DNA of 62,101 nt from positions 1 through 62,101 of the forward strand of contig NZ_FOAP01000036.1 in assembly GCF_900109545.1 (NCBI RefSeq). The letters are read 5' to 3'. Below, one piece after another: positions 1 through 62,101 of this stretch (position 1 is its first letter; every line of letters begins with the position of its first letter). Under the pieces are notes generated by a model, which was not told the origin of the DNA, did no database searches, and worked only from the letters and a program-made list of their open reading frames with translations. Source of the DNA: Stigmatella aurantiaca (GTDB lineage: Bacteria; Myxococcota; Myxococcia; Myxococcales; Myxococcaceae). Position numbers and translations under genes: made by a program.

Positions 1-48
1 CCCTGCCCCGTCCCGCCCTACCCCGTCCTGCCCCGCCCCGTCCTGCCC
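1..48. repeat. short GC-rich tandem repeat at window edge
   Basis: Three consecutive 15-base units of the form CCCYRCCCCGTCCYG fill positions 1-45, and a fourth begins at 46 before the pattern decays. The array may continue to the left of the window. It lies about 215 bases upstream of the first gene. The rest of the stretch to 262 has no recognisable coding or regulatory feature. Confidence 0.6.
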
Positions 49-262
49 ACGCCTTTGTCCTTAGCATTCGGCGTGCCGATGCCCCTGGAGCCCTCCATCT
101 CCTGTCATTTCAACCCGTTACCTCTCGGCATGGGCATGAAGGGAGGGGCCCTGAATCCAGGCTCCGGAAAAATCTCCCGTGCATCCATCCCGCCCTGGAA
201 AAAGAGGGAGCCGTCCCCGCGGGAAATGCGCCAGCGAAGAGGGGCCACGTTAGAACGAGGCC

Positions 263-730
263 ATGTCTCCCCTCCCCCCCTGTGGGCTTTATCGCACCCG
301 GCAGGCCCTCGGCTCACACATCCCCGAAGGACGCCTGGTCTACTTCCACAACCATGGAGACCCGGGGCCCGGGCTCTACCTGCCCAGTGGATGGAACCAG
401 AACCGGGCCCAGTGGCACGCGCGGGGCACGACGCTGCCGGCCCCAGAATGGGCCGAGCACCTGGAGCCCCTCGTGAGCGAGGGCTTCTACCGGGTCCGTG
501 AGTCCTTCTTCTGTTGTGAGAAGCACTGCCAGACCTTCGAGGAGGACCAGCTCGTGCAGCTCGGTTACAACGGCGCCGCCGAGCCCATTCTCTTCGTCCC
601 CCAGTGGGGCGCCTCGGGGCTGGCCTTTCCCACCACGGGCACGCTCGTGGAGCGCAAGCGCCTGGACCGGCTCACCGCCCTCAAGGTGCCCCTGGCCTCC
701 ACCGAGGACGGCACGGCCCCCTTTCACTGA
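263..730 (+). CDS. conserved-looking hypothetical protein, 155 aa
   Basis: I do not recognise a family. The ATG at 263 starts a 155-residue soluble protein with no signal peptide or membrane segment. A Cys-Cys pair and a further Cys lie near residues 83-88 (FFCCEKHCQTF), a spacing that could bind metal, but this is only a possibility. Composition is rich in Pro, Trp and aromatic residues. The gene stands alone, convergent with the anti-sigma factor gene whose stop lies about 28 bases downstream. Codon pattern (strong G/C in third positions) fits a real gene; the overlapping frames on both strands do not. Confidence 0.6.
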   Translation: MSPLPPCGLYRTRQALGSHIPEGRLVYFHNHGDPGPGLYLPSGWNQNRAQWHARGTTLPAPEWAEHLEPLVSEGFYRVRESFFCCEKHCQTFEEDQLVQLGYNGAAEPILFVPQWGASGLAFPTTGTLVERKRLDRLTALKVPLASTEDGTAPFH

Positions 731-757
731 AGGAAGGCCCGCCCTCCGGACGAGGGC

Positions 758-1498
758 CTACTTCACCGGCGTCAGCGTCACCTGCGTCTCGCCCAGCAGC
801 GTCCCGCGCTCATCCGTGAAGCGCGCCCGCACCTCCAGGGGCTGGGAGAGCCATCCGCCCTGCACCGGCGTGCTGTAGGCCAGGGGCACATCCACGCCCG
901 GCGCCACCGGCACCGCGTCCCCCTCCCGCGGGAAGAACTGGAGCAGCTCCCCCGAGGGCGTCCGGCTGGCCACCGACAACCGCGCCTGCCCCGGCGCCGT
1001 GTAGCTGAACTGCACCGCCGCGCCCTCCGGACAGGCCAGCGCGCCCCCGGGCAAGGCTTCCCCGGCCACCTTGCCCTCGGGGGTAATGCAGAACGCACGC
1101 ACCCCGAACGCCTGTCCACCGGCGCCCGCGCGCGCCTGCCACTCCGCCTCGCCGGTGCCGGGCTGCGCCCGGGGCAGCACCACCACGGCCACGGCCGCCG
1201 CCGCCGCCACGGGCAGCGCCAGCTTCCACCAGCTCCAGAACGGAGCACGCGCCGGCGCGGCGGCCTGCTCCGCGCCCTTCACGCGCGAGAGCACCTGCGC
1301 CTCCAGCAGACGCTCGCGGCCCACGGGCAACACGCGCTGCTCCAGCGCGGACTCCACGCGGGAGAGCTTCTCGTAGGCCGTGCCACACGCGGCACAGGCC
1401 TTCGCATGCGTGCGCAAGCGCGCGTGGCCTTCCGCGTCCAGCTCTCCTTGGAACAGCGCCTGGAGCGCTCTCTTCGCCTCCCCACTCTCGCACGTCAT
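758..1498 (-). CDS. zf-HC2 anti-sigma factor with extracytoplasmic domain
   Basis: A 246-residue membrane-anchored anti-sigma factor that should hold the partner sigma factor encoded just upstream. Residues 31-38 carry the zinc motif H-x3-C-x2-C (H31, C35, C38). One hydrophobic segment at about residues 88-110 crosses the inner membrane. The remaining 135 residues, outside the cytoplasm, look like a small beta-rich domain of the DUF4384-like kind often seen in myxobacterial anti-sigma factors. The ATG overlaps the sigma-factor stop by four bases (ATGA, 1495-1498), so the two are translationally coupled. A longer upstream frame exists but runs through the sigma gene and was not used. Confidence 0.85.
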   Translation of the reverse strand: MTCESGEAKRALQALFQGELDAEGHARLRTHAKACAACGTAYEKLSRVESALEQRVLPVGRERLLEAQVLSRVKGAEQAAAPARAPFWSWWKLALPVAAAAAVAVVVLPRAQPGTGEAEWQARAGAGGQAFGVRAFCITPEGKVAGEALPGGALACPEGAAVQFSYTAPGQARLSVASRTPSGELLQFFPREGDAVPVAPGVDVPLAYSTPVQGGWLSQPLEVRARFTDERGTLLGETQVTLTPVK

Positions 1499-2151
1499 CC
1501 GTCCCCACTCCTCTTCAAGAAGCCCCAGCCTTTCGCCTGGACGCCTTGCAGGTACCCACGCTCCTGCAGAAACTCGAGCAGCCGCAGCTTGAGCCCTTTC
1601 TCCCTCCGGCGGACCTGGATGCGCGTGAGGCCCACCCGCTCCGCGGCGGTCTCCTGCGCCAGCCCTTCCGAGAACCGCAACTCGAACAGCGCCCGCTCCT
1701 GCTCGGAGAGCCCTTCCTTGAAGTCCTTCAGCAGCGCTTCGACCTCGCGGTCCTCCAGCATCTGCTCCAGGTTCTCCCCCGTGCCCTCGGCTCCCGACTC
1801 CCAGTCGAGCGCGCTGTCCTCGTGCTGAGGGCCCAGCCCCGCCACCACCTCGCGCGAGCGCAGCTCCTCGAGCACCACGTTGCGCGCGATGCCCATGAGG
1901 AACTGTCCATAAGGACGCACCCCGTCGTACGCCATCCGCGTCCGGGGCTCGAAGGCGCGGGCAAAGGTCTCCAACACCGTGTTCTCCACCTCGAGGGCAC
2001 TTCGCAGGTGGGAGTAGCCCCTCCCCCGGAAGGCCGCGCCCCGCAGCATCCGGGCCAGCCCCTCGGAATGCGCGCGGAATACCTCCCCGAGCACGTCCGG
2101 TGCGCCCTCCCGGAAGCGCCGCAATCGCTCCTGGTCCCACTCCCACGCCAT
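1495..2151 (-). CDS. ECF-type RNA polymerase sigma factor
   Basis: A sigma-70 family protein of 218 residues carrying region 2 (about residues 20-95, with the FARAF and YGQFLMGIARN segments) and region 4 (about 145-205, with LSEQERALFELRF and a helix-turn-helix around AAERVGLTRIQVRRR). There is no region 1 or 3, as in ECF sigma factors. A GTG nine bases further upstream is an alternative start. It is followed by its anti-sigma factor with a four-base overlap and is divergent from the secreted caspase-like gene, which is therefore a plausible regulatory target. Confidence 0.85.
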   Translation of the reverse strand: MAWEWDQERLRRFREGAPDVLGEVFRAHSEGLARMLRGAAFRGRGYSHLRSALEVENTVLETFARAFEPRTRMAYDGVRPYGQFLMGIARNVVLEELRSREVVAGLGPQHEDSALDWESGAEGTGENLEQMLEDREVEALLKDFKEGLSEQERALFELRFSEGLAQETAAERVGLTRIQVRRREKGLKLRLLEFLQERGYLQGVQAKGWGFLKRSGDG

Positions 2152-2296
2152 TTCAGCCACATACAGCGGCGTTCACCGGCCGTCACCTCTCCTTGTCAGA
2201 AGCCGGCCCGGCTGGATCGCCCCCCCCAAACATGGCACTCTGAATGCCCTGAAACCTGCCGTGGGGGCGCGGCCGGCCACCCCCCACTTTCGCGCC

Positions 2297-3577
2297 ATGC
2301 ACCTGTCCTATCGCCTCCTTGCGTCCCACTGCGTCATGCTGCTGTTGGGCGCGGGATGGATCCTTCCCGGGTCCGCCCGGGCCGAGGACCCTCAGCGAAC
2401 CTCCTACACCCTCATCGTCGCCAACAACGCCAGCCTGGACCCGAAGCAGGCGGACCTGCGGTACGCGGACGACGATGGGGCCCGGTACTACGAGTTGCTC
2501 GCCCCCCAGTCCCAGCAGGCCGTGCTGCTGAGCGTGCTGGACGCGGAGACGCAGGAGCGGCACCCGGGGCTGGCCGCGCGCACCCGGCCGCCCACCCGGG
2601 CCGCCCTGCTGGAGGCCCTCCAGGGGCTCAACGCCCGCATGGCGGCCGACAAGGCGGCCGGGCGCATTCCGGTGCTCTACTTCATCTTCACCGGCCATGG
2701 GCAGCGCGGGGCCGCGGGCGAAGGCTCGGTGAGCCTGCTGGATGGCCCCTTCAGCCGCACGGACCTCTACAAGCAGGTGATTGCCCCCAGCACCGCGGGG
2801 CTGCTCCACCTCATCGTGGATGCGTGCGACTCGTACTTCTTCGTCAACTCGCGCGGCGCGCTGCCGGTGGGGCCCGCCCTGGGCGCGGCGGTGACGCAGC
2901 ACCTGGCCGCGCGCGAGCTGGAGCGCTACCCCCACGTGGGCGTGGTGCTGTCCACCTCCAAGGCCCAGGAGAGCCACGAGTGGAGCGCCATCTCCGCGGG
3001 CGTCTTCAGCCACCAGGTGCGCTCGGCGCTGGCGGGCGCCGCGGACGTGAACGCGGATGGGCGCGTGGAGTACTCGGAGCTGATGGCCTTCATCGCCTCC
3101 GCCAGCCAGGGCGTGGAGGATGTGCGCGGCCGGCTGGACATCTTCGCGCGCCCGCCCCTGCTCGACCGCAGCGCGCCCCTGAGCGATCTCGCCCAGAAGT
3201 CGGGCCTGGGCTACCTGCTCATCCCCGAGGGGCAGGGCGGCAGGATGTGGGTCGAGGACACCCGGGGGGTGCGCCTGGCCGAGTTCCACAAGGAGCGCGA
3301 GCGCGCGCTGGTGCTGGGGCTGCCCGCCGGCCGGGGGTACTACCTGCGCACCCCGGGGCAGGAGGCCCGCTTCACCGTGGCGCAGGGGCGCGAGGTGGTG
3401 GACGCGGGCGGGCTCTCCTGGACGGCCCTGTCGGTCGCCAGCCGGGGCGCGCTGGAGGATGCCTTCCGGGACCACCTCTTCAGCGTGGCGTTCGGCCCGC
3501 GCTTCTACAGCGGATACGTGGCGAGCACCGGCGCGGCCCCCGTGACGCTCTACCCCGGGCCTGATCTCTCCCCATGA
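2297..3577 (+). CDS. secreted caspase-like (C14 family) protein
   Basis: A 426-residue protein with a signal peptide (residues 1-29, ending SARA) followed by a caspase-fold domain. The catalytic pair is visible: H134 in FIFTGHGQRG and C177 in LIVDACDSYFF, each after a hydrophobic strand as in metacaspase/caspase families. A stretch near residues 255-265 (ADVNADGRVEYSE) resembles an EF-hand calcium loop. The C-terminal third is unassigned. I chose the ATG at 2297 because the signal peptide follows directly; an in-frame GTG lies 36 bases upstream. It is divergent from the ECF sigma/anti-sigma pair and overlaps the next gene by four bases. Export implies an envelope or periplasmic role rather than intracellular cell death. 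Confidence 0.8.
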   Translation: MHLSYRLLASHCVMLLLGAGWILPGSARAEDPQRTSYTLIVANNASLDPKQADLRYADDDGARYYELLAPQSQQAVLLSVLDAETQERHPGLAARTRPPTRAALLEALQGLNARMAADKAAGRIPVLYFIFTGHGQRGAAGEGSVSLLDGPFSRTDLYKQVIAPSTAGLLHLIVDACDSYFFVNSRGALPVGPALGAAVTQHLAARELERYPHVGVVLSTSKAQESHEWSAISAGVFSHQVRSALAGAADVNADGRVEYSELMAFIASASQGVEDVRGRLDIFARPPLLDRSAPLSDLAQKSGLGYLLIPEGQGGRMWVEDTRGVRLAEFHKERERALVLGLPAGRGYYLRTPGQEARFTVAQGREVVDAGGLSWTALSVASRGALEDAFRDHLFSVAFGPRFYSGYVASTGAAPVTLYPGPDLSP

Positions 3578-4341
3578 CGGCCCTGTCGCTCGCGCTGCTG
3601 ATGGCCCTGGCCTCCCAGCCCTCGATGCGGCCCTGCGAGGGCGAGCGCCTGGCGCTGATTCCCTTCGACACCGTGGCCGTGGCGCGCGCCGAGGCCCGGC
3701 GCACGGAGGAGGCGGTGCGGCGCGCGGTGGCCCGGACGGAGAACACGTGCCTGGAGCCGCGCCAGCGGACGGTGGAGGGGCTGCGGGCCCAGGGCAACCC
3801 CCTGAGCCCGTGCCTGAACGCGGCCTGCCGCACCGCCCAGGTGAAGCACTTCGGCGCGCAGTGGCTGGTGCGCGGGCGGGTGCTGGGCCTGGGCGGGGCG
3901 CGCTCCGTGGCGCTGGTGCTCGTGGGCCCGGATGGGCAGGAGCACCGGAGCGCCTTCACGCTCCCGGAGGAGGAAGCGGGCACCGAGCAGGCCGCCACGC
4001 AGGCCTTCGCCTCGCTCTGGGAGGGACGGCTGCCCGCGCAGCCCCAGGGCGTGGTGGTGGAGACGCGGCGGCGGCGGAGCGCCTGGCCCAAGGTCATGCT
4101 GGGCGCGGGGGCCGCGGCCCTGGTGGCGGGGGTGGGCTTTGGCCTGGCGGCGCGCGCCACGGAGAACCGCCTCTCCGAGGGCACCGGCGGCTGCACGGGC
4201 GAGGGCGAGGCCCTGCGGAGCTGCTTCGCGGACGGGCTGCGCAAGGGCAAGCAGCAGAGCCGCCTCGCCAACGGCCTGATGGGGGCGGGCGCGGTGCTGG
4301 GCGCGGGCGGCGCCCTGCTTTTCGTCTGGGAGTTGCCATGA
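3574..4341 (+). CDS. membrane-anchored hypothetical protein
   Basis: A 255-residue protein of no family I can name. It has a likely N-terminal signal segment (residues 1-18), a domain of about 130 residues resembling the periplasmic small-domain proteins that measure or build envelope parts (paired Cys at about 74, 83 and 88), and a Gly/Ala-rich hydrophobic segment around residues 170-190 followed by a second one at the C terminus. The ATG overlaps the caspase-like stop (ATGA) and its own stop overlaps the next start, so the three genes form one tightly coupled operon. Confidence 0.7.
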   Translation: MTALSLALLMALASQPSMRPCEGERLALIPFDTVAVARAEARRTEEAVRRAVARTENTCLEPRQRTVEGLRAQGNPLSPCLNAACRTAQVKHFGAQWLVRGRVLGLGGARSVALVLVGPDGQEHRSAFTLPEEEAGTEQAATQAFASLWEGRLPAQPQGVVVETRRRRSAWPKVMLGAGAAALVAGVGFGLAARATENRLSEGTGGCTGEGEALRSCFADGLRKGKQQSRLANGLMGAGAVLGAGGALLFVWELP

Positions 4342-5447
4342 ACCTGCGCTGGAGCCTCCTGGGGTGGGTGGTGCTCTGCGGGCTGGGCGCGACGGCCTGC
4401 CTGTTCGATCCCAACCTCTCCCGCTTCGAGCGGTGCGGCACCAACGGCACCTGCCGCAGCGGCTACACCTGCTTCACGGACGAGGCCGTCTGCCTGCCGG
4501 ACTGTGGCGTCCAGGGGGCGTGCGAAGTCGCGGACCCGCCCCCCGGGGAGGAGCCGGACGGCGGACCGCTCCCGGACGGAGGGGCCCCCACGGATGGCGG
4601 ACTTCCGCCGGACGGAGGCGAAGACGCGGGCATTCCCACGCGCAAGCCCCTGCGTTGGGTGACGCAGAGCCTGAGCCTGGCCACCGAGGCAACGCCGTAC
4701 GCCCAGGTGCTGGAAGTGGAAGGGGGCGTGCCGCCCTACACGTTCCGGACCGTGGGCAGCTTGCCCCCGGGGTTCAAGCTCAGACAGAACGTCCTCGAAG
4801 CGGAGGACAAGCACTCGGCGGGCGTCTTCGACGTGGCGCTGGAGGTGAAGGACTCGGCCACGCCCCCCGCGACGCTCCGGAAAGAGGATTTCATCCTGAC
4901 CGTGCGGACCCTGCTGCGGCTGGCGGGGCCGGTCACCCTCGTGAATGGCTACAGCGGCATCGCCTACACAGAGCGCGTGTACGCCACGGGAGGCGTCGCG
5001 CCCTATGTCTTCAAGATGGAGAGCGGCAGCGCGCTTCCCCCCGCGCTGTCACTTCAAGACGGTGGCACCCTCTCGGGAACCCCCAACAGCACCACGGGGG
5101 TGAAGTCCTACCGGGTGCGGGTCACCGACTCGGGAAATCCCCCGCAGATCGCCATCCGGGACCTCTCCCTCGACGTCGCGATACCGCCCATCGCGCTTCT
5201 GAGGGAGATCGCCACCCAGTCCCTGCCCGATGGGCGGGTGGGGACGCCGTACCACTACGTGCTCAAGGCCTCGGACGGGATGCCCACCTGGTCCGTGTCG
5301 AAGGGCACCTTGCCCAGCGGCCTCCGGTTGAATTCCTCCACGGGGCTCCTGGAGGGCACGCCGGACAAGGCCGGCACCGAGATCTTCACCCTCTCGACGA
5401 GCGGCCTGTTCGTGCAGAACCGCGAGTTCCGAATCACCGTGTACTGA
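4338..5447 (+). CDS. lipoprotein with putative Ig-like (He_PIG) repeats
   Basis: A 369-residue lipoprotein: the signal peptide ends in the lipobox ATAC, so the mature protein begins at a lipidated Cys near residue 22. A Cys-rich segment (six Cys to about residue 60) and a myxobacterial-style Asp/Gly/Pro linker (about 70-100) precede two or three beta-sandwich repeats with the GGVPPYTF...LPPGFKL / GTLSGTPNS signature of putative Ig (He_PIG) domains. It is the third gene of the caspase-like operon (start overlaps the previous stop by four bases) and is probably displayed on the outer membrane. Confidence 0.8.
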   Translation: MNLRWSLLGWVVLCGLGATACLFDPNLSRFERCGTNGTCRSGYTCFTDEAVCLPDCGVQGACEVADPPPGEEPDGGPLPDGGAPTDGGLPPDGGEDAGIPTRKPLRWVTQSLSLATEATPYAQVLEVEGGVPPYTFRTVGSLPPGFKLRQNVLEAEDKHSAGVFDVALEVKDSATPPATLRKEDFILTVRTLLRLAGPVTLVNGYSGIAYTERVYATGGVAPYVFKMESGSALPPALSLQDGGTLSGTPNSTTGVKSYRVRVTDSGNPPQIAIRDLSLDVAIPPIALLREIATQSLPDGRVGTPYHYVLKASDGMPTWSVSKGTLPSGLRLNSSTGLLEGTPDKAGTEIFTLSTSGLFVQNREFRITVY

Positions 5448-5460
5448 GGCCGCGCGGCGC

Positions 5461-5868
5461 TCAGGCCTGGCCCACCGGGGGGCGGAACACCCGGAGCAGG
5501 TGGTGGGCCAGCACCTCGCCCACCGCCTGCTTCAGCGCGCTCAGGAGCCGGTGCAGCCCCTCGGCCGAGTCATCCCTCACCTCCAGCACCCGCTCGTGGC
5601 TCCCATCGAAGATGCGCAGGCTGCCGGGGATGAGCGCGATGACGGCTTGCGCGGGGTAGCGCTTGCGCAGCAGGGCCAGGAACAGCGGGTGGTCCTCATC
5701 GGGCCTTCGCAAGTCCACCACCACGACGGACGGGGGCGTGGAGGCCAGGGAGGCCAGCGCCGCGTCGGCGTCCTCGGCGGCGCCCACGGCGAGCTCCGGC
5801 TCCGAGAGGAAGCGCAGGAGCAGTTCGCGCGAGGCGCGGTGAGGGCTGACGATGAGGACATGCCGCAT
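5461..5868 (-). CDS. atypical response-regulator receiver protein
   Basis: A stand-alone receiver-like protein of 135 residues with no output domain. The presumed phospho-acceptor Asp is present at the end of strand 3 (VVVVDLRRPD, about residue 52), but the acidic pair that binds magnesium after strand 1 is replaced: the usual DDE position reads SPH (LIVSPHRAS). Phosphorylation may be impaired or absent. It is convergent with the lipoprotein gene, 13 bases apart, and is followed on the other side by rmuC on the same strand. Confidence 0.65.
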   Translation of the reverse strand: MRHVLIVSPHRASRELLLRFLSEPELAVGAAEDADAALASLASTPPSVVVVDLRRPDEDHPLFLALLRKRYPAQAVIALIPGSLRIFDGSHERVLEVRDDSAEGLHRLLSALKQAVGEVLAHHLLRVFRPPVGQA

Positions 5869-5915
5869 GGGCCTGGGCAGGTATCCGAAGCCCTGGAGCG
5901 CGGCAAGCCCGCCCT

Positions 5916-7361
5916 TCAGTTCTCCGGCAAGCCCGTCCGCTCGGCAACGGGGGGCTCCAGCTCCGGGGCACGCAGCGGGCGGGCCACGGTGTCCAGCGTG
6001 GGCAGCACGGGCACATCCTCGCCCGTGGCGGCGCCCAGCTCCTTGAAGCGCCGGGCCCCGGGCAGCACGCGCACCTCCAGCGAGCCCACGGTGGTGTTGT
6101 ACGCATCCACGGCGCGGTCCAGGTTGCGGCCCAGGTCGCCGAAGTGGCGCGCCAGCGTGCGAATCCGGTCATACAGCGAGCGGCCCAGCTCGCGGATGTC
6201 ATGGGCGTTGCGCGCCACGTTCTCCTGGCTCCACCCATAAGCCACCGCGCGAAGCAGGGCGATGAGGGTGGTGGGCGTGGCGAGAATGACCCGCCGGTCC
6301 ACCCCTGCCTCGATGAGGGCCGGGTCCTGCTCCAGCGCGGCGCTGAAGAACGTCTCCCCCGGCAGGAACATCACCACGAACTCCGGCGCGGAGGGGAATT
6401 GCTCCCAGTAGGCCTTGTCCCCCAGCGCCTTGAGGTGGGCGCGCGTCTGCGCGGCGTGCTCGCGCAGCTTCACCAGGCGGGCGCCCTCGTCGCGCAGATC
6501 CAGCGCCTCCAGGTACGCCTGGAGCGGGGCCTTGGAGTCCACCACCACGCTCTTGTTGCCGGGCAGGCGCACCACCATGTCCGGGCGCAGGCGCCCGCGC
6601 TCGTTCGTGACGGTCTCCTGCTGGACGAAGTCACAGCACTCCACCATGCCGGCCAGCTCCACCACGCGCCGCAGCTGAATCTCCCCCCACCGCCCGCGCA
6701 CGGTGGGGGCGCGCAGGGCGCCCACGAGGCTGGCCGTCTCGGCGCGCAGGGCCTCCTGGGTGGAGGCGAGGGACTGGAGCTGCTGGGCCAGCCCCCCGTA
6801 GGCCTGGGCCCGCGCCTGCTCCAGCTGGTTCACCTGCGCATCCACCTTCTCCAGGGACTCGCGCAGGGGCTTCACCATCGCCTCGATGGAGCGCTCGCGC
6901 TGGGTGAGGTCCGCGCGGGCCCCCTCCTGGAAGCGCGAGAGCTGGAGCTGGGCCATCTCCAGGAAGGACTGGCTGTTCATCCGCAGCGCGTCCGCGGAGA
7001 GCGCCTTGAAGGACTGGGCCAGCGCGTCCCGGGCCTCGGTGAGCAGCGCCAGCTTCTCCTCCATGGCGCGGCGCTCCTCGTCCGTGGCGGACTGGAGCGC
7101 GGACAGCCGCACCTCCAGCCCCGTGCGGACCTCCTGGAGCTGCCGGACCCGGAGCCGCTCGGCATCCAGCGCCCGGCGCAGCTCCTGAAGCTCCCCTTCC
7201 CGGCCGCGCAGCCGCTCGGCCAGGGTGGCCCGTTCGGCCTCGCCCTCCATGCGGACGAGGCGCGTCTCGTGCTGGAGCCGCCCCTGGAGGAGCAGCCACG
7301 TCAGACCGGCGCCGAGCAGGCTTCCGGCGAGGAGCAGGACGAGGGCAAGAGCGAGGGCCAT
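5916..7361 (-). CDS. rmuC: RmuC-family DNA recombination protein
   Basis: A 481-residue RmuC homologue. It has an N-terminal membrane anchor (residues 1-25), a long coiled coil (about 30-220) and the nuclease-like RmuC core (about 225-430, with GRWGEIQLRRVVELAGM, VDSKAPLQAYLEA and the LPGETFFSAAL segment). RmuC proteins limit rearrangements at inverted repeats in Escherichia coli and have a PD-(D/E)xK-like fold; the VVDSKAP motif here fits that. I chose the ATG at 7361; a GTG seven codons upstream is possible. It is divergent from the XPB-like helicase gene, with about 100 bases between. Confidence 0.9.
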   Translation of the reverse strand: MALALALVLLLAGSLLGAGLTWLLLQGRLQHETRLVRMEGEAERATLAERLRGREGELQELRRALDAERLRVRQLQEVRTGLEVRLSALQSATDEERRAMEEKLALLTEARDALAQSFKALSADALRMNSQSFLEMAQLQLSRFQEGARADLTQRERSIEAMVKPLRESLEKVDAQVNQLEQARAQAYGGLAQQLQSLASTQEALRAETASLVGALRAPTVRGRWGEIQLRRVVELAGMVECCDFVQQETVTNERGRLRPDMVVRLPGNKSVVVDSKAPLQAYLEALDLRDEGARLVKLREHAAQTRAHLKALGDKAYWEQFPSAPEFVVMFLPGETFFSAALEQDPALIEAGVDRRVILATPTTLIALLRAVAYGWSQENVARNAHDIRELGRSLYDRIRTLARHFGDLGRNLDRAVDAYNTTVGSLEVRVLPGARRFKELGAATGEDVPVLPTLDTVARPLRAPELEPPVAERTGLPEN

Positions 7362-7461
7362 GGAGGGCACGGCCCCTAGCACACCCCTCTGACATGCCCG
7401 GCGGGGGGCCCTGTCGGGGTGGCGCCAGGAAGGGCGACAGGCTACTCAACAGGTCCTACCG

Positions 7462-8841
7462 ATGACGACCGAGCTTCACTTCGACTGCGGCACCCTGGTG
7501 GCCCCGGCCCTGCCGGAGGACGGGCCCCTGCGCGCGCTCTTCCAGAAGGACGGGCGCACGGGGGTGTTCCGGGCGGCGGCCTGGCGCTACCGGGAGGTGG
7601 TGCTGCGGCTGCGCGAGCTGGAGGCCCCTTATCAGGACAAAGCCCGGCGCTTCGAGCCGCTGGAGGTGGCGCTCACCACGCCCATCGAGCCCTTTCCGCA
7701 CCAGCGCGAGGCGCTCGAGGCCTGGACGCAGGCCGGAGGCCGGGGGCTGGTGGAGCTGCCCACGGGGGCGGGAAAAACCCTGCTGGCGGTGCTGGCCATC
7801 GCCCAGGTGAAGCGGCCCACGCTGGTGGTGGTGCCCACGCTGGACTTGATGGCGCAGTGGCAGTCGGTGCTGGCCCGGCACCTGGGCGTACCCGTGGGGC
7901 TCCTGGGCGGCGGGGTGAACGACCGGCAGCCGCTGACGGTGACGACGTACGACTCGGCGATGGCGCAGACGGAGTTCCACGGCAACCGGTTCGGCCTGCT
8001 CATCTGCGACGAGTGCCACCACCTGCCCGCGCCCAGCTACCGCTTCATCGCGGAGGGCTCGCTGGCCCCGTACCGGCTGGGCCTGTCCGCCACGCTGGAG
8101 CGCGCGGACGGGGGCGAGCGCGTGTGCGAGGAGCTGCTGGGCCCCCGCGTGTACCGGGCGGACATCCGCGAGCTGCAGGGCCGCTACCTCGCGCCGTACG
8201 AGGTGCGCCGCATCGAGGTGCCCCTGTCTCCGGACGAGAAGGCCCGGTACGACGAGGCCCGGGCGCGCTACCTGGGCTTCGTGCGCAAGAACGGCATCGC
8301 GCTGAGCGCCCCGGAGGGCTGGGCGCGCTTCCTGGCGCAGAGCCAGCGCAGCGACGAGGGGCGCGCGGCCTACCGGGGCTACCGGGAGCAGCGGCGCATC
8401 GCGCTGACGTCGGCCGCCAAGATGGAGGTGCTGTGGCGGCTGCTGCTGGAGCACCGCGAGGACCGGGTGCTCGTCTTCACCGACGACAACGAGACGGTGT
8501 ACACGCTGGCGCGAAAGCTCCTGCTGCCCGTCATCACCCACCACACGCCCGTGCCCGAGCGCAAGGCGCTCCTCTCGGCCTTCGCGAGCGGGGAGCTGCC
8601 GGTGCTGCTCACCTCGCGCGTGCTCAACGAGGGGGTGGACGTGCCCGAGGCGCGCGTGGGGGTGGTGCTCAGCGGCAGCGGCAGCGTGCGCGAGCACGTG
8701 CAGCGGCTGGGCCGCATCCTGCGCCAGCGGCCGGGAAAACGCGCCCTGCTGTACGAGGTGTGCTCGGCGCAGACGGCGGAGAGCGGCATCAGCGAGCGGC
8801 GGCGGCAGCACAGCGCCTACCAGGACGGTGAGCCGTGCTGA
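7462..8841 (+). CDS. XPB-like superfamily 2 DNA helicase
   Basis: A 459-residue SF2 helicase resembling archaeal/eukaryotic XPB. Visible motifs are Walker A PTGAGKT (residues 100-106), DECH box (183-186), the motif III LSAT (about 211-214) and, in the second RecA domain, VLVFTDDNETVYTLARK, LLTSRVLNEGVDVPEA and QRLGRILRQR (motif VI). The N-terminal 75 residues form a small domain like the DNA-damage recognition region of XPB. The stop overlaps the next start, which encodes a Bax1-like nuclease, the known partner of archaeal XPB, so the two probably act as a helicase-nuclease pair in DNA repair. Confidence 0.85.
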   Translation: MTTELHFDCGTLVAPALPEDGPLRALFQKDGRTGVFRAAAWRYREVVLRLRELEAPYQDKARRFEPLEVALTTPIEPFPHQREALEAWTQAGGRGLVELPTGAGKTLLAVLAIAQVKRPTLVVVPTLDLMAQWQSVLARHLGVPVGLLGGGVNDRQPLTVTTYDSAMAQTEFHGNRFGLLICDECHHLPAPSYRFIAEGSLAPYRLGLSATLERADGGERVCEELLGPRVYRADIRELQGRYLAPYEVRRIEVPLSPDEKARYDEARARYLGFVRKNGIALSAPEGWARFLAQSQRSDEGRAAYRGYREQRRIALTSAAKMEVLWRLLLEHREDRVLVFTDDNETVYTLARKLLLPVITHHTPVPERKALLSAFASGELPVLLTSRVLNEGVDVPEARVGVVLSGSGSVREHVQRLGRILRQRPGKRALLYEVCSAQTAESGISERRRQHSAYQDGEPC

Positions 8842-10031
8842 CCCGGGACCTGCTGCTGTTCCGCGTGCGCGAGGGCAAGCTGCGCCCCTCCTTCATCAAG
8901 CGGGAGGACCCGGAGCTGCTCGCCCTGGCCACGGAGCTGGTGGCCGAGGTGGAGCACGCCCGGGGCCAGATGCGGGATGACGTGGAGGAGACCCTCTCCC
9001 TGCGCGCGGGCGCCTTCGCGCGGCCAAAGATTGCCCGGGGCCTGGTGAAGCTGCTGCTGGACCGGGCGCTGTTCGACGAGGCCACCGAGGGGGCCTCGTC
9101 GGTGCGCTGGGAGCGCTTCCAGACCGCCGCCCAGGTGCTGCGGACGCTCTCCCCCGGGACGGCGGTGGAGGCCTACGAGGCCCGGCTCGCGGAGGCCCTG
9201 CCCGCGCCCCTGGAGGAGGTCCGCGAGGCGCTCTACGCGGACCTGCCGGGCTCCCGGCGGCTGCTCGGCTGGGAGGCCCTCACGCCCCCGGAGCTGCTGG
9301 ACCGGTACAACCTGGCGCTGGCCCAGGGGCCCCTGCTGGGCGCGCGGCGGCTCACCCTGCGGGCCCGTGCCCCCGCGCTGCTGCGGGTGCGCAAGGTGCT
9401 GCGGTGGCTGAAGTTCTGCCGGCTGGTGGCGGAGGTGCGCAAGGAGGGCGACGACTGGGCGCTGGAGGTGGAGGGGCCCGGGGCGCTGCTGTCCCTGCAG
9501 AAGAAGTACGGGCTGCAGCTCGCCAGCTTCCTGTCGGTGGTGCCGGTGCTGGAGCGCTGGGAGCTGACCGCGGAGGTGGAGACCCACGCGCGGCGGCGCG
9601 CGGTCCTCGTACTGGACCAGAGAGATCCTCTCGTCTCTCCCCACCCAGCAGCGCTGGGACACATTCCGCCCGAGGTGGCCACGCTGGCCCAGGGCTTCGA
9701 GGATGCGGAGTGGGCGATGGACCTCACGCCCCTGCCGCGGCACACGGGGGCCGCGGGCCTGTGCGTGCCGGACCTCACCTTCCGCCACCAGAAGACGGGG
9801 CACGAGGTGGCGCTGGAGCTCTTCCACGCGTGGCACGCGGGTCCCCTGGCCCGGCGGCTCGCAGAGCTGCGCTCGCGGCCCGATCCGCGCTTGCTGCTGG
9901 GAGTGGACCGGGCGCTGGCGCGCGCGGGGGACCCCGGGGAGCTGGAGGCTCACCCGCAGGTCATGCTCTTCAACGGCTTTCCCTCCGCGCGCAGGCTCCG
10001 GGAGCGCCTGGCCCGGCTGGCGGAGGGCTGA
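8835..10031 (+). CDS. Bax1-like (DUF790) nuclease, partner of XPB
   Basis: A 398-residue DUF790-family protein, the family of archaeal Bax1, which binds XPB helicase and cleaves DNA at bubbles. A PD-(D/E)xK-type site is visible near the C terminus: VPDLTF with D313 and, 15 residues later, ALELF with E328. The N terminus begins MLTRDLLLFRV, typical of the family. The GTG start lies inside the last codons of the helicase gene (seven-base overlap), which supports co-translation and a complex. There are no membrane segments, so it acts in the cytoplasm on DNA. Confidence 0.8.
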   Translation: MLTRDLLLFRVREGKLRPSFIKREDPELLALATELVAEVEHARGQMRDDVEETLSLRAGAFARPKIARGLVKLLLDRALFDEATEGASSVRWERFQTAAQVLRTLSPGTAVEAYEARLAEALPAPLEEVREALYADLPGSRRLLGWEALTPPELLDRYNLALAQGPLLGARRLTLRARAPALLRVRKVLRWLKFCRLVAEVRKEGDDWALEVEGPGALLSLQKKYGLQLASFLSVVPVLERWELTAEVETHARRRAVLVLDQRDPLVSPHPAALGHIPPEVATLAQGFEDAEWAMDLTPLPRHTGAAGLCVPDLTFRHQKTGHEVALELFHAWHAGPLARRLAELRSRPDPRLLLGVDRALARAGDPGELEAHPQVMLFNGFPSARRLRERLARLAEG

Positions 10032-10043
10032 CGCCCGAGGGCG

Positions 10044-10412
10044 TCAACCGCCGCGAGGCCGGAAGTTCGACGCCAGGACGCTGAGCAGGCGGATGGCGCT
10101 GCGGTCCAGTTGGCGGGCGCGGCGCATGAGCCGGCGCAGCTCCGCGGGCTCGCCGGCATCCGAAGGAGGCTCCGCGGCCCACTTCACGTCCTGCGAGGGC
10201 TTGAGGCCCAGCGCTTCGTCCGCGGAGATGGAGAGCACCACGCACAGCCGGCGAAAAGTCTGGATGCTCGGCAGCATGTGGCCGCGCTCCAGACGGCCAT
10301 AGACTTCGCTCGCAATACCAATGCGCTCAGCGACGTCGGCCTGCGTGAGGTTGAGGCGCTGTCGAGCGAGGCGAGCAGCCGCGCCGAGCCTGGCTGCGAG
10401 GGTCTTTTCCAT
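10044..10412 (-). CDS. XRE-family transcriptional regulator
   Basis: A 122-residue protein with a Cro/C1-type helix-turn-helix in its first 65 residues (RLARQRLNLTQADVAERIGI then YGRLERGHMLPSIQTFRRL). The C-terminal half has an Arg-rich helix pair (LRRLMRRARQLDRSAIRLL) with no ligand-binding domain that I recognise. I chose ATG 10412; upstream in-frame codons give a longer, unlikely N terminus. It is divergent from a degenerate receiver gene, with an inverted repeat just upstream of its own start that could be its operator. Confidence 0.8.
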   Translation of the reverse strand: MEKTLAARLGAAARLARQRLNLTQADVAERIGIASEVYGRLERGHMLPSIQTFRRLCVVLSISADEALGLKPSQDVKWAAEPPSDAGEPAELRRLMRRARQLDRSAIRLLSVLASNFRPRGG

Positions 10413-10419
10413 ATTCGTT

Positions 10420-10432
10420 AACCCACCGGGTT
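10420..10432. promoter_or_regulatory. candidate operator inverted repeat
   Basis: AACCC-acc-GGGTT is a perfect five-base inverted repeat with a three-base spacer, starting 7 bases upstream of the XRE gene start and lying in the space shared with the divergent receiver gene. Autoregulation is inferred from position only; short repeats like this also occur by chance. Confidence 0.3.
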
Positions 10433-10513
10433 CGCCTATGTCGATATGACTTGCAGGGTCGGCTTCCAAGAACTCGGCAGGTAGGCTCGTACGGATATGA
10501 CCAGACGAGTCAC

Positions 10514-10945
10514 ATGGCGGAACGAGGTGTGGACGGTATGGTTCGCGTGAAATTGCCCTGCTTTCTCTTCGTGGATCAGAACCCGCTCTGGCTGTCGGCG
10601 CTGGGGCGTGCGAGCCGCGATCTTCCGGGCTCCAAGCTCCTGGCCCGCAACGCGGAAGAGGCGCTGCGCCTGCTGCGGCAGCACGCGCCCGAAGTCGTCG
10701 TGAGCGGCTACTGCCTGCCGGAAGTGGACGGCCTGAGCTTGCTGGAGCAGATGAAGGCCCTGGACCCCCGCGTGGCCTGCGTGCTGCACACCGCGCATCC
10801 CCCGGGGAAGCTGCGGAGCGCGCGCGGCATCGCGCTGGTGGAGAAGGCCTCCCCTCCCGGGACGCTCCCGTCCGTCCTGAAGGCGCTCTACATCGCGCTC
10901 ACCGGACAGCTGCCCACCTCACCGGGAGAACCTGACACGGCCTGA
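10514..10945 (+). CDS. degenerate response-regulator receiver protein
   Basis: A stand-alone receiver-fold protein of 143 residues from ATG 10514 (ATG 10538 is an alternative). The fold is clear: strand 1 FLFVDQNPLWLSALGR, strand 3 EVVVSGYCLPEVDG and the conserved Lys in VEKAS. However, the residue aligned with the phospho-acceptor Asp (normally D-x-x-M-P) is Gly in GYCLP, and the usual acidic pair reads D-Q-N. It therefore cannot be phosphorylated in the ordinary way and may work through protein contacts. It is divergent from the XRE regulator and followed by two hairpins. Confidence 0.7.
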   Translation: MAERGVDGMVRVKLPCFLFVDQNPLWLSALGRASRDLPGSKLLARNAEEALRLLRQHAPEVVVSGYCLPEVDGLSLLEQMKALDPRVACVLHTAHPPGKLRSARGIALVEKASPPGTLPSVLKALYIALTGQLPTSPGEPDTA

Positions 10946-10975
10946 GGCCAGCAGGACCTGAGAGGTCCACTGGCC
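10946..10975. terminator. hairpin downstream of receiver gene
   Basis: GGCCAG-ca-GGACCT-gag-AGGTCC-a-CTGGCC begins at the base after the receiver stop codon. It is a strong interrupted stem with a three-base loop, without a clear T-run. It probably terminates or protects the transcript between two convergent genes. Confidence 0.5.
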
Positions 10976-10994
10976 ACCCCCCACCTTCAAGAGG

Positions 10995-11018
10995 GGGCCC
11001 GCGGACACCCGCGGGCCC
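10995..11018. terminator. second, perfect hairpin between convergent genes
   Basis: GGGCCCGCGG-acac-CCGCGGGCCC is a perfect ten-base-pair stem with a four-base loop, six bases from the thioesterase stop on the other strand. It could end transcription from both sides. No T-run follows, as is common in very GC-rich genomes. Confidence 0.55.
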
Positions 11019-11023
11019 GCGCC

Positions 11024-11818
11024 TCACGGTGCCCGGGGGCACCACCGGAGCATCGAGCGCTCCATCGCCTCACGCAGGCTGTCCGCCGCGGTGTTGATGA
11101 AGAAGTGCTCCCCGGGGAAGACCTGCAGCGAGAAGTCCGGGGTGGAGGTGAAGTCCTTCCACCCCTCCATCACGGGCGGCAGGGCATGCGAGTCCCGATC
11201 CCCCGAGAAGGCATGCACGGGGACCGGCAGCGGCGAGGCGTCGGTGAGCTTGTAGGTGTCCACCATCTCGAAGTCGGAGCGCAGCATGGGAATCAGCATC
11301 TCCATCAGGTCCTTGTGCGCGAGCACCTGGGGAGGGGTGCCCCCGTACTCCTCCAGGGCCTGGATGAAGTCCTTCTCCGAGAGCGCGTAGAGCGGACGGG
11401 ACGTCCGGCGGCCCGGGGGCGTGCCCGCGGCCACCAGCAACCCCAGGGGCGCAGGCCCGCCCTGGCGAATCAGCCAGCGCGCCACCTCCACGGCCACGAG
11501 GGTGCCCAGGCTGTAGCCAAAGAACACGAGCGGACGGTCCGCCAGGGAGCGCACCACGGGCCCCAGCGCCTCGGCCAGCGTGCGCACATCCCGGAAGGGC
11601 GTCTCGGTGAAGCGCGTCTCCCGCCCGGGGTACTGCGCGGCGAACGCCTCCACGTCCGGAATCAGGTCCACCCACCGCTGAAGGAAGGAGGCCGTCCCGC
11701 CCGCGAAGGGAAAGCACACCATGCGCAGGCGGGCCTCGGGCCGGGGCCGGGCAAAAGGAAACCAGGTCTTCACTGTGGGGTGGAAGGCGTTTCCACCCCC
11801 GGGAACGGCGTTCGTCAT
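11024..11818 (-). CDS. type II thioesterase
   Basis: A 264-residue alpha/beta-hydrolase of the type II thioesterase family that removes wrong or stalled acyl groups from polyketide synthase and peptide synthetase carrier proteins. Visible are the N-terminal FPFAGGTASFLQRW, the YPGRE loop, the nucleophile elbow GYSLG and the catalytic His in FPGEHFF. I chose the ATG at 11818; in-frame Met codons further upstream have no better support. No polyketide or peptide synthetase lies next to it in this window, so its partner is probably elsewhere or it serves several clusters. Confidence 0.85.
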   Translation of the reverse strand: MTNAVPGGGNAFHPTVKTWFPFARPRPEARLRMVCFPFAGGTASFLQRWVDLIPDVEAFAAQYPGRETRFTETPFRDVRTLAEALGPVVRSLADRPLVFFGYSLGTLVAVEVARWLIRQGGPAPLGLLVAAGTPPGRRTSRPLYALSEKDFIQALEEYGGTPPQVLAHKDLMEMLIPMLRSDFEMVDTYKLTDASPLPVPVHAFSGDRDSHALPPVMEGWKDFTSTPDFSLQVFPGEHFFINTAADSLREAMERSMLRWCPRAP

Positions 11819-11960
11819 GACGGGTTCTGCTCCTCCAAGCTGAGGCACGCGCCCACGCGAATACCCGCAATGCGCGCGAAAGCCCATCTCTTGATTCAGG
11901 GCGTCAAACCGATGCATCATGGGAATACCCGAGTCCGCGCGCTGAAGCCCCGCGTGCCGC

Positions 11961-12635
11961 CTACCGCTGAAGCATGGCCTGGGCCGACGCGATCCGGTCC
12001 TGCGTGGTGGAGGCGTCGAGCTTCGACTCATGAGGCACCGTCACCCCCTTCTGGGCGGCGGGCCGCTGCTCGATGGCGGCCAGCCAGCGCTGCAAGTGCG
12101 GCAGCCCCTCCACGGAGACCCCCGCCCAGCCGTGGACGCGCACCCACGCCCAGTTGGCGATGTCGGCGATGCTGTAGTCCCCGGCCAGGTACTCGCTCTC
12201 TGAGAGGCGCGTGTCGAGCACGGTGTAGAGCCGCCGCGTCTCGTTCTGGTAGCGGTCGATGGCCGGCTGGATCTTCTCCGGGAAGTAGCGGAAGAAGACG
12301 TTGGCCTGGCCCTGCATGGGCCCTACCCCGGCCATCTGGAACATCAGCCACTGCGTCACCCGGGAGCGGCCCTGCCGGTCAGTGGGCAAGAGCTTCCCTG
12401 CCTTCTCGGCGAGGTAGAGCATGATGGCCCCCGACTCGAACACCGCGAAGTCCCCCTCGCTCCGGTCCACGATGGCGGGGATGCGGCCGTTGGGGTTGAT
12501 TCGCAGGAACGGCGGCTGCTTCTGCTCACCCTTGCCAATGTCCACCGGGTGAACGGTATAGGGCAGGCCCAGCTCCTCCAGCGTGACGGACACCTTGTAT
12601 CCGTTGGGGGTGGCCCAGGTGTACAGGTCGATCAT
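11961..12635 (-). CDS. glutathione S-transferase family protein
   Basis: A 224-residue GST with the thioredoxin-fold N domain ([21 protein letters not shown], then [11 protein letters not shown] and the ES pair in [16 protein letters not shown] that binds the gamma-glutamyl group) and the all-helical C domain ([14 protein letters not shown] motif). The PNGYKVS start and overall layout resemble the YfcG/YghU (Nu-class) group, which often reduces disulfides rather than conjugating. The ATG at 12635 follows a good GAAAGGAGC ribosome site. It stands alone; the gap to the thioesterase is about 140 bases. Confidence 0.85.
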
Positions 12636-12798
12636 CGGCGAGCTCCTTTCGTGAGAGCGGGCAACCTAGCATGGGGTCTCCCAGACTCCCCTACACCCGG
12701 GCGGACGGAGCCCGGAAAGGGCCCGGCGCTTTTTGCGTGAGGGGTGGGAGGGGAACAGCCCATGATGTTAGGGTCCACCCGATCGTGAGGTAAGGCTC

Positions 12799-13872
12799 CT
12801 GGACAAAGCGACACTCGACAAGCTGCTGACCGTGGGCGTGCAGAACGGCGCCTCCGACATCCACTTCCGCCCCGGGGATCCGCCCATCTACCGGGTCAAT
12901 GGCGTGCTCCGTCCCTTGCGGATGGACAAGCTGCTGCCCGAGCACACCCGTGAAGTGGCCCTGCACCTCATCCACGAGGAGAACAAGCGCAACCAGATCG
13001 ACAGCATCCAGGAGCACGATGCGTCATATGGCTTGCAGGGCGTGGCCCGCTTCCGCGTGAACATCTACCGGCAGCGCGGCACCCTGGCCATCATCCTGCG
13101 CATCATCCCGGCCAACGTGCCCACCGCCGAGTCGCTCGGCCTGCCCGAGGTCATCAAGACCATCGCCAGCCAGGACCGCGGCCTGGTGCTCGTCACGGGC
13201 GCCACGGGCTCGGGCAAGAGCTCCACGCTGGCCTCGATGATCGACCACATCAACCGCAACGAGAGCCTGCACATCCTCACCATCGAGGACCCGATCGAGT
13301 TCATCTACAAGAACGTCAAGTCCTCCATCTCGCAGCGGGAGATCGGCCCGGACACCAACAGCTTCGCCATGGCGCTGCGCGCGGCGCTGCGGCAGGACCC
13401 GGACGTCATCCTCGTGGGCGAGATGCGCGACACGGAGACCATCGACATCGCGCTCAAGGCCTCCGAGACGGGCCACCTGGTGCTCTCCACCGTGCACACC
13501 ACGGACGCCTCGCGCACCATCAACCGCCTGGTGTCGGTGTTCAACTCCGAGGAGCAGACCATGGTGCGCATGCGCCTGGCCGACAACCTCAAGGCCACCA
13601 TCTCCCAGCGCCTCCTGCCCCGCGCCGACAACAAGGGCCGCGCCGTGGCCCTGGAAATCATGGTCCAGACAAAAACCATTCAGGAGTACATCCGCGAGGA
13701 CCGGACCAGCGAAATCAAGGACGTCATCGAGAAGGGCCGCGACACCTACGGCATGCAGTCCTTCGACCAGCACTTGAGCCAGCTGTACCGCGCGGGCCTC
13801 ATCACCCTGGAGACGGCCAGCAGCGCCGCCACCAACCCCGCCGACTTCCAGCGCGCGCTCGAGTTCGAATGA
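12799..13872 (+). CDS. pilT: PilT-type twitching motility ATPase (probable CTG start)
   Basis: A PilT-family retraction ATPase of about 357 residues for type IV pili. Visible are the N-terminal domain (GASDIHFRPGDPPIYRVNG), Walker A GATGSGKSS, the Asp box IEDPIEF, Walker B DVILVGEMRD and the His box TGHLVLSTVHTTDA. The family needs an N-terminal helix before GASD; here DKATLDKLLTVGVQN precedes it, but upstream of the GTG at 12832 the frame has no ATG, GTG or TTG before an in-frame TAG at 12769. A CTG at 12799 with GAGG eight bases upstream is the best start. The shorter GTG start at 12832 would lose most of that helix. A hairpin follows the gene. Confidence 0.85.
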   Translation: MDKATLDKLLTVGVQNGASDIHFRPGDPPIYRVNGVLRPLRMDKLLPEHTREVALHLIHEENKRNQIDSIQEHDASYGLQGVARFRVNIYRQRGTLAIILRIIPANVPTAESLGLPEVIKTIASQDRGLVLVTGATGSGKSSTLASMIDHINRNESLHILTIEDPIEFIYKNVKSSISQREIGPDTNSFAMALRAALRQDPDVILVGEMRDTETIDIALKASETGHLVLSTVHTTDASRTINRLVSVFNSEEQTMVRMRLADNLKATISQRLLPRADNKGRAVALEIMVQTKTIQEYIREDRTSEIKDVIEKGRDTYGMQSFDQHLSQLYRAGLITLETASSAATNPADFQRALEFE

Positions 13873-13880
13873 GCCCCAAC

Positions 13881-13910
13881 TTTCCCTGGGTGGCGCAACA
13901 CCCAGGGAAA
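13881..13910 (+). terminator. terminator hairpin after pilT
   Basis: TTTCCCTGGGTG-gcgcaa-CACCCAGGGAAA is a perfect twelve-base-pair stem eight bases after the pilT stop, with A/T ends that would give a short U-run. It separates pilT from the following lipoprotein gene. Confidence 0.75.
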
Positions 13911-13990
13911 ACGGCTTAAGGGAACTTGTCATCTTAACCCGATAACCTACGTTCTCGTCTCTTGAGAGGCAGCACAAGGGAGAGAACGGC

Positions 13991-15430
13991 ATGAACACCT
14001 CAGGTTCACGTTTCGGGAAGAGGCTGTGGCGCTCGGTGACGGCGGGCTGTGTGCTCGCCACCGCGGTGGGATGTGATGGGGGCGCGGAGCCCCAGGACGT
14101 CACCCCGCCGCAAGCGGTGGAGCAGGAGGCCATCGTCGGGAGCCGGTACCAGGCGGAGTCCTGGGCCAGCGGCACCACGGGCGTGTTCAACGAGGGCGGC
14201 GGCGAAGGGCAGTCCGTGGCCGGGTTCCAGGTCAACGAGGTGATCCGCTACAACTCGGTGAACTTCTCCAACGCGAACCAGATCCAAATCCGCCTGGCGG
14301 CCCCCTACGCGGGCGGCAAGGCGGAGCTCTGGGCGGACGCGGTGGGCAGCGGCACGAAGCTCGGAACGGTGAGCGTGGATGCGGCCACCGGCGGCGACTG
14401 GAACGCCTTCGCCACCAAGACCGTCAGCATCACCCCGGTGAGCGGCACGCGCGCGCTCTTCTTCAAGGGCATCGCCACGGGCGGGGACTGGCTGTTCAAG
14501 CTCGACTGGTTCGAGCTGCACGGCGGTGGCACGACGGAGCCGCCCCCCACCACGCCCGCGGGCACCATCCCGGTGGTGGTGACCAACAAGTGCCCCTACA
14601 ACCTCAACGTGACGCTGACGGGCGTGAACAGCATCGCCCTGGAGCGGGACGGCGCGGGCAACCCCATCTACCGGAACCTCGCCCGGGGGGCGAGCTACAC
14701 CTATGCCACCCCGGCCAACTACCCCAGCGGCCGCGTGAGCGCGTACAAGGTGCTGCCCACGCCCCAGTCGCCCCGGGAGCTGGAGAAGGCGGAGTTCACC
14801 CTGGAGAAGCCCTCGGGCGGCTCGCAGCTCATCCACTACAACCTGACGTACGTGGACCACGTGGGCCTGCCCATGGAGATCTCCAGCGCGGGCTCCGGCT
14901 CGAGCTGCGTGGCGGTGCGGTGCAACAAGTCCGCGAGCGCCATCGAGTCGGCCATCGCCGGCCAGTGCCCGGACGGCCTGCGCTACTCCATGGGTGGCGG
15001 CACCATCTGCCTCGCGCCGCGCTCCTTCTGTCTGGACGGGGAGTACGCCAGTGATCCGCGCCGCGGCGACGTCTGCACGCGGCTGGACGGCGAGATTGCC
15101 CGCTGCGCCAGCAAGTACCCGGGCCAGTGCAACCCGGGCACGGCGAAGACGGCCCAGGCGTACGCCTGCTCGCCGCCGTTCTTCGACATGAGCGCCAAGT
15201 GGTGCGCCGCGCTGAACCGCGGCACGGTGGACATGCCGGACAGCACGGACGTGTCGAAGTACTACAACACGGGCAAGCCCTATAACCAGTACGCCAAGTG
15301 GGTCCACCAGCAGTGCGGCGCCGTGTACGGGTTCGCGTACGACGACTACCCGATGGCCGCCAACCAGGCCGGCTTCTTCACCTGCACCGGCGGGCAGCAG
15401 ATGAACGTGACGTTCTGCCCGGCGGGCTGA
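13991..15430 (+). CDS. secreted lipoprotein with CBM6-like and thaumatin/GH64-like domains
   Basis: A 479-residue lipoprotein (lipobox before Cys in TAVGCDGG). Residues about 48-180 form a carbohydrate-binding module of the CBM6 type (RYQAESWASGT... through LFKLDWFELH). After a Pro/Thr linker, residues about 195-479 form a Cys-rich beta-sandwich beginning VVVTNKCPYNLNVTLTG and containing NLTYVDHVGLPMEI, which resembles thaumatin-like/GH64 beta-1,3-glucanase folds. Hydrolytic activity cannot be judged here. It is likely an outer-surface or secreted glucan-binding protein. The start has AGGGAGAG nine bases upstream. A GH43-like gene follows after one minus-strand gene. Confidence 0.65.
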   Translation: MNTSGSRFGKRLWRSVTAGCVLATAVGCDGGAEPQDVTPPQAVEQEAIVGSRYQAESWASGTTGVFNEGGGEGQSVAGFQVNEVIRYNSVNFSNANQIQIRLAAPYAGGKAELWADAVGSGTKLGTVSVDAATGGDWNAFATKTVSITPVSGTRALFFKGIATGGDWLFKLDWFELHGGGTTEPPPTTPAGTIPVVVTNKCPYNLNVTLTGVNSIALERDGAGNPIYRNLARGASYTYATPANYPSGRVSAYKVLPTPQSPRELEKAEFTLEKPSGGSQLIHYNLTYVDHVGLPMEISSAGSGSSCVAVRCNKSASAIESAIAGQCPDGLRYSMGGGTICLAPRSFCLDGEYASDPRRGDVCTRLDGEIARCASKYPGQCNPGTAKTAQAYACSPPFFDMSAKWCAALNRGTVDMPDSTDVSKYYNTGKPYNQYAKWVHQQCGAVYGFAYDDYPMAANQAGFFTCTGGQQMNVTFCPAG

Positions 15431-15437
15431 GCCGCCC

Positions 15438-15731
15438 CTAGCTGAGCCCCTGCTCCTTCTTCACCAGGGCGGCAGGGGCCTCGGCGGAGAGGGGCTGCAC
15501 GGACGTGGGGATGGACAGGTCCATCAGCTCGCGCAGCTCCAGCTTCCGCTCCAGGTACGCCACGCGATCCATCAGGCTCTGCACCTGCGGAGCCTGGTTC
15601 TGCACCTCGCGCAGGCGGATGTAGGCCTCCATCACGGGTTTGACACAGAAGCGCAGCGTCAACCCCAGCAACGGGATGCCACAGGTCATCCCCACGATCA
15701 TGACGACGGTGATGGCCTCGGTCGTATCCAT
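15438..15731 (-). CDS. small single-pass membrane protein with coiled coil
   Basis: A 97-residue protein of unknown role: a hydrophobic segment at residues 5-28 (ITVVMIVGMTCGIPLLGLTL) followed by a probable coiled coil at about 35-70 (VQSLMDRVAYLERKLELRELM). It resembles phage-shock PspB-like proteins in layout, but I cannot claim that family. A 150-base gap, in which I see no feature, separates it from the divergent GH43-like gene; it is convergent with the CBM6 lipoprotein gene seven bases away. Confidence 0.6.
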   Translation of the reverse strand: MDTTEAITVVMIVGMTCGIPLLGLTLRFCVKPVMEAYIRLREVQNQAPQVQSLMDRVAYLERKLELRELMDLSIPTSVQPLSAEAPAALVKKEQGLS

Positions 15732-15881
15732 GGTGTTGCTCCCTCTTCGCGCTGGAGCGGCGGTTCCAGACCCCTGGGGTACGCGCGCGCCACCCGACGA
15801 TTGCATCCGATGCACGCACGCCGCAACGCACCCGCCAGTCCGGCGATAATTGCTTAATTCAGCTTTACGAGGATTTCCCGA

Positions 15882-16976
15882 ATGCGCTGGTTGAACTTCC
15901 TGCAAAGTGCCGTTCTCGCTGCCTCCCTCCAAGCCTGTGGTCCCGAGACGGCTGCGCTCCCGGAGCCCGGCGCGGAAGCCCTCGCGTCCCAAGAGCAGTC
16001 CCTGGGGCGGCTCTCCATCAAGAATGCCGACCCCACGATCATCCGGGTGGGCAGCACCTACATCTCCGCGGAGACCGAAGGGGGCCGGATTTATGTGCGG
16101 ACGGCCGCCTCCGTGGACGGGCTGGCCGGAGCGGCCAAGCAGCAGATCTGGGGCAACCCCAACAACTGGTCGGAGGTGTGGGCGCCCCAGCTCATCATGA
16201 GCGGGGGGACCTACTACATCTACTTCACGGCGGGGGCCGGCAGCGCCCACCGCATGTACGTCATCCAGTCCCGCTCGCCCAACACGGGCTACTCGGCGGC
16301 CCAGGCGCTGGCCCTGCCCGACAACAAGTGGGCCATCGACGGCACGGCCTTCATCTACAAGAACCAGTGGTACTTCGTCTGGTCCGGCTGGGTGGGTGAC
16401 CAGAACGGTGAGCAGACGCTGTTCATCGCGCGGATGTCGAGCCCGACCCAAGTCACCGGCCCCCGCTACGTCATCTCCCAGCCCCGGGAGTGGTGGGAGA
16501 AGGTCGACGTCAACCCGCCCACGCGCGTCAACGAAGGGCCCGAGCCCATCATCGATCCCAACGGGCAGCTGCACATCGTCTACTCGGCCAACGGAAGCTG
16601 GGACGTGAACTACTGCCTGGCGGACCTGCGGCTCCGGGCGGGCGGAGACCCCACCTACGTCTGGGACTGGTTCAAGGCCAACGGCTGCTTCTTCAGCGCC
16701 AACGGCGGCATCATGATGAGCGGCTGGCACCCGACGCTGTACGCCAAGGGCGTGGGCCACCACTCCTTCGTGCTGCTCAACGGGGACCCGAACACCAGCC
16801 CCCCCGCAGGCCCCACCTTCCCCCTGGCCTACCACGGCGTGCCCAAGGCCGATTACCCCAACCCCTTCTGGGGCGGACGGTACTGGTACTCCGGGACGTT
16901 CCAGTGGTGGGGCAACACCACCTATACGCGTGGCTCCGAGAGCAACACGGGTTGGAGTCTGAAGTTCTACGAGTAG
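15882..16976 (+). CDS. GH43-like glycoside hydrolase, lipoprotein
   Basis: A 364-residue lipoprotein (Cys in SLQACGPE) with the five-bladed propeller of the GH43/DUF1861 type. The candidate acid residues are an Asp in KNADPTIIRV, the pKa-modulating Asp in WAIDGTAF and the general acid Glu in VNEGPEPI, placed in family order. Substrates in the family are arabinose- or xylose-containing polymers. A Trp-rich region (EVWAPQLI, YFVWSGWVGD) is typical. It is 40 bases upstream of a dienelactone hydrolase-like gene on the same strand and probably takes part in scavenging plant-type polysaccharide outside the cell. Confidence 0.75.
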   Translation: MRWLNFLQSAVLAASLQACGPETAALPEPGAEALASQEQSLGRLSIKNADPTIIRVGSTYISAETEGGRIYVRTAASVDGLAGAAKQQIWGNPNNWSEVWAPQLIMSGGTYYIYFTAGAGSAHRMYVIQSRSPNTGYSAAQALALPDNKWAIDGTAFIYKNQWYFVWSGWVGDQNGEQTLFIARMSSPTQVTGPRYVISQPREWWEKVDVNPPTRVNEGPEPIIDPNGQLHIVYSANGSWDVNYCLADLRLRAGGDPTYVWDWFKANGCFFSANGGIMMSGWHPTLYAKGVGHHSFVLLNGDPNTSPPAGPTFPLAYHGVPKADYPNPFWGGRYWYSGTFQWWGNTTYTRGSESNTGWSLKFYE

Positions 16977-17016
16977 GCTCTCGCCCGGAAGCCCCCACCC
17001 CCGCGAAGGACGCCGC

Positions 17017-17691
17017 ATGAGCACCCGCCTCCACTACCCACGCCCTGATGGCCAGGAGGCCCAGGGCAGCCTGGCCCTTCCCTCCTCCGGGACGGGGGGG
17101 CCTTCCGTGGTGGTGCTGCACGAGTGGTGGGGGCTCACCGGGACGGTGGAGCAGGTGACGGACCGGCTCGCGGCCGAGGGCTACCGCGCCCTCGCCGTGG
17201 ACTACTACCGGGGCTACGTCGCCAGTTCCAAGCTGGAGGCGATGCGCAAGCGCATGTCCCTGGACATCCCGGACGTGGTGACCCAGGACGTCCGGGGGGC
17301 GGCGCAGTACCTCAAGGCCTCCGGAGGAAAGACGGCCGTGCTGGGCTTCTCCCTCGGGGGGGCCGTGGCCACGATGGCGGCCTGCCAGGTGCCCGAGTTC
17401 GACGCGGGCATCTCCTTCTACGGCATTCCCCCCGGGAAGAACGCGGACCCGGGGCAGATCCGCATCCCCTTCCAGGCGCACTACGGGCTGTCGGATGACT
17501 GGTACCCCGTGCCGCAGATCGACGCGCTGGAGGCGCGCATGCGCGAGGGCGGGGTGGACGTGGACTTCCACCGCTACGAGGCCAAGCACGGCTTCTTCAG
17601 CACGCACTGGCCCGAGGAGTACGACGCGGCCGCGGCGGAGCAGGCCTGGGGACACCTGCTCCGGTTCCTCGCGGCCCGGCTACGCGGCTGA
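17017..17691 (+). CDS. dienelactone hydrolase-family protein
   Basis: A 224-residue alpha/beta hydrolase of the dienelactone hydrolase family (HEWWGLTG oxyanion region, VDYYRG, catalytic His in KHGFFS). The nucleophile elbow reads GFSLGG, so Ser112 replaces the Cys of classic dienelactone hydrolase (GFCxGG); this points to a general esterase-like activity. There is no signal peptide. Its 3' end overlaps the convergent auaE-like gene by 12 bases. The start ATG has GAAGGACG upstream. Confidence 0.8.
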   Translation: MSTRLHYPRPDGQEAQGSLALPSSGTGGPSVVVLHEWWGLTGTVEQVTDRLAAEGYRALAVDYYRGYVASSKLEAMRKRMSLDIPDVVTQDVRGAAQYLKASGGKTAVLGFSLGGAVATMAACQVPEFDAGISFYGIPPGKNADPGQIRIPFQAHYGLSDDWYPVPQIDALEARMREGGVDVDFHRYEAKHGFFSTHWPEEYDAAAAEQAWGHLLRFLAARLRG

Positions 17692-19173
17692 GCCGGCCAG
17701 CACCTCGATCTTCGAGGGGCAGTAGTGGGGCAGCAGCCGCTCGCGCATGAAGGTGCGCAGCGTGCGCACCGTGGCGTTGCCCGTGGGCACGCCCTCGCGC
17801 AGGCGCACCTTCGCGAGCAGATCGCGGATGCCATCCTCGTCCACCACCACCTGGACCTGGGCCTCCCGCACCGACTCGTGCGAGCGCAGGCACTGTTCGA
17901 TCTCGGAGACCAACGTCTTCTGCCCGGCCACCTTCAGCAGGTCATCGGTCCGGCCGTGGAAGGTATAGGCGCCGCCCGCGTCCCGGCTCAGCAGGTCCCC
18001 GGTCCGCACCCAGCCGTCCACGAAGACGCGGCGGGTGTGCTCCGGGTGGTGCGCATAGCCCACGCCGAGGTGCGGCCCCTTCGCCCACAGCTCGCCCACC
18101 TCGCCCTCGGCCACCGGCTGGCCCTGGGCCGAGAGCAGGCGCACCTCATGGCCCGGCGTGACGGTGCCCAGGGAGCCCGCGGGCGCGCCGTCCAGCTCCG
18201 TGGCGATGTAGATATGGAACATCTCCGTCGAGCCCAGCCCGTTGACGGGCAGCATGCCGAAGGTCTCCTGGAACTTGCGCGCCAGTGGGACGCTCAGCGC
18301 CTCGCCGGCGGAGATGAAGGCCCGCACGCTGGAGACATCGAAGCGCTGGGCGGCCGAGGGCACCTTCAAGATGCCCGCATAGAAGGTGGGCACGCCGAAG
18401 AAGAGCGTGGGGCGCTCGCGCCGCACCAGCTCCATCACCGTCAGCACGTCCGAGCGGCCCGGGTGCAGCAGCGCGCACGCGCCGGCCGCCAGCGGGAACA
18501 CCAGCGAGTTGGCGAAGCCGTAACCGAAGTACAGCTTGGCGATGGAGAAGACGAGATCGTCCTCGCGCAGGTGCAGCCTCGCGCGCGCGAAGGGCTCCAC
18601 CGCCGCGGCCAGCCCGCCGTGGGCGTGCACCACCGCCAGCTCCGTGCCGTCCGCCCCGTGGGTGTACTGCCAGCACGCGGGGTGGGTGCCCTCGACGGCC
18701 TCCACCGGGTCGCGCGGGGGCATGACGGCGATCGCCTCCTCCAGCCGGGGGAGGCCTCCCGTCTCGCCCTCGCCCTGGAACCAGAGGCTGCGCAGCGAGG
18801 CGGGCCGCTCCGTCCAGGAGGCCAGCGCCGGGGCGCTGATGGAGGACACGACGACCACCGGCGCCGCCGTGTCCTGGCACAGGAAGCGCAGCTTGGCCGC
18901 GGGCGAGAGCTGGTTGGCCACGACCGCCACCGCCCCCAACCGGAAGGCCCCGAGCACCAGGGCGATGATCTCCACGCTGTCCCCGGCCAGGCAGAGCACG
19001 CGCTCGCCCCGGCGGACCCCCGCCTCGTGCAGCAGCCCGGCGGCCCGGGCCGAGAGGCGCTCCAGCTCGGCGTAGGTATAGGTCCGCCCAGACTGGCGGT
19101 ACGCGGGCCGCTCTCCCCTGCCCGCCTCCAGGTGCCGCGTCAGCAGGAACGTGAAGACGTTGGCTCCGCTCAC
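17680..19173 (-). CDS. auaE: AuaE-like anthraniloyl transferase of the acyl-adenylating superfamily
   Basis: A 497-residue member of the acyl-CoA ligase superfamily, close in layout to benzoate-CoA ligases. The ATP-binding loop, normally SSGTTGxPKG, reads THGADGTELAV (about residues 171-181), and the C-terminal PKTxxGKI motif with its catalytic Lys is absent (the end reads LPHYCPSKIEVLAG). It should not adenylate. In aurachin biosynthesis AuaE is known to move anthranilate from CoA to the carrier protein AuaB, which fits this loss. The GTG start overlaps the auaD-like stop by four bases (GTGA, 19170-19173). It is the last gene of auaA-E. The gene name rests on the whole cluster; experimental work in Stigmatella is the basis for function. 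Confidence 0.8.
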   Translation of the reverse strand: MSGANVFTFLLTRHLEAGRGERPAYRQSGRTYTYAELERLSARAAGLLHEAGVRRGERVLCLAGDSVEIIALVLGAFRLGAVAVVANQLSPAAKLRFLCQDTAAPVVVVSSISAPALASWTERPASLRSLWFQGEGETGGLPRLEEAIAVMPPRDPVEAVEGTHPACWQYTHGADGTELAVVHAHGGLAAAVEPFARARLHLREDDLVFSIAKLYFGYGFANSLVFPLAAGACALLHPGRSDVLTVMELVRRERPTLFFGVPTFYAGILKVPSAAQRFDVSSVRAFISAGEALSVPLARKFQETFGMLPVNGLGSTEMFHIYIATELDGAPAGSLGTVTPGHEVRLLSAQGQPVAEGEVGELWAKGPHLGVGYAHHPEHTRRVFVDGWVRTGDLLSRDAGGAYTFHGRTDDLLKVAGQKTLVSEIEQCLRSHESVREAQVQVVVDEDGIRDLLAKVRLREGVPTGNATVRTLRTFMRERLLPHYCPSKIEVLAGSAA

Positions 19174-20393
19174 CCCTCGGCTCCCCGCAGGATGAGGGTC
19201 GAGGAGCGGCCGGACGGATCCAGCACGTGCACCAGGGCCCGCTGGTAGGTGCCCGCGAGCGGCTCCTTCGGAATCCGCATGCGGGGCAGCGCGGGGTCCA
19301 CGCTCTCGGTGCCCGCCGTGGGCGGCAGCACGCCCTCGGCCAGCGTCTGCACGGCCGCGAGCGCCTGCAGCGCGCCGCTGGCCCCATCCCACTCGCCCGC
19401 GGTGCCCTTGACGGCGCACAGCGGCGTCTCGCTCAAGGCCGGCCCGAACACCTCGCCCAGGGCCTGCGCCTCCGCGGCATCCGTCTCCACACTGCCCGCG
19501 GCGGAGGAGAAGATGGCGCCGATGCCCTTGGCCTCGATGCCCTCGCGGCTGAGCGCGCCCTTGAGGGAGCGCACGCCGGCGGCGGCCACGCTCGCGCCCC
19601 GGATCGCCGGCTCGAACGCGGTGGACCAGGCGCCCACCGTGGCCAGAATCTTGGCGCCGCGCGCCTGGGCGTTCTCGCGCGTCTCCAGCAGCAACACCAC
19701 CGCCCCCTCTCCGGGGACGGGCCGGCCGCGCTGGGCGTCATACGGCCGGGGAGGCCCCGAGGGGACCTGGCCGTCGGCGTGGAGGGCATCGGCCGCCGCG
19801 TAGCTGAACGTCTCGATGCCGCCCGCGAGGATGAACCGCGCCCGGCCCTTGCGGATGAAGTCCGCGCCCTGGGAGATGGCATCCAGCGAGGCCGCCGTCC
19901 GGCTGGACAGCGTCATGTTGGCCGCCTGCAGCTTCAGCCGGATGGAGCCGTGAGAGGCCGGCGCGTTGAAGCCCGTGTTCGGACCGCGCGTGGCGCTGAC
20001 CCGGTGCATGCCCCACACGAGGCTCTCGATGTGGTAGCGCAGGTACTCGTCCAGGCCCCCGCGCACCGTGCCCGCGAACAGGCCGATGTGGGTCGGGTCC
20101 AGGTGGGCGGAGTCGACCCCGGCCTCGCGCAGGGCGAGCTGGGCCGCGGCGATGAAGAGCTGGGACTCGGGGTTGACCGCCCGGAGCCCCTTCTTGCCCA
20201 GCACCGTGCTGGCCGCGGACTCGGCCACCCGGGCCGAGAGGAAGGGCTCCAGCGGGGGCATTGCATCCATCGTGGGAGCCGACGAGGCGAAGGCCGTCCG
20301 CCGCTCCAGAAGCGCCTGGCGCACCGCCGCCGCCCCCACGCCGAACGGCGTGATGGCCCCCAGCCCCGTGATGACCACGTCTGATCCGCTCAC
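19170..20393 (-). CDS. auaD: AuaD-like ketosynthase beta subunit (chain-length factor type)
   Basis: A 407-residue ketosynthase-fold protein whose active site is lost. The position of the catalytic Cys (TACxxG in the partner) aligns with Thr166 in SSRTAASLDAIS; the first His (HGTGT) is replaced in SSAAGSVETDAAEA; the second (MLGHSQGA) is Glu in GTAGEWDGASG. It fits a KS-beta/chain-length factor that pairs with KS-alpha encoded immediately upstream. I chose the GTG at 20393, with GAGGGG six bases before it. The stop overlaps the auaE start. Role: heterodimer that extends an anthraniloyl starter by two malonyl units. Confidence 0.85.
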   Translation of the reverse strand: MSGSDVVITGLGAITPFGVGAAAVRQALLERRTAFASSAPTMDAMPPLEPFLSARVAESAASTVLGKKGLRAVNPESQLFIAAAQLALREAGVDSAHLDPTHIGLFAGTVRGGLDEYLRYHIESLVWGMHRVSATRGPNTGFNAPASHGSIRLKLQAANMTLSSRTAASLDAISQGADFIRKGRARFILAGGIETFSYAAADALHADGQVPSGPPRPYDAQRGRPVPGEGAVVLLLETRENAQARGAKILATVGAWSTAFEPAIRGASVAAAGVRSLKGALSREGIEAKGIGAIFSSAAGSVETDAAEAQALGEVFGPALSETPLCAVKGTAGEWDGASGALQALAAVQTLAEGVLPPTAGTESVDPALPRMRIPKEPLAGTYQRALVHVLDPSGRSSTLILRGAEG

Positions 20394-20403
20394 AACAGCC
20401 CCC

Positions 20404-21624
20404 TCACTGACCGAAGACGACGCAAGAAATGTTGCCGCCAAAGCCGAACGCGTTGTTCATCGCCACCTGCACGCGGTGCTTGCGGGCCTGGTTGGGCACC
20501 ACATCGAGCGCCTGGCACTCGGGGTCCGCCTCCGTGAAGTTCACGGTCGGCGGCACCACGCCGTCGCGCATCGCCATCAGGCACGCCACCGACTCGATGG
20601 CGCTCGCGGCGCCCTGGGAGTGCCCCAGCATCGACTTGATGGACGAGACGGGCAGCGAGTCCGTGTGGCTGCCGAACAGGTCCCGGATGGCCCGGGCCTC
20701 GGTCGGATCATTGGTCGGCGTTCCCGTCCCGTGCGCGGAGACGTAGTGCACGTCCTTCGGGGACAGCCCGCTCTCGCGCAGCGCCGACGCCATGGCGAGC
20801 CGCGCGCCGAGCCCCTCGGGGTGCGGGTGCGTCATGTCGTGGGCATCCGCGAAGTTCCCGTGCCCGAGCACCCGTCCATAGATGTGCGCGCCGCGTGCCC
20901 GGGCGTGCTCCTCGGCCTCGAGCACCAGCACCGCCGCGCCCTCGGAGAGGATGAGCCCGCGCCGGTTCTTGTCGAACGGGCGCACCACGTCGGTGGACAT
21001 CGCGTCGAACAGCGAGAACATCATGAGCATCGCGGGCGACAGCTCGTCCACGCCCCCCGCGAGCATCAGGTCGGCATGGCCGTCCTGGATGAGGTCCATC
21101 GCGCAGCCGATGGCGCTGTTGCCCGCGGCGCAGGCCGTGGGAATCACCAGCGACGGCCCGCGCAGCCCCAGCTCGCTGGCGGGCACCTCGCTCACCAGCG
21201 CCACGTCATGGGCGCGCAGCGACACGGGCTTGCGGCCCTCGGGCTGCTTGTGGCCCTGGCCATACGGCGCCTCCAGGCCCGGGCGGTTGGCAACCACCAC
21301 GCCCATCACCACACCGGCGCGCTCGGAGACTCCCTCCAGCGAACCCGCGCTCAGCTTCGCGTCCTCGACGGCCATGCGCGAGGCCGACATGGCGAGCCGC
21401 GTCCCGCGCTGGTGCGGCGCCGGGTCCAGGTGCCGGAAGGCCTTCGTGTCATCGAAGTTCTTGATTTCGCCTGCGCGGTCACTGCGCAGCCCCTCGGGGG
21501 AGAACCGGGTGAGCTTGCCCGTCCCCACTTCGCCGCGGCAGACCGCGGACCAGAAGGCGTCGACACCCACCCCCACGGAGGTGATGACGCTCACCCCCGT
21601 GACGACGACATTCCGCTTGCTCAT
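20404..21624 (-). CDS. auaC: AuaC-like ketosynthase alpha subunit
   Basis: A 406-residue FabF-type type II ketosynthase with an intact catalytic triad: C165 in PTACAAG, H298 in SAHGTGT and H335 in SMLGHSQGA, plus the conserved Lys in SSIKSM. With the carrier protein encoded just upstream (four-base overlap, 21621-21624) and the dead KS-beta just downstream (10-base gap), it forms a minimal type II polyketide synthase. No ketoreductase or dehydratase is present in the cluster, which suits a route in which the short poly-beta-keto chain cyclises onto the anthranilate amino group. Confidence 0.87.
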   Translation of the reverse strand: MSKRNVVVTGVSVITSVGVGVDAFWSAVCRGEVGTGKLTRFSPEGLRSDRAGEIKNFDDTKAFRHLDPAPHQRGTRLAMSASRMAVEDAKLSAGSLEGVSERAGVVMGVVVANRPGLEAPYGQGHKQPEGRKPVSLRAHDVALVSEVPASELGLRGPSLVIPTACAAGNSAIGCAMDLIQDGHADLMLAGGVDELSPAMLMMFSLFDAMSTDVVRPFDKNRRGLILSEGAAVLVLEAEEHARARGAHIYGRVLGHGNFADAHDMTHPHPEGLGARLAMASALRESGLSPKDVHYVSAHGTGTPTNDPTEARAIRDLFGSHTDSLPVSSIKSMLGHSQGAASAIESVACLMAMRDGVVPPTVNFTEADPECQALDVVPNQARKHRVQVAMNNAFGFGGNISCVVFGQ

Positions 21625-21875
21625 GAAGCCTTCCTGCGGACGAACGTCTCCACCACCCCCACCACCTCGTCCAGGTTCTGGGCGACTTCGATCTCCTCGG
21701 GGACGAACTGAAGCCCGAAGCCGCGCTCGAGCATCACGATGAACTCCAGCCGCATGACCGAGGTGGCCCCCAGCTCATCGATGATGTGCTTGTCGCCCTG
21801 GAGCTCCTCGGGCTCCAGCTCGAAGACCTCGCCAGCGATCTGCATCACCTTGGAACGAATCTCATCACGTGTCAT
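21621..21875 (-). CDS. auaB: AuaB-like acyl carrier protein
   Basis: An 84-residue acyl carrier protein. The phosphopantetheine-bearing Ser is S39 in DELGATSVMRLEF, where the usual DSL reads TSV, a variant that keeps the Ser. Helical pattern and acidic composition are typical. It is the first gene of the type II polyketide set and follows auaA after a 65-base gap; its stop overlaps the KS-alpha start. It should carry anthranilate and then the diketide-extended intermediate. Confidence 0.87.
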   Translation of the reverse strand: MTRDEIRSKVMQIAGEVFELEPEELQGDKHIIDELGATSVMRLEFIVMLERGFGLQFVPEEIEVAQNLDEVVGVVETFVRRKAS

Positions 21876-21940
21876 GACGGTGTGCGCCTTCTTCTAGAAT
21901 GAGGGAACTTCAGTCAAGGCTTCCTTCGGCTCGCCCGGAC

Positions 21941-22960
21941 TCACGAAGCGACGAAGACCCGCGAGAGGATCCGGCTGACATCCTCCACCTGATCCGCCCG
22001 CAGCCCCACGGCCCAGTGCAGCTTGCGCGTGGCCAGCACCCAGAACAGCGTGCAGCCGCCGAGCACCAGCGCGTTGTGCACGGTGGGCTGCACGAGCCAG
22101 AGGATGCCCATCAGGAACACATACCAGAACTGGTACGTCCACTCGCGCACCGTCGTCCGCTCGTGGGGCTCGCGCGCCCCGCGCACCAGCGAGGCGAAGA
22201 GCAGCGAGATGGGGGCGAACACCACGAGCGCCAGGAACCGCGGCTCCGCCGCGCCGGAGGCCACCAGCCCCGCGATGAAGAGGTAGGGGCTGCCCAGGAG
22301 CAGCAGCAGCCGCGCCGCCGAGCGCCGGCTGGCCACATCCACGAAGAAGCTCCGGTAGCCGCGCTTCGCATCGCCCTCCACGTCGGTGATGTCCTTGATG
22401 CCCGACAGCGAGAAGACGAACACCAGCATCGCCAGGATGGGCAGCGGCACGCTCTTGAACTCGCCGTAGATCATCCACCCGCAGAGGAACGGCAGGATGA
22501 AGGTGCCGCACAGCGCCACCAGCACCCCGAGCCGCCGCGCCTTGAAGCGCAGGCCCACCGAGTAGTTCCACATCACCAGCCACGAGACGAGCTGCACCGC
22601 GAACAGCTCCGGGCGCCGCCACTCGGCGAACCACGCCAGGTAGAAGGCCAGCACCAGCGCGTTCAGCCCGATGGCCGCCCGGCGGATGGTGTCGTACCCC
22701 ACCTGCTCGCACAGCAGCGTCCGCTCCTGGCGGTTCACCGCGTCCTCGATGCGGTCCGCGTAGCGGTTGGTCAGCTCGATGGCCAGGCACTTCACCATCC
22801 ACAGCGGCACGGAGATCGCCAGCCAGGGCACGGGGTCGTGCCCCGTGGCGGCAATCGCCGTGGAGAAGGCCGCCAGATAGAAGGCCGTGAACCGGATGCT
22901 GCCCACTTGGAGCAGGGTCACAACGCGCGTGGGGAATGTCGCTGATTGCACAAATCCCAT
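21941..22960 (-). CDS. auaA: AuaA-like membrane prenyltransferase (UbiA family)
   Basis: A 339-residue integral membrane prenyltransferase with about eight hydrophobic segments. The two Asp-rich motifs that bind diphosphate through magnesium are present: N65-x3-D69-x3-D73 (NRYADRIED) and D190-x2-D193-x3-D197 (KDITDVEGD). In aurachin biosynthesis AuaA attaches farnesyl to 2-methyl-4-hydroxyquinoline to give aurachin D. The ATG at 22960 has no strong ribosome site; a GTG about 13 codons in would shorten the protein to about 326 residues, the length I recall for the described AuaA. It heads the minus-strand operon and is divergent from the TetR gene. Confidence 0.85.
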   Translation of the reverse strand: MGFVQSATFPTRVVTLLQVGSIRFTAFYLAAFSTAIAATGHDPVPWLAISVPLWMVKCLAIELTNRYADRIEDAVNRQERTLLCEQVGYDTIRRAAIGLNALVLAFYLAWFAEWRRPELFAVQLVSWLVMWNYSVGLRFKARRLGVLVALCGTFILPFLCGWMIYGEFKSVPLPILAMLVFVFSLSGIKDITDVEGDAKRGYRSFFVDVASRRSAARLLLLLGSPYLFIAGLVASGAAEPRFLALVVFAPISLLFASLVRGAREPHERTTVREWTYQFWYVFLMGILWLVQPTVHNALVLGGCTLFWVLATRKLHWAVGLRADQVEDVSRILSRVFVAS

Positions 22961-23082
22961 AAGATACGGAAAATTCTTTCTGGGTTCAAACTGCGGCTAA
23001 ACCCGGTTGTCCCTCCTCTCCGGGTTCTTATCACGAACATCAGAACCCCCACCCCCGGCCGCCGGGGGTCGGCTTGTGAACT

Positions 23083-23090
23083 GAACGTTC
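23083..23090. promoter_or_regulatory. TetR-type palindrome, copy 1
   Basis: GAACGTTC, extended to TGAACGTTCGTTA, lies 20 bases before the TetR start and in the space shared with the divergent auaA operon. The same palindrome recurs at 23738. Perfect palindromes of this AACGTTCGTT type are typical TetR-family operators. Binding would affect the TetR gene and possibly auaA. Confidence 0.6.
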
Positions 23091-23110
23091 GTTAGGCTAA
23101 ACAGCGGCCC

Positions 23111-23734
23111 ATGGCGCAAGCGGTGCGAAAAGACGAGGTCCGAAACACCCGGCGCGCCATCCTGGACGCGGCCTTGGACCTGTTCTCGGTCCATGGCTAC
23201 GCGGGCACGTCCATCCGGCAGATCGCCCGCGCCGTGGAGGTGCGGGAAAGTGCGCTCTACCACCACTTCCCGTCCAAGGCGGCCATCTTCGAGGCGCTGC
23301 TGCACGAGTACGGCCCGGGGAAAACCGAGCGCCTGAGCCAGCTGGACCTGGACGCGGCGCTGGTGGGCGGCGTCCAGGCCTGCCTGCGCACCATGGCCGT
23401 GGAACTCTTCGAGGAGTGGGCCCTGCCGCGCGAGCAGAAGTTCGCCCGGCTGATGATGTCCGAGGCCCCGCGGCTGAGCACCGCGGGCATCGTCCACCCG
23501 GCCGCCATCCTGGGCCAGTCGCACACCCACATGGTGCACTTCCTGGAGGAGCTGGTGCGCCGCCAGCTCATCCGCCCCGGGGATTTGGACCTCTACGCCC
23601 TGGAGTTCATGGGGCCGCTCATCATGCTGCGCCAGATGTACCTGATGATGTCCTGGGGCCTGACGGACATGCGGGTCCTGAAAAACCAGGTTGAACAACA
23701 CGTCCACCATTTCTGTCAGTCGGTGAAACTATGA
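23111..23734 (+). CDS. TetR-family transcriptional regulator
   Basis: A 207-residue TetR regulator. The N-terminal helix-turn-helix is clear (DLFSVHGYAGTSIRQIARAVEVRESALYHHF spans about residues 23-53, split here by its helices: IRQIARAVEV and ALYHHFPSK). The C-terminal ligand domain is hydrophobic and Met-rich at its end, as in regulators that sense small lipophilic molecules. Palindromes flank the gene at 23083 and 23738, so it probably represses itself and the transporter genes downstream. Position between the two halves of the aurachin genes makes a quinoline the likely ligand, by inference. Confidence 0.85.
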   Translation: MAQAVRKDEVRNTRRAILDAALDLFSVHGYAGTSIRQIARAVEVRESALYHHFPSKAAIFEALLHEYGPGKTERLSQLDLDAALVGGVQACLRTMAVELFEEWALPREQKFARLMMSEAPRLSTAGIVHPAAILGQSHTHMVHFLEELVRRQLIRPGDLDLYALEFMGPLIMLRQMYLMMSWGLTDMRVLKNQVEQHVHHFCQSVKL

Positions 23735-23736
23735 AA

Positions 23737-23746
23737 CGAACGTTCG
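23737..23746. promoter_or_regulatory. TetR-type palindrome, copy 2
   Basis: CGAACGTTCG is a perfect ten-base palindrome three bases after the TetR stop and about 17 bases before the first permease start. It shares the GAACGTTC core with the copy at 23083. Its place suggests an operator for a separate promoter of the transporter operon. Confidence 0.6.
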
Positions 23747-23762
23747 CTCAGTGGAGGGGCCG

Positions 23763-25058
23763 GTGAAGCTCATCACACTCGCCGCCCGCAACCTCACGCG
23801 CAACCGGCGCCGGACCGCGATCTCGCTCGCCGCCCTCGTCCTGGGTGTGTGTGTGATGGTGCTCCTGCGCGCCTACATCAACGGCCAGCAGCGCGTCACC
23901 CAGGATGGGGTGGTGGAGGGCAACCTCGGGGCCGTCGTCATCAACAAGAAGGGCTACCAGGCCAACGTCCAGAGCTCGCCGCTGACGCTGGACATGGCGG
24001 ACTCGGAGGAGCTGCGCAAGCGCATCGCCTCCGTGGAGGGCGTCAAGGCGCTCACCGCGCGCATCGCCTTTGGCGCCATGCTCTCCATGCCGGACACGCA
24101 GGCCGAGGGCCAGCCGCCCCCCGCCTCCGAGGAGGACGAGGGCGCGGGCAAGACGACCTTCCTTTATATGACGGCGTTCGATCCGAAGCTGGAGGCGCAG
24201 GTGACGCCCCGCCGGATGGACTGGCTGGGCACCGGCAGCTTCCTGTCCAGCGTGGACGCCTCCGAGATGATGCTCAACGCGGACATGGCGCGCAGCCTGG
24301 GCACCCAGGTGATGAGCCTCCAGTCGCCGCCGCCCGAGGACCAGTGGCCCGCGCTGCTGGCCAGCGACCGCGACGGCGTGCTCAACGGCGAGGGCGTGAA
24401 GCTCTCCGGCACGCTGGTGAGCGCCACGCCGGGAGACCGGCGCCTGGGCTACCTGCCGCTGGCCACCGCGCAGCGCCTGCTGCGCATGGAGGGGCGCGTG
24501 ACGGAGTACGCCCTGGCGCTGAACCGGCTGGAGGATGCGCCCCGGGTGCGCGATGCGCTCAAGGCCCAGCTCGGCGCGGACTACGAGGTGCACACGTGGG
24601 ATGAGGTGCAGCCCTACGTGGCGGAGCTGCTCAAGCAGGAGGATTCCCTCTTCGGCATCATCATCTTCATCTTCCTGTTCGTGGTGCTGCTGGGCGTGGT
24701 CAACGTGATGCTGATGAACGTGCTCGAGCGGGTGCGGGAGATTGGCACCATGCTGGCGGTGGGCATGCGCCGGCGCCACATCATCTCGCTCTTCCTGATG
24801 GAGGGCGCGGTGCTGGGCCTGCTGGGCGGCGTCATCGGCGCGCTCGTGGGCTACGCGCTCACGCTCTGGCTGAACCAGAAGGGCATCCGCATCCCCGCTC
24901 CTGGCGCCAGCGTGGACAGCATCATCCGGCCCGTCATTCCGCTGACCTACCTCGTCCGGGCCACCGTGGTGGCCATCGTGGGCGCGTCGCTGGCGGCCCT
25001 GTGGCCCGCCTACCGCGCGTCCCGGCTCCGTCCCGTGGAGGCTTTGAGCACCTCATGA
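23763..25058 (+). CDS. ABC transporter permease, LolC/FtsX type (1)
   Basis: A 431-residue permease of the LolCE/MacB (FtsX) family: an N-terminal membrane segment (about residues 20-40), a periplasmic domain of about 230 residues, and three C-terminal membrane segments (from about 290, with FGIIIFIFLFVVLLGVVNVM, then EIGTMLAVGMRRRHI, the coupling region). I chose the GTG at 23763 because GGAGGGG lies just ahead; a GTG 12 bases upstream is possible. Its end overlaps the next permease start by four bases. It should form a heterodimer with that protein and use the ATPase encoded at 28561. Confidence 0.85.
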   Translation: MKLITLAARNLTRNRRRTAISLAALVLGVCVMVLLRAYINGQQRVTQDGVVEGNLGAVVINKKGYQANVQSSPLTLDMADSEELRKRIASVEGVKALTARIAFGAMLSMPDTQAEGQPPPASEEDEGAGKTTFLYMTAFDPKLEAQVTPRRMDWLGTGSFLSSVDASEMMLNADMARSLGTQVMSLQSPPPEDQWPALLASDRDGVLNGEGVKLSGTLVSATPGDRRLGYLPLATAQRLLRMEGRVTEYALALNRLEDAPRVRDALKAQLGADYEVHTWDEVQPYVAELLKQEDSLFGIIIFIFLFVVLLGVVNVMLMNVLERVREIGTMLAVGMRRRHIISLFLMEGAVLGLLGGVIGALVGYALTLWLNQKGIRIPAPGASVDSIIRPVIPLTYLVRATVVAIVGASLAALWPAYRASRLRPVEALSTS

Positions 25059-26335
25059 GCACGTCTCTTCCTTCGATCGCCGTCCGCAACGTGGCGCGCA
25101 ATGGGCGCCGCAGCTTCATCACCCTGGCCGCCGTGCTGCTCGGCGTCACCGCCGTCATCGTGCTGCGCGGCATCTCCGATGGCTTCGTGCGCCTCATGGA
25201 GGACGAAGTCGTCCAGGGCCGCACGGGCGCCCTGCAGATTCACCGCAAGGGCTTCGTCGACAGCGTGGAGGCGCTCCCGCTGGAGCCCAACATGCCCTAC
25301 GACGACGAGATGCGCGAGCGCATCCGCAGCGTGCCCGGCGTCACCGGCATCACCGGCCACATCCAGTTCTCGGGGCTGGTGAGCAACGGCGTCTCGCAGA
25401 CGATGTTCGTCGGCCGGGCGCTGGACATGAAGACCGAGAAGCAGGCGGTGCCCCGCTCGGGCTTCGACGTGCGCGTGGGCGGCGAGGAGCTGACCGAGGC
25501 GGACTACACCCACGGCATCTTCGGCGCCGAGCTGATCAAATCCTTCGGCGCGGTGACCCAGACGGCCAAGAAGAAGGCCCTGGCGGAGAACGCCCCCGGC
25601 GCGCAGGCGCTCGTGGAGCAGGTGACGCTCTCCTCCACCAGCCCCAAGGGCCGCTCCAACTCGTTCGACGTGTCCATCAAGGGCCTGAGCGACTCCAACC
25701 TGCCCTTCGAGAACAAGCGCGTGGCCACCGTGCCGCTGGCGCTCGCGCAGGACCTGCTGGGCATGCAGGGCCGCGTCACCGAGTACGCCGTGGCGGTGGA
25801 CAACCTGGAGAACCTGGAGCGCATCGCCGCGGAGCTGCGCACGAAGCTCGGCCCCGAGTACGAGGTCCACACCTGGCAGGAGCTGCAGCCGTTCGTGCGC
25901 GACGTCATCGTCCGCCTGAAGGTGGTGCTGGGCTTCGTGTCCGCGGTGCTCGGCATCATCATCGTCACCGGCATCATCAACGTGATGCTCATGAGCGTGT
26001 TCGAGCGGGTGCGCGAGATTGGCACCATGCTCGCCGTGGGCGTGCGCCGCCGCCAGGTGCTCACCCTGTTCCTGACGGAGGCGGCCTTCCTGGGGCTCCT
26101 GGGCAGCCTGGGCGGCGCGGCCATTGGCAGCGCGCTCGTGGCCCTGCTGGCCTCCAAGGGCATCCCCATGAAGAGCCTGGGCAGCGGCGTGGAGTCCCTG
26201 CTGCGCCCCGAGCTGCACGCGCCCTTCATGCTCGGCACGCTCGCCTTCGCCACCCTCGGCGCCGTCCTCGCGGCCAGCTACCCCGCCTGGAGGGCCAGCC
26301 GCATGCAGCCCGTGGATGCCCTTCGCTCCGTGTAG
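25055..26335 (+). CDS. ABC transporter permease, LolC/FtsX type (2)
   Basis: A 426-residue paralogue of the preceding permease with the same layout: one N-terminal membrane segment, a large periplasmic domain and three C-terminal segments, again with EIGTMLAVGVRRRQV. Translational coupling through an ATGA overlap supports a heterodimer like LolC-LolE. The periplasmic domain differs in length and sequence, so the two are not a recent duplication. Confidence 0.85.
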   Translation: MSTSLPSIAVRNVARNGRRSFITLAAVLLGVTAVIVLRGISDGFVRLMEDEVVQGRTGALQIHRKGFVDSVEALPLEPNMPYDDEMRERIRSVPGVTGITGHIQFSGLVSNGVSQTMFVGRALDMKTEKQAVPRSGFDVRVGGEELTEADYTHGIFGAELIKSFGAVTQTAKKKALAENAPGAQALVEQVTLSSTSPKGRSNSFDVSIKGLSDSNLPFENKRVATVPLALAQDLLGMQGRVTEYAVAVDNLENLERIAAELRTKLGPEYEVHTWQELQPFVRDVIVRLKVVLGFVSAVLGIIIVTGIINVMLMSVFERVREIGTMLAVGVRRRQVLTLFLTEAAFLGLLGSLGGAAIGSALVALLASKGIPMKSLGSGVESLLRPELHAPFMLGTLAFATLGAVLAASYPAWRASRMQPVDALRSV

Positions 26336-26366
26336 GTCTCTCTACTCCCTGAACCCCGAGGAACCC

Positions 26367-27092
26367 ATGAAGACGTTGCTCCTCAGCCTGATGACCCTCC
26401 TGGCAGCCGCTCCGGCGCTCGCCGCGGACCCCACCGCCGATCAACTGATCGCCCAGTACGATGCGGCCATGGGGCCCCACACGTACGACAGCGAATCGGA
26501 GATGGTGTCGTACCGGGAGGATGGCAGCAAGCGCACCTACGGCATGCGGATGATGAAGGCGGACGACGACAAGTTCCGCATCTGGTTCACCGCGCCCTCC
26601 AGCGTGAAGGGCCAGGAGGTGCTGCGCTCCGGGCAGAACATGTGGATCTACCTGCCCAACCTCAAGCGCGCCACGCGCATCGCCAACCGCGAGAGCTTCC
26701 AGGGCGGTGACTTCAACAACGCCGACGTGCTGCGCGTCACCTACGCCAAGGACTACACCGCCAAGCTGGTGGCCTCCGACGTGCCAGACACCTGGGCGCT
26801 GGAGCTGAAGGCGAAGAACCAGGACACGGCCTACGACTCCATCAAGCTGTGGCTGCGCAAGTCCGACAGCCTGCCGGTGAAGGGCCACTACTTCGGCACC
26901 AGCGGCCAGCTCCAGCGCAGCGCGGAGTTCACCGACTACACCGAGTTCGAGAAGGGCTTCACGCGGCCAGCCCGCATCATCATGCAGAACGAGCTGGTGA
27001 AGACCCGCCGCTCGGAGATGATTTTCAAGACCATGAAGCGCGACGTGGAGATCAAGGCGCAGCGCTTCACGCAGGCGGATCTCGGCCGCTAA
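26367..27092 (+). CDS. LolA-like outer-membrane lipoprotein-sorting protein
   Basis: A 241-residue exported protein: signal peptide at residues 1-20 (ending APALA), then a LolA-like half-barrel of the outer-membrane lipoprotein-sorting family found beside exporters (VKGQEVLRSGQNMWIYLPNLKRATRI, then VKGHYFGTSGQLQRSAEFTDY). Such proteins carry lipophilic cargo across the periplasm. It lies between the permeases and the outer-membrane protein, so a chain from inner to outer membrane is likely. The start has CCCGAGGAAC upstream. Confidence 0.8.
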   Translation: MKTLLLSLMTLLAAAPALAADPTADQLIAQYDAAMGPHTYDSESEMVSYREDGSKRTYGMRMMKADDDKFRIWFTAPSSVKGQEVLRSGQNMWIYLPNLKRATRIANRESFQGGDFNNADVLRVTYAKDYTAKLVASDVPDTWALELKAKNQDTAYDSIKLWLRKSDSLPVKGHYFGTSGQLQRSAEFTDYTEFEKGFTRPARIIMQNELVKTRRSEMIFKTMKRDVEIKAQRFTQADLGR

Positions 27093-27117
27093 CCCCCTCC
27101 TGCCGCCCCTGGCCTTT

Positions 27118-28551
27118 ATGCGCCCCCACGCCCTGCTCTGCCTGCTGCTGGCCTCGCCCCTGCTGTCCCCGGTTGCCCGGGGTGCCGAGGTGAATGGCTA
27201 TGTGGAGAGCCGCACCCAGTACACCCGCTCCCGGGTGGACGGGGTGCTGCCCACCCGTGGGCAGCCCGAACTGCAGCAGCTCTTCGAGTTCAACGGCCAG
27301 CTCCGGCACGAGTACCGGCCCGGCGGCGTCGTCTCGGCCGACCTGTCCCTGTTCCTGTCCATGGCCGGGCGCTACCGGAGCCTGAACGCGGAGCAGCGGG
27401 AGGTGGGCGTGCGGCCCACGGAGGAGGCGGCGGCCCAGCCCATCGCCTCCATCAACGAGCTGTTCCTCCAGCACGAGTTCGCCCCGGCCTTCAACGTGCT
27501 GGCGGGCAAGAAGCGGCTCATCTGGGGCGCGGGCCTGGCCTACAACCCCACCGACCTGCTCAACCCGCTGAAGGACCCGACGGACCCCACCTTCCAGCGC
27601 GCCGGCGCGTGGATGGTGCGCCTGGAGGTGCCGCTGGAGAAGTACGCCTTCACGCTGCTCGCGAGCCCCGCGGTGACCGAGCAGGTGAGCGGCCTGCCCC
27701 GCTCCATCCTCACCTACCCCTCGTGGGACAAGCGGGATGACGAGCTGCACTACCTCATCGCCGCCCGCGCGTACGCGCTGGTGCTCGATGCGGACGTCAA
27801 CCTGATGCTCTTCCACTCGAACCTGTACCGCAACGCCTTCGAGGACAAGACGCAGCTCGGCTTCTCCTTCTCGCGCTACTTCTTCACCGACTACGAGCTG
27901 CACGTGGAGGCGCTCGTGGGCTCTGGCTCCCCCAGGCTCTATGCGGCCCCGGACTGCGTGGCCTCCCCGGAGGCGGCGCTCGGCTGCGCGGAGCGCGGCG
28001 CGGACTTCCTCGTGCCCCGCCGCATCAACGAGGGCCGCATCCGGCCGCAGATTCTCGCCGGCACGCGCTACATGTTCAGCGACGAGTCCATGGTGTCGCT
28101 GGAGTACCTCTACCAGGCCGACGGCCTGAAGAAGGCCGAGGCGCAGGACTACCTCAATGGGCTGTCGCTCCTGCGCTCGGGCGAGCAGTTCGGGCTGGAC
28201 CCGTCCGGCATCGGCTTTGGCGGGGCGGACCCGGGGCTGCCCCAGAAGTTCAGCTTCGAGCCCATCACCCGGCACTACGCCTTCCTCAGCTTCCAGAAGC
28301 CCAAGATTCGCGACGACTTCACCTTCTCGGTGGTGCTCGTCTCCAGCCTTCAGGACCTGTCCGGGCTGGTGAGCCCCAGCCTCGCCTGGTCCGCCAAGGA
28401 GTGGCTGACGCTCACCCTGTCCGCCTTCGTTCCCTACGCGGGCCCCAGCTCACTTGCCGCCAAGAGACCCGGAACCGGGGAGGCGGTGAGCGAGTTCAGC
28501 CTCCTGCCCCTCAAGTATCGCGGCCTGTTCCAGGCCCGCATCTTCTACTGA
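27118..28551 (+). CDS. outer-membrane beta-barrel protein of the exporter operon
   Basis: A 477-residue protein with a signal peptide (residues 1-22, ending ARG-A) and alternating hydrophobic strands throughout, ending in GLFQARIFY, a terminal aromatic residue as required for barrel assembly. I do not assign a named family, though it is similar in type to DUF1302-like porins. Gene order (permeases, LolA-like, barrel, ATPase) points to an outer-membrane component of a lipid-like transport route. It starts 25 bases after the previous gene. Confidence 0.7.
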   Translation: MRPHALLCLLLASPLLSPVARGAEVNGYVESRTQYTRSRVDGVLPTRGQPELQQLFEFNGQLRHEYRPGGVVSADLSLFLSMAGRYRSLNAEQREVGVRPTEEAAAQPIASINELFLQHEFAPAFNVLAGKKRLIWGAGLAYNPTDLLNPLKDPTDPTFQRAGAWMVRLEVPLEKYAFTLLASPAVTEQVSGLPRSILTYPSWDKRDDELHYLIAARAYALVLDADVNLMLFHSNLYRNAFEDKTQLGFSFSRYFFTDYELHVEALVGSGSPRLYAAPDCVASPEAALGCAERGADFLVPRRINEGRIRPQILAGTRYMFSDESMVSLEYLYQADGLKKAEAQDYLNGLSLLRSGEQFGLDPSGIGFGGADPGLPQKFSFEPITRHYAFLSFQKPKIRDDFTFSVVLVSSLQDLSGLVSPSLAWSAKEWLTLTLSAFVPYAGPSSLAAKRPGTGEAVSEFSLLPLKYRGLFQARIFY

Positions 28552-28560
28552 AAGACGACC

Positions 28561-29304
<744 letters not shown>

Positions 29305-29366
29305 GCCCCTGGCCTTCGACTGACCGCTTTGAACGCATTGCTGCTTGATTCACCTGGGAGGACGTC

Positions 29367-30386
29367 ATGAAAGAACTCGACTTCTGGCACCCCGTCATTC
29401 AGAGCCAGGACCTGAAGGACAAGCCCCTGGCCGTCACCGTCTTGGGCAAGAACATCGCCCTGTTCCGCACCGCGGACGGCAAGGTGGGCGCGCTGGAGGA
29501 CCGCTGCCCCCACCGCCGCATGAAGCTCAGCAAGGGCAAGGTCGAGGGGGACCGGCTGGTGTGCCCCTACCACGGCTGGAGCATCGACCGGGCCGGTGAG
29601 GTGAAGGCGCCCATCCACAACAACGAGCCCATGCGCTCGTGCGCCACCCACTACATGGCCGCCGAGCAGCACGGGGCCATCTGGCTCAAGAACGCGGGCG
29701 CGGACACCCCGCTGCCCCAGCTCCACAAGCCCGACCACCGCTGCGCCTTCGTCATGCGCCACCGCATGGAGGCCCCCCTGGAGGTGGTGCTCGACAACTT
29801 CGTCGAGCTGGACCACAGCGTCACCACCCACCTCATCTTCGGCTACCAGAACGTGACCCAGGCCTCCGCCGAAGTCGAAGTGGACGGCGACGTCATGCGC
29901 GTCAACCACCGGGGCCCCCAGAAGCAGGTCTCCCTGCCCCTGAAGCTCATGTTCGGCGTGAAGGAGGGCGACTGGGTGCAGGTGCCCACCGAGATGCGCT
30001 TCAGCCCCGTGAGCATGATCTCCGAGCAGCTCTGGACCAACGACAAGGAGCCCGGCAAGGTCCGCTCCCCCGGTACCCAGATGGTCATCTACTTCACCCC
30101 GGTGACCGACGACATCACCGACGTGCTGACCTTCACCTTCGTCTCGCCCAAGCTCCACAAGATGATGACGCGCATGCCCTTCCTGGGCCGGAAGGTGCTC
30201 TACACGCTCGTCGATTACGAGACCAAGCTCGACCAGGAGATGCTCGCGAACCTGGCGGACAAGGACCCGAACCTGCGCGGCATGAAGCTGGGCCGCCTGG
30301 ACAAGCCCCTGGGCCAGGTCCGCACCCTGGTCAACCGCATCTACCGCGGCCAGCCCCAGCCGGTCCGCGTCGCCGAATCCGCCTGA
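29367..30386 (+). CDS. auaF: AuaF-like Rieske oxygenase
   Basis: A 339-residue oxygenase with a Rieske [2Fe-2S] domain (CPH at about residue 47 and CPYHGW about 18 residues later) and a mononuclear iron site (E-x2-H-x4-H in VELDHSVTTHLIFG). Layout is that of pheophorbide a oxygenase-type terminal oxygenases. In aurachin biosynthesis AuaF is a Rieske enzyme that N-hydroxylates aurachin D to aurachin C. The position after the transporter genes and before an aryl-CoA ligase supports that name. The ATG has TGGGAGGACG ahead. No ferredoxin or reductase gene lies close by, so electrons come from elsewhere. Confidence 0.8.
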   Translation: MKELDFWHPVIQSQDLKDKPLAVTVLGKNIALFRTADGKVGALEDRCPHRRMKLSKGKVEGDRLVCPYHGWSIDRAGEVKAPIHNNEPMRSCATHYMAAEQHGAIWLKNAGADTPLPQLHKPDHRCAFVMRHRMEAPLEVVLDNFVELDHSVTTHLIFGYQNVTQASAEVEVDGDVMRVNHRGPQKQVSLPLKLMFGVKEGDWVQVPTEMRFSPVSMISEQLWTNDKEPGKVRSPGTQMVIYFTPVTDDITDVLTFTFVSPKLHKMMTRMPFLGRKVLYTLVDYETKLDQEMLANLADKDPNLRGMKLGRLDKPLGQVRTLVNRIYRGQPQPVRVAESA

Positions 30387-30403
30387 GGTCCGGCTTGACC
30401 CAT

Positions 30404-30430
30404 GCCCCCCGCCCCTCTGGGCGCGGGGGC
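30404..30430 (+). terminator. GC-rich hairpin after Rieske gene
   Basis: GCCCCC-c-GCCC-ctct-GGGC-gc-GGGGGC starts 18 bases after the Rieske stop. It may end the transporter-Rieske transcript; the next gene would then need its own promoter in the AT-richer stretch around 30470-30500. Confidence 0.5.
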
Positions 30431-30530
30431 GTGACGAGCTGCGGCAGCCCCCCACTTCCCTGTTAGCCGCCAAAAGTGCATTATTCCACTTAGAGGCGAT
30501 TCCGCTGACAGCTCGCGACGAGGGTTGTGG

Positions 30531-32081
30531 ATGAAGGCTGCAGATCTACCGCTGTATTACAACGCTGTGGACATCCTGGAGCGCAACCTCGCCACGCGCC
30601 CGGACAAGACGGCCCTCTTCACGCCGGAGCGGGAGCTGACGTTCCGGCAGGTCTCGGACGAGGCCAACCAGGTGGGCAACGCGCTGAAGGGGCTGGGGGT
30701 CCGCTTCGGCGAGTGCGTGGGCATCCTCACGCTGGACAGCGCCGAGTGGGTCACGTCCTTCTTCGGCACGGTGAAGATCGGCGCCATCGCGGTGGGCATC
30801 AACACGCTGCTCAAGGCGCCCGAGTACGAGTACATCCTGCGCGACTGCCGGGCCCGCGTGCTCATCGTCCATCAGGAGTTCCTCCCGCTCATCGAGTCGG
30901 TCCGCGGCAACCTGCCCATTTTGGAGCACGTCGTCGTCATCGGCGAGGGGCCGCATGCGGGCCACCTCTCCTTCCACGAGTGGATGCGCGGGCAGTCCAC
31001 CGCGCTGGAGGCGGCGCAGAGCCACCGCGAGGACATCTGCTCGCTGAACTACTCCAGCGGCACCACGGGCGGGCCCAAGGGCATTCCCCACGCGCACAAG
31101 GACTACCCGCTCACCGCGCAGCTCTGGGGCGTGAACGTGCTGGGGCTGCGCGAGAGCGACCGCACCTTCGCGCTGGCCAAGCTGTTCTTCACCTTCGGCA
31201 CGGGCGGCAACCTCATCTTCCCGTGGTACGTGGGCGCCAGCTGCGTGCTCTTCCCGGGCGCCGCGCGCGTGGCGGCGAACGTGCTGGGCACCATCGCCCG
31301 CTTCAAGCCCACCATCTTCTACAACGCCCCCACCGGCTACGCGGCGGCGCTGGCGATGAAGGACTTCTCCCAGTACGACTTGTCCTCCCTGCGGCTGTGC
31401 GTGTCGGCCAGCGAGGCCCTGCCCGCGGCGCTCTGGTACGCGTGGAAGGAGGCCACGGGGGTGGACATCATCGACGGGATCGGCTGCACGGAGAACTTCC
31501 ACATCTTCATCTCGAACCGGCCCGGGGACATCCGCCCCGGCAGCAGCGGCAAGCCCGTCGAGGGCTACGACCTCAAGCTCGTCGACGATGAGGGCAAGAC
31601 GGTGCAGGCCGGCGAGATCGGCAACGTGCTGCTGCGCAGCGAGACCGCGGCGCTCTCCTACTGGCACAACTTCGAGAAGAGCCGGCAGACCTTCCAGGGC
31701 GAGTGGCTCGCCACGGGGGACAAGTACTTCATCGACGCGGACGGGTACTACTGGCACGCGGGCCGCTCGGACGACATGCTGAAGGTGGGCGGCATCTGGG
31801 TGTCCCCCGTGGAGGTGGAGAGCACCCTCATCCAGCACCCGGCCGTGCAGGAGTGCGCCGTCATCGGGTGCCCGGACCAGAGCCGGCTCATCAAGCCCAA
31901 GGCGTTCGTCATCCTCAAGCCGGACCAGACGCCCTCCGAGGCGCTGATCCACCAGCTCACCGAGCACTGCACGGAGAAGATGGCGGCCTACAAGCGCCCG
32001 CGCTGGATCGAGTTCGTCACCGAGCTGCCCAAGACGGCCACGGGGAAGATTCAGCGTTTCAAGCTGCGCAGCGCCGCGTAG
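30531..32081 (+). CDS. auaEII: AuaEII-like anthranilate/aryl-CoA ligase
   Basis: A 516-residue aryl-CoA ligase of the benzoate-CoA ligase type with intact catalytic motifs: the ATP loop YSSGTTGGPKG (about residues 174-184), ATGDKY, and the C-terminal PKTATGKIQR with the catalytic Lys. It should activate anthranilate to anthraniloyl-CoA, the substrate handed to the carrier protein by AuaE; this division of labour is known for aurachin. I chose ATG 30531, which has GAGG eight bases upstream; a TTG six bases earlier is less likely. It is followed 10 bases later by a hydrolase gene. Confidence 0.82.
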   Translation: MKAADLPLYYNAVDILERNLATRPDKTALFTPERELTFRQVSDEANQVGNALKGLGVRFGECVGILTLDSAEWVTSFFGTVKIGAIAVGINTLLKAPEYEYILRDCRARVLIVHQEFLPLIESVRGNLPILEHVVVIGEGPHAGHLSFHEWMRGQSTALEAAQSHREDICSLNYSSGTTGGPKGIPHAHKDYPLTAQLWGVNVLGLRESDRTFALAKLFFTFGTGGNLIFPWYVGASCVLFPGAARVAANVLGTIARFKPTIFYNAPTGYAAALAMKDFSQYDLSSLRLCVSASEALPAALWYAWKEATGVDIIDGIGCTENFHIFISNRPGDIRPGSSGKPVEGYDLKLVDDEGKTVQAGEIGNVLLRSETAALSYWHNFEKSRQTFQGEWLATGDKYFIDADGYYWHAGRSDDMLKVGGIWVSPVEVESTLIQHPAVQECAVIGCPDQSRLIKPKAFVILKPDQTPSEALIHQLTEHCTEKMAAYKRPRWIEFVTELPKTATGKIQRFKLRSAA

Positions 32082-32091
32082 CCTGGGGGCC

Positions 32092-32898
32092 ATGTCCCTG
32101 CATGTCACGGCCCGCGATGAGGGCGAGCCCGCCGTTCTTCTCCACAGTGGAGGAATGTCGGGCCGCCAGTGGCGCAAGCTCGGCGAGGCCCTCGCCCCCA
32201 CCCACCGGGTGCTCACCCCGGACTTCCTCGGCTCCGGCGAGAACCCGCCCTGGCCCGCGGACCGGCCGTTTCACTTCCACCAGGACGTCGAGGCCCTGAG
32301 CGCGCTGCTCGCGGGCCTCGCGGGGCCGGTCCACCTCGTGGGCCACTCCTATGGGGGCCTCATCGCGCTGGAGCTGGCGCGGAAGCACCCCGCCCAGATC
32401 CGCTCGCTCGCCGTGTACGATCCGGTGGCCTTCGGGGTGCTCCACAGCACGCAGGATGCCGAGGGCCTCGACGACCTCTCCCGCTCCTCGGCCCACCCCG
32501 TCTTCAACGATGCGGAGCGGGGCGGCTCCGAGACCTGGCTCGAGGTGTTCGTCGACTACTGGAACGGGCCCGGGAGCTGGCGCGCCATGGCCCCGGCGGC
32601 CCGGGAGGCGTTCCTGCGCGTGGGCCGCAAGGTCTACTTCGAGGTGAGCACCCTGCTGGCGGACCGGACGCCGCTCGAGGCCTACGCCGCCATCACCGCG
32701 CCGTCCCTGCTCCTCTTCGGCGAGCACACGCCCGCGGCCGCGCGCCGCGTGGTCACCTTGCTCGGGACCACGATTCCCCACGCCACGGTTCAGCCCATCG
32801 CCGCCGCGGGCCACATGGGCCCCCTCACCCACGGGGGGGCGGTGAACGCGGAGCTCACCCGGCACATTCTCGCCGCCTCCGCTCCCCGGAGCCCGTAA
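32092..32898 (+). CDS. alpha/beta hydrolase
   Basis: A 268-residue alpha/beta-fold hydrolase: HSGGMSGRQW oxyanion region, nucleophile elbow GHSYGG, and a His in GHMGPLTH near the C terminus. It has no signal peptide. The gene begins 10 bases after the aryl-CoA ligase and ends five bases before the next gene, so all three probably form one operon. It could be a tailoring or editing enzyme of aurachin formation, but the sequence alone does not show the substrate. Confidence 0.8.
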   Translation: MSLHVTARDEGEPAVLLHSGGMSGRQWRKLGEALAPTHRVLTPDFLGSGENPPWPADRPFHFHQDVEALSALLAGLAGPVHLVGHSYGGLIALELARKHPAQIRSLAVYDPVAFGVLHSTQDAEGLDDLSRSSAHPVFNDAERGGSETWLEVFVDYWNGPGSWRAMAPAAREAFLRVGRKVYFEVSTLLADRTPLEAYAAITAPSLLLFGEHTPAAARRVVTLLGTTIPHATVQPIAAAGHMGPLTHGGAVNAELTRHILAASAPRSP

Positions 32899-32903
32899 CA
32901 GCC

Positions 32904-33947
32904 ATGCCGCGCGCCATTCAGTGGGGAATCCTCGGAACAGGCAACATCGCACGCCAGTTCGCCGACGCGCTGCGCATGCTCCCGGACGCCGGACTGCTGG
33001 CCGTGGGCTCCCGCAGCCGGGACAGCGCGGACACGTTCGCCCGCACGCACGGGGTTCCCCGCGCGTACGGCAGCTATGAAGCGCTGGCGAAGGACCCCGA
33101 GGTGGAGGTGGTCTACATCGCCACGCCCCACCCCCTGCACAAGGACAACAGCCTGCTCTGCCTGGAGCACGGCAAGGCCGTGCTGTGCGAGAAGCCCTTC
33201 ACGCTCGATGCGCAGGAGGGCGCGCTCATCGCCGCCAAGGCCCGGGAGAAGGGCCTGTTCTGCATGGAGGCGATGTGGAACCGGTTCGTCCCCATCATGC
33301 GCGAGCTGGACGCGCTGCTGGCCACGGGGGCCATCGGGGAGGTGCGGATGCTCAACGCGAGCCTGGGCCTGCCGTTCGCGTTCAACCCCCACCACCGGGT
33401 GTTCGCCCCCGCCCTGGGCGGCGGCGCGCTGCTGGACCTGGGCGTGTACCCCGTCTCGTTCGCCCTCCGGCTGTTCGGACGGCCCACGCGCATCACCAGC
33501 CATGCGGTGCTGGGACAGACGGGCGTGGACGAGCAGGTCTCCATCCTCCTGGACTTCCCGGAGGGACGGCAGGCCACGCTCAGCACCAGCGTGCGCAACC
33601 GCCTGCAGAACGATGCGGCCGTCTTTGGCACACACGGCATGCTCCACCTGCACGAGCCCCTCAACTGCCCCGAGATGCTCACGCACGTGCCCACGCGGGC
33701 CATTGGCGGGGCGGACACCCCGCTCCAGCCTCCCCACACCCTCACGCGCAAGGTGCTGGGCAACGGCTACGCGCACGAGGCCGCGGAGGTGATGCGGTGC
33801 ATGCGCGAGGGGCTCCTGGAGAGCCCGCTCATGCCGCTCCAGGAGACGCTGTTGATCATGGAGACGATGGACGCCATCCAGGCGGCGTGGCGGCTCAGTG
33901 CGCGGACCGGACTCCCCGGCGCCGGATCCGCTCCAGGAGCGGACTGA
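32904..33947 (+). CDS. Gfo/Idh/MocA-family oxidoreductase
   Basis: A 347-residue NAD(P)-dependent oxidoreductase: N-terminal Rossmann motif GILGTGNIARQFA, the EKPF motif with the conserved Lys (VLCEKPFTLD), and the C-terminal alpha/beta domain with GGGALLDLGVYPV. It resembles trans-1,2-dihydrobenzene-diol dehydrogenase-like members, which oxidise diols of aromatic rings. It follows the hydrolase by five bases and may be part of the aurachin operon or simply the next gene. Its 3' end overlaps a minus-strand gene by 53 bases. Confidence 0.82.
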   Translation: MPRAIQWGILGTGNIARQFADALRMLPDAGLLAVGSRSRDSADTFARTHGVPRAYGSYEALAKDPEVEVVYIATPHPLHKDNSLLCLEHGKAVLCEKPFTLDAQEGALIAAKAREKGLFCMEAMWNRFVPIMRELDALLATGAIGEVRMLNASLGLPFAFNPHHRVFAPALGGGALLDLGVYPVSFALRLFGRPTRITSHAVLGQTGVDEQVSILLDFPEGRQATLSTSVRNRLQNDAAVFGTHGMLHLHEPLNCPEMLTHVPTRAIGGADTPLQPPHTLTRKVLGNGYAHEAAEVMRCMREGLLESPLMPLQETLLIMETMDAIQAAWRLSARTGLPGAGSAPGAD

Positions 33948-34401
33948 ACAGCGGCCCTCCGCGGAGGTGCAGCCACCAGCGGACGGGCCAGATGCCGGTC
34001 AGGATGACGGGCAACCAGCTCGGCACGCCGAGCCAGGTCGATGAGGCCGGCTCCGAGACCTGCAGCGGAAGCTTCGAATAGGGATAGCTCTCGCGGATGA
34101 ACCAGAACCCCCTCTGGTTCCAGGTGGAGCGCACGCGCGGCCGTCTCGGAGGCTTGAAGAAGGCACCGCCCAGATCAAACCGGTCCAGGGGCTTCCAGGA
34201 GGCCAACCAGAACTGATCGGCCCCCACCATGAAGGAGCCGTTGCCCGTCCAGCGGAACCGGAGGTGGGCCTGAATGGCCGAGAGCTCCCCGCGCCGGTCC
34301 GTGTCGATGCCAAAGGACGTGTAGAAGTCGTAGCTGAGCGCCCACATCCCCAGGAAGCCCAGGAACAGGGCGCACCAGAGGCCGCGAAGGATGCCTTTCA
34401 T
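33895..34401 (-). CDS. hypothetical membrane-anchored protein
   Basis: A 168-residue protein with a membrane segment at residues 4-24 (LRGLWCALFLGFLGMWALSY) and a second hydrophobic stretch at about 128-142 (WLPVILTGIWPVRWW), with Trp-rich sequence between. I do not recognise the family. Its last 53 bases overlap the convergent oxidoreductase gene. The start ATG at 34401 is the only good one. Confidence 0.6.
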   Translation of the reverse strand: MKGILRGLWCALFLGFLGMWALSYDFYTSFGIDTDRRGELSAIQAHLRFRWTGNGSFMVGADQFWLASWKPLDRFDLGGAFFKPPRRPRVRSTWNQRGFWFIRESYPYSKLPLQVSEPASSTWLGVPSWLPVILTGIWPVRWWLHLRGGPLFSPLLERIRRRGVRSAH

Positions 34402-34474
34402 CCGCCGCCCCAGCGCTGGAGCCCAGGGCGCGCGGCCTCACCACGACTGAACATTCGCGGAGTCTACCAAAAGC

Positions 34475-35968
34475 TCAGGGCTCCTGGCGGGTGCACGCAC
34501 TCACCAACGGAACGCTCCAGAGCTGGTAGTACCCCGAGCCATCGCGGGCAGAGAAGAAGAGCTCCTCCCCCACGCGCGTGTAAGGGCCCGGGTCCGAGGG
34601 CTTCCCCTCCGCGCCCACGTAGGCCACGGGGCGCGTGCCCGGCACGGTGCCATCCGTCACCCAGGCGGACGGGCCGCCCGAGTAGACGAGGAGCATCACG
34701 AGGTTGTCCGCCACGGACTGGACGAAGGGCACGGACTCATCCGAGTTGCTCACCGGTTCGAGCAGCAGCGTGGTACCGGCCTGCGTGCCATCGGTCACCC
34801 AGAGCTGCGTCGTGCGAGGAGCGGGCCCCGGGCTGCCAATGCCGGTCAGGAAGAAGAGCCTGCCGCCCGAGTCGGTGACGCCGATGAAGTACGGAAACGC
34901 ATCGGGCTGGGCCGCGTAGGGATTGGGCAGCATCATCACGGGCTCACGGCCACCGGGAACCTCCGCCGAGAGCTGGAACAGGGACATGCGCTGGTTGCGA
35001 GTGTCCGTGCCCACCACGTAGAGCGAGGCGCCGATGCGGCCCAGGAGCCGCGAGACGCGATGCTCCCCCCCGAGCGTGTGCAGGCGGACCGTACCCGCCG
35101 GGGTGCCGTCCGTCCGCCAGATCTCCGTGGCCCCATCCGGCTCGATGAGGGTGAAAAAGGCAGCCTCCCCCGACACCCGCACCTCTTGCATGCGCGCGCT
35201 CCCGGGGCCCCGGTCCAGCAACCCCAGCGCCACCGTGCCCCCCGCCGTGCCGTCCGTGCGCCAGAGCGTGTTGCCCTGAGCGCTTCGGAAGAAGAAGAGG
35301 ACCGAGTCTCCCAGCCGGATGGGCTCCCCGGGGTACTCCTCCACGCTCGTCCCCAGGTTCACCAGCGGCTCCAGCGCCGAGGACGTCCCCTGGGCCGCCC
35401 ACAGCTGCGAGCCTCCCGCCTGGTTGCGAATGAAGACGAGCCGCGGCCCCAGCCCCGCCAGGAGGTTCAGCGACGAGTCCTCCACGCCGGGCGTCAGGTC
35501 GGCGAACAGGTACGTTCCCGCGGCCGTCCCGTCACTCACCCAGAGCTCGCGGCCGTGCGACGGCTCCGCCGCGACGAAGAAGAGTTGATCCGCCGTGGGC
35601 GTCAGTTGCGCGAGGCTCCCTGCCGGGGGCATGGGGAACTCCTGGATGGCGAAGGTCCCTGGCTCGGTCCCATCGCTCCGCCACAACGACGGAGGGCCAT
35701 TCTGGCGAACGAGCGAGAAGTACAGCTGCCCCTGGAACTCGACCATGTTCGAGGGTCCATCCCACCGGGTCGCGCCCGTTCCCGGTGGGAGGACTTGCTT
35801 GACCCGATGGGCAGTGCCCACATCGAAGGAGCACGCCTGCCCGGCCGCTTCGGCACCCTGCCCCCCATACGCCATGAGCGAGAAGGCGGCCACCAGCGTC
35901 CCCTTCCGCCCCCACCGCCCCAGCCCACCCTTGCGCCCACCGCCCACCTTCGCCGCTGCCTGTCGCAT
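34475..35968 (-). CDS. exported ELWxxDGT-repeat protein
   Basis: A 497-residue exported protein with about seven repeats of the ELWxxDGT type (for example SLWRSDGTEPGT, ELWVSDGTAAGT, TLWRTDGTAGGT, EIWRTDGTPAGT, QLWVTDGTQAGT, SAWVTDGTVPGT, with one degenerate copy QLWAAQGT) predicted to fold as a beta-propeller. A signal peptide ends near residue 45 (QGAEAAG). Function in myxobacteria is not established. I chose ATG 35968; codons further upstream would add a Pro/Ser-rich stretch without a ribosome site. It is divergent from modA. Confidence 0.8.
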   Translation of the reverse strand: MRQAAAKVGGGRKGGLGRWGRKGTLVAAFSLMAYGGQGAEAAGQACSFDVGTAHRVKQVLPPGTGATRWDGPSNMVEFQGQLYFSLVRQNGPPSLWRSDGTEPGTFAIQEFPMPPAGSLAQLTPTADQLFFVAAEPSHGRELWVSDGTAAGTYLFADLTPGVEDSSLNLLAGLGPRLVFIRNQAGGSQLWAAQGTSSALEPLVNLGTSVEEYPGEPIRLGDSVLFFFRSAQGNTLWRTDGTAGGTVALGLLDRGPGSARMQEVRVSGEAAFFTLIEPDGATEIWRTDGTPAGTVRLHTLGGEHRVSRLLGRIGASLYVVGTDTRNQRMSLFQLSAEVPGGREPVMMLPNPYAAQPDAFPYFIGVTDSGGRLFFLTGIGSPGPAPRTTQLWVTDGTQAGTTLLLEPVSNSDESVPFVQSVADNLVMLLVYSGGPSAWVTDGTVPGTRPVAYVGAEGKPSDPGPYTRVGEELFFSARDGSGYYQLWSVPLVSACTRQEP

Positions 35969-36144
35969 GCCGCCCCTCCCCCAATGAAAAGTGCTGCGTG
36001 GGAGAACGCATGGCGATGCGACGCTGGACGAAGGATTCGGCACGGGAGGAGATGCCGTCCGCCAATGGACATCTCCTGGGTGGACGCCCTGCTTGGTGGT
36101 TGGGGCTGGACGGACTAGAACCGGTGGCTTTCCGGGAGCCCCCC

Positions 36145-36969
36145 TTGAAGACCCCGTGGTGGACGAGCGCAGGCAGGCACCAGGCCCCCCGCGGGCGTGC
36201 CCTGCCCGGGCTCGCCCTGCTCCTGGCGCTGGCCTGCAACAAGCCTCAGGAAGCGGCTGTCCCCACGGCGGCCCTGTCCCCGGCCCGGATCGCCGCCGCG
36301 GCGGATCTCTCCGTGGCCTTCGAGGAGATGGGCCAGGCGTACGAGCAGCTCCACCACGAGAAGGTCACCCTCATCTTCGGCGCGTCGGGAACGCTCGCCA
36401 AGCAGCTCAGCCAGGGCGCGCCGTATGACGCCTTCTACTCCGCGAATGCCGCCTTCGTGGACGAGACCATCGCGGCGGGAAGCTGTGACGCCAGCACCAA
36501 GGCCCGCTACGCCCAGAGCCATCTGGTGCTCTGGACCCGAGGGAAGCAGGCGGACACCGCCCCCAAGAGCCTGGCCGAGCTGGAGGACCCTCGCTTCGTG
36601 AAGATCTCCATCGCCCACCCCGAGCACGCCCCCTATGGCCGCGCCGCCAAGGAAGCGCTGGAGAAGAGTGGGCTGTGGGAGAAGCTGCGGCCCCGGATGG
36701 TCCACGCCGACAACGTCAAGCACGCGCTCCAGTTCGCCCAGACGGGCAACGCCGACGCCGCCATCGTGCCCCTGCCCCTGGTCCTCTCCCTTCAGGACGG
36801 GCAGTACACGCTCCTGGACAAGGGCCTCTACACGCCGGTGGAGCAGACCTCGGTGCGCTGCAAGAACGGCGGCAATCCCGAGGGGGCGCAGCGCTTCGCG
36901 GCCCTCCTCCAGTCCGAGCAGGGCCGGGCCCTCATGCAGCGGCACGGCTTCATCCTCCTGGATCCCTGA
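36145..36969 (+). CDS. modA: molybdate ABC transporter substrate-binding lipoprotein
   Basis: A ModA-type binding protein of about 274 residues. The family signature is visible: AAADLSVAFEEMG, IFGASGTLAKQLSQGAPYDAFYSAN and SIAHPEHAPYGRAAKEAL. A lipobox Cys in LLLALACNKP makes it a lipoprotein. The start is uncertain: a TTG at 36145 with GGGAG upstream gives a sensible signal peptide, while in-frame ATGs at 35998-36052 would add about 40 odd residues. modB begins 11 bases after the stop. Role: capture of molybdate (or tungstate) for molybdenum cofactor enzymes. Confidence 0.85.
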   Translation: MKTPWWTSAGRHQAPRGRALPGLALLLALACNKPQEAAVPTAALSPARIAAAADLSVAFEEMGQAYEQLHHEKVTLIFGASGTLAKQLSQGAPYDAFYSANAAFVDETIAAGSCDASTKARYAQSHLVLWTRGKQADTAPKSLAELEDPRFVKISIAHPEHAPYGRAAKEALEKSGLWEKLRPRMVHADNVKHALQFAQTGNADAAIVPLPLVLSLQDGQYTLLDKGLYTPVEQTSVRCKNGGNPEGAQRFAALLQSEQGRALMQRHGFILLDP

Positions 36970-36980
36970 GCGGCCGGCGC

Positions 36981-37640
36981 ATGGATTGGAGCCCCCTCGT
37001 CCTGTCCTTCGAGGCCGCTGCCCTCGCCACCCTGCTGACCGCCGTGGTGGGCATCGGCCTGGGCGCGTTGCTCGCGAGCTGGCGGTTCCCCGGCCGAGAG
37101 CTCCTGGACGTGTTGTTCACCGCGCCCATGGTGCTGCCCCCCACGGTGCTCGGGTACTACGTGCTCGTCGTCATCGGCCGGGGCACGTGGATCAGCACCG
37201 TTTATGAGCGGCTCGTGGGCAGCCCCATCGTGTTCACCCGGGCGGGGGTCATCCTCGCGGCGGCCATTGGCAGCCTGCCCCTGGTCATCCGCTCCGCGCG
37301 CACGGCGCTGGAGGGCGTCGATGAGCTCTACCTCGATGCGGCCCGGACCCTGGGCGCGGGGGCCCTGCGGCGGTTCTTCATCATCCGCTTGCCCCTGGCC
37401 TCGCAGGGTATTCTCGCGGGGCTCATGTTGGGCTTCGCGCGGGCGCTGGGGGACTTCGGGGTGACGCTCATGCTGGCGGGGAACATCCCGGGCGAGACCC
37501 GGACCGCGCCGCTCGCCATCTATGACGCGATCCAGGCCAACCGGGAGGACCAGGCGGCCCGGATGGCGATCATCCTCACGGTCTTCGCCCTGGTGATCCT
37601 CTATACGGTCGGCCGCCTCACCCGGAAGACCGTCGTATGA
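36981..37640 (+). CDS. modB: molybdate ABC transporter permease
   Basis: A 219-residue inner-membrane permease with five or six hydrophobic segments. The cytoplasmic EAA loop reads LDAARTLGAGALRRFFIIRLPLA, and the APMVLPPTVLGYY and LGDFGVTLMLAGNIPGETRT segments are characteristic of ModB. It shares four bases (ATGA) with modC. Confidence 0.92.
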   Translation: MDWSPLVLSFEAAALATLLTAVVGIGLGALLASWRFPGRELLDVLFTAPMVLPPTVLGYYVLVVIGRGTWISTVYERLVGSPIVFTRAGVILAAAIGSLPLVIRSARTALEGVDELYLDAARTLGAGALRRFFIIRLPLASQGILAGLMLGFARALGDFGVTLMLAGNIPGETRTAPLAIYDAIQANREDQAARMAIILTVFALVILYTVGRLTRKTVV

Positions 37641-38392
37641 GCGCGGCCCTCCTCCAGGTGAAGCTGAAGCTGAAGCGCCAATCGGAGCTGGGAGGCTTCA
37701 TGCTGTCGGCCTCCTTCCAGGCCCCTGCCGGAATCACGGTGGTGCTGGGCCCCTCCGGGTCAGGCAAGAGCACCCTGCTGTCGGCGCTCGCGGGGCTCAC
37801 GCGGCCCGAGGAGGGGACCATCACCGTGGGAGACGAGGTGTGGCTGGACACGGAGCGCAGGCTCGAACGGCCGAGCCACGAGCGCGCCCTGTCGATGGTC
37901 TTCCAGAAGTCCACCCTCTTCCCCCACCTGACGGCCCTGGGCAACGTGACGTTCGCGCTGGACCGCGCGCGCTCCCGGGCAAGCCGCCGCGACGAGGCCC
38001 TGGCGCTGCTTCGCCGGATGAAGGTGGAGCACCTGGCCCATCGCTACCCCCGGCACCTGTCCGGAGGCGAGGCACAGCGGGTGAGCCTGGCCCGGGCCCT
38101 GGCCCGGCCGCCCCGGCTGGTGCTGCTGGACGAGCCGTTCTCGGCGCTCGACCGGCAACTGCGGCACAGCCTGGCGGAGGACGTGCTGGGACACCTGCGG
38201 CGGTTCCAGGTGCCCATCCTCTTCGTGACCCACGCCCTGGACGAAGCCATCCAGTACGGCCAGAGCGCGCTGCTCGTCATGAATGGGGACGTGCGGTTCC
38301 ACCCCCAGGCCACCGCCGAGCTCTGCGCGTCGGCGATGGGCCTGCGGCCACCCGGCGCCGCTCAGGACACGGCCGAGCAGAACTGCTCGTAG
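37637..38392 (+). CDS. modC: molybdate ABC transporter ATPase without TOBE domain
   Basis: A 251-residue ATPase: Walker A GPSGSGKST, Q-loop FQKSTLFPHL, signature LSGGEAQRVSLARAL, Walker B LVLLDEPFSALD, switch His in VTHALDEA. Typical ModC has about 350 residues with a C-terminal molybdate-binding TOBE domain; this protein stops soon after the nucleotide-binding domain, so it lacks that regulatory part. Its 3' end overlaps the convergent moeB-like gene by 31 bases. Confidence 0.9.
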   Translation: MSAALLQVKLKLKRQSELGGFMLSASFQAPAGITVVLGPSGSGKSTLLSALAGLTRPEEGTITVGDEVWLDTERRLERPSHERALSMVFQKSTLFPHLTALGNVTFALDRARSRASRRDEALALLRRMKVEHLAHRYPRHLSGGEAQRVSLARALARPPRLVLLDEPFSALDRQLRHSLAEDVLGHLRRFQVPILFVTHALDEAIQYGQSALLVMNGDVRFHPQATAELCASAMGLRPPGAAQDTAEQNCS

Positions 38393-39522
38393 TCGATGAG
38401 CTCCACCTGGGCGCCCTCGCGGCACACCGGGCACTCCGGGTCGCGGCGGATCTTGAGCTGCTGGAAGTGCGTGCTCAGGGCATCGAAGTTGAGGAGCCGG
38501 CCCACCAGGGGCTCTCCGATGCCGAGGAGCAGCTTCAGGGCCTCGGTGGCCTGGAACAGGCCGATGATGCCGGGGAGCACGCCCAGGACCCCCGCCTCGG
38601 CGCAGGAGGGGGCCATCTCGGGCGAAGGCGGCTTCGGGTACAGACAGCGGTAACAGGGCCCCTTGCCTGGAACGAACGCCGTCACCTGTCCCTCGAAGCG
38701 GTAGATGGAGCCGTGAATGTTCGGCTTCTTGAGCATCACGCACGCATCGTTGAGCAGGTAGCGGGTGGGAAAGTTGTCCCCGCCATCCAGCACGAGATCA
38801 AAGGGCTCGAGGATGCGCAGGACGTTCTGGGACGTCAGCCGCTCCTGGAACGGGAGCACCTTCACGTCCGGGTTCAGGGCGCGAATGGCCTCCAGGGCGC
38901 TCTCCGTCTTGGGCATCCCGGCCCGCTCGCGCGTGTGGATGACCTGGCGCTGGAGGTTCGAGAGGTCCACCACGTCCATGTCGATGATGCCGAGCGTCCC
39001 CACGCCCGCGGCGGCCAGGTAGAGGGCCGCGGGCGAGCCCAGCCCGCCCACGCCCATGAGCAGCACCTTCGAGGCCAGGAGGCGCGCCTGGCCCTCCTCA
39101 CCGACCTCGGGGATGGCCAGATGCCGCCGGTAGCGCTCCTTCTGCTCGGCGCTCAGCACCACCGGCTTCTCCACGGGGTAGGAGGCGTCGTGCCAGCGGC
39201 TGTAGCCCCCCGCCATCGAGGAGACGTTCAGGTAGCCCATGTCCTTCAGGGTCTTGGCGGCGAGCGCGGAGCGGGTCCCTCCCGCGCAGTAGAGCACCAG
39301 CTCGTCGTCGCGCGCGGCCTTCTCCTCGATGCGCAGCTCCAGAAAGCCGCGGGGAATGGAGAGGGCGCCGGGCAGCCGTCCCGCGGCGTACTCCTCCCCT
39401 TCGCGGACATCGATGAGCTTGAAGGCACGCCGCTGGTCGAGCAGCTGCTTGACGTGCTCGACCAGCACCTCACGGATTTCCTTCTTCGTGTTCGCCAGGA
39501 TGTCTCGAAAGGAGGGGGCCAT
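38362..39522 (-). CDS. moeB: rhodanese-MoeB/ThiF fusion, sulfur-carrier activating enzyme
   Basis: A 386-residue protein joining an N-terminal rhodanese domain (residues about 15-110, active Cys in LVLYCAGGTRSALAA) to a C-terminal MoeB/ThiF adenylating domain (about 120-386). In the second domain are GVGGLGSPAALYLA, the Arg finger region NLQRQV, DNFPTRYLLND, zinc Cys pairs CYRC and CPVC, and the Cys in APSCAEAGVLGVLPG. The eukaryotic MOCS3 has the domains in the opposite order. It would adenylate the C terminus of MoaD or ThiS-type carriers and supply persulfide. It lies beside modABC, fitting molybdenum cofactor synthesis. ATG 39522 was chosen. Confidence 0.88.
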   Translation of the reverse strand: MAPSFRDILANTKKEIREVLVEHVKQLLDQRRAFKLIDVREGEEYAAGRLPGALSIPRGFLELRIEEKAARDDELVLYCAGGTRSALAAKTLKDMGYLNVSSMAGGYSRWHDASYPVEKPVVLSAEQKERYRRHLAIPEVGEEGQARLLASKVLLMGVGGLGSPAALYLAAAGVGTLGIIDMDVVDLSNLQRQVIHTRERAGMPKTESALEAIRALNPDVKVLPFQERLTSQNVLRILEPFDLVLDGGDNFPTRYLLNDACVMLKKPNIHGSIYRFEGQVTAFVPGKGPCYRCLYPKPPSPEMAPSCAEAGVLGVLPGIIGLFQATEALKLLLGIGEPLVGRLLNFDALSTHFQQLKIRRDPECPVCREGAQVELIDYEQFCSAVS

Positions 39523-39535
39523 GGGGACGGGTCTC

Positions 39536-40087
39536 TCAGGCGGTCTTGGCGAGTTCGCGGTCAATGGCGGCGAGCAGGCGCGGATCATCCGCGGCGACGT
39601 CCGGTGAGAAGCGCTCCGCGACCTTGCCATCGCGGCCGACCAGGAACTTCTCGAAGTTCCACAGCACCTGCGGCTTCGGATTGGGGGCGATGCCATAGCC
39701 CTGCAAGCTCGCACGGAACGGGCCATCGCCGGTCGCGGTGGGAGCGGCCTGGGTCAGCCGGGCGTACAGCGGGTGCTGATCCGGGCCCACCACCGAGATC
39801 TTCGAGAACAGCGGGAAGCTGACGTCGTACTGGGTATTGCAGAAGCTCTGGATCTCGGCGTCCGTGCCGGGCTCCTGCGACAGGAAGTTGTTGGCCGGGA
39901 AGCCCAGCACCTCCAGCCCAGCGGCGCGCTTGCTCTTGTAGAGCTTCTCCAGCCCCTCGTACTGCGGCGTCAGGCCGCACTTGGAGGCCACGTTCACCAC
40001 CAGCAGCACCTTGCCGACGTACTCGGCCAGCTGGGCCTGCTGGCCGTCGATGCGCTTCACCGGAATGCCGTAGAGGGTCTCGCTCAT
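39536..40087 (-). CDS. glutathione peroxidase family protein
   Basis: A 183-residue thiol peroxidase of the glutathione peroxidase family: peroxidatic Cys in VASKCGLTPQY, the FPANNFLSQEPG segment (family usual FPCNQFxxQEPG; the second Cys is Ala here) and WNFEKFLVGRDG. The active residue is Cys, not selenocysteine. Such bacterial enzymes usually draw electrons from thioredoxin. It ends 13 bases before the moeB-like start on the same strand and is divergent from the CPBP protease gene. Confidence 0.9.
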   Translation of the reverse strand: MSETLYGIPVKRIDGQQAQLAEYVGKVLLVVNVASKCGLTPQYEGLEKLYKSKRAAGLEVLGFPANNFLSQEPGTDAEIQSFCNTQYDVSFPLFSKISVVGPDQHPLYARLTQAAPTATGDGPFRASLQGYGIAPNPKPQVLWNFEKFLVGRDGKVAERFSPDVAADDPRLLAAIDRELAKTA

Positions 40088-40180
40088 GGTGTGTCTCCTT
40101 CGCCCCATCGGATGCGGGAGGGTAGGATAAACTCCGTTTCGCCGCGGCGCTTCCTTCTGTGGCCTCCGAGGAGCCTGTGG

Positions 40181-40975
40181 ATGTACCGGCGATTCCTGGA
40201 ATCCCGAGTGGGAGTGACCGTCCTCACCCTGACGGTGCTCCTCCTCGTCGATACGTACATCAACACCCTGCCCTTCCTGCGCCTGCTGCCCCGCCCTTTC
40301 CGGCTGTGGACCTGGCAGAGCGCCCAGGTGCTGGTCTGCCTGTTGGCGGTCGCGCTCCTGCACCGGCTGCGGCCCCGGGCGGCGCTGCTCGAGCTGGGCC
40401 TGGGCCCGCTCACCAGCCGGGCGCTGGGCTTCTGCGCCGCCGCGGTGCTGCCCATGGTTCTCACTTATGGCGCCGCCGCGGGCTTCCAGGTGCACCTGAG
40501 CTGGAGCGACTGGGTGACCCAGGCGGTGACGGCCCCCCTCGCGGAGGAGGTCCTGTACCGGGGCTATGTGCTTGGCCAGTTGCAGCGCCGGGCGGGCTGG
40601 TCCTTCTGGGGCGCGGCGCTGGTGGGGCTGGCCCCCTTCGCGCTCGGGCACCTCTACCAGAGCGTCCGCGCGGGGCATGGCCTGTGGGGGGTGGCCGGGG
40701 TGCTGGCCATCACCGGCCTGGGCCACCTGTTCTTCGCGTGGATGCTGGAGCGCTGGGGGGACCTGTGGGTGCCCATCGGCATGCACGCCCTGATGAACCT
40801 GTCCTGGGATGCGTTCGACGTGGACGCCACCGCCCTGGGCGGCACGCAGGCCAACGTGGCGCGCTTCGCCACGGTGGGGCTCGCCATCGGGCTGACGCTG
40901 GTCCTGCGGCGGGGCCAACCGGGCTGGGGGGAGACGCCTCCCGTCAGCCGTTCTTCATCGTCATATCGGGATTGA
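40181..40975 (+). CDS. CPBP-family intramembrane metalloprotease
   Basis: A 264-residue membrane protein with about seven hydrophobic segments and the CPBP (CAAX protease and bacteriocin-processing) motifs: E122-E123-x3-R127 in AEEVLYRGYV, a His in FALGHLYQ and a final HALMNLSWD. The ATG at 40181 has CCGAGGAG upstream. Related proteins process prenylated or peptide substrates and often give immunity to bacteriocins. The 3' end overlaps the convergent oxidoreductase gene by 32 bases. Confidence 0.85.
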   Translation: MYRRFLESRVGVTVLTLTVLLLVDTYINTLPFLRLLPRPFRLWTWQSAQVLVCLLAVALLHRLRPRAALLELGLGPLTSRALGFCAAAVLPMVLTYGAAAGFQVHLSWSDWVTQAVTAPLAEEVLYRGYVLGQLQRRAGWSFWGAALVGLAPFALGHLYQSVRAGHGLWGVAGVLAITGLGHLFFAWMLERWGDLWVPIGMHALMNLSWDAFDVDATALGGTQANVARFATVGLAIGLTLVLRRGQPGWGETPPVSRSSSSYRD

Positions 40976-42158
40976 GCTCGATCCAGCGCTTCGTCCCGGC
41001 CGCGCGGTAGAGCGCCTCGATGAGCCGGATGTCGCGCAGGCCCATCTCGCCGGGGGTGCGCACCTCGCCGCCCTCGGCGATGACCTGGGAGAGGTGGTCG
41101 ATCTCCCCGGTGAACTGCTCGGTGCTGGACTGGGCGGTGAGCACCTCCTCGGACTTCTCGGCGTTGCCCACCACCAGCCGGTTGTCCTGATAGGCGGTCG
41201 CGGGATCCAACGTCGCCACCTGCTTGTCGCCCCACAGGTCGATCCGCTTCTTGTCCGCTGTGTAGCCGGACGAGATCGTCGCGCGGGCACCCGAGGGAAA
41301 GACCAGCTCCGCGGTGAAGACGTTTTCGATCTCGGCGAAGCGCGGGTCTCCCGGCGGCGAGAACATGGAGGCCGACACCGCGTTCGGGCTCTCGCCCAGG
41401 AGCCACTGGAGCCCGTTGAGCGAATAGATGCCGATGTCCACCAACGAGCCGCCGCCGGCGATGGCCTTCTTCGCCCGCCACTGGTCACGGGGCTGGGAAG
41501 GCTTGAGCGGACGGTGGTGATCCGACGAGGCGAACCAGACCTTGCCCAGCTCACCGGCCTGGAGTATCTCCCGGGCGCGCACGTTGTGGGGCTCCCAGTG
41601 CGCCCGGTAGGCGATCATCAGCTTCCGGCCCGCGGCCTTCGCCGCGTCGATCATCCGCTGGCACTCGGCGGACGAGTTGGCCATGGGCTTCTCGCACATC
41701 ACGTGCTTGCCCGCCTCCAGCGCCTTCACCGTCAGCTCGGCATGGGAGGAGTTGGGGGTGACGATGTAGACCACCGACACGTCCCGGTCCTTGGAGAGCC
41801 GGGACAGGGTCTCGTAGGTGTAGAGGCTGGAGGCCTTCACGCCGTGGCGCGCGGCGACGGTGCGCGCCTTCTCCGCGTTGCCGGACACCAGCGCCACCAG
41901 CTTGGACCGGCGCGCGCGGCCCAGGGCCGGCAGCACATACTGCTGCGCGTAGTGGCCCAGCCCCACCACGGCCCAGCCCAGTTGCTGCTCCGCCGGCAGC
42001 GGTGGCTCCGTTTCGAGCTGGGGCTGAGGCCGGCCCGTGGGGCCGGTGGGAATGGACTGCGCCCCGGCCTGGCCCGCGAGGAGCACACTGCCCAGGCCGA
42101 GGGCCGAGCGGGTCATGAACAGGCGGCGCGAGGGCGCGGAGGTCGTCTCATCGGACAT
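40944..42158 (-). CDS. Tat-exported Gfo/Idh/MocA oxidoreductase (glucose-fructose oxidoreductase-like)
   Basis: A 404-residue oxidoreductase with a twin-Arg signal (SRRLFMTRSALGLGSVL) so it is exported folded with its cofactor. A Rossmann motif (VVGLGHYAQQYVLPAL), the catalytic-region EKPM (VMCEKPMANSSAE) and GGGSLVDIGIYSLNGLQWLLG follow in family order, like periplasmic glucose-fructose oxidoreductase. Its substrate is likely a sugar. It ends within the last bases of the convergent CPBP gene. Confidence 0.85.
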   Translation of the reverse strand: MSDETTSAPSRRLFMTRSALGLGSVLLAGQAGAQSIPTGPTGRPQPQLETEPPLPAEQQLGWAVVGLGHYAQQYVLPALGRARRSKLVALVSGNAEKARTVAARHGVKASSLYTYETLSRLSKDRDVSVVYIVTPNSSHAELTVKALEAGKHVMCEKPMANSSAECQRMIDAAKAAGRKLMIAYRAHWEPHNVRAREILQAGELGKVWFASSDHHRPLKPSQPRDQWRAKKAIAGGGSLVDIGIYSLNGLQWLLGESPNAVSASMFSPPGDPRFAEIENVFTAELVFPSGARATISSGYTADKKRIDLWGDKQVATLDPATAYQDNRLVVGNAEKSEEVLTAQSSTEQFTGEIDHLSQVIAEGGEVRTPGEMGLRDIRLIEALYRAAGTKRWIELNPDMTMKNG

Positions 42159-42274
42159 GGGGCGTTCTCCCGGAAAGGGGCCAGGGTTCGGCGGCGAGCG
42201 CCCTCAACCCACCAGCCCGGCCCGGGCGGCGCAACCCTCTCGCCCAGGCGCGTGGTGGATAGCGCACAGAGGGT

Positions 42275-43606
42275 TCACTGCGGCAGGGGCAGCTCCAGGA
42301 TCATCCGGGCGCCGCCTTCCGGACGGTTCTCCGCGCGCAGCGTGCCGCCGAAGCGCTCGGCCATCTCACGCGAGATGGCCAGGCCCAGGCCCGTTCCCTT
42401 GTCCCGGTCCTTGGTGGTGAAGAAGGCATCGAAGATGTGCGGCAACACCCCGGGAGAGAACCCCGGGCCATTGTCCTCCACGCGGAGAATCACCCGGCCC
42501 CTCACCCGCATGCCCTTCACCCACACGCGCCCTTCGCGCACCCGGGCCTGCTCCAGCGCATCCCCCGCGTTCACCAGCAGGTTGAGCACCACCTGCGCGA
42601 GCCGCCCCGAGGTGGCGAAGACCCGCAGGTCCTCGGGCACCTCCACCGACAGCTGCGCCACGTGCTTGAGCCGCACCGCCGCCAGCCGCGCCGCGTCCGA
42701 CACCACATCCACCAGCGCACACTCCGAGGGCTCCTCCGCCTGCATCTGGGAGAAGCCCTTCAGGTCGGACACGATGCTCTCGATGCGCTGAAGCCCCTCG
42801 AACGTGTCCTTCAGCACGGAGTCCAGCTCCTCGGGGTCCTGGCCGGACAGCCGCTCACGCAGCGCCCCGCGCAGGAACTCCACGTTGGCGTGCACGAAGG
42901 ACAGGGGGCTGTTGATCTCGTGCATGACGTTGGCGGCCAGGCGGCCCAGCATGGCCAGCTTCTCCGTCTGCGCCCGCTGCAGCTCGGCCAGCGCCAGCTT
43001 CTCCTGCGCTTCGCGATGGGCCTGCTCCCAGCGCATCGCATTGAGGGCCTGCTGCGTCTTTCGGAACTGCGCCGCGCCATAGGCGCCACAGAAGCTCATC
43101 GACGCCACCAGGCCCGCCACGGCCAGCGCGCGCATGGGATCGTGCGAGACGAACAGCAACAGGTACAGCGTCCCCAGGGAGCACGTGAGCCCCGAATAGA
43201 TGATGGGCCGCGCATCCCGGGGCTGCGCGAGCGCCAGGACCAGCGGCAGCGCCGGGGTCAGATAGATGAACGGGTTGGAAGGCCCCCCGAGCAGGTACGT
43301 GAGCCACAGGAAGCACACGCCGCAGCAAACGCTGTTCAGGGCCGTGAGCACCGCCTCGCCCCGCTCGCCCACCTTCTCCCGTGCCCAGAGGTAGAGCAGG
43401 ATCTCCAGGGCCCAGCCCACACGCACCAGCAGCGAGGGCAAGTAGAAGCCTCGCAGGAACAGCACATCCAGCGCGTAGAACAACACGATGCACAGGGCGA
43501 GCACGCCACCAATCCGCAGGGACTGCGCCTGCGTGGGACGCTCGGTGCGCGGCAACACCATCTCCAGGCGTCCCATCGCGCCCCGCTCCAGGGATCCGAC
43601 CATCAT
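42275..43606 (-). CDS. membrane sensor histidine kinase
   Basis: A 443-residue histidine kinase with about six membrane segments in residues 30-190, then a coiled linker, the phospho-acceptor His229 in NVMHEINSPLSF, and the ATPase core with N-box (LNLLVNAGDALEQAR), DNGPGFSPGV, IFDAFFTTKDRDKGTGLGLA. There is no cytoplasmic PAS domain, so the membrane part is probably the sensor. No response-regulator gene is next to it; it is an orphan kinase, as is common in myxobacteria. Confidence 0.88.
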   Translation of the reverse strand: MMVGSLERGAMGRLEMVLPRTERPTQAQSLRIGGVLALCIVLFYALDVLFLRGFYLPSLLVRVGWALEILLYLWAREKVGERGEAVLTALNSVCCGVCFLWLTYLLGGPSNPFIYLTPALPLVLALAQPRDARPIIYSGLTCSLGTLYLLLFVSHDPMRALAVAGLVASMSFCGAYGAAQFRKTQQALNAMRWEQAHREAQEKLALAELQRAQTEKLAMLGRLAANVMHEINSPLSFVHANVEFLRGALRERLSGQDPEELDSVLKDTFEGLQRIESIVSDLKGFSQMQAEEPSECALVDVVSDAARLAAVRLKHVAQLSVEVPEDLRVFATSGRLAQVVLNLLVNAGDALEQARVREGRVWVKGMRVRGRVILRVEDNGPGFSPGVLPHIFDAFFTTKDRDKGTGLGLAISREMAERFGGTLRAENRPEGGARMILELPLPQ

Positions 43607-43730
43607 GGAGGGGAAGCCTTGACCGAAGCGGCTAGCTGATCACGTCCTTCATGGATTTTTCCGCCCCCAAGAGTGCGGTGAGTGACTTTTCACCCGTTTT
43701 CCCCGGTGCCGAAAAGGAAGGCTTGCCTGT

Positions 43731-43771
43731 CCGTCAGCCCAGGAGCGGAGCCGAGAGCGCTGGCCTGACGG
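43731..43771 (+). other. hairpin in long leader of lipoprotein gene
   Basis: CCGTCAG-c-CCAG pairs with CTGG-c-CTGACGG around a 17-base loop, in the 240-base space between the divergent kinase and lipoprotein genes, about 75 bases upstream of the lipoprotein start. It could be a structured leader or a regulatory site. No known riboswitch class was recognised. Nothing else was seen in this stretch. Confidence 0.35.
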
Positions 43772-43846
43772 TGTGCTTGTCTCCCTCCAGGGGGTCCCCA
43801 GATTTCCGGCAGAAGAACTCCGACCTTTCACCTCGTGGAGACTCCC

Positions 43847-44365
43847 ATGAAGCTTCCTCTGATGGCGGCGCTCGCCGCCCTGACGCTGTACGGTTGCGCC
43901 AGCCAGTCCTCGAACACGCGTGAAGCCTCGGCCTCCGAGGCCGGTGCCGTGGGCGGTTCGGGCAACGTGGATTCCTCTACTGGTTCCTCGAGCGGCGAGG
44001 CCAGCGCCAGCGAGGCCTCCTCCGAGGAGAGCCTGACGCCCGGTGAGGCGAGCAACGTCACCACCCTGGAGGAGCGCGATCGGAAGGACGCGCCCACCGT
44101 CTACGAGGGCGAGGCCACCGGCGGCAGCGGCTCGGGCAGCGAGACCGTGACGACCGATGACGGCCAGAAGTGGGACGTGCAGCAGAACAATGGCCAGGAC
44201 CTCGGCACGAACCAGTCGGCCCCCGAGGGAGCCGTGAACCAGAACAACGGCGGCACGGGCGGCTCCGGCAGCGAGAGCGGCTCCGGCAAGAGCGAGGTCA
44301 TCGAGGATCCCACCATCAACAAGAGTGACGTGTCCATCCCCACGACCGACTCCACCAACAAGTAG
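43847..44365 (+). CDS. low-complexity lipoprotein
   Basis: A 172-residue lipoprotein with lipobox LYGCAS (Cys about residue 17). The mature part is low-complexity, rich in Ser, Gly, Glu, Asn and Thr (for example GSGSESGSGKSE), hydrophilic and probably disordered. No family is recognised. I chose ATG 43847; an in-frame GTG 12 bases upstream is possible. The gene is followed by a GC-rich hairpin and is convergent with the quinone oxidoreductase-like gene. Confidence 0.7.
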   Translation: MKLPLMAALAALTLYGCASQSSNTREASASEAGAVGGSGNVDSSTGSSSGEASASEASSEESLTPGEASNVTTLEERDRKDAPTVYEGEATGGSGSGSETVTTDDGQKWDVQQNNGQDLGTNQSAPEGAVNQNNGGTGGSGSESGSGKSEVIEDPTINKSDVSIPTTDSTNK

Positions 44366-44366
44366 T

Positions 44367-44383
44367 CCCGGCCCAAGGCCGGG
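44367..44383. terminator. hairpin between convergent genes
   Basis: CCCGGCC-caa-GGCCGGG follows the lipoprotein stop by one base. An overlapping alternative stem (CCGGGGCG with CGCCCCGG further on, to about 44401) is also possible. It lies between two convergent genes and could stop transcription both ways. Confidence 0.6.
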
Positions 44384-44452
44384 GCGCAGCCTCCGCCCCG
44401 GCCGCGAGTGGGGGTGCCGGCCCGTGCCTGCCTCTCCACCGCCCACCCGAGG

Positions 44453-45535
44453 TCAAGGCACGCGCACGGAGAGCTTCCCAACCGTCCTGCCCCCCTCGCT
44501 GGCCCGGTGCGCCTCGGCGATCTGCTCGAGGTCAAAGGCCGCCGCCGGGTGAGCGGACACCTTGCCCTCCTCCAGCCAGCGGGCAATGACTGGCAGGCCC
44601 GAATGCGAGGGAAGCCCTCCGAGCAGTCCGGGAATGAGGTGGTAGCGGCCACTCCTGTGGCGGCGGACGAGCTTCAGCAACAGCGGGGGGACGCCCAGCG
44701 GGCTGACATCCTCCCCCGGACGCCCCGGGCGCGACGGCGGCAAGGCCGCGGTGACAAACTGCCCGTGGGGCGCGAGCAGCTTGGGCGCCACCTCGGTCCA
44801 GTAGGCCTCGACACCAATGGTGTCGAAGATCAAATCGAAGCGGCCTGCCCAGTCCGGATGGCTGGAGACGATGGCCTCGGGCGGTGTGCGGTCATAGGAG
44901 ATCACCTCGTGGGCGCCGCAGCCGCGGACGAAGTCCGCGTTGCGGGAGCTGCAGACCCCCACCACCCATGCGGCTTCGAGGCCCCGGCGCGCCATCTGGA
45001 CGGCGAGGTGGCCAACGCCTCCGGAGGCCCCCACCACCAGGATGCGCGCCTGGGGCGAAGGGGTCTGCAACCGGCCGTACTTCACGAGGCCCGAGTAAGC
45101 GACCAGGCCCGCGAACGGCACGAGCGCCGCCTGCGCATGCGAGATGCCCGCGGGCTTGCGCACCACCGCGGTACGGCCATCCGAGGGCCGCACGAGCACA
45201 TATTGCGCATACGTCCCATGCAAGGGCATGGCCCCCATGACCTCGTCGCCCACCTGGAAGCCTTGGATGTCACGGCCCACCCTGGCAACGGTCCCCGAGA
45301 AGTCGAACCCCAGAATCATGGGCCGCCCCAGCAGGCGGCGCCAGACGAGGGGCGGCAGCCCCATGCCTTGACGCATCTTCCATTCCAGCGGGTTGATGCT
45401 GGTGGCATGGACCCGCACCAGCATCTCATCCTCGCGCTTCAGGACAGGCGTGAGCACCTCGGCCACGTGCAACCGTGACGCATCGCCAAACTCATCCAGA
45501 ACCGCGGCGCGGCTCATTTGGGGAACGGAATCCAT
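44453..45535 (-). CDS. zinc-free MDR quinone oxidoreductase-like protein
   Basis: A 360-residue medium-chain dehydrogenase/reductase: N-terminal GroES-like domain (SINPLEWKMRQG, GFDFSGTVARVG), then the Rossmann domain with VVGASGGVGHLAVQMA. No zinc-binding His/Cys set is present, as in quinone oxidoreductase and reticulon-4-interacting-protein-like members. It uses NADPH to reduce quinones or enones. It is divergent from an AurF-type oxygenase gene with about 107 bases between; ATG at 45517 is an alternative start. Confidence 0.85.
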   Translation of the reverse strand: MDSVPQMSRAAVLDEFGDASRLHVAEVLTPVLKREDEMLVRVHATSINPLEWKMRQGMGLPPLVWRRLLGRPMILGFDFSGTVARVGRDIQGFQVGDEVMGAMPLHGTYAQYVLVRPSDGRTAVVRKPAGISHAQAALVPFAGLVAYSGLVKYGRLQTPSPQARILVVGASGGVGHLAVQMARRGLEAAWVVGVCSSRNADFVRGCGAHEVISYDRTPPEAIVSSHPDWAGRFDLIFDTIGVEAYWTEVAPKLLAPHGQFVTAALPPSRPGRPGEDVSPLGVPPLLLKLVRRHRSGRYHLIPGLLGGLPSHSGLPVIARWLEEGKVSAHPAAAFDLEQIAEAHRASEGGRTVGKLSVRVP

Positions 45536-45585
45536 GCGCCCCCATACACCTAAAAGGCATCCCCCCCGCGCCCACTTCCAAGAAT

Positions 45586-45636
45586 ATCCAGTTTAGTATA
45601 TTTTCCGGCTTTCCCAATAAATTCACATACTGGAGG
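45586..45636 (+). promoter_or_regulatory. AT-rich candidate promoter of the AurF-type gene
   Basis: A stretch markedly richer in A/T than its surroundings (with AGAATATCC and TTAGTATATTTT) precedes the GTG start and ribosome site. Sigma type cannot be told; assignment rests on composition and position. Confidence 0.35.
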
Positions 45637-45642
45637 GACGCC

Positions 45643-46605
45643 GTGCCCCAGACCGATTCCCGTGTCCACCTGAAGGACTACAAGACCAAGGAACTCCAGT
45701 GGGACAAGTTTGCCACCGCGCGCAGCATTCCCCGGCGCATGCTCCCCGAGGGTCCCCTGACCGGGCAGATGTGCCCCACCGCGAGGCAGCCCCTCTATCA
45801 CCACCCGCTGATGCAGGCGGTAGGACAGCAGGCGCAGGATCACCTGCTCATCCACACGACTTACAAATACATGAGCGACATCTCCCATGTGGAGATGGAC
45901 ACGGTCAATCAGATCTCCCTGAAGATCGTCAACAACACGCTGCCGTTCTCCTTCTCGGAAGACATTCAGCACGACGCGCTGGCGATCATCGTGGATGAGT
46001 CCTACCACGCCTACGTGGCCCGGGACTTCATGCGGCAAGTCATTGAGCGCAGCGGCGTGAAGCCCGTGACCATGCCGGTGAAGACCGTGCTCTCGGAAGC
46101 CATTGCCCACGGCAAGAGCGTGCTGCCCGAGAACCTCCACGAGGTTTTCGAGCTGGTGGGCGTGTGCGTGGGAGAGAACACGCTGACCAAGGAATTGCTT
46201 CACCTGACCGGTGATCGCTCCATGAACCCCGTGGTCCATCAGGTGATCGAAGACCATGTCCGCGACGAGAGCAGGCATGCCGTCTTCTTCACGCACATCC
46301 TCAAGCTCATGTGGAGCGCACTCGACGAGCCGTCCCGGAGCGCCATCGGTCCGCTCCTGCCCGAGTTCATCCTCAACTACTTCAAGCCGGATCCTCAGTA
46401 CGAGCGCGACGTCCTGCGGTCTCTCCAGGTGCCCGAGCACCACATCGACCGCATCCTCGGGGAGACGTTCGCGCCCATGCCCCTGGAGGAGCTGTGGCCG
46501 CGCATCCCCATCATCGGGCACGTGATGGGCGTGCTGAAGCAGAGCGGCGTTCTGGAGAACGGCAAGACGGCCGACGCCTTCCGCCGCATCAAGCTCCTCA
46601 ACTGA
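45643..46605 (+). CDS. AurF-type diiron N-oxygenase
   Basis: A 320-residue protein of the p-aminobenzoate N-oxygenase AurF family. Candidate iron ligands appear as E/D-x2-H pairs in family order: VDESYHAYVA and HVRDESRHAVFF, with further Glu at ISHVEMDTVNQ and GVCVGENTLTKE. Family members oxidise amino groups to hydroxylamine or nitro groups. I chose GTG 45643 because TGGAGGGA lies eight bases upstream; the in-frame stretch before it would add an unlikely N terminus. The upstream 50 bases are unusually AT-rich and may hold its promoter. No biosynthetic genes lie beside it, so its substrate is unknown. Confidence 0.8.
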   Translation: MPQTDSRVHLKDYKTKELQWDKFATARSIPRRMLPEGPLTGQMCPTARQPLYHHPLMQAVGQQAQDHLLIHTTYKYMSDISHVEMDTVNQISLKIVNNTLPFSFSEDIQHDALAIIVDESYHAYVARDFMRQVIERSGVKPVTMPVKTVLSEAIAHGKSVLPENLHEVFELVGVCVGENTLTKELLHLTGDRSMNPVVHQVIEDHVRDESRHAVFFTHILKLMWSALDEPSRSAIGPLLPEFILNYFKPDPQYERDVLRSLQVPEHHIDRILGETFAPMPLEELWPRIPIIGHVMGVLKQSGVLENGKTADAFRRIKLLN

Positions 46606-46620
46606 GGCCCCTGCACCGCA

Positions 46621-46639
46621 AGCCCCGCCATGCGGGGCT
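46621..46639. terminator. hairpin between AurF-type and VOC genes
   Basis: AGCCCCGC-cat-GCGGGGCT, a perfect eight-base-pair stem with a three-base loop, lies 15 bases after the oxygenase stop and 14 bases from the convergent VOC gene stop, with CTTT shortly after on the plus strand. Confidence 0.7.
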
Positions 46640-46652
46640 CGGGTGGCAGGCT

Positions 46653-47081
46653 TTAGAAGGTGATCTCCACCGACGGCGTGCTGCGCCCCGCCGGGCCGTG
46701 GAAGACCACCTCGATGTTGTTGCCGTCCGGGTCGAGCACGAACGCCGCGTAGTAGCCCGGGTGGTAGCTGCGCAGGCCCGGCGCCCCGTTGTCCCGCCCG
46801 CCCGCCGCGATCGCCGCGGCGTGGAACGCGTCCACCATCGCGCGGTCGCGCGCCTGGAACGCGAGATGGTGGCGGCCGGTCAGCACGCCGGCCGCCGCCG
46901 CGCTGCTGGCCGTCGAGACGAACAGCTCGTCGGCCCAGAACCAGTCCTCGCCCTCGCCGCCAATCGGCACGCCAAGCACGTTGAACACCGCGACGTAGAA
47001 ACGGCGGCTCGCGTCGAGATCACGAACGATGAGCTGGAGATGGTCGATGAGACGGCCGCGATGCAGACGTTGCGCTTCCAT
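46653..47081 (-). CDS. VOC-superfamily (glyoxalase-like) protein
   Basis: A 142-residue vicinal-oxygen-chelate protein made of two beta-alpha-beta3 halves: LIDHLQLIVRDLDASRRFYVAV at the start (candidate metal His) and FVLDPDGNNIEVVFHGPAG at the end (candidate metal Glu), with HHLAFQARD between. Members include glyoxalases, dioxygenases and antibiotic-resistance proteins; the exact role is not visible. Confidence 0.8.
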   Translation of the reverse strand: MEAQRLHRGRLIDHLQLIVRDLDASRRFYVAVFNVLGVPIGGEGEDWFWADELFVSTASSAAAAGVLTGRHHLAFQARDRAMVDAFHAAAIAAGGRDNGAPGLRSYHPGYYAAFVLDPDGNNIEVVFHGPAGRSTPSVEITF

Positions 47082-47164
47082 GGTCGGGCTCCGGTGAGGG
47101 TGGGCTCCGAGGATACGCTACCGGGTCCAGGAGGTGTGAAAGGGCGTTGCCCCTCCCCCTGTCC

Positions 47165-47206
47165 TCACACGGTGTCCGTCGATGAAGAAGGTGGGCGTGG
47201 CCATGA
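47165..47206 (-). pseudogene. possible remnant of a DsbA/thioredoxin-like gene
   Basis: The minus strand reads VMATPTFFIDGHRV, which resembles the cis-Pro region of DsbA-type thioredoxin-fold proteins (GTPTFFINGR). The reading frame shows no thioredoxin domain upstream and stops soon after, so it may be a decayed gene end or chance. The 184-base stretch from 47082 holds nothing else I can name. Confidence 0.25.
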
Positions 47207-47265
47207 CCTTGACGGGCAGTACGGCGCGTCTGCCCTGGGCCAAGGGCCGGCATCCGCTGTGCCCA

Positions 47266-48039
47266 CTAGTTCTTCAACCGGTAACCCGTCTTGAAGATCC
47301 ACCCCACCACCACCAGGCACAGCAGGAAGAAGCCCAGCGTCATGACGAGGCTCACCTCCACCGCCACGTCCGCCGTCCCGTAGAAGCTCCAGCGGAAGCC
47401 CGAAATCAGATAGACCACCGGGTTGAACAGGGTCACCGTGCGCCAGACGGGCGGCAGCATGTCGATGGAGTAGAACGCGCCGCCCAGGAACGTCAGCGGC
47501 GTCACGATCAGCATGGGGATGAACTGCAGCTGCTCGAAGCTGTTGGCCCAGATGCCGATGATGAAGCCGAACAGGCTGAAGGTCACCGACGTCAGCACCA
47601 GGAAGGCGATCATCCACAGCGGGTGGAGGATGTGGATGGGCACGAACATCGCCGCCGTGGCCAGGATGATCAACCCCAGGGCCGCCGACTTGGTCGCGGC
47701 GGCCCCGACGTAGGCGATGATGATTTCCAGATAGCTCACCGGCGCCGACAGCAGCTCGTAGATCGTCCCGGTGAACTTGGGAAAGTAGATGCCGAAGCTG
47801 GCGTTGGACAGGCTCTGGGTGAACAGGCTGAGCATGATCAGGCCGGGCACGATGAAGGCGCCGTAGGACACGCCGTCCACCTGCCGCATCGACTGACCGA
47901 TCGCCGAGCCGAAGACCACGAAATAGAGCGAGGTGGTGATGACCGGGGTCACCACGCTTTGCACCAAGGTGCGCAGCGCCCGTGCCATCTCGAACCGGTA
48001 GATGGCCCAGACGCCATGGCGATTGAAGGTCATGCTCAT
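47266..48039 (-). CDS. ABC-2 type transporter permease
   Basis: A 257-residue permease with six hydrophobic segments and the ABC-2 signature ([19 protein letters not shown], then [34 protein letters not shown]). It resembles YadH-type permeases. The start overlaps the ATPase stop by four bases (48036-48039), so the two form one exporter. The cargo is unknown. Confidence 0.9.
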
Positions 48040-48983
48040 GATGTGGTGCGCTCCTTGACCAGGCCCACGAAGATGTCCTCGAGCGAGCTCTGGCGTGTGT
48101 TCAAATCCCTGAACCCGATGTCCAGCTCGCTCAACCGCCGCAGGAGGCTCGGCACGCCCGTCTGCTCCTCGGTCGCGTCGAAGACGTACTCCAGCGCATG
48201 GCCACCGGCCTTCAGCGTGAGCGGCCAGTCGGCCAGCCCGGCCGGGAGGGCCGTCAGCGGATTCTGGAGGTTCAAGGTGAGCTGCTTCTTGCCCAGCTTC
48301 TTCATCAGGCTGGCCTTGTCCTCGACGAGGATGAGCTCGCCCTTGGAAATGACCCCGACCCGGTCGGCCATCTGCTCGGCCTCCTCGATGTAGTGGGTGG
48401 TCAGGATGATGGTCACCCCCTTCTCGCGCAGGTCCCGGACCTGCGCCCACATGTCCCGGCGAAGCCCCACGTCCACACCGGCGGTCGGCTCGTCGAGGAA
48501 GAGGATCTCCGGCTCGTGGCTCAGCGCCTTGGCGATCATCACCCGCCGCTTCATGCCGCCCGACAGCGTCATGATCTTGGCGTCCTTCTTCTCCCACAGG
48601 GAGAGATCCCGGAGCACCTTCTCGATGTGCGGCGGATGGGGCGCCTTGCCGAACAGACCGCGGCTGAAGGAGGTCGTCGCCCACACGGTCTCGAATGCGT
48701 CGGTGACCAGTTCCTGCGGCACCAGCCCGATCTTGGATCTCGCGGCGCGGTACTCCCGGAGCACGTCGTGCCCGCCGGCGACGATCCTTCCTGAACTGGG
48801 GGTGACGATGCCGCAGATGATGTTGATCAGCGTTGTCTTGCCAGCCCCATTGGGGCCCAGCAGGGCGAAGATCTCGCCCTTGCGGATCTCCAGATCGATG
48901 TTCTTCAGCGCATGAAGCCCTGACGCATAGGTCTTGGTCAGGCCGGAGACGGAGATGATGGGTGGCGGGGGGGCGGTGGGCAT
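48036..48983 (-). CDS. ABC-2 type transporter ATPase
   Basis: A 315-residue ATPase: Walker [11 protein letters not shown]-loop [14 protein letters not shown], signature [15 protein letters not shown], Walker [14 protein letters not shown], switch His in [11 protein letters not shown]. The C-terminal 90 residues form the extra domain typical of the YadG/CcmA-like drug and polysaccharide exporters. I chose ATG 48983; a start 14 codons upstream is possible. It is followed by its permease. Confidence 0.9.
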
Positions 48984-49099
48984 GGTGGACGGATGGCCTC
49001 TATGGCGTCGCGCTGCGGAACTCAAGCCGCTTGAGCTCTACGGTACGGAGAATGTGCCGGCAACGGAGCGGTCCTTCCCTCACCCTCGCGCCTGGAGCG

Positions 49100-50356
49100 T
49101 CAGCCGCCGAAGACATGGCGGGTGAGAAAGTCATTGCGGAACTTGTGGCCCGGATCCAGCCGCTCGGCCAGCGAGACGAAGGCCGGCAGCTTCTCGTAGA
49201 GGGTCGCGATGTGGCCAGCCTGGGCGTGGAACAGCTTGCCCCAGTGCGGCCGCGCCCTGAACGGCGCGAGCGCTTCTTCGAGGATGGGAAGCAGGGCTTC
49301 CACCTCGGGCTGCAGGCGCTTCCACGTGAAGTGGAAACCGACGCTGGCCTCGCGGTACGCCATGCTGAGCCAGAGGCCGTCGGCAGCGATCGTCCGGATC
49401 TCCGCGATGTGCAGGAGCGGCGCGATGCGGCCGGCCAGCGCGCGCAAGGCCTGGATGGCCTCGGCCGCGTGGGCCCTGGGCAGGATGTATTCGGACTGGA
49501 GTTCGTCGCCCTGGCTCGGGGTGAAGTCGAGACGGAAGTGGGACAGCCTGTCGATCCAGTGCCCGGCGATGCCGAGTTGTCCGGTGCAGGCCTCGGGTGA
49601 GACTCCACGCACGGGATGCCGCTGCACCCGGGCAGGCACGGCACCGTGGAAGCGCTGGCCCGCGACGGGCAGCGCACCCGAGGAACGCTGCTTGAGCCAG
49701 ACCTGATCGATCGTGTCCCGTGCCCAGTTCGTGAAAAGGCTCACGCTGTAGGCGGCACCGGTGATCGCGTCGAAGTGGTTCAACAGGGTGTCCCAGGCGA
49801 GCTCCTCGTAGACGCTGACCGCGACGGTGAACGTCGGCTCGATGTCGAGGGTGACCGAGGTGACGATGCCCAGGGCGCCCAGACCGACGACGGCTCCCGC
49901 GAAGTCTGGGCTCGTCCGGGTCAGCGCGAGCGTCTCGCCGCTGGCCGTGACCAGCGTGAGCCCCGCGACCGCGGACGCCAGGCTCCGGTTCGCGCATCCA
50001 GAGCCATGCGTTGCCGTCGCGATGGCACCAGCCACCGAGATGTGCGGAAGCGACGCGAGGTTCGCCAGGGCGAATCCCTCTGCCTGGAGCCGGGCGCCGA
50101 GCTCGCCGTAGCGGATGCCACCACTGGCGGTGACCGTCCGGGCTTCGCGGTCGAGCACGGCCTCTGGGTTGAATGCCTCCAGGGAGATCAGATCGCCCGG
50201 CGTGTCCGCAAGGGTGTTGAACGAGTGCCCTGACCCGAGAGCGCTGACGGCCTTCGCCTTGGCGACGATCTCCTTCACTTCGTCGAGCGAGGTAGGCCGG
50301 TGAAAACGGGCTGCCGAGTATTCGACATTGCGAGCCCAGTTGGTGTGGTGAGGCAC
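49100..50356 (-). CDS. FAD-linked alditol oxidase-like protein
   Basis: A 418-residue flavoprotein of the vanillyl-alcohol-oxidase fold. The FAD-binding PP-loop region reads SALGSGHSFN, where His is the usual site of covalent FAD attachment in alditol/xylitol oxidase; VAGAIATATHGSG follows. The C-terminal segments HTAEIRTI-like (LHIAEIRTIAADGLWLSM) and HWGKLFHAQ match the substrate end of AldO. Expected reaction: oxidation of sugar alcohols to aldoses with hydrogen peroxide. It is divergent from the urease operon, with about 107 bases between. Confidence 0.85.
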   Translation of the reverse strand: MPHHTNWARNVEYSAARFHRPTSLDEVKEIVAKAKAVSALGSGHSFNTLADTPGDLISLEAFNPEAVLDREARTVTASGGIRYGELGARLQAEGFALANLASLPHISVAGAIATATHGSGCANRSLASAVAGLTLVTASGETLALTRTSPDFAGAVVGLGALGIVTSVTLDIEPTFTVAVSVYEELAWDTLLNHFDAITGAAYSVSLFTNWARDTIDQVWLKQRSSGALPVAGQRFHGAVPARVQRHPVRGVSPEACTGQLGIAGHWIDRLSHFRLDFTPSQGDELQSEYILPRAHAAEAIQALRALAGRIAPLLHIAEIRTIAADGLWLSMAYREASVGFHFTWKRLQPEVEALLPILEEALAPFRARPHWGKLFHAQAGHIATLYEKLPAFVSLAERLDPGHKFRNDFLTRHVFGG

Positions 50357-50463
50357 GCCTCATCCTATGTGCGGGCAAACGCTGTGAACAAGCGGTGCCA
50401 CGACTTTCGCCGCACCCACGTATTCGTGGCTTCTCCGCCACGCTTGCGGCAGGCTCGTGGCGC

Positions 50464-51297
50464 ATGATTCAGCGTCAGCCCGCTCGCAGCAGACACGATG
50501 GCGCGGCACGGCTTGCCTTCGAACGGGTGGGGACACGCACCGTGGTGAGCACGGCCCTGGCCCACAGTCCGATGCGGCTGCTCACACCGCGCAACCACGG
50601 GCACGCCGCCTGGGTCTACACCAGCCTGTTCGGTGACGGCCTGGTGGATGGAGACCAGCTCTCCCTGGAGGTGCGCGTGGCCGCGGGCGCCACCGCCCTC
50701 CTGTCCAGCCGGGGCAACACCCGGATCTACCGCTCGCCGCAAGGCTGCCGGAGCGTGTTGTCCGCCCGGGTGGAGAAGGGGGCCTTGCTCATCTTGGTTC
50801 CAGATCCCACCACGTGCTACACGGGCGCCCGGTTCGAGCAACGCCAGGACATCCATCTGGCCCCCGAGGCCTCCCTCATCCTGATGGACCTCGTCACCAC
50901 GGGCCGCCGCGCCACCGGCGAGCGCTGGGACTTCTCCCACTTCTCCTCTTCGCTCGGCGTCTACCGGGAGGGCCGCGCGTTGTTCGACGAGCGTTGGCTG
51001 CTGGACCCTGCCCAGGGGCCGCTCTCCGAGCGGCTAGGCCGGTTCGACGCGCTGGGAACCGTGCTCCTGGTAGGGCCTGCGTCCGCCGCGGCCCGCGAGG
51101 CGCTCGCCGGGCGCGTGGGGAACCTGCCCATCACTCCGGGCGCCCGGCTCGTCTGCTCCGCCAGCCCGATCGGAAGCGATGGGCTGGTCCTCCGGGCGGC
51201 TGCCACCTCCCCCGAGCTGCTGATGCACACGGCCACGGATTGGCTGTCTTTTCTGCCTGCCCTGCTGGGCGATGACCCCTGGTCTCACGGCAGCTGA
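50464..51297 (+). CDS. ureD: urease accessory protein UreD
   Basis: A 277-residue UreD/UreH protein, the scaffold that, with UreF and UreG, loads nickel into urease. Family segments include ALAHSPMRLLTPRNHG, GDGLVDGDQLSLEVRV, SSRGNTRIYRS and LILMDLVTTGRRATGERWDF. It heads the urease set; a 96-base gap precedes the fused ureAB gene. Confidence 0.88.
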   Translation: MIQRQPARSRHDGAARLAFERVGTRTVVSTALAHSPMRLLTPRNHGHAAWVYTSLFGDGLVDGDQLSLEVRVAAGATALLSSRGNTRIYRSPQGCRSVLSARVEKGALLILVPDPTTCYTGARFEQRQDIHLAPEASLILMDLVTTGRRATGERWDFSHFSSSLGVYREGRALFDERWLLDPAQGPLSERLGRFDALGTVLLVGPASAAAREALAGRVGNLPITPGARLVCSASPIGSDGLVLRAAATSPELLMHTATDWLSFLPALLGDDPWSHGS

Positions 51298-51393
51298 ACA
51301 AATTCACGTCATACGGCGAGTCGCAAGCAGTAGAGTCCCGCTGCGCCCTGGATGGGTAGCTCCAGCCAGCAAAGTTTGACTTGGAGGAGGACC

Positions 51394-52163
51394 ATGCACC
51401 TGTCGCCGCGTGACATCGAGAAGCTGATGTTGCACCAAGCGGGATTCCTGGCTCAGAAACGTCTGGCGCGGGGCCTGCAACTCAACTACCCCGAGGCGGT
51501 GGCGCTCATCTCCACCCAATTGCTCGAGTTCATCCGCGATGGCCAGATGAGCGTGTCCGAGCTGATGGACCTGGGGCGCAAGCTGCTGGGCCGCGCGCAG
51601 GTGATGGAGGGCGTGCCGGAGATGGTCTCGGAGGTCCTGGTCGAGGGAACCTTCCCGGATGGCACCAAACTGGTGGCGGTGCAGCACCCCATCGAGCTCG
51701 AGCAGGGGGACATGTCGTTGGCCCTCTATGGCAGCTTCCTGCCGGTGCTGCCGCTGCGCTGGCCGCAGGAGCGCTCCACAAAGGAAGCGCGGTTGGTGCC
51801 GGGCCAGGTGCTCTACCAGTCCGAGCCCATTGAGATAAACCCAGGCCGGGACGCCATCTCCCTGAAAGTCATCAACCGGGGAGATCGCCCCATCCAGGTG
51901 GGCAGCCATTACCACTTCATCGAGGTGAACAAGGATCTCGTCTTCGACCGGGCCCGGGCGTATGGGCGGCGGCTGAACATCAAGGCGGGGACAGCGGAGC
52001 GCTTCGAGAAAGATCAGGAGAAGACGGTTTCGTTGGTGCCCATTGCCGGCGCGCAGATCATTCGAGGCGGCAATAACCTGGCCTCGGGGCCTGTGACACC
52101 GGAAAACCAGAAGCGTGCCATGGAGCAGGTGATCGCCCGCGGGTTTGGGCACCAGGAGGAAAC

Positions 52164-52167
<4 letters not shown>
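51394..52167 (+). CDS. ureAB: fused urease gamma-beta subunit
   Basis: A 257-residue fusion. Residues 1-100 are the gamma subunit ([23 protein letters not shown] is its start, in pieces; [28 protein letters not shown]) and about 125-235 the beta subunit ([37 protein letters not shown]). Separate genes are usual in most bacteria; fused forms are known, for example in Helicobacter. A spacer of about 25 residues joins them. ATG 51394 has GGAGGAGG just upstream. The stop overlaps ureC by four bases. Confidence 0.9.
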
Positions 52168-53879
<1,712 letters not shown>

Positions 53880-53889
53880 GGCACGGGCC

Positions 53890-54552
53890 ATGGGCGTCCC
53901 CTGGAGGGTGCTACAGCTGGCGGACTCGGGCTTTCCCACCGGGGGCTTCGCGCACTCGGGGGGACTGGAGGCGGCACTGCAGCAAGGTGAGGTGCGCGGC
54001 CGCGAAGGGCTGGAGCGCTTCGCGCGGGAGCTGCTCTGGCAGACGGGGCATGGCGCCCTGCCCATCCTGGGCGCCGCGCACGGCGAGCCCTCCTCGCTTC
54101 CTGCGCTGGACGCCCGGATGGAGGCGTTCCTCACCAACCACGTGGCCAATCGGGCAAGCCGCACCCAGGGGCGGGCGTTCCTGGGGACGTGCGCGCGCAT
54201 CTTCCCCGGGCCCGTGGGCCCCTTGCAGCACACCGCCCGGAAAGCGGGGCTGCGCTACCACCATGCCCCCCTCTTCGGCGCGGTGCTGCGGGCCTTGGAG
54301 GTCGAGCGGCTCGATGCCCAGCAGCTCTTTCTGTCGCTGACCCTGCGCGGAACACTCTCCGCGGCGGTCCGGATGGGCATGGTGGGCACCCACGAGTCCC
54401 ACCAGCTTCAGCACCAGTGTGCCCCTTTGCTGGATGAGGTCTTCACAGCCTGTTCCGAGCTGGGCGTCGAGGCGCTGAGCCAGACCTCACCGCTGATGGA
54501 CCTGCTCAGCGCCTCACACGACCGGCTCTATTCACGGCTCTTTCTTTCCTGA
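53890..54552 (+). CDS. ureF: urease accessory protein UreF
   Basis: A 220-residue UreF: LQLADSGFPTGGFAHSGGLE near the N terminus is the family hallmark, followed by an all-helical body. It works with UreD and UreG as the GTPase-gating factor for nickel insertion. ureG begins nine bases later. Confidence 0.9.
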   Translation: MGVPWRVLQLADSGFPTGGFAHSGGLEAALQQGEVRGREGLERFARELLWQTGHGALPILGAAHGEPSSLPALDARMEAFLTNHVANRASRTQGRAFLGTCARIFPGPVGPLQHTARKAGLRYHHAPLFGAVLRALEVERLDAQQLFLSLTLRGTLSAAVRMGMVGTHESHQLQHQCAPLLDEVFTACSELGVEALSQTSPLMDLLSASHDRLYSRLFLS

Positions 54553-54561
54553 GGAGAACCC

Positions 54562-55287
54562 ATGCACGACGACCACCGCGGCCACGGCCATGACGATCAC
54601 GACCACACCCACGAGGAGATGGACCACCCCGGCCACTTCCACGAGCGCGAGCCGAGCCAGCTCCGCGACTTCGCCTCGCGTTCCTTCACCATCGGGATTG
54701 GAGGACCGGTGGGCAGCGGGAAGACGGCGCTGGTGCTGGCGCTGTGCCGCGCGCTGCGGGATGGCTACCGGCTCGGCGTGGTGACCAACGACATCTTCAC
54801 CAAGGAAGATGCCGAGTTCCTGGTCCGCAACAAGGCGCTGTCTCCCGAGCGCATCAAGGCGGTGGAGACGGGGGGCTGCCCCCACGCGGCCATCCGTGAG
54901 GACATCAGCCACAACCTGCTCGCGCTCGAAGAGCTGATGGAAGAGCTCAAGCCGCAGTTGCTCATCGTGGAGAGCGGCGGCGACAACCTGGCGGCGCAGT
55001 ACAGCCGCGAGCTGGCGGATTACACGATCTACGTCATCGACGTGGCGGGCGGAGACAAGGTGCCCCGCAAGGGTGGACCGGGCATCACCCAATCGGACCT
55101 GCTGATCATCAACAAGACGGACCTGGCGCCGCACGTGGGCGCGGACCTGTCGGTGATGGACCGCGACGCGCGGAAGATGCGCGGTGACGGGCCCTTCGTC
55201 TTCACCCAGGTGACCAAAGGCGTGGGGCTGCAAGAGGTCATCGACCACATCCTCGGAGCGTGGCGCAAGGCGACGGGCTCCGCCTGA
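54562..55287 (+). CDS. ureG: urease accessory GTPase UreG with His-rich N terminus
   Basis: A 241-residue GTPase: P-loop [13 protein letters not shown] (about residues 47-59), [14 protein letters not shown], the nickel-binding CPH in [12 protein letters not shown], and [10 protein letters not shown]. The first 27 residues contain ten His and many Asp, a metal-binding tail most UreG proteins lack. No ureE lies in the operon, so the tail may store or deliver nickel in its place. A palindromic hairpin follows. Confidence 0.92.
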
Positions 55288-55308
55288 GCGGTCCTCTCCT
55301 TTCCCGGC

Positions 55309-55330
55309 GGCCTCAGAGATCTGTGAGGCC
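55309..55330 (+). terminator. hairpin after ureG
   Basis: GGCCTCAgAGATCTgTGAGGCC is a near-perfect palindrome 22 bases after the ureG stop, ending the urease operon. There is no strong T-run. Confidence 0.5.
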
Positions 55331-55448
55331 CGAGGGCACAGCTCCGGATTTCCGAGAGGGCCCCCGGTGCGCTCTTCCCGGAAGACGGTGGGATGAGGAT
55401 GGCCCGGCGGTTGCACTGGCGCCGGAGCTCACGCTCAGGAGGACGCAG

Positions 55449-55877
55449 ATGCGACTGACACTTCCGTTGATGGCCCTCACCACGCTCATGGTTGCCTGTG
55501 GAGAGATCGAGGTCTCCCTCACCACGGACGCCACGGCGTATCAGCCTGGTGACACCGTCCAGCTCTTGCTTCAGAACCAGGGCACTCCCAAGGTGGGCTA
55601 CAACTTCTGCATCGTCCGAATCGAGCGCCGGGAAGAGGACGCCGGGTGGACCCACACGCCGCACCTCGGCGAGGACGAGGCCTGCCCCGCCATGAGTCAA
55701 ACGCTGAAGGGCGGCGCACAGGCCCAGGGCACGCTGCGGCTCCCCGTGGAGCTACGGGCCGGTGAGTACCGCATCGTGCACGAGGTGGACACCTTCCGGA
55801 CCGATTCCCAGGGGCGGACCGTCCAGGAGCCGGTGACCAGCAATCTCTTCCTCGTCGGCGAGGAAGGGACGCCGTAA
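55449..55877 (+). CDS. small lipoprotein with beta-sandwich
   Basis: A 142-residue lipoprotein (lipobox VACG, Cys at about 17). The mature part looks like one Ig-like/intracellular-proteinase-inhibitor-type beta-sandwich (SLTTDATAYQPGDTVQLLL, LRAGEYRIVHEV). Function unknown. The start has AGGAGGACG upstream. It is convergent with the large kinase gene, only a few bases away. Confidence 0.7.
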   Translation: MRLTLPLMALTTLMVACGEIEVSLTTDATAYQPGDTVQLLLQNQGTPKVGYNFCIVRIERREEDAGWTHTPHLGEDEACPAMSQTLKGGAQAQGTLRLPVELRAGEYRIVHEVDTFRTDSQGRTVQEPVTSNLFLVGEEGTP

Positions 55878-55881
55878 GGCC

Positions 55882-58800
55882 TCATCCCAATGTCCCGTTC
55901 AGCGGGAGCGCCACCGTGAAGGTGGCCCCTCCGCCCTCCGTGGGCATGAGGCGGATGCTGCCGGCGTGTGCTTCCGCGATGTAGCGGGCAAGCCACAAGC
56001 CCAGCCCGAACCCGCCATAATGATTCTCGGAGACGGCGCGCTCGAAGCGCCCGAAGATGCGCTCCTCATCCTCCGGCCTGATGCCTGCGCCGTGATCCAC
56101 CACCGTGAGGAAGGCATGGTCCGAGTCCCTCCGCACGGCCACCTCAACGGGACTTCCCGCCCCGAACTTGAGTGCGTTGTCGATGAGGCCTTCGAGGAGC
56201 TGGTTCAGCCTCGCCCGGTCGCAGTGTCCGATGACGGGTGAGGGAGCATTCACCGTGAGGACGCAACCGGCGTGAGCGGCCTTGTTCCGCGCCTGTTCCA
56301 CGACGGCACTCGCGACCGCCGACAAGTCTACTTCCTGCGGTGTGATCTTCAGGCGGCCGGTAAAGACCTCGGACACGTCCAGCAGCCGCTCGACCAGGCG
56401 CGTCAAGCGGTGCACCTGTTTCTGCGTCGTTTGCGCCTTTACCCCGATCGCCTCGGCCTGGTCTTCGCTGCCCAGGCTTCGAACCAAGGACTGGAAGTTG
56501 AGCGACAGGGCGGCCACGGGCGTGCGCAGCTCATGGCTGACGAGACCGAGAAACTCGTCCCGCACCTGCACGGACTCGCGCAGGACCTTCTTCTCAAGCT
56601 CGTTGCGGACCACCTCCCGGCGCACGCGGGCCATGTCGAGCTGGGTGCGCACCCGGACCATGAGCTCGCGCGCAGAGAAGGGCTTCACCAGGTAGTCATC
56701 CGCCCCGCTCTGGAGGCCCTCCACCGTGGACTCATCGCCCGCCCGCGCGGAGAGCAGGATGATGGGGATGGCGCGCGTGTCCTCGCCTGCGCGGAGGGCG
56801 CGCACCAGCCCAAAGCCGTCCAACCCTGGCATCATCACATCGGAGAGGATCAGGTCCGGCGGCTGGGCACGCACCCGCTCGAGCGCGTCGTTCCCATTGG
56901 TGGCTGTCTCGACGTGGCGGAAGACGCGTCCGAGCAACCCAGCAACGTAGGTGCGCAGGTCGGCGTTGTCATCGACGAGGAGGATGCGGGCGCGCGCAAG
57001 CTCCTCCGGCACCTCCAGCCCCGGTTCATCGGAAGCTCCAGCGCTGGGCATGCCCGCGCCCGTGGCATCCGAGGACCAGCGCTGAGCCTCCTCGACGAAG
57101 GGCGCGATCCCCGCGGAGAAAGAGTCCAGCCGGGGCGTGCGCTCGATTCGCTCTGGGGGCAGGTGGGCCGACCCGCGCGGCAGCCGCAGGGTGAAGGCCG
57201 TTCCCTCACCGAGCTTGCTCTCCACCGAGATGCTGCCGCCGTGAAGCTTCACCAAGTCCTGCACCAGGGCGAGGCCGATCCCCGTGCCCTCGTGGCTTCG
57301 TCCCTGGGTCACCCGGACCCGGTAGAATCGCTCGAAGACTCGCGGAAGCTCTTCTTCGGGAATCCCCACCCCCGTGTCCTCCACGGTGAGGACCACATGG
57401 CTCTCCTGCCAGCGGAGGCCCAGACGGATCTCACCTTCATAGGTGTACTTCACCGCATTCGAGAGCAGGTTCAAGACAACCTTCTCCCACATCTCCGGAT
57501 CGACGTAGAGGGGCTCGGGCAGGGGTGGGCACTCCACCACCAGCCTCAAGCCCGCGCTCTCCACCGCGGATTGAAAGGCGCTCGCGAGGTTGCGCGTCAC
57601 GGCGGAAAGGTCCACGGGCACGTAGTGGGCCTCGGCCCGGCCCGCTTCTATCCGCGAGAAGTCGAGCAGCGTGTTGACCATCTTGTAGAGCCGCAGGGCA
57701 CTGCGGCGGACCAGGCTGAGCTTCTCTCCTTCCAACGATTTTTCCGGCTTGGACAGCGCGTCCTCGATGGGGCCGAGGATGAGCGTGAGCGGAGTCCTGA
57801 ATTCGTGGCTCACATTGCTGAAGAATGCCGTCTTCGCCTGGTCCAGCAGGGCCAACGCCTCTGCCCGCTGCTTCTCCTGTTCATAGGCGCGGGCACTGGA
57901 GAGGCTGGCGGCAAGCTGCCGCGCCAGCAACTGCAGGAAGCCGCGGTACTCGTCGTCCAGCGCGACCAGTGGACTCAGGCCCGCCACAAGCACTCCCGTG
58001 GCCGCGGTATCCGCGCCCATGGGCACGGGAAGAACGAGGGCGCGTGTCGCGGGCTCGGGCCAAGGGCCGCCGGGAAGGTGGCCCAGCTTCAAGTGGAGGT
58101 TTTCGACCAGCACCTCCTGCTTCTGGCTGGCAACAGCGGCCAGGGGCCACGGGTGGGCGTCGCCGAGGCTCAGCCCGAGAGGGGCCGCGGGAGCGCCCCG
58201 TGCCAGGCCGGCGCAGCTCACCAGGCGCGCCTTCCCGGCCTCGACGGCGTAGAGGAGCGAGAAAGGCAGATCGTTGCCGGCCTGCGCAAGGACCTCGTCC
58301 AGGGAGCGGAAGACCCCTTCGACCTTCTTATCGAGCGCCGCGCGGATGGACAGCTCCCGGAGGATTCCCAGCCGACGATCCCCCACCACCTGGCGCGTCG
58401 TCTCGCTCGCGATGGCGAAGAGGCCCGCGATCTCCCCCCTCTCCCCGATGGTCGGGTTGTAGGACCAGGTGAAGTACGCCTCCTCTCTCAACCCGCCAGG
58501 CCGCCGCGCGAAATTGACGTTCCCGTTCTCGATGAACAGGGGATCTCCCGTCTCGTGAACGCGCTTCATCAAGGGGCCGAGGAGCGCCCATTCCTCGGCA
58601 AGCGCCTCATGCCCGCGCGCCCCCAGGGTCTGGGGATGCTTCGCCCCCAGGATGGGACGGAACGGATCGTTGTAGAGCATGCGGAGCTCGGGGCCCCAGA
58701 ACAGAATGATGGGATAAGGGGAGCGAAGCATCGTGCTGACGGAGGTCCGCAGCGATTGAGGCCAGGCTTCGAGCGGACCCAGCGAGTTCTTGGACCAGTC

Positions 58801-60753
58801 GAAGGAGCGCATCAGCGCGCCCATCTCGCCCCCGCCTTGAATGAAACTCTCCCCAGCGCCCGGCGGCGGGAAGATGCGGCGATGTGCTGGCAAGACCGCG
58901 CCCGCCTCCTGGGGGCCGGAAGGAAGCGAGAAAGAGAGGGTGCTGCCCTCACCCGAGGTCCTCTCGAGCCGGATCTGCCCTCCGTGGCTCTCCACGATGC
59001 CCTTGGCAATGGAGAGGCCCAGGCCATGGCCCTCGCGCTTGTGCTGCGCCTCGTGCCAGTACCGATCGAAGATGTGCGGTTGCGCGGCAGGAGGGATTCC
59101 CGGGCCGGTATCCGCGACGCTGAAGCGGATATGCCCGGTCCCCTCCTCGGTCTTGGCCTGGAGGAGGATGCTGCCCTCCGGGGGCGTGAATTTGATCGCG
59201 TTGGTGAGCAGATTTCCGAGCGCTTGAAGGATCCGTTCCTTGTCACACGTCAGGATGAGTCCCGGCTCCACTTCGAAGGCGAGTTGCACGCCTTTCTCGG
59301 CCGCTTGAGGCTCGAACACTTCCCGGGCATCGTGGACGAGTTCCTCGACCCTCTGCGGGTGGGGCTGAATGGAGAGCGTCCCCGCATCAATGCTCGCCAG
59401 ATCCAGCAGGTCATCGATCAGCCGGTTCATCTGGTCAGCTGAACGTCGAATGGCGTCCGCCTTCTTGCGCACGCGGGCCAGTGGCTCACCGTCCAGGGGA
59501 ATTCGCTGGAGGAGCTCGGCGGAGGTGCGAATGGCGGTGAGCGGCGAGCGCAGGTCATGGCTGACGACGGCGAGCATGTCCTCACGAAGACGCGTGGCGC
59601 GGCGGGACTCCTCGAGAAAACGCAGGGTGTCCACGGTCTTGGCGCGGTCAAGCTCCGCCCGTGCCTCGACCCGCTTCTTTTCCTCCTCGTCGGCGCTCGC
59701 GTTGCTGATGGCCGTGGCGATGTGATCCGCCACCCACTCCAGAAATTTACGGTAGTCGTCGTCAGGGGCGCGCCTCGCGCTCAAGCCCGCCACGAGAAAG
59801 CCATGGAGGCGCGCGGAGCCCAAACGGGAAACGGGTAATACCCAGGCCGACCGAGGCGCCTCCGGCCAGGGGCCCTTGGGAGGCTCCTCGAAGCGGGCAC
59901 GCACATCCGGGACGAATTGGGGGGTCAGGGCCGCGGCCGCATCCGCGAAGGGCCACAGGAGGTTTGCCTGAGGTGCGCCCAGGAGCGAAACAGCAGCGGC
60001 TGAATCCGTCCCCCACCCGGCCGCCGCCACCAGCTCGGGCCTCTGGTCAGCGTCAGTCATCCGGTACAGCAAGGCGAAAGGAACGTCCAGCGCATTGCCC
60101 TGCAGCACCCGGGCGGCTTCTTGCCACGCATCGTGTTCCCGCCTCGCCGGCCCCGCACGCGCCGCAAGGTCCCTCAGGGTCCTCAGCCGCCGTTCGCCGA
60201 GCACCCGGCCGGTCGTTTCGGTGACGGTGACATGAACACCTCCGACGCCCCCACTCTCGTCTCGTATCGGGCTGTACGAGAAGGTGAAGTAGCACTCCTC
60301 GAGATAGCCGTTCCGGTCCAGCGGGAGCATCCAGTCCTCGGAGCCGACCGCCTTCCCTTGTCTCACGCCCTCGAACATCGGGCCGATGATGTGCCAGCTC
60401 TCCGCGAACGTGGACGAGGCGCTGCGGCCCATGGCGCCGGGATGCTTGGTCGAGCCAAGAATCGGCCGGTACCCATCGTTGTAGAACTGAACGAACTGGG
60501 GCCCCCACGCGATGTACATCGGAAAGCGCGATTCGAGCAGGATGCTGAGCGCCGTGCGCAGGGACTGGGGCCACGTTTCCTGAGACCCCACGGGAGTCTG
60601 CGCCCAGTCGATGGAGCGCATGAGGGCGCCCATCTCGCCCCCGCCGACGGGCATCGCCGCCGCTTCGCGCTGGGGCTCGCCCGTTGGCTGGGAGGAGGAA
60701 GAGGCGCTGTCCGCCGCGTCGGGAGGTGTGGTCGAGGTACGCATCCAACCCAT
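55882..60753 (-). CDS. giant hybrid histidine kinase with three kinase cores
   Basis: A sensor kinase of about 1,623 residues without membrane segments. Order: PAS-like module (about 40-185, MGALMRSIDWAQ), GAF-like module (about 195-370), kinase core 1 (phospho-His about 400 in VSHDLRSP, then ATPase to about 625), a second copy of the PAS-like module (about 650-790, MGALMRSFDWSK), GAF-like module (about 800-965), kinase core 2 (His about 984 in VSHEFRTP, ATPase to about 1215), a receiver domain (Asp about 1306 in LILSDVMMPG) and kinase core 3 (His about 1408 in VSHELRTP, with its ATPase to the end). Such an arrangement suggests internal phospho-relay between two sensory inputs. ATG 60753 was chosen; GTG 60762 is possible. 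It is an orphan gene. Confidence 0.88.
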   Translation of the reverse strand: MGWMRTSTTPPDAADSASSSSQPTGEPQREAAAMPVGGGEMGALMRSIDWAQTPVGSQETWPQSLRTALSILLESRFPMYIAWGPQFVQFYNDGYRPILGSTKHPGAMGRSASSTFAESWHIIGPMFEGVRQGKAVGSEDWMLPLDRNGYLEECYFTFSYSPIRDESGGVGGVHVTVTETTGRVLGERRLRTLRDLAARAGPARREHDAWQEAARVLQGNALDVPFALLYRMTDADQRPELVAAAGWGTDSAAAVSLLGAPQANLLWPFADAAAALTPQFVPDVRARFEEPPKGPWPEAPRSAWVLPVSRLGSARLHGFLVAGLSARRAPDDDYRKFLEWVADHIATAISNASADEEEKKRVEARAELDRAKTVDTLRFLEESRRATRLREDMLAVVSHDLRSPLTAIRTSAELLQRIPLDGEPLARVRKKADAIRRSADQMNRLIDDLLDLASIDAGTLSIQPHPQRVEELVHDAREVFEPQAAEKGVQLAFEVEPGLILTCDKERILQALGNLLTNAIKFTPPEGSILLQAKTEEGTGHIRFSVADTGPGIPPAAQPHIFDRYWHEAQHKREGHGLGLSIAKGIVESHGGQIRLERTSGEGSTLSFSLPSGPQEAGAVLPAHRRIFPPPGAGESFIQGGGEMGALMRSFDWSKNSLGPLEAWPQSLRTSVSTMLRSPYPIILFWGPELRMLYNDPFRPILGAKHPQTLGARGHEALAEEWALLGPLMKRVHETGDPLFIENGNVNFARRPGGLREEAYFTWSYNPTIGERGEIAGLFAIASETTRQVVGDRRLGILRELSIRAALDKKVEGVFRSLDEVLAQAGNDLPFSLLYAVEAGKARLVSCAGLARGAPAAPLGLSLGDAHPWPLAAVASQKQEVLVENLHLKLGHLPGGPWPEPATRALVLPVPMGADTAATGVLVAGLSPLVALDDEYRGFLQLLARQLAASLSSARAYEQEKQRAEALALLDQAKTAFFSNVSHEFRTPLTLILGPIEDALSKPEKSLEGEKLSLVRRSALRLYKMVNTLLDFSRIEAGRAEAHYVPVDLSAVTRNLASAFQSAVESAGLRLVVECPPLPEPLYVDPEMWEKVVLNLLSNAVKYTYEGEIRLGLRWQESHVVLTVEDTGVGIPEEELPRVFERFYRVRVTQGRSHEGTGIGLALVQDLVKLHGGSISVESKLGEGTAFTLRLPRGSAHLPPERIERTPRLDSFSAGIAPFVEEAQRWSSDATGAGMPSAGASDEPGLEVPEELARARILLVDDNADLRTYVAGLLGRVFRHVETATNGNDALERVRAQPPDLILSDVMMPGLDGFGLVRALRAGEDTRAIPIILLSARAGDESTVEGLQSGADDYLVKPFSARELMVRVRTQLDMARVRREVVRNELEKKVLRESVQVRDEFLGLVSHELRTPVAALSLNFQSLVRSLGSEDQAEAIGVKAQTTQKQVHRLTRLVERLLDVSEVFTGRLKITPQEVDLSAVASAVVEQARNKAAHAGCVLTVNAPSPVIGHCDRARLNQLLEGLIDNALKFGAGSPVEVAVRRDSDHAFLTVVDHGAGIRPEDEERIFGRFERAVSENHYGGFGLGLWLARYIAEAHAGSIRLMPTEGGGATFTVALPLNGTLG

Positions 60754-60924
60754 CGATACCACACACCTTTTGTGAGGGTGGACAGAGCAGTTTCAGTCCA
60801 GAGCCCTCTTGCCTGAGTGCTTCCCGCGGAGGTGCTGTCCCGTGTAGGGAGGGCGGGCAGGTGCGATTCGCTCGGAGACGCCTAAGATGCCTATCGTCAT
60901 GCGTCGCAGGCGTGGGAGGCACGG

Positions 60925-61434
60925 ATGAATGGTGGTCCAAGCGCGAGCACAGCGCCGCTGGCACCCGGGGGACAGCGGCTGGGGGGGCTGGGACGGTTCA
61001 TCGTCTATGGGTTGATGGGGTTGTGCATCGAGTGCTGCTTCACCTCGGTGGTGGATCTGGCCACGGGCGTGGGAGACCTGCGGCTCAAGGGGTACTCGTA
61101 CCTGTGGATGCACCCCATCTGGGGCGCGACCCTGCTGCTGGCCGAGGTCCTCATGGGGTGGCTGCGGCGCATGCGGCTGAGCCGGCTCACGCGCGCCTTC
61201 ATCGCCATGGCCGCGAGTTTCGCGATCGAGTACGGCACCGGTGCCCTGCTGGTGGCGGCCGTTGGCCGGAGCCCGTGGGACTACACGGGCTCGCCGTGGA
61301 GCGTTCACGGGCTGATCCGCCTGGACTACGCCCCTCTCTGGTTCCTGTGTGGCTTGGCCTGCGAGCCCCTCACCCGTTTCGTCCGGCAGGTCCGAGTTTT
61401 TGCATGGGAGTCCGAGGCCGCACCCGGACTCTGA
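60925..61434 (+). CDS. CmpB-like (type IV ABC transporter-related) membrane protein
   Basis: A 169-residue membrane protein with four hydrophobic segments (GRFIVYGLMGLCIECCFTS, PIWGATLLLAEVLMG, FIAMAASFAIEYGTGALL and APLWFLCGLACEPL). The IEYGTG and WDYTGSPW segments resemble the putative ABC-transporter type IV (CmpB) family, whose role is poorly known. No ATPase gene is next to it. It is divergent from the giant kinase gene, with about 170 bases between in which I see nothing. Confidence 0.7.
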   Translation: MNGGPSASTAPLAPGGQRLGGLGRFIVYGLMGLCIECCFTSVVDLATGVGDLRLKGYSYLWMHPIWGATLLLAEVLMGWLRRMRLSRLTRAFIAMAASFAIEYGTGALLVAAVGRSPWDYTGSPWSVHGLIRLDYAPLWFLCGLACEPLTRFVRQVRVFAWESEAAPGL

Positions 61435-61516
61435 GGCGTGGGTGGGGCAAGCCCAAGCAGCCCAACTCATTCCAGGCGCCTACGGGGTACGGCGACCTGT
61501 TACAAAGGAAGTAGCC

Positions 61517-62101
61517 TTGCGTTTCCGCACGTGCATCACGCTGCTGCTCCTCTTCTCGGCCTGCGCAACGACGGAACCGAGTCCCAGAAAGCCGCAGGCC
61601 CGCGACCCACGGCTCTCCCACCTCCAGCGAGCGGTCGCGCTGCCCTGGACGGACGGGGGGCGGTGCGTTGTCCAGGAGGCGTCCCATCCCTGGCCCTTGC
61701 TGGTGGAGCGGTGCTTCCATGCCCTTGACCACGAGAAGCTCCGGTTTCACGACCCCACGGGAAAATGCGCCGTCGCCTCCGCGGGGGCGGCCGCCGTGGG
61801 ACTCGGTGTCTGCATCCTCGCGGCACCTGAGATCGTCGTGGGTGCGGTGATTTTCACCGGCGTCGTGGTCGTGGCCGTCGCCATCAAGGAGGCGCTGGAA
61901 GAGGAAGCCAGGTCCTTGCCTCAGACACAGTCCGCCCCTCGGGCCCCCCTCGCGAAACGAAGGCCGAAGCCAGCACCCTCAGGACGGGACTGGCTGCCCC
62001 CTGTTCCACCTAACACTACTGAGTCAGGGTCCCAGAGGGTGAAAGGGGAGGCCGAACGGGTTGCGCCCAGAACGCTCGGAGTGGGAGTGGTGGCAGGTGG
62101 G
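61517..62101 (+). CDS. SitA-like polymorphic toxin lipoprotein, 5' part (runs off window)
   Basis: An open frame with no stop to the window end (195 codons). It starts at TTG 61517 with AAGGAAG about seven bases upstream. A lipobox (LLLLFSACATT) is followed by a conserved N domain (LQRAVALPWTDGGRCVV, LVERCFHALDHEKLRFHD, CAVASAGAAAVGLGVC) and a hydrophobic stretch at about residues 105-130 (IVVGAVIFTGVVVVAVAI), then a Pro/Lys-rich linker. This resembles the N-terminal part of Myxococcus SitA-type lipoprotein toxins that are passed between kin by outer-membrane exchange; the toxin domain and any immunity gene would lie to the right of the window. Confidence 0.6.
   Translation, partial: MRFRTCITLLLLFSACATTEPSPRKPQARDPRLSHLQRAVALPWTDGGRCVVQEASHPWPLLVERCFHALDHEKLRFHDPTGKCAVASAGAAAVGLGVCILAAPEIVVGAVIFTGVVVVAVAIKEALEEEARSLPQTQSAPRAPLAKRRPKPAPSGRDWLPPVPPNTTESGSQRVKGEAERVAPRTLGVGVVAGG

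Follow-up and report, generated by a model that had tools for sequence, protein, structure and literature searches.

Palindromic sites flanking a tetR gene as predicted operators of a local switch for a Lol-like exporter in Stigmatella aurantiaca

Organization of the tetR-exporter locus

The window, i.e. the whole stretch of 62,101 nucleotides that was analysed, is contig 36 of the 9,365,767-base genome of Stigmatella aurantiaca. It contains a TetR-family regulator gene situated between a divergent aurachin-type gene and a co-directional set of exporter genes. The features relevant to this work are:

21941-22960, minus strand: UbiA-family prenyltransferase (auaA-like; Pfam-type domain match), divergent neighbour of tetR
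23074-23103, plus strand: putative tetR promoter (TTGTGA at 23074-23079, 18-nt spacer with s1, TAAACA at 23098-23103)
23083-23094, no strand: predicted operator s1, GAACGTTCGTTA (GAACG-TT-CGTTA), one mismatch to GAACGNNCGTTC; includes GAACGTTC at 23083-23090
23111-23734, plus strand: TetR-family regulator of 207 aa (Pfam TetR_N, PF00440, 65.1 bits, cut-off 24, residues 17-63)
23734-23745, no strand: predicted operator s2, AAACGAACGTTC (AAACG-AA-CGTTC), one mismatch; includes GAACGTTC at 23738-23745
23763-25058, plus strand: FtsX/LolC-like permease 1, GTG start, picked because of the preceding GTGGAGGGG
25055-26335, plus strand: FtsX/LolE-like permease 2 (domain match)
26316-27092, plus strand: LolA-like periplasmic carrier (PF17131, 147.6 bits, cut-off 30)
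27118-28551, plus strand: conserved protein of 477 aa, probably an outer-membrane beta-barrel as judged by eye
28561-29304, plus strand: LolD-like ABC ATPase (ABC_tran, 116.5 bits)
29367-30386, plus strand: Rieske [2Fe-2S] oxygenase, probable AuaF (PF00355, 83 bits)

The gene context given in an earlier note on this DNA, with the TetR gene on the plus strand, the auaA-like gene on the minus strand and the permeases on the plus strand from 23763, holds; permease 1 has an alternative in-frame GTG at 23751. An AMP-ligase gene (probable auaEII) follows the Rieske gene, the pair spanning 29367-32081, and the divergent side encodes the UbiA-type prenyltransferase, an acyl carrier protein, two ketosynthases and another AMP-binding enzyme. 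The review PMC10295502 lists functions for auaA to auaD that the first four divergent genes fit, and it lists auaE as an acyltransferase, whereas AMP-binding domains are found in the corresponding gene of this window. Agreement in function and gene order, not comparison with published sequences, is thus the basis for the names auaA and auaF.

The exporter shares with LolCDE-LolA two LolC/E-like permeases, a LolD-like ATPase and a LolA-like carrier, and differs from it by the additional 477-aa conserved protein and by the TetR gene in front. The scores against the Lol equivalog models tested all lie below the cut-offs (lolCE 96.8 and 86.5 of 362.45; LolD 220.3 of 307.75; LolA 20.4 of 112). The 477-aa protein has a signal-peptide-like start and a C-terminal aromatic residue, yielded no Pfam match up to an E-value of 10, and an AlphaFold2 model built from a two-sequence alignment reached a pLDDT of 28.9 and was discarded. 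Its homologues lie beside Lol-like ABC genes where viewed, and it is perhaps the exit of a Lol-like exporter of small molecules or lipids.

The regulator carries the N-terminal TetR_N helix-turn-helix (HTH) domain of its family. Its HTH resembles, among others, the AcrR and MtrR models of NCBIfam, although all 22 NCBIfam matches remain far below the curated cut-offs, the best of them (ScbR, AcrR) cover the N-terminal HTH only, and the AcrR and MtrR equivalog scores amount to 47.4 of 271 and 45.5 of 280 bits. Repressors of the AcrR/MtrR type and the protein described here have in common the N-terminal TetR HTH, a gene located beside an exporter and a palindromic site before the regulator's own gene. 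Unlike that type, the predicted operators flank the regulator gene, with the second at the tetR stop codon, and the regulator gene points in the same direction as the exporter genes.

Occurrence of the palindromes in the window and in the genome

The palindrome GAACGTTC is present at 23083-23090 and at 23738-23745, as the earlier note had claimed, and these copies are the only pair within the window. Shuffled versions of the window contain 0.55 copies on average, and at least two copies occur in 10 of 100 shuffles. Across the genome, 66 copies face 39 for the same letters reversed, so that the bare 8-mer is too common to serve as an argument. No TetR-type HTH (TetR-group profile, E ≤ 1e-4) was found within about 1.5 kb of 50 of the 64 copies outside the window (49 stretches), and a crude GC3 filter assigns 33 of the 49 central sites to likely coding sequence. 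The copy numbers of the 8-mer in the genome and in the shuffled windows are what speaks for the explanation that both palindromes are chance occurrences.

The two sites have more in common than the 8-mer. An 11-mer, AACGAACGTTC, is shared by both in opposite orientation (23083-23093 on the minus and 23735-23745 on the plus strand) and occurs at three places in the genome, two of which are these sites. The reversed control likewise yields three places, and it is thus the position of the 11-mer that is informative, not its number. The earlier note had named frequent occurrence across the genome as an observation that would count against its proposal; this applies to the 8-mer with its 66 copies and does not apply to the 11-mer with its three. 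What raises the sites above chance is the common 11-mer together with the maintenance of the motif at both places in relatives, as described below.

The third genomic copy of AACGAACGTTC (C7:303409, upstream of a predicted lipoprotein of 105 aa) was considered as a further target and rejected. Its promoter stretch is conserved in same-genus genomes that lack the TetR gene and its core is variable, with only the 8-mer in G004, GAACGATCGT in G005 and GAACATTCGT in G002, G003 and G006. As this core does not track TetR, the third place is probably due to chance. A stretch before a small predicted lipoprotein gene (L035, 1490-1540) contains a TTGATACGACCTGAAC.TTCGT-like sequence that is conserved in seven same-genus genomes, with a varying core.

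Definition of the operator and its conservation in relatives

The TetR gene (E ≤ 1e-20) was detected in 15 of 96 family genomes, a count in which weak homologues were possibly missed, as scoring stopped at 32 candidate stretches per genome and many genomes exceeded that number. In G009 the 5' end of tetR is missing, and this locus was counted for the second site only. L052 (Archangium lansinium), taken as the same genome as G040, was left out of the footprint counts, and homologues in G030 and G023, which belong to other families and have other neighbours, were kept out of the 15. The order tetR, permease, permease, LolA-like carrier, 477-aa protein and ATPase is kept in the seven relatives searched with tblastn (G001, G015, G011, G010, G019, G009 and Archangium lansinium).

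Comparison of the sites in these loci suggests that the operator is better written as a 12-bp inverted repeat, GAACG-NN-CGTTC (GAACGNNCGTTC), whose centre lies 2 bp off that of the palindrome proposed earlier. Seven of the 14 first sites lack the 8-mer and match the 12-mer with at most one mismatch: GAACGACCGTTC in both G011 and G107, GAACGAGCGTTC in G108, GAACAACCGTTC in G073, GAACGAATGTTC in G106, GAACGACTGTTC in G010 and GAACAGTCGTTC in G111. All seven keep the GAAC and GTTC arms with four bases between them. As these sites retain both arms without GAACGTTC, the 12-mer is likely the operator, and the 8-mer results from AA or TT as its middle two bases. The alternative that the operator is the 8-mer itself (or CGAACGTTCG) can draw on the 12 of 15 loci that have the 8-mer at one or both positions (7 of 14 first and 8 of 15 second sites), and it appears unlikely in view of the seven first sites listed above, which fit the longer motif only. 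Neither s1 nor s2 of the reference locus is a perfect 12-mer. The first base of s2 coincides with the third base of the tetR stop codon, and 17 bases separate its end from the start of permease 1. A register that overlaps it, GAACGTTCGCTC (23738-23749), has one mismatch as well.

When at most one mismatch is allowed, each of the 14 loci that retain the 5' end of tetR has the 12-mer immediately before this gene, and 11 of 15 loci have it in the gap between tetR and permease 1. These two target windows, 2,090 bp in total, contain 30 motif matches and the remaining 47,702 bp of the 15 loci contain none; the chance expectation per locus is 0.0076 for the first and 0.0038 for the second site (first-order Markov resamples, 300 per locus). 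Both the target windows and the 12-mer were picked after the sites had been spotted, and these probabilities are therefore descriptive. The second site starts on the tetR stop codon in six of the 11 loci and 14 bases past it in the other five. It is absent in G040, G039, G015 and G009, four loci where the stop codon of tetR and a permease start seem to share bases (ATGA or GTGA). A motif that recurs at the same two places and nowhere else in these loci renders the chance explanation extremely improbable.

The 14 loci span eight genera, including that of the reference strain. Outside its own species pair, the TetR protein is 40-59% identical to the reference protein, and the upstream DNA of the loci is dissimilar by eye, so that inheritance without selection is a poor account of the shared sites. 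The stretch VRESALYHHF, which we take to contain the DNA-recognition helix as in other TetR proteins, is identical in all 14 aligned cassette homologues. The palindromic site near the regulator's own gene is accordingly conserved together with the protein, as is characteristic of the TetR family. Of the two homologues kept out of the 15, that of G030 has a 12-mer upstream; no motif was found at the locus of the more distant one in G023, whose HTH is near-identical (VRESAIYHHF).

In the reference genome, the exact 12-mer occurs at five places versus nine in the reversed control, and 189 versus 310 places are found when one mismatch is allowed. The motif is thus not enriched genome-wide, which suggests no larger regulon, and with this many one-mismatch places it is unable to specify a site on its own. 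For comparison, Bm3R1 of Bacillus megaterium binds an operator with a TGAACGTTCA core, so that the GAACGTTC core is common to both; the Bm3R1 operator is a longer, differently flanked palindrome and controls a different target gene.

Exporter cassettes without the TetR gene

Homologues of the 477-aa protein were found in 36 of the 96 genomes; these include every one of the 15 TetR-bearing genomes and leave 21 from which cassettes without the regulator can be drawn. The control consisted of 15 cassettes, namely those of 14 of these 21 genomes and a second copy in G040; G044, G045, G046, G021, G071, G018 and G007 were omitted. Four cassettes were unusable, either because a permease was not detected in the stretch (G003) or because the contig ends before the permease 1 start (G102, G110 and G008). 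G072 and G073, which carry the TetR gene, provided positive examples. In all 11 usable cassettes without the TetR gene (G006, G020, G017, G016, G043, G013, G074, G089, G084, the second G040 copy and G047), both the motif and the 8-mer are absent within 200 bp upstream of permease 1, which indicates that the motif goes with the regulator and not with the transporter. Stray motif matches in two of the controls (G084 and the second G040 copy) lie more than 2 kb from the permease 1 start. Permease 1 identity is 55-66% in four of the 11 controls (G006, G020, G017 and G016), the only ones as close as the TetR-bearing cassettes, and 39-45% in the other seven. In the stretch L234 (G003:C343), a 66% homologue of the 477-aa protein is encoded, and the 6.9 kb upstream contain no permease match.

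The co-occurrence of motif and TetR gene also bears on the explanation that the sites belong to another protein, i.e. a different TetR-family member or a sigma factor, and that the neighbouring TetR protein has its targets elsewhere. In two of 21 distant TetR loci, those of G013 and G022, the same 12-mer occurs twice upstream of a different TetR-family gene, the copies being 64 bp apart (L014 of G013, 1345-1424; L017 of G022, 1339-1418) and the HTH stretches of the encoded proteins reading LQPSALYSHF and LRPSALYAHF, respectively. A second TetR group therefore appears to use the 12-mer operator too, and more than one regulator seems to recognize it. A wider scan of TetR loci gave 48 motif matches in 1,146,197 bases; in loci of more than 16 kb, for which the position of the TetR match was assumed, the preceding 200 bp contain no motif. 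For the locus described here, the motif's association with its own TetR gene and its absence before permease 1 in every usable TetR-less cassette make ownership by another protein very unlikely.

Predicted mode of regulation

The positions of the motif, its conservation with the TetR gene and its absence from TetR-less cassettes together make it highly likely that s1 and s2 are operators of the intervening TetR protein, which would repress both its own gene and the exporter operon. This part of the earlier proposal, in which a single regulator controls both itself and the transporter, gains strong support from the comparative footprint and the TetR-less cassettes, with binding being predicted. 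Such a pair would very probably constitute a well-supported switch of an ordinary, local type, as the pattern recurs in relatives that mostly lack aurachin genes. No report of this operator or regulator was found among the matches listed in the open-licence literature.

A TetR dimer is envisaged to bind the 12-bp inverted repeat. Occupation of s1 between the -35 and -10 elements of the tetR promoter would switch off the regulator's own transcription, a position typical of repressors that act by keeping RNA polymerase off the promoter. The putative promoter of the reference locus is weak, with 7 of 12 consensus letters, and was placed by analogy with the loci of relatives; a consensus scan of 22880-23900 detected no sigma-70-type promoter. 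In eight of 14 loci, s1 lies by eye between TTGAC(N) and TAT(A/T) elements 17 to 19 bases apart.

Occupation of s2, in the gap that separates tetR from the ribosome-binding site of permease 1, would keep transcripts from entering the exporter operon. TetR bound there might act as a roadblock to transcription that continues from the tetR promoter, might form a loop with s1, which is about 650 bp away here (645 to 697 bp across loci), or might cover a weak internal promoter; inspection by eye revealed no promoter-like surroundings at s2. The repressor would be released by an effector, which is probably a hydrophobic small molecule and a substrate of the exporter. For an uncharacterised exporter that is present in several myxobacterial genera, the analysis yields a concrete predicted operator and the operon that it would control.

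Relation to the aurachin genes

The earlier note had added auaA as a possible target, a suggestion that finds no support here: of the 15 genomes that carry the TetR gene, 13 have none that resembles auaA, and the first site lies just upstream of tetR in all 14 loci in which this stretch is in view. In the reference locus, the site is part of the tetR promoter region, and 122 bp separate it from the start of auaA. Two of the 96 family genomes, both among the 15, have an auaA-like gene (E ≤ 1e-40). With so few examples, a comparative footprint on auaA is impossible. Twelve of the 13 genomes without auaA show the first operator, and the thirteenth (G009) lacks that stretch.

A wider reading would make the protein a true regulator of the aurachin pathway, with s1 also repressing auaA and aurachin or a precursor acting as inducer. 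It is consistent with the location of s1 within the auaA-tetR intergenic stretch and with the distribution in the genus, where two of seven genomes carry the TetR gene together with the auaA-like gene and the other five yield neither at the cut-offs used. In addition, the exporter cassette is flanked by auaA-D-like genes on one side and by a Rieske and AMP-ligase pair on the other that fits the auaF and auaEII functions given in PMC10295502. Against it, the auaA-like gene accompanies the regulator in only two of 15 genomes, a distribution that does not mark a cluster-specific regulator, no second motif is found near auaA, and five other loci viewed more widely have no auaA-like gene upstream of tetR (tblastn), the ORFs there being different by eye. 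A dedicated aurachin regulator is consequently considered doubtful, and a local repressor of its own gene and the exporter is preferred.

On the basis of its position, the Rieske gene is a more plausible additional target of this local repressor than auaA. It starts 62 bp after the ATPase gene, and no terminator-like site was detected in 28400-30560, which is weak evidence as the finder is crude (shuffles average 1.1 sites). The gene may hence be read through from the exporter operon and be co-controlled with it, and a tie between exporter control and the N-hydroxylation step is possible. Among the seven tblastn relatives, a Rieske match behind the cassette was obtained only in G001, the contig of G015 ending within the ATPase, and none was found in five loci of other genera with at least 2.4 kb at this place (tblastn).

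A more speculative scenario, which we regard as improbable, is that an exporter-repressor module was captured in the aurachin cluster. An aurachin-type farnesyl-quinolone would then free TetR and thereby turn on the Lol-like trans-envelope exporter along with the Rieske N-hydroxylase (auaF). If true, export and antibiotic tailoring would be tied to aurachin's own concentration via an operator at the tetR stop codon. The comparison separates parts of the exporter cassette from parts of the aurachin pathway and names a candidate aurachin exporter, which might be of use for self-protection and as a lever for yield. As a minor observation, the auaA-tetR gap also contains a G+C-rich inverted repeat, CCCCCGGC/GCCGGGGG, at 23052-23068, which is imperfect in G001.
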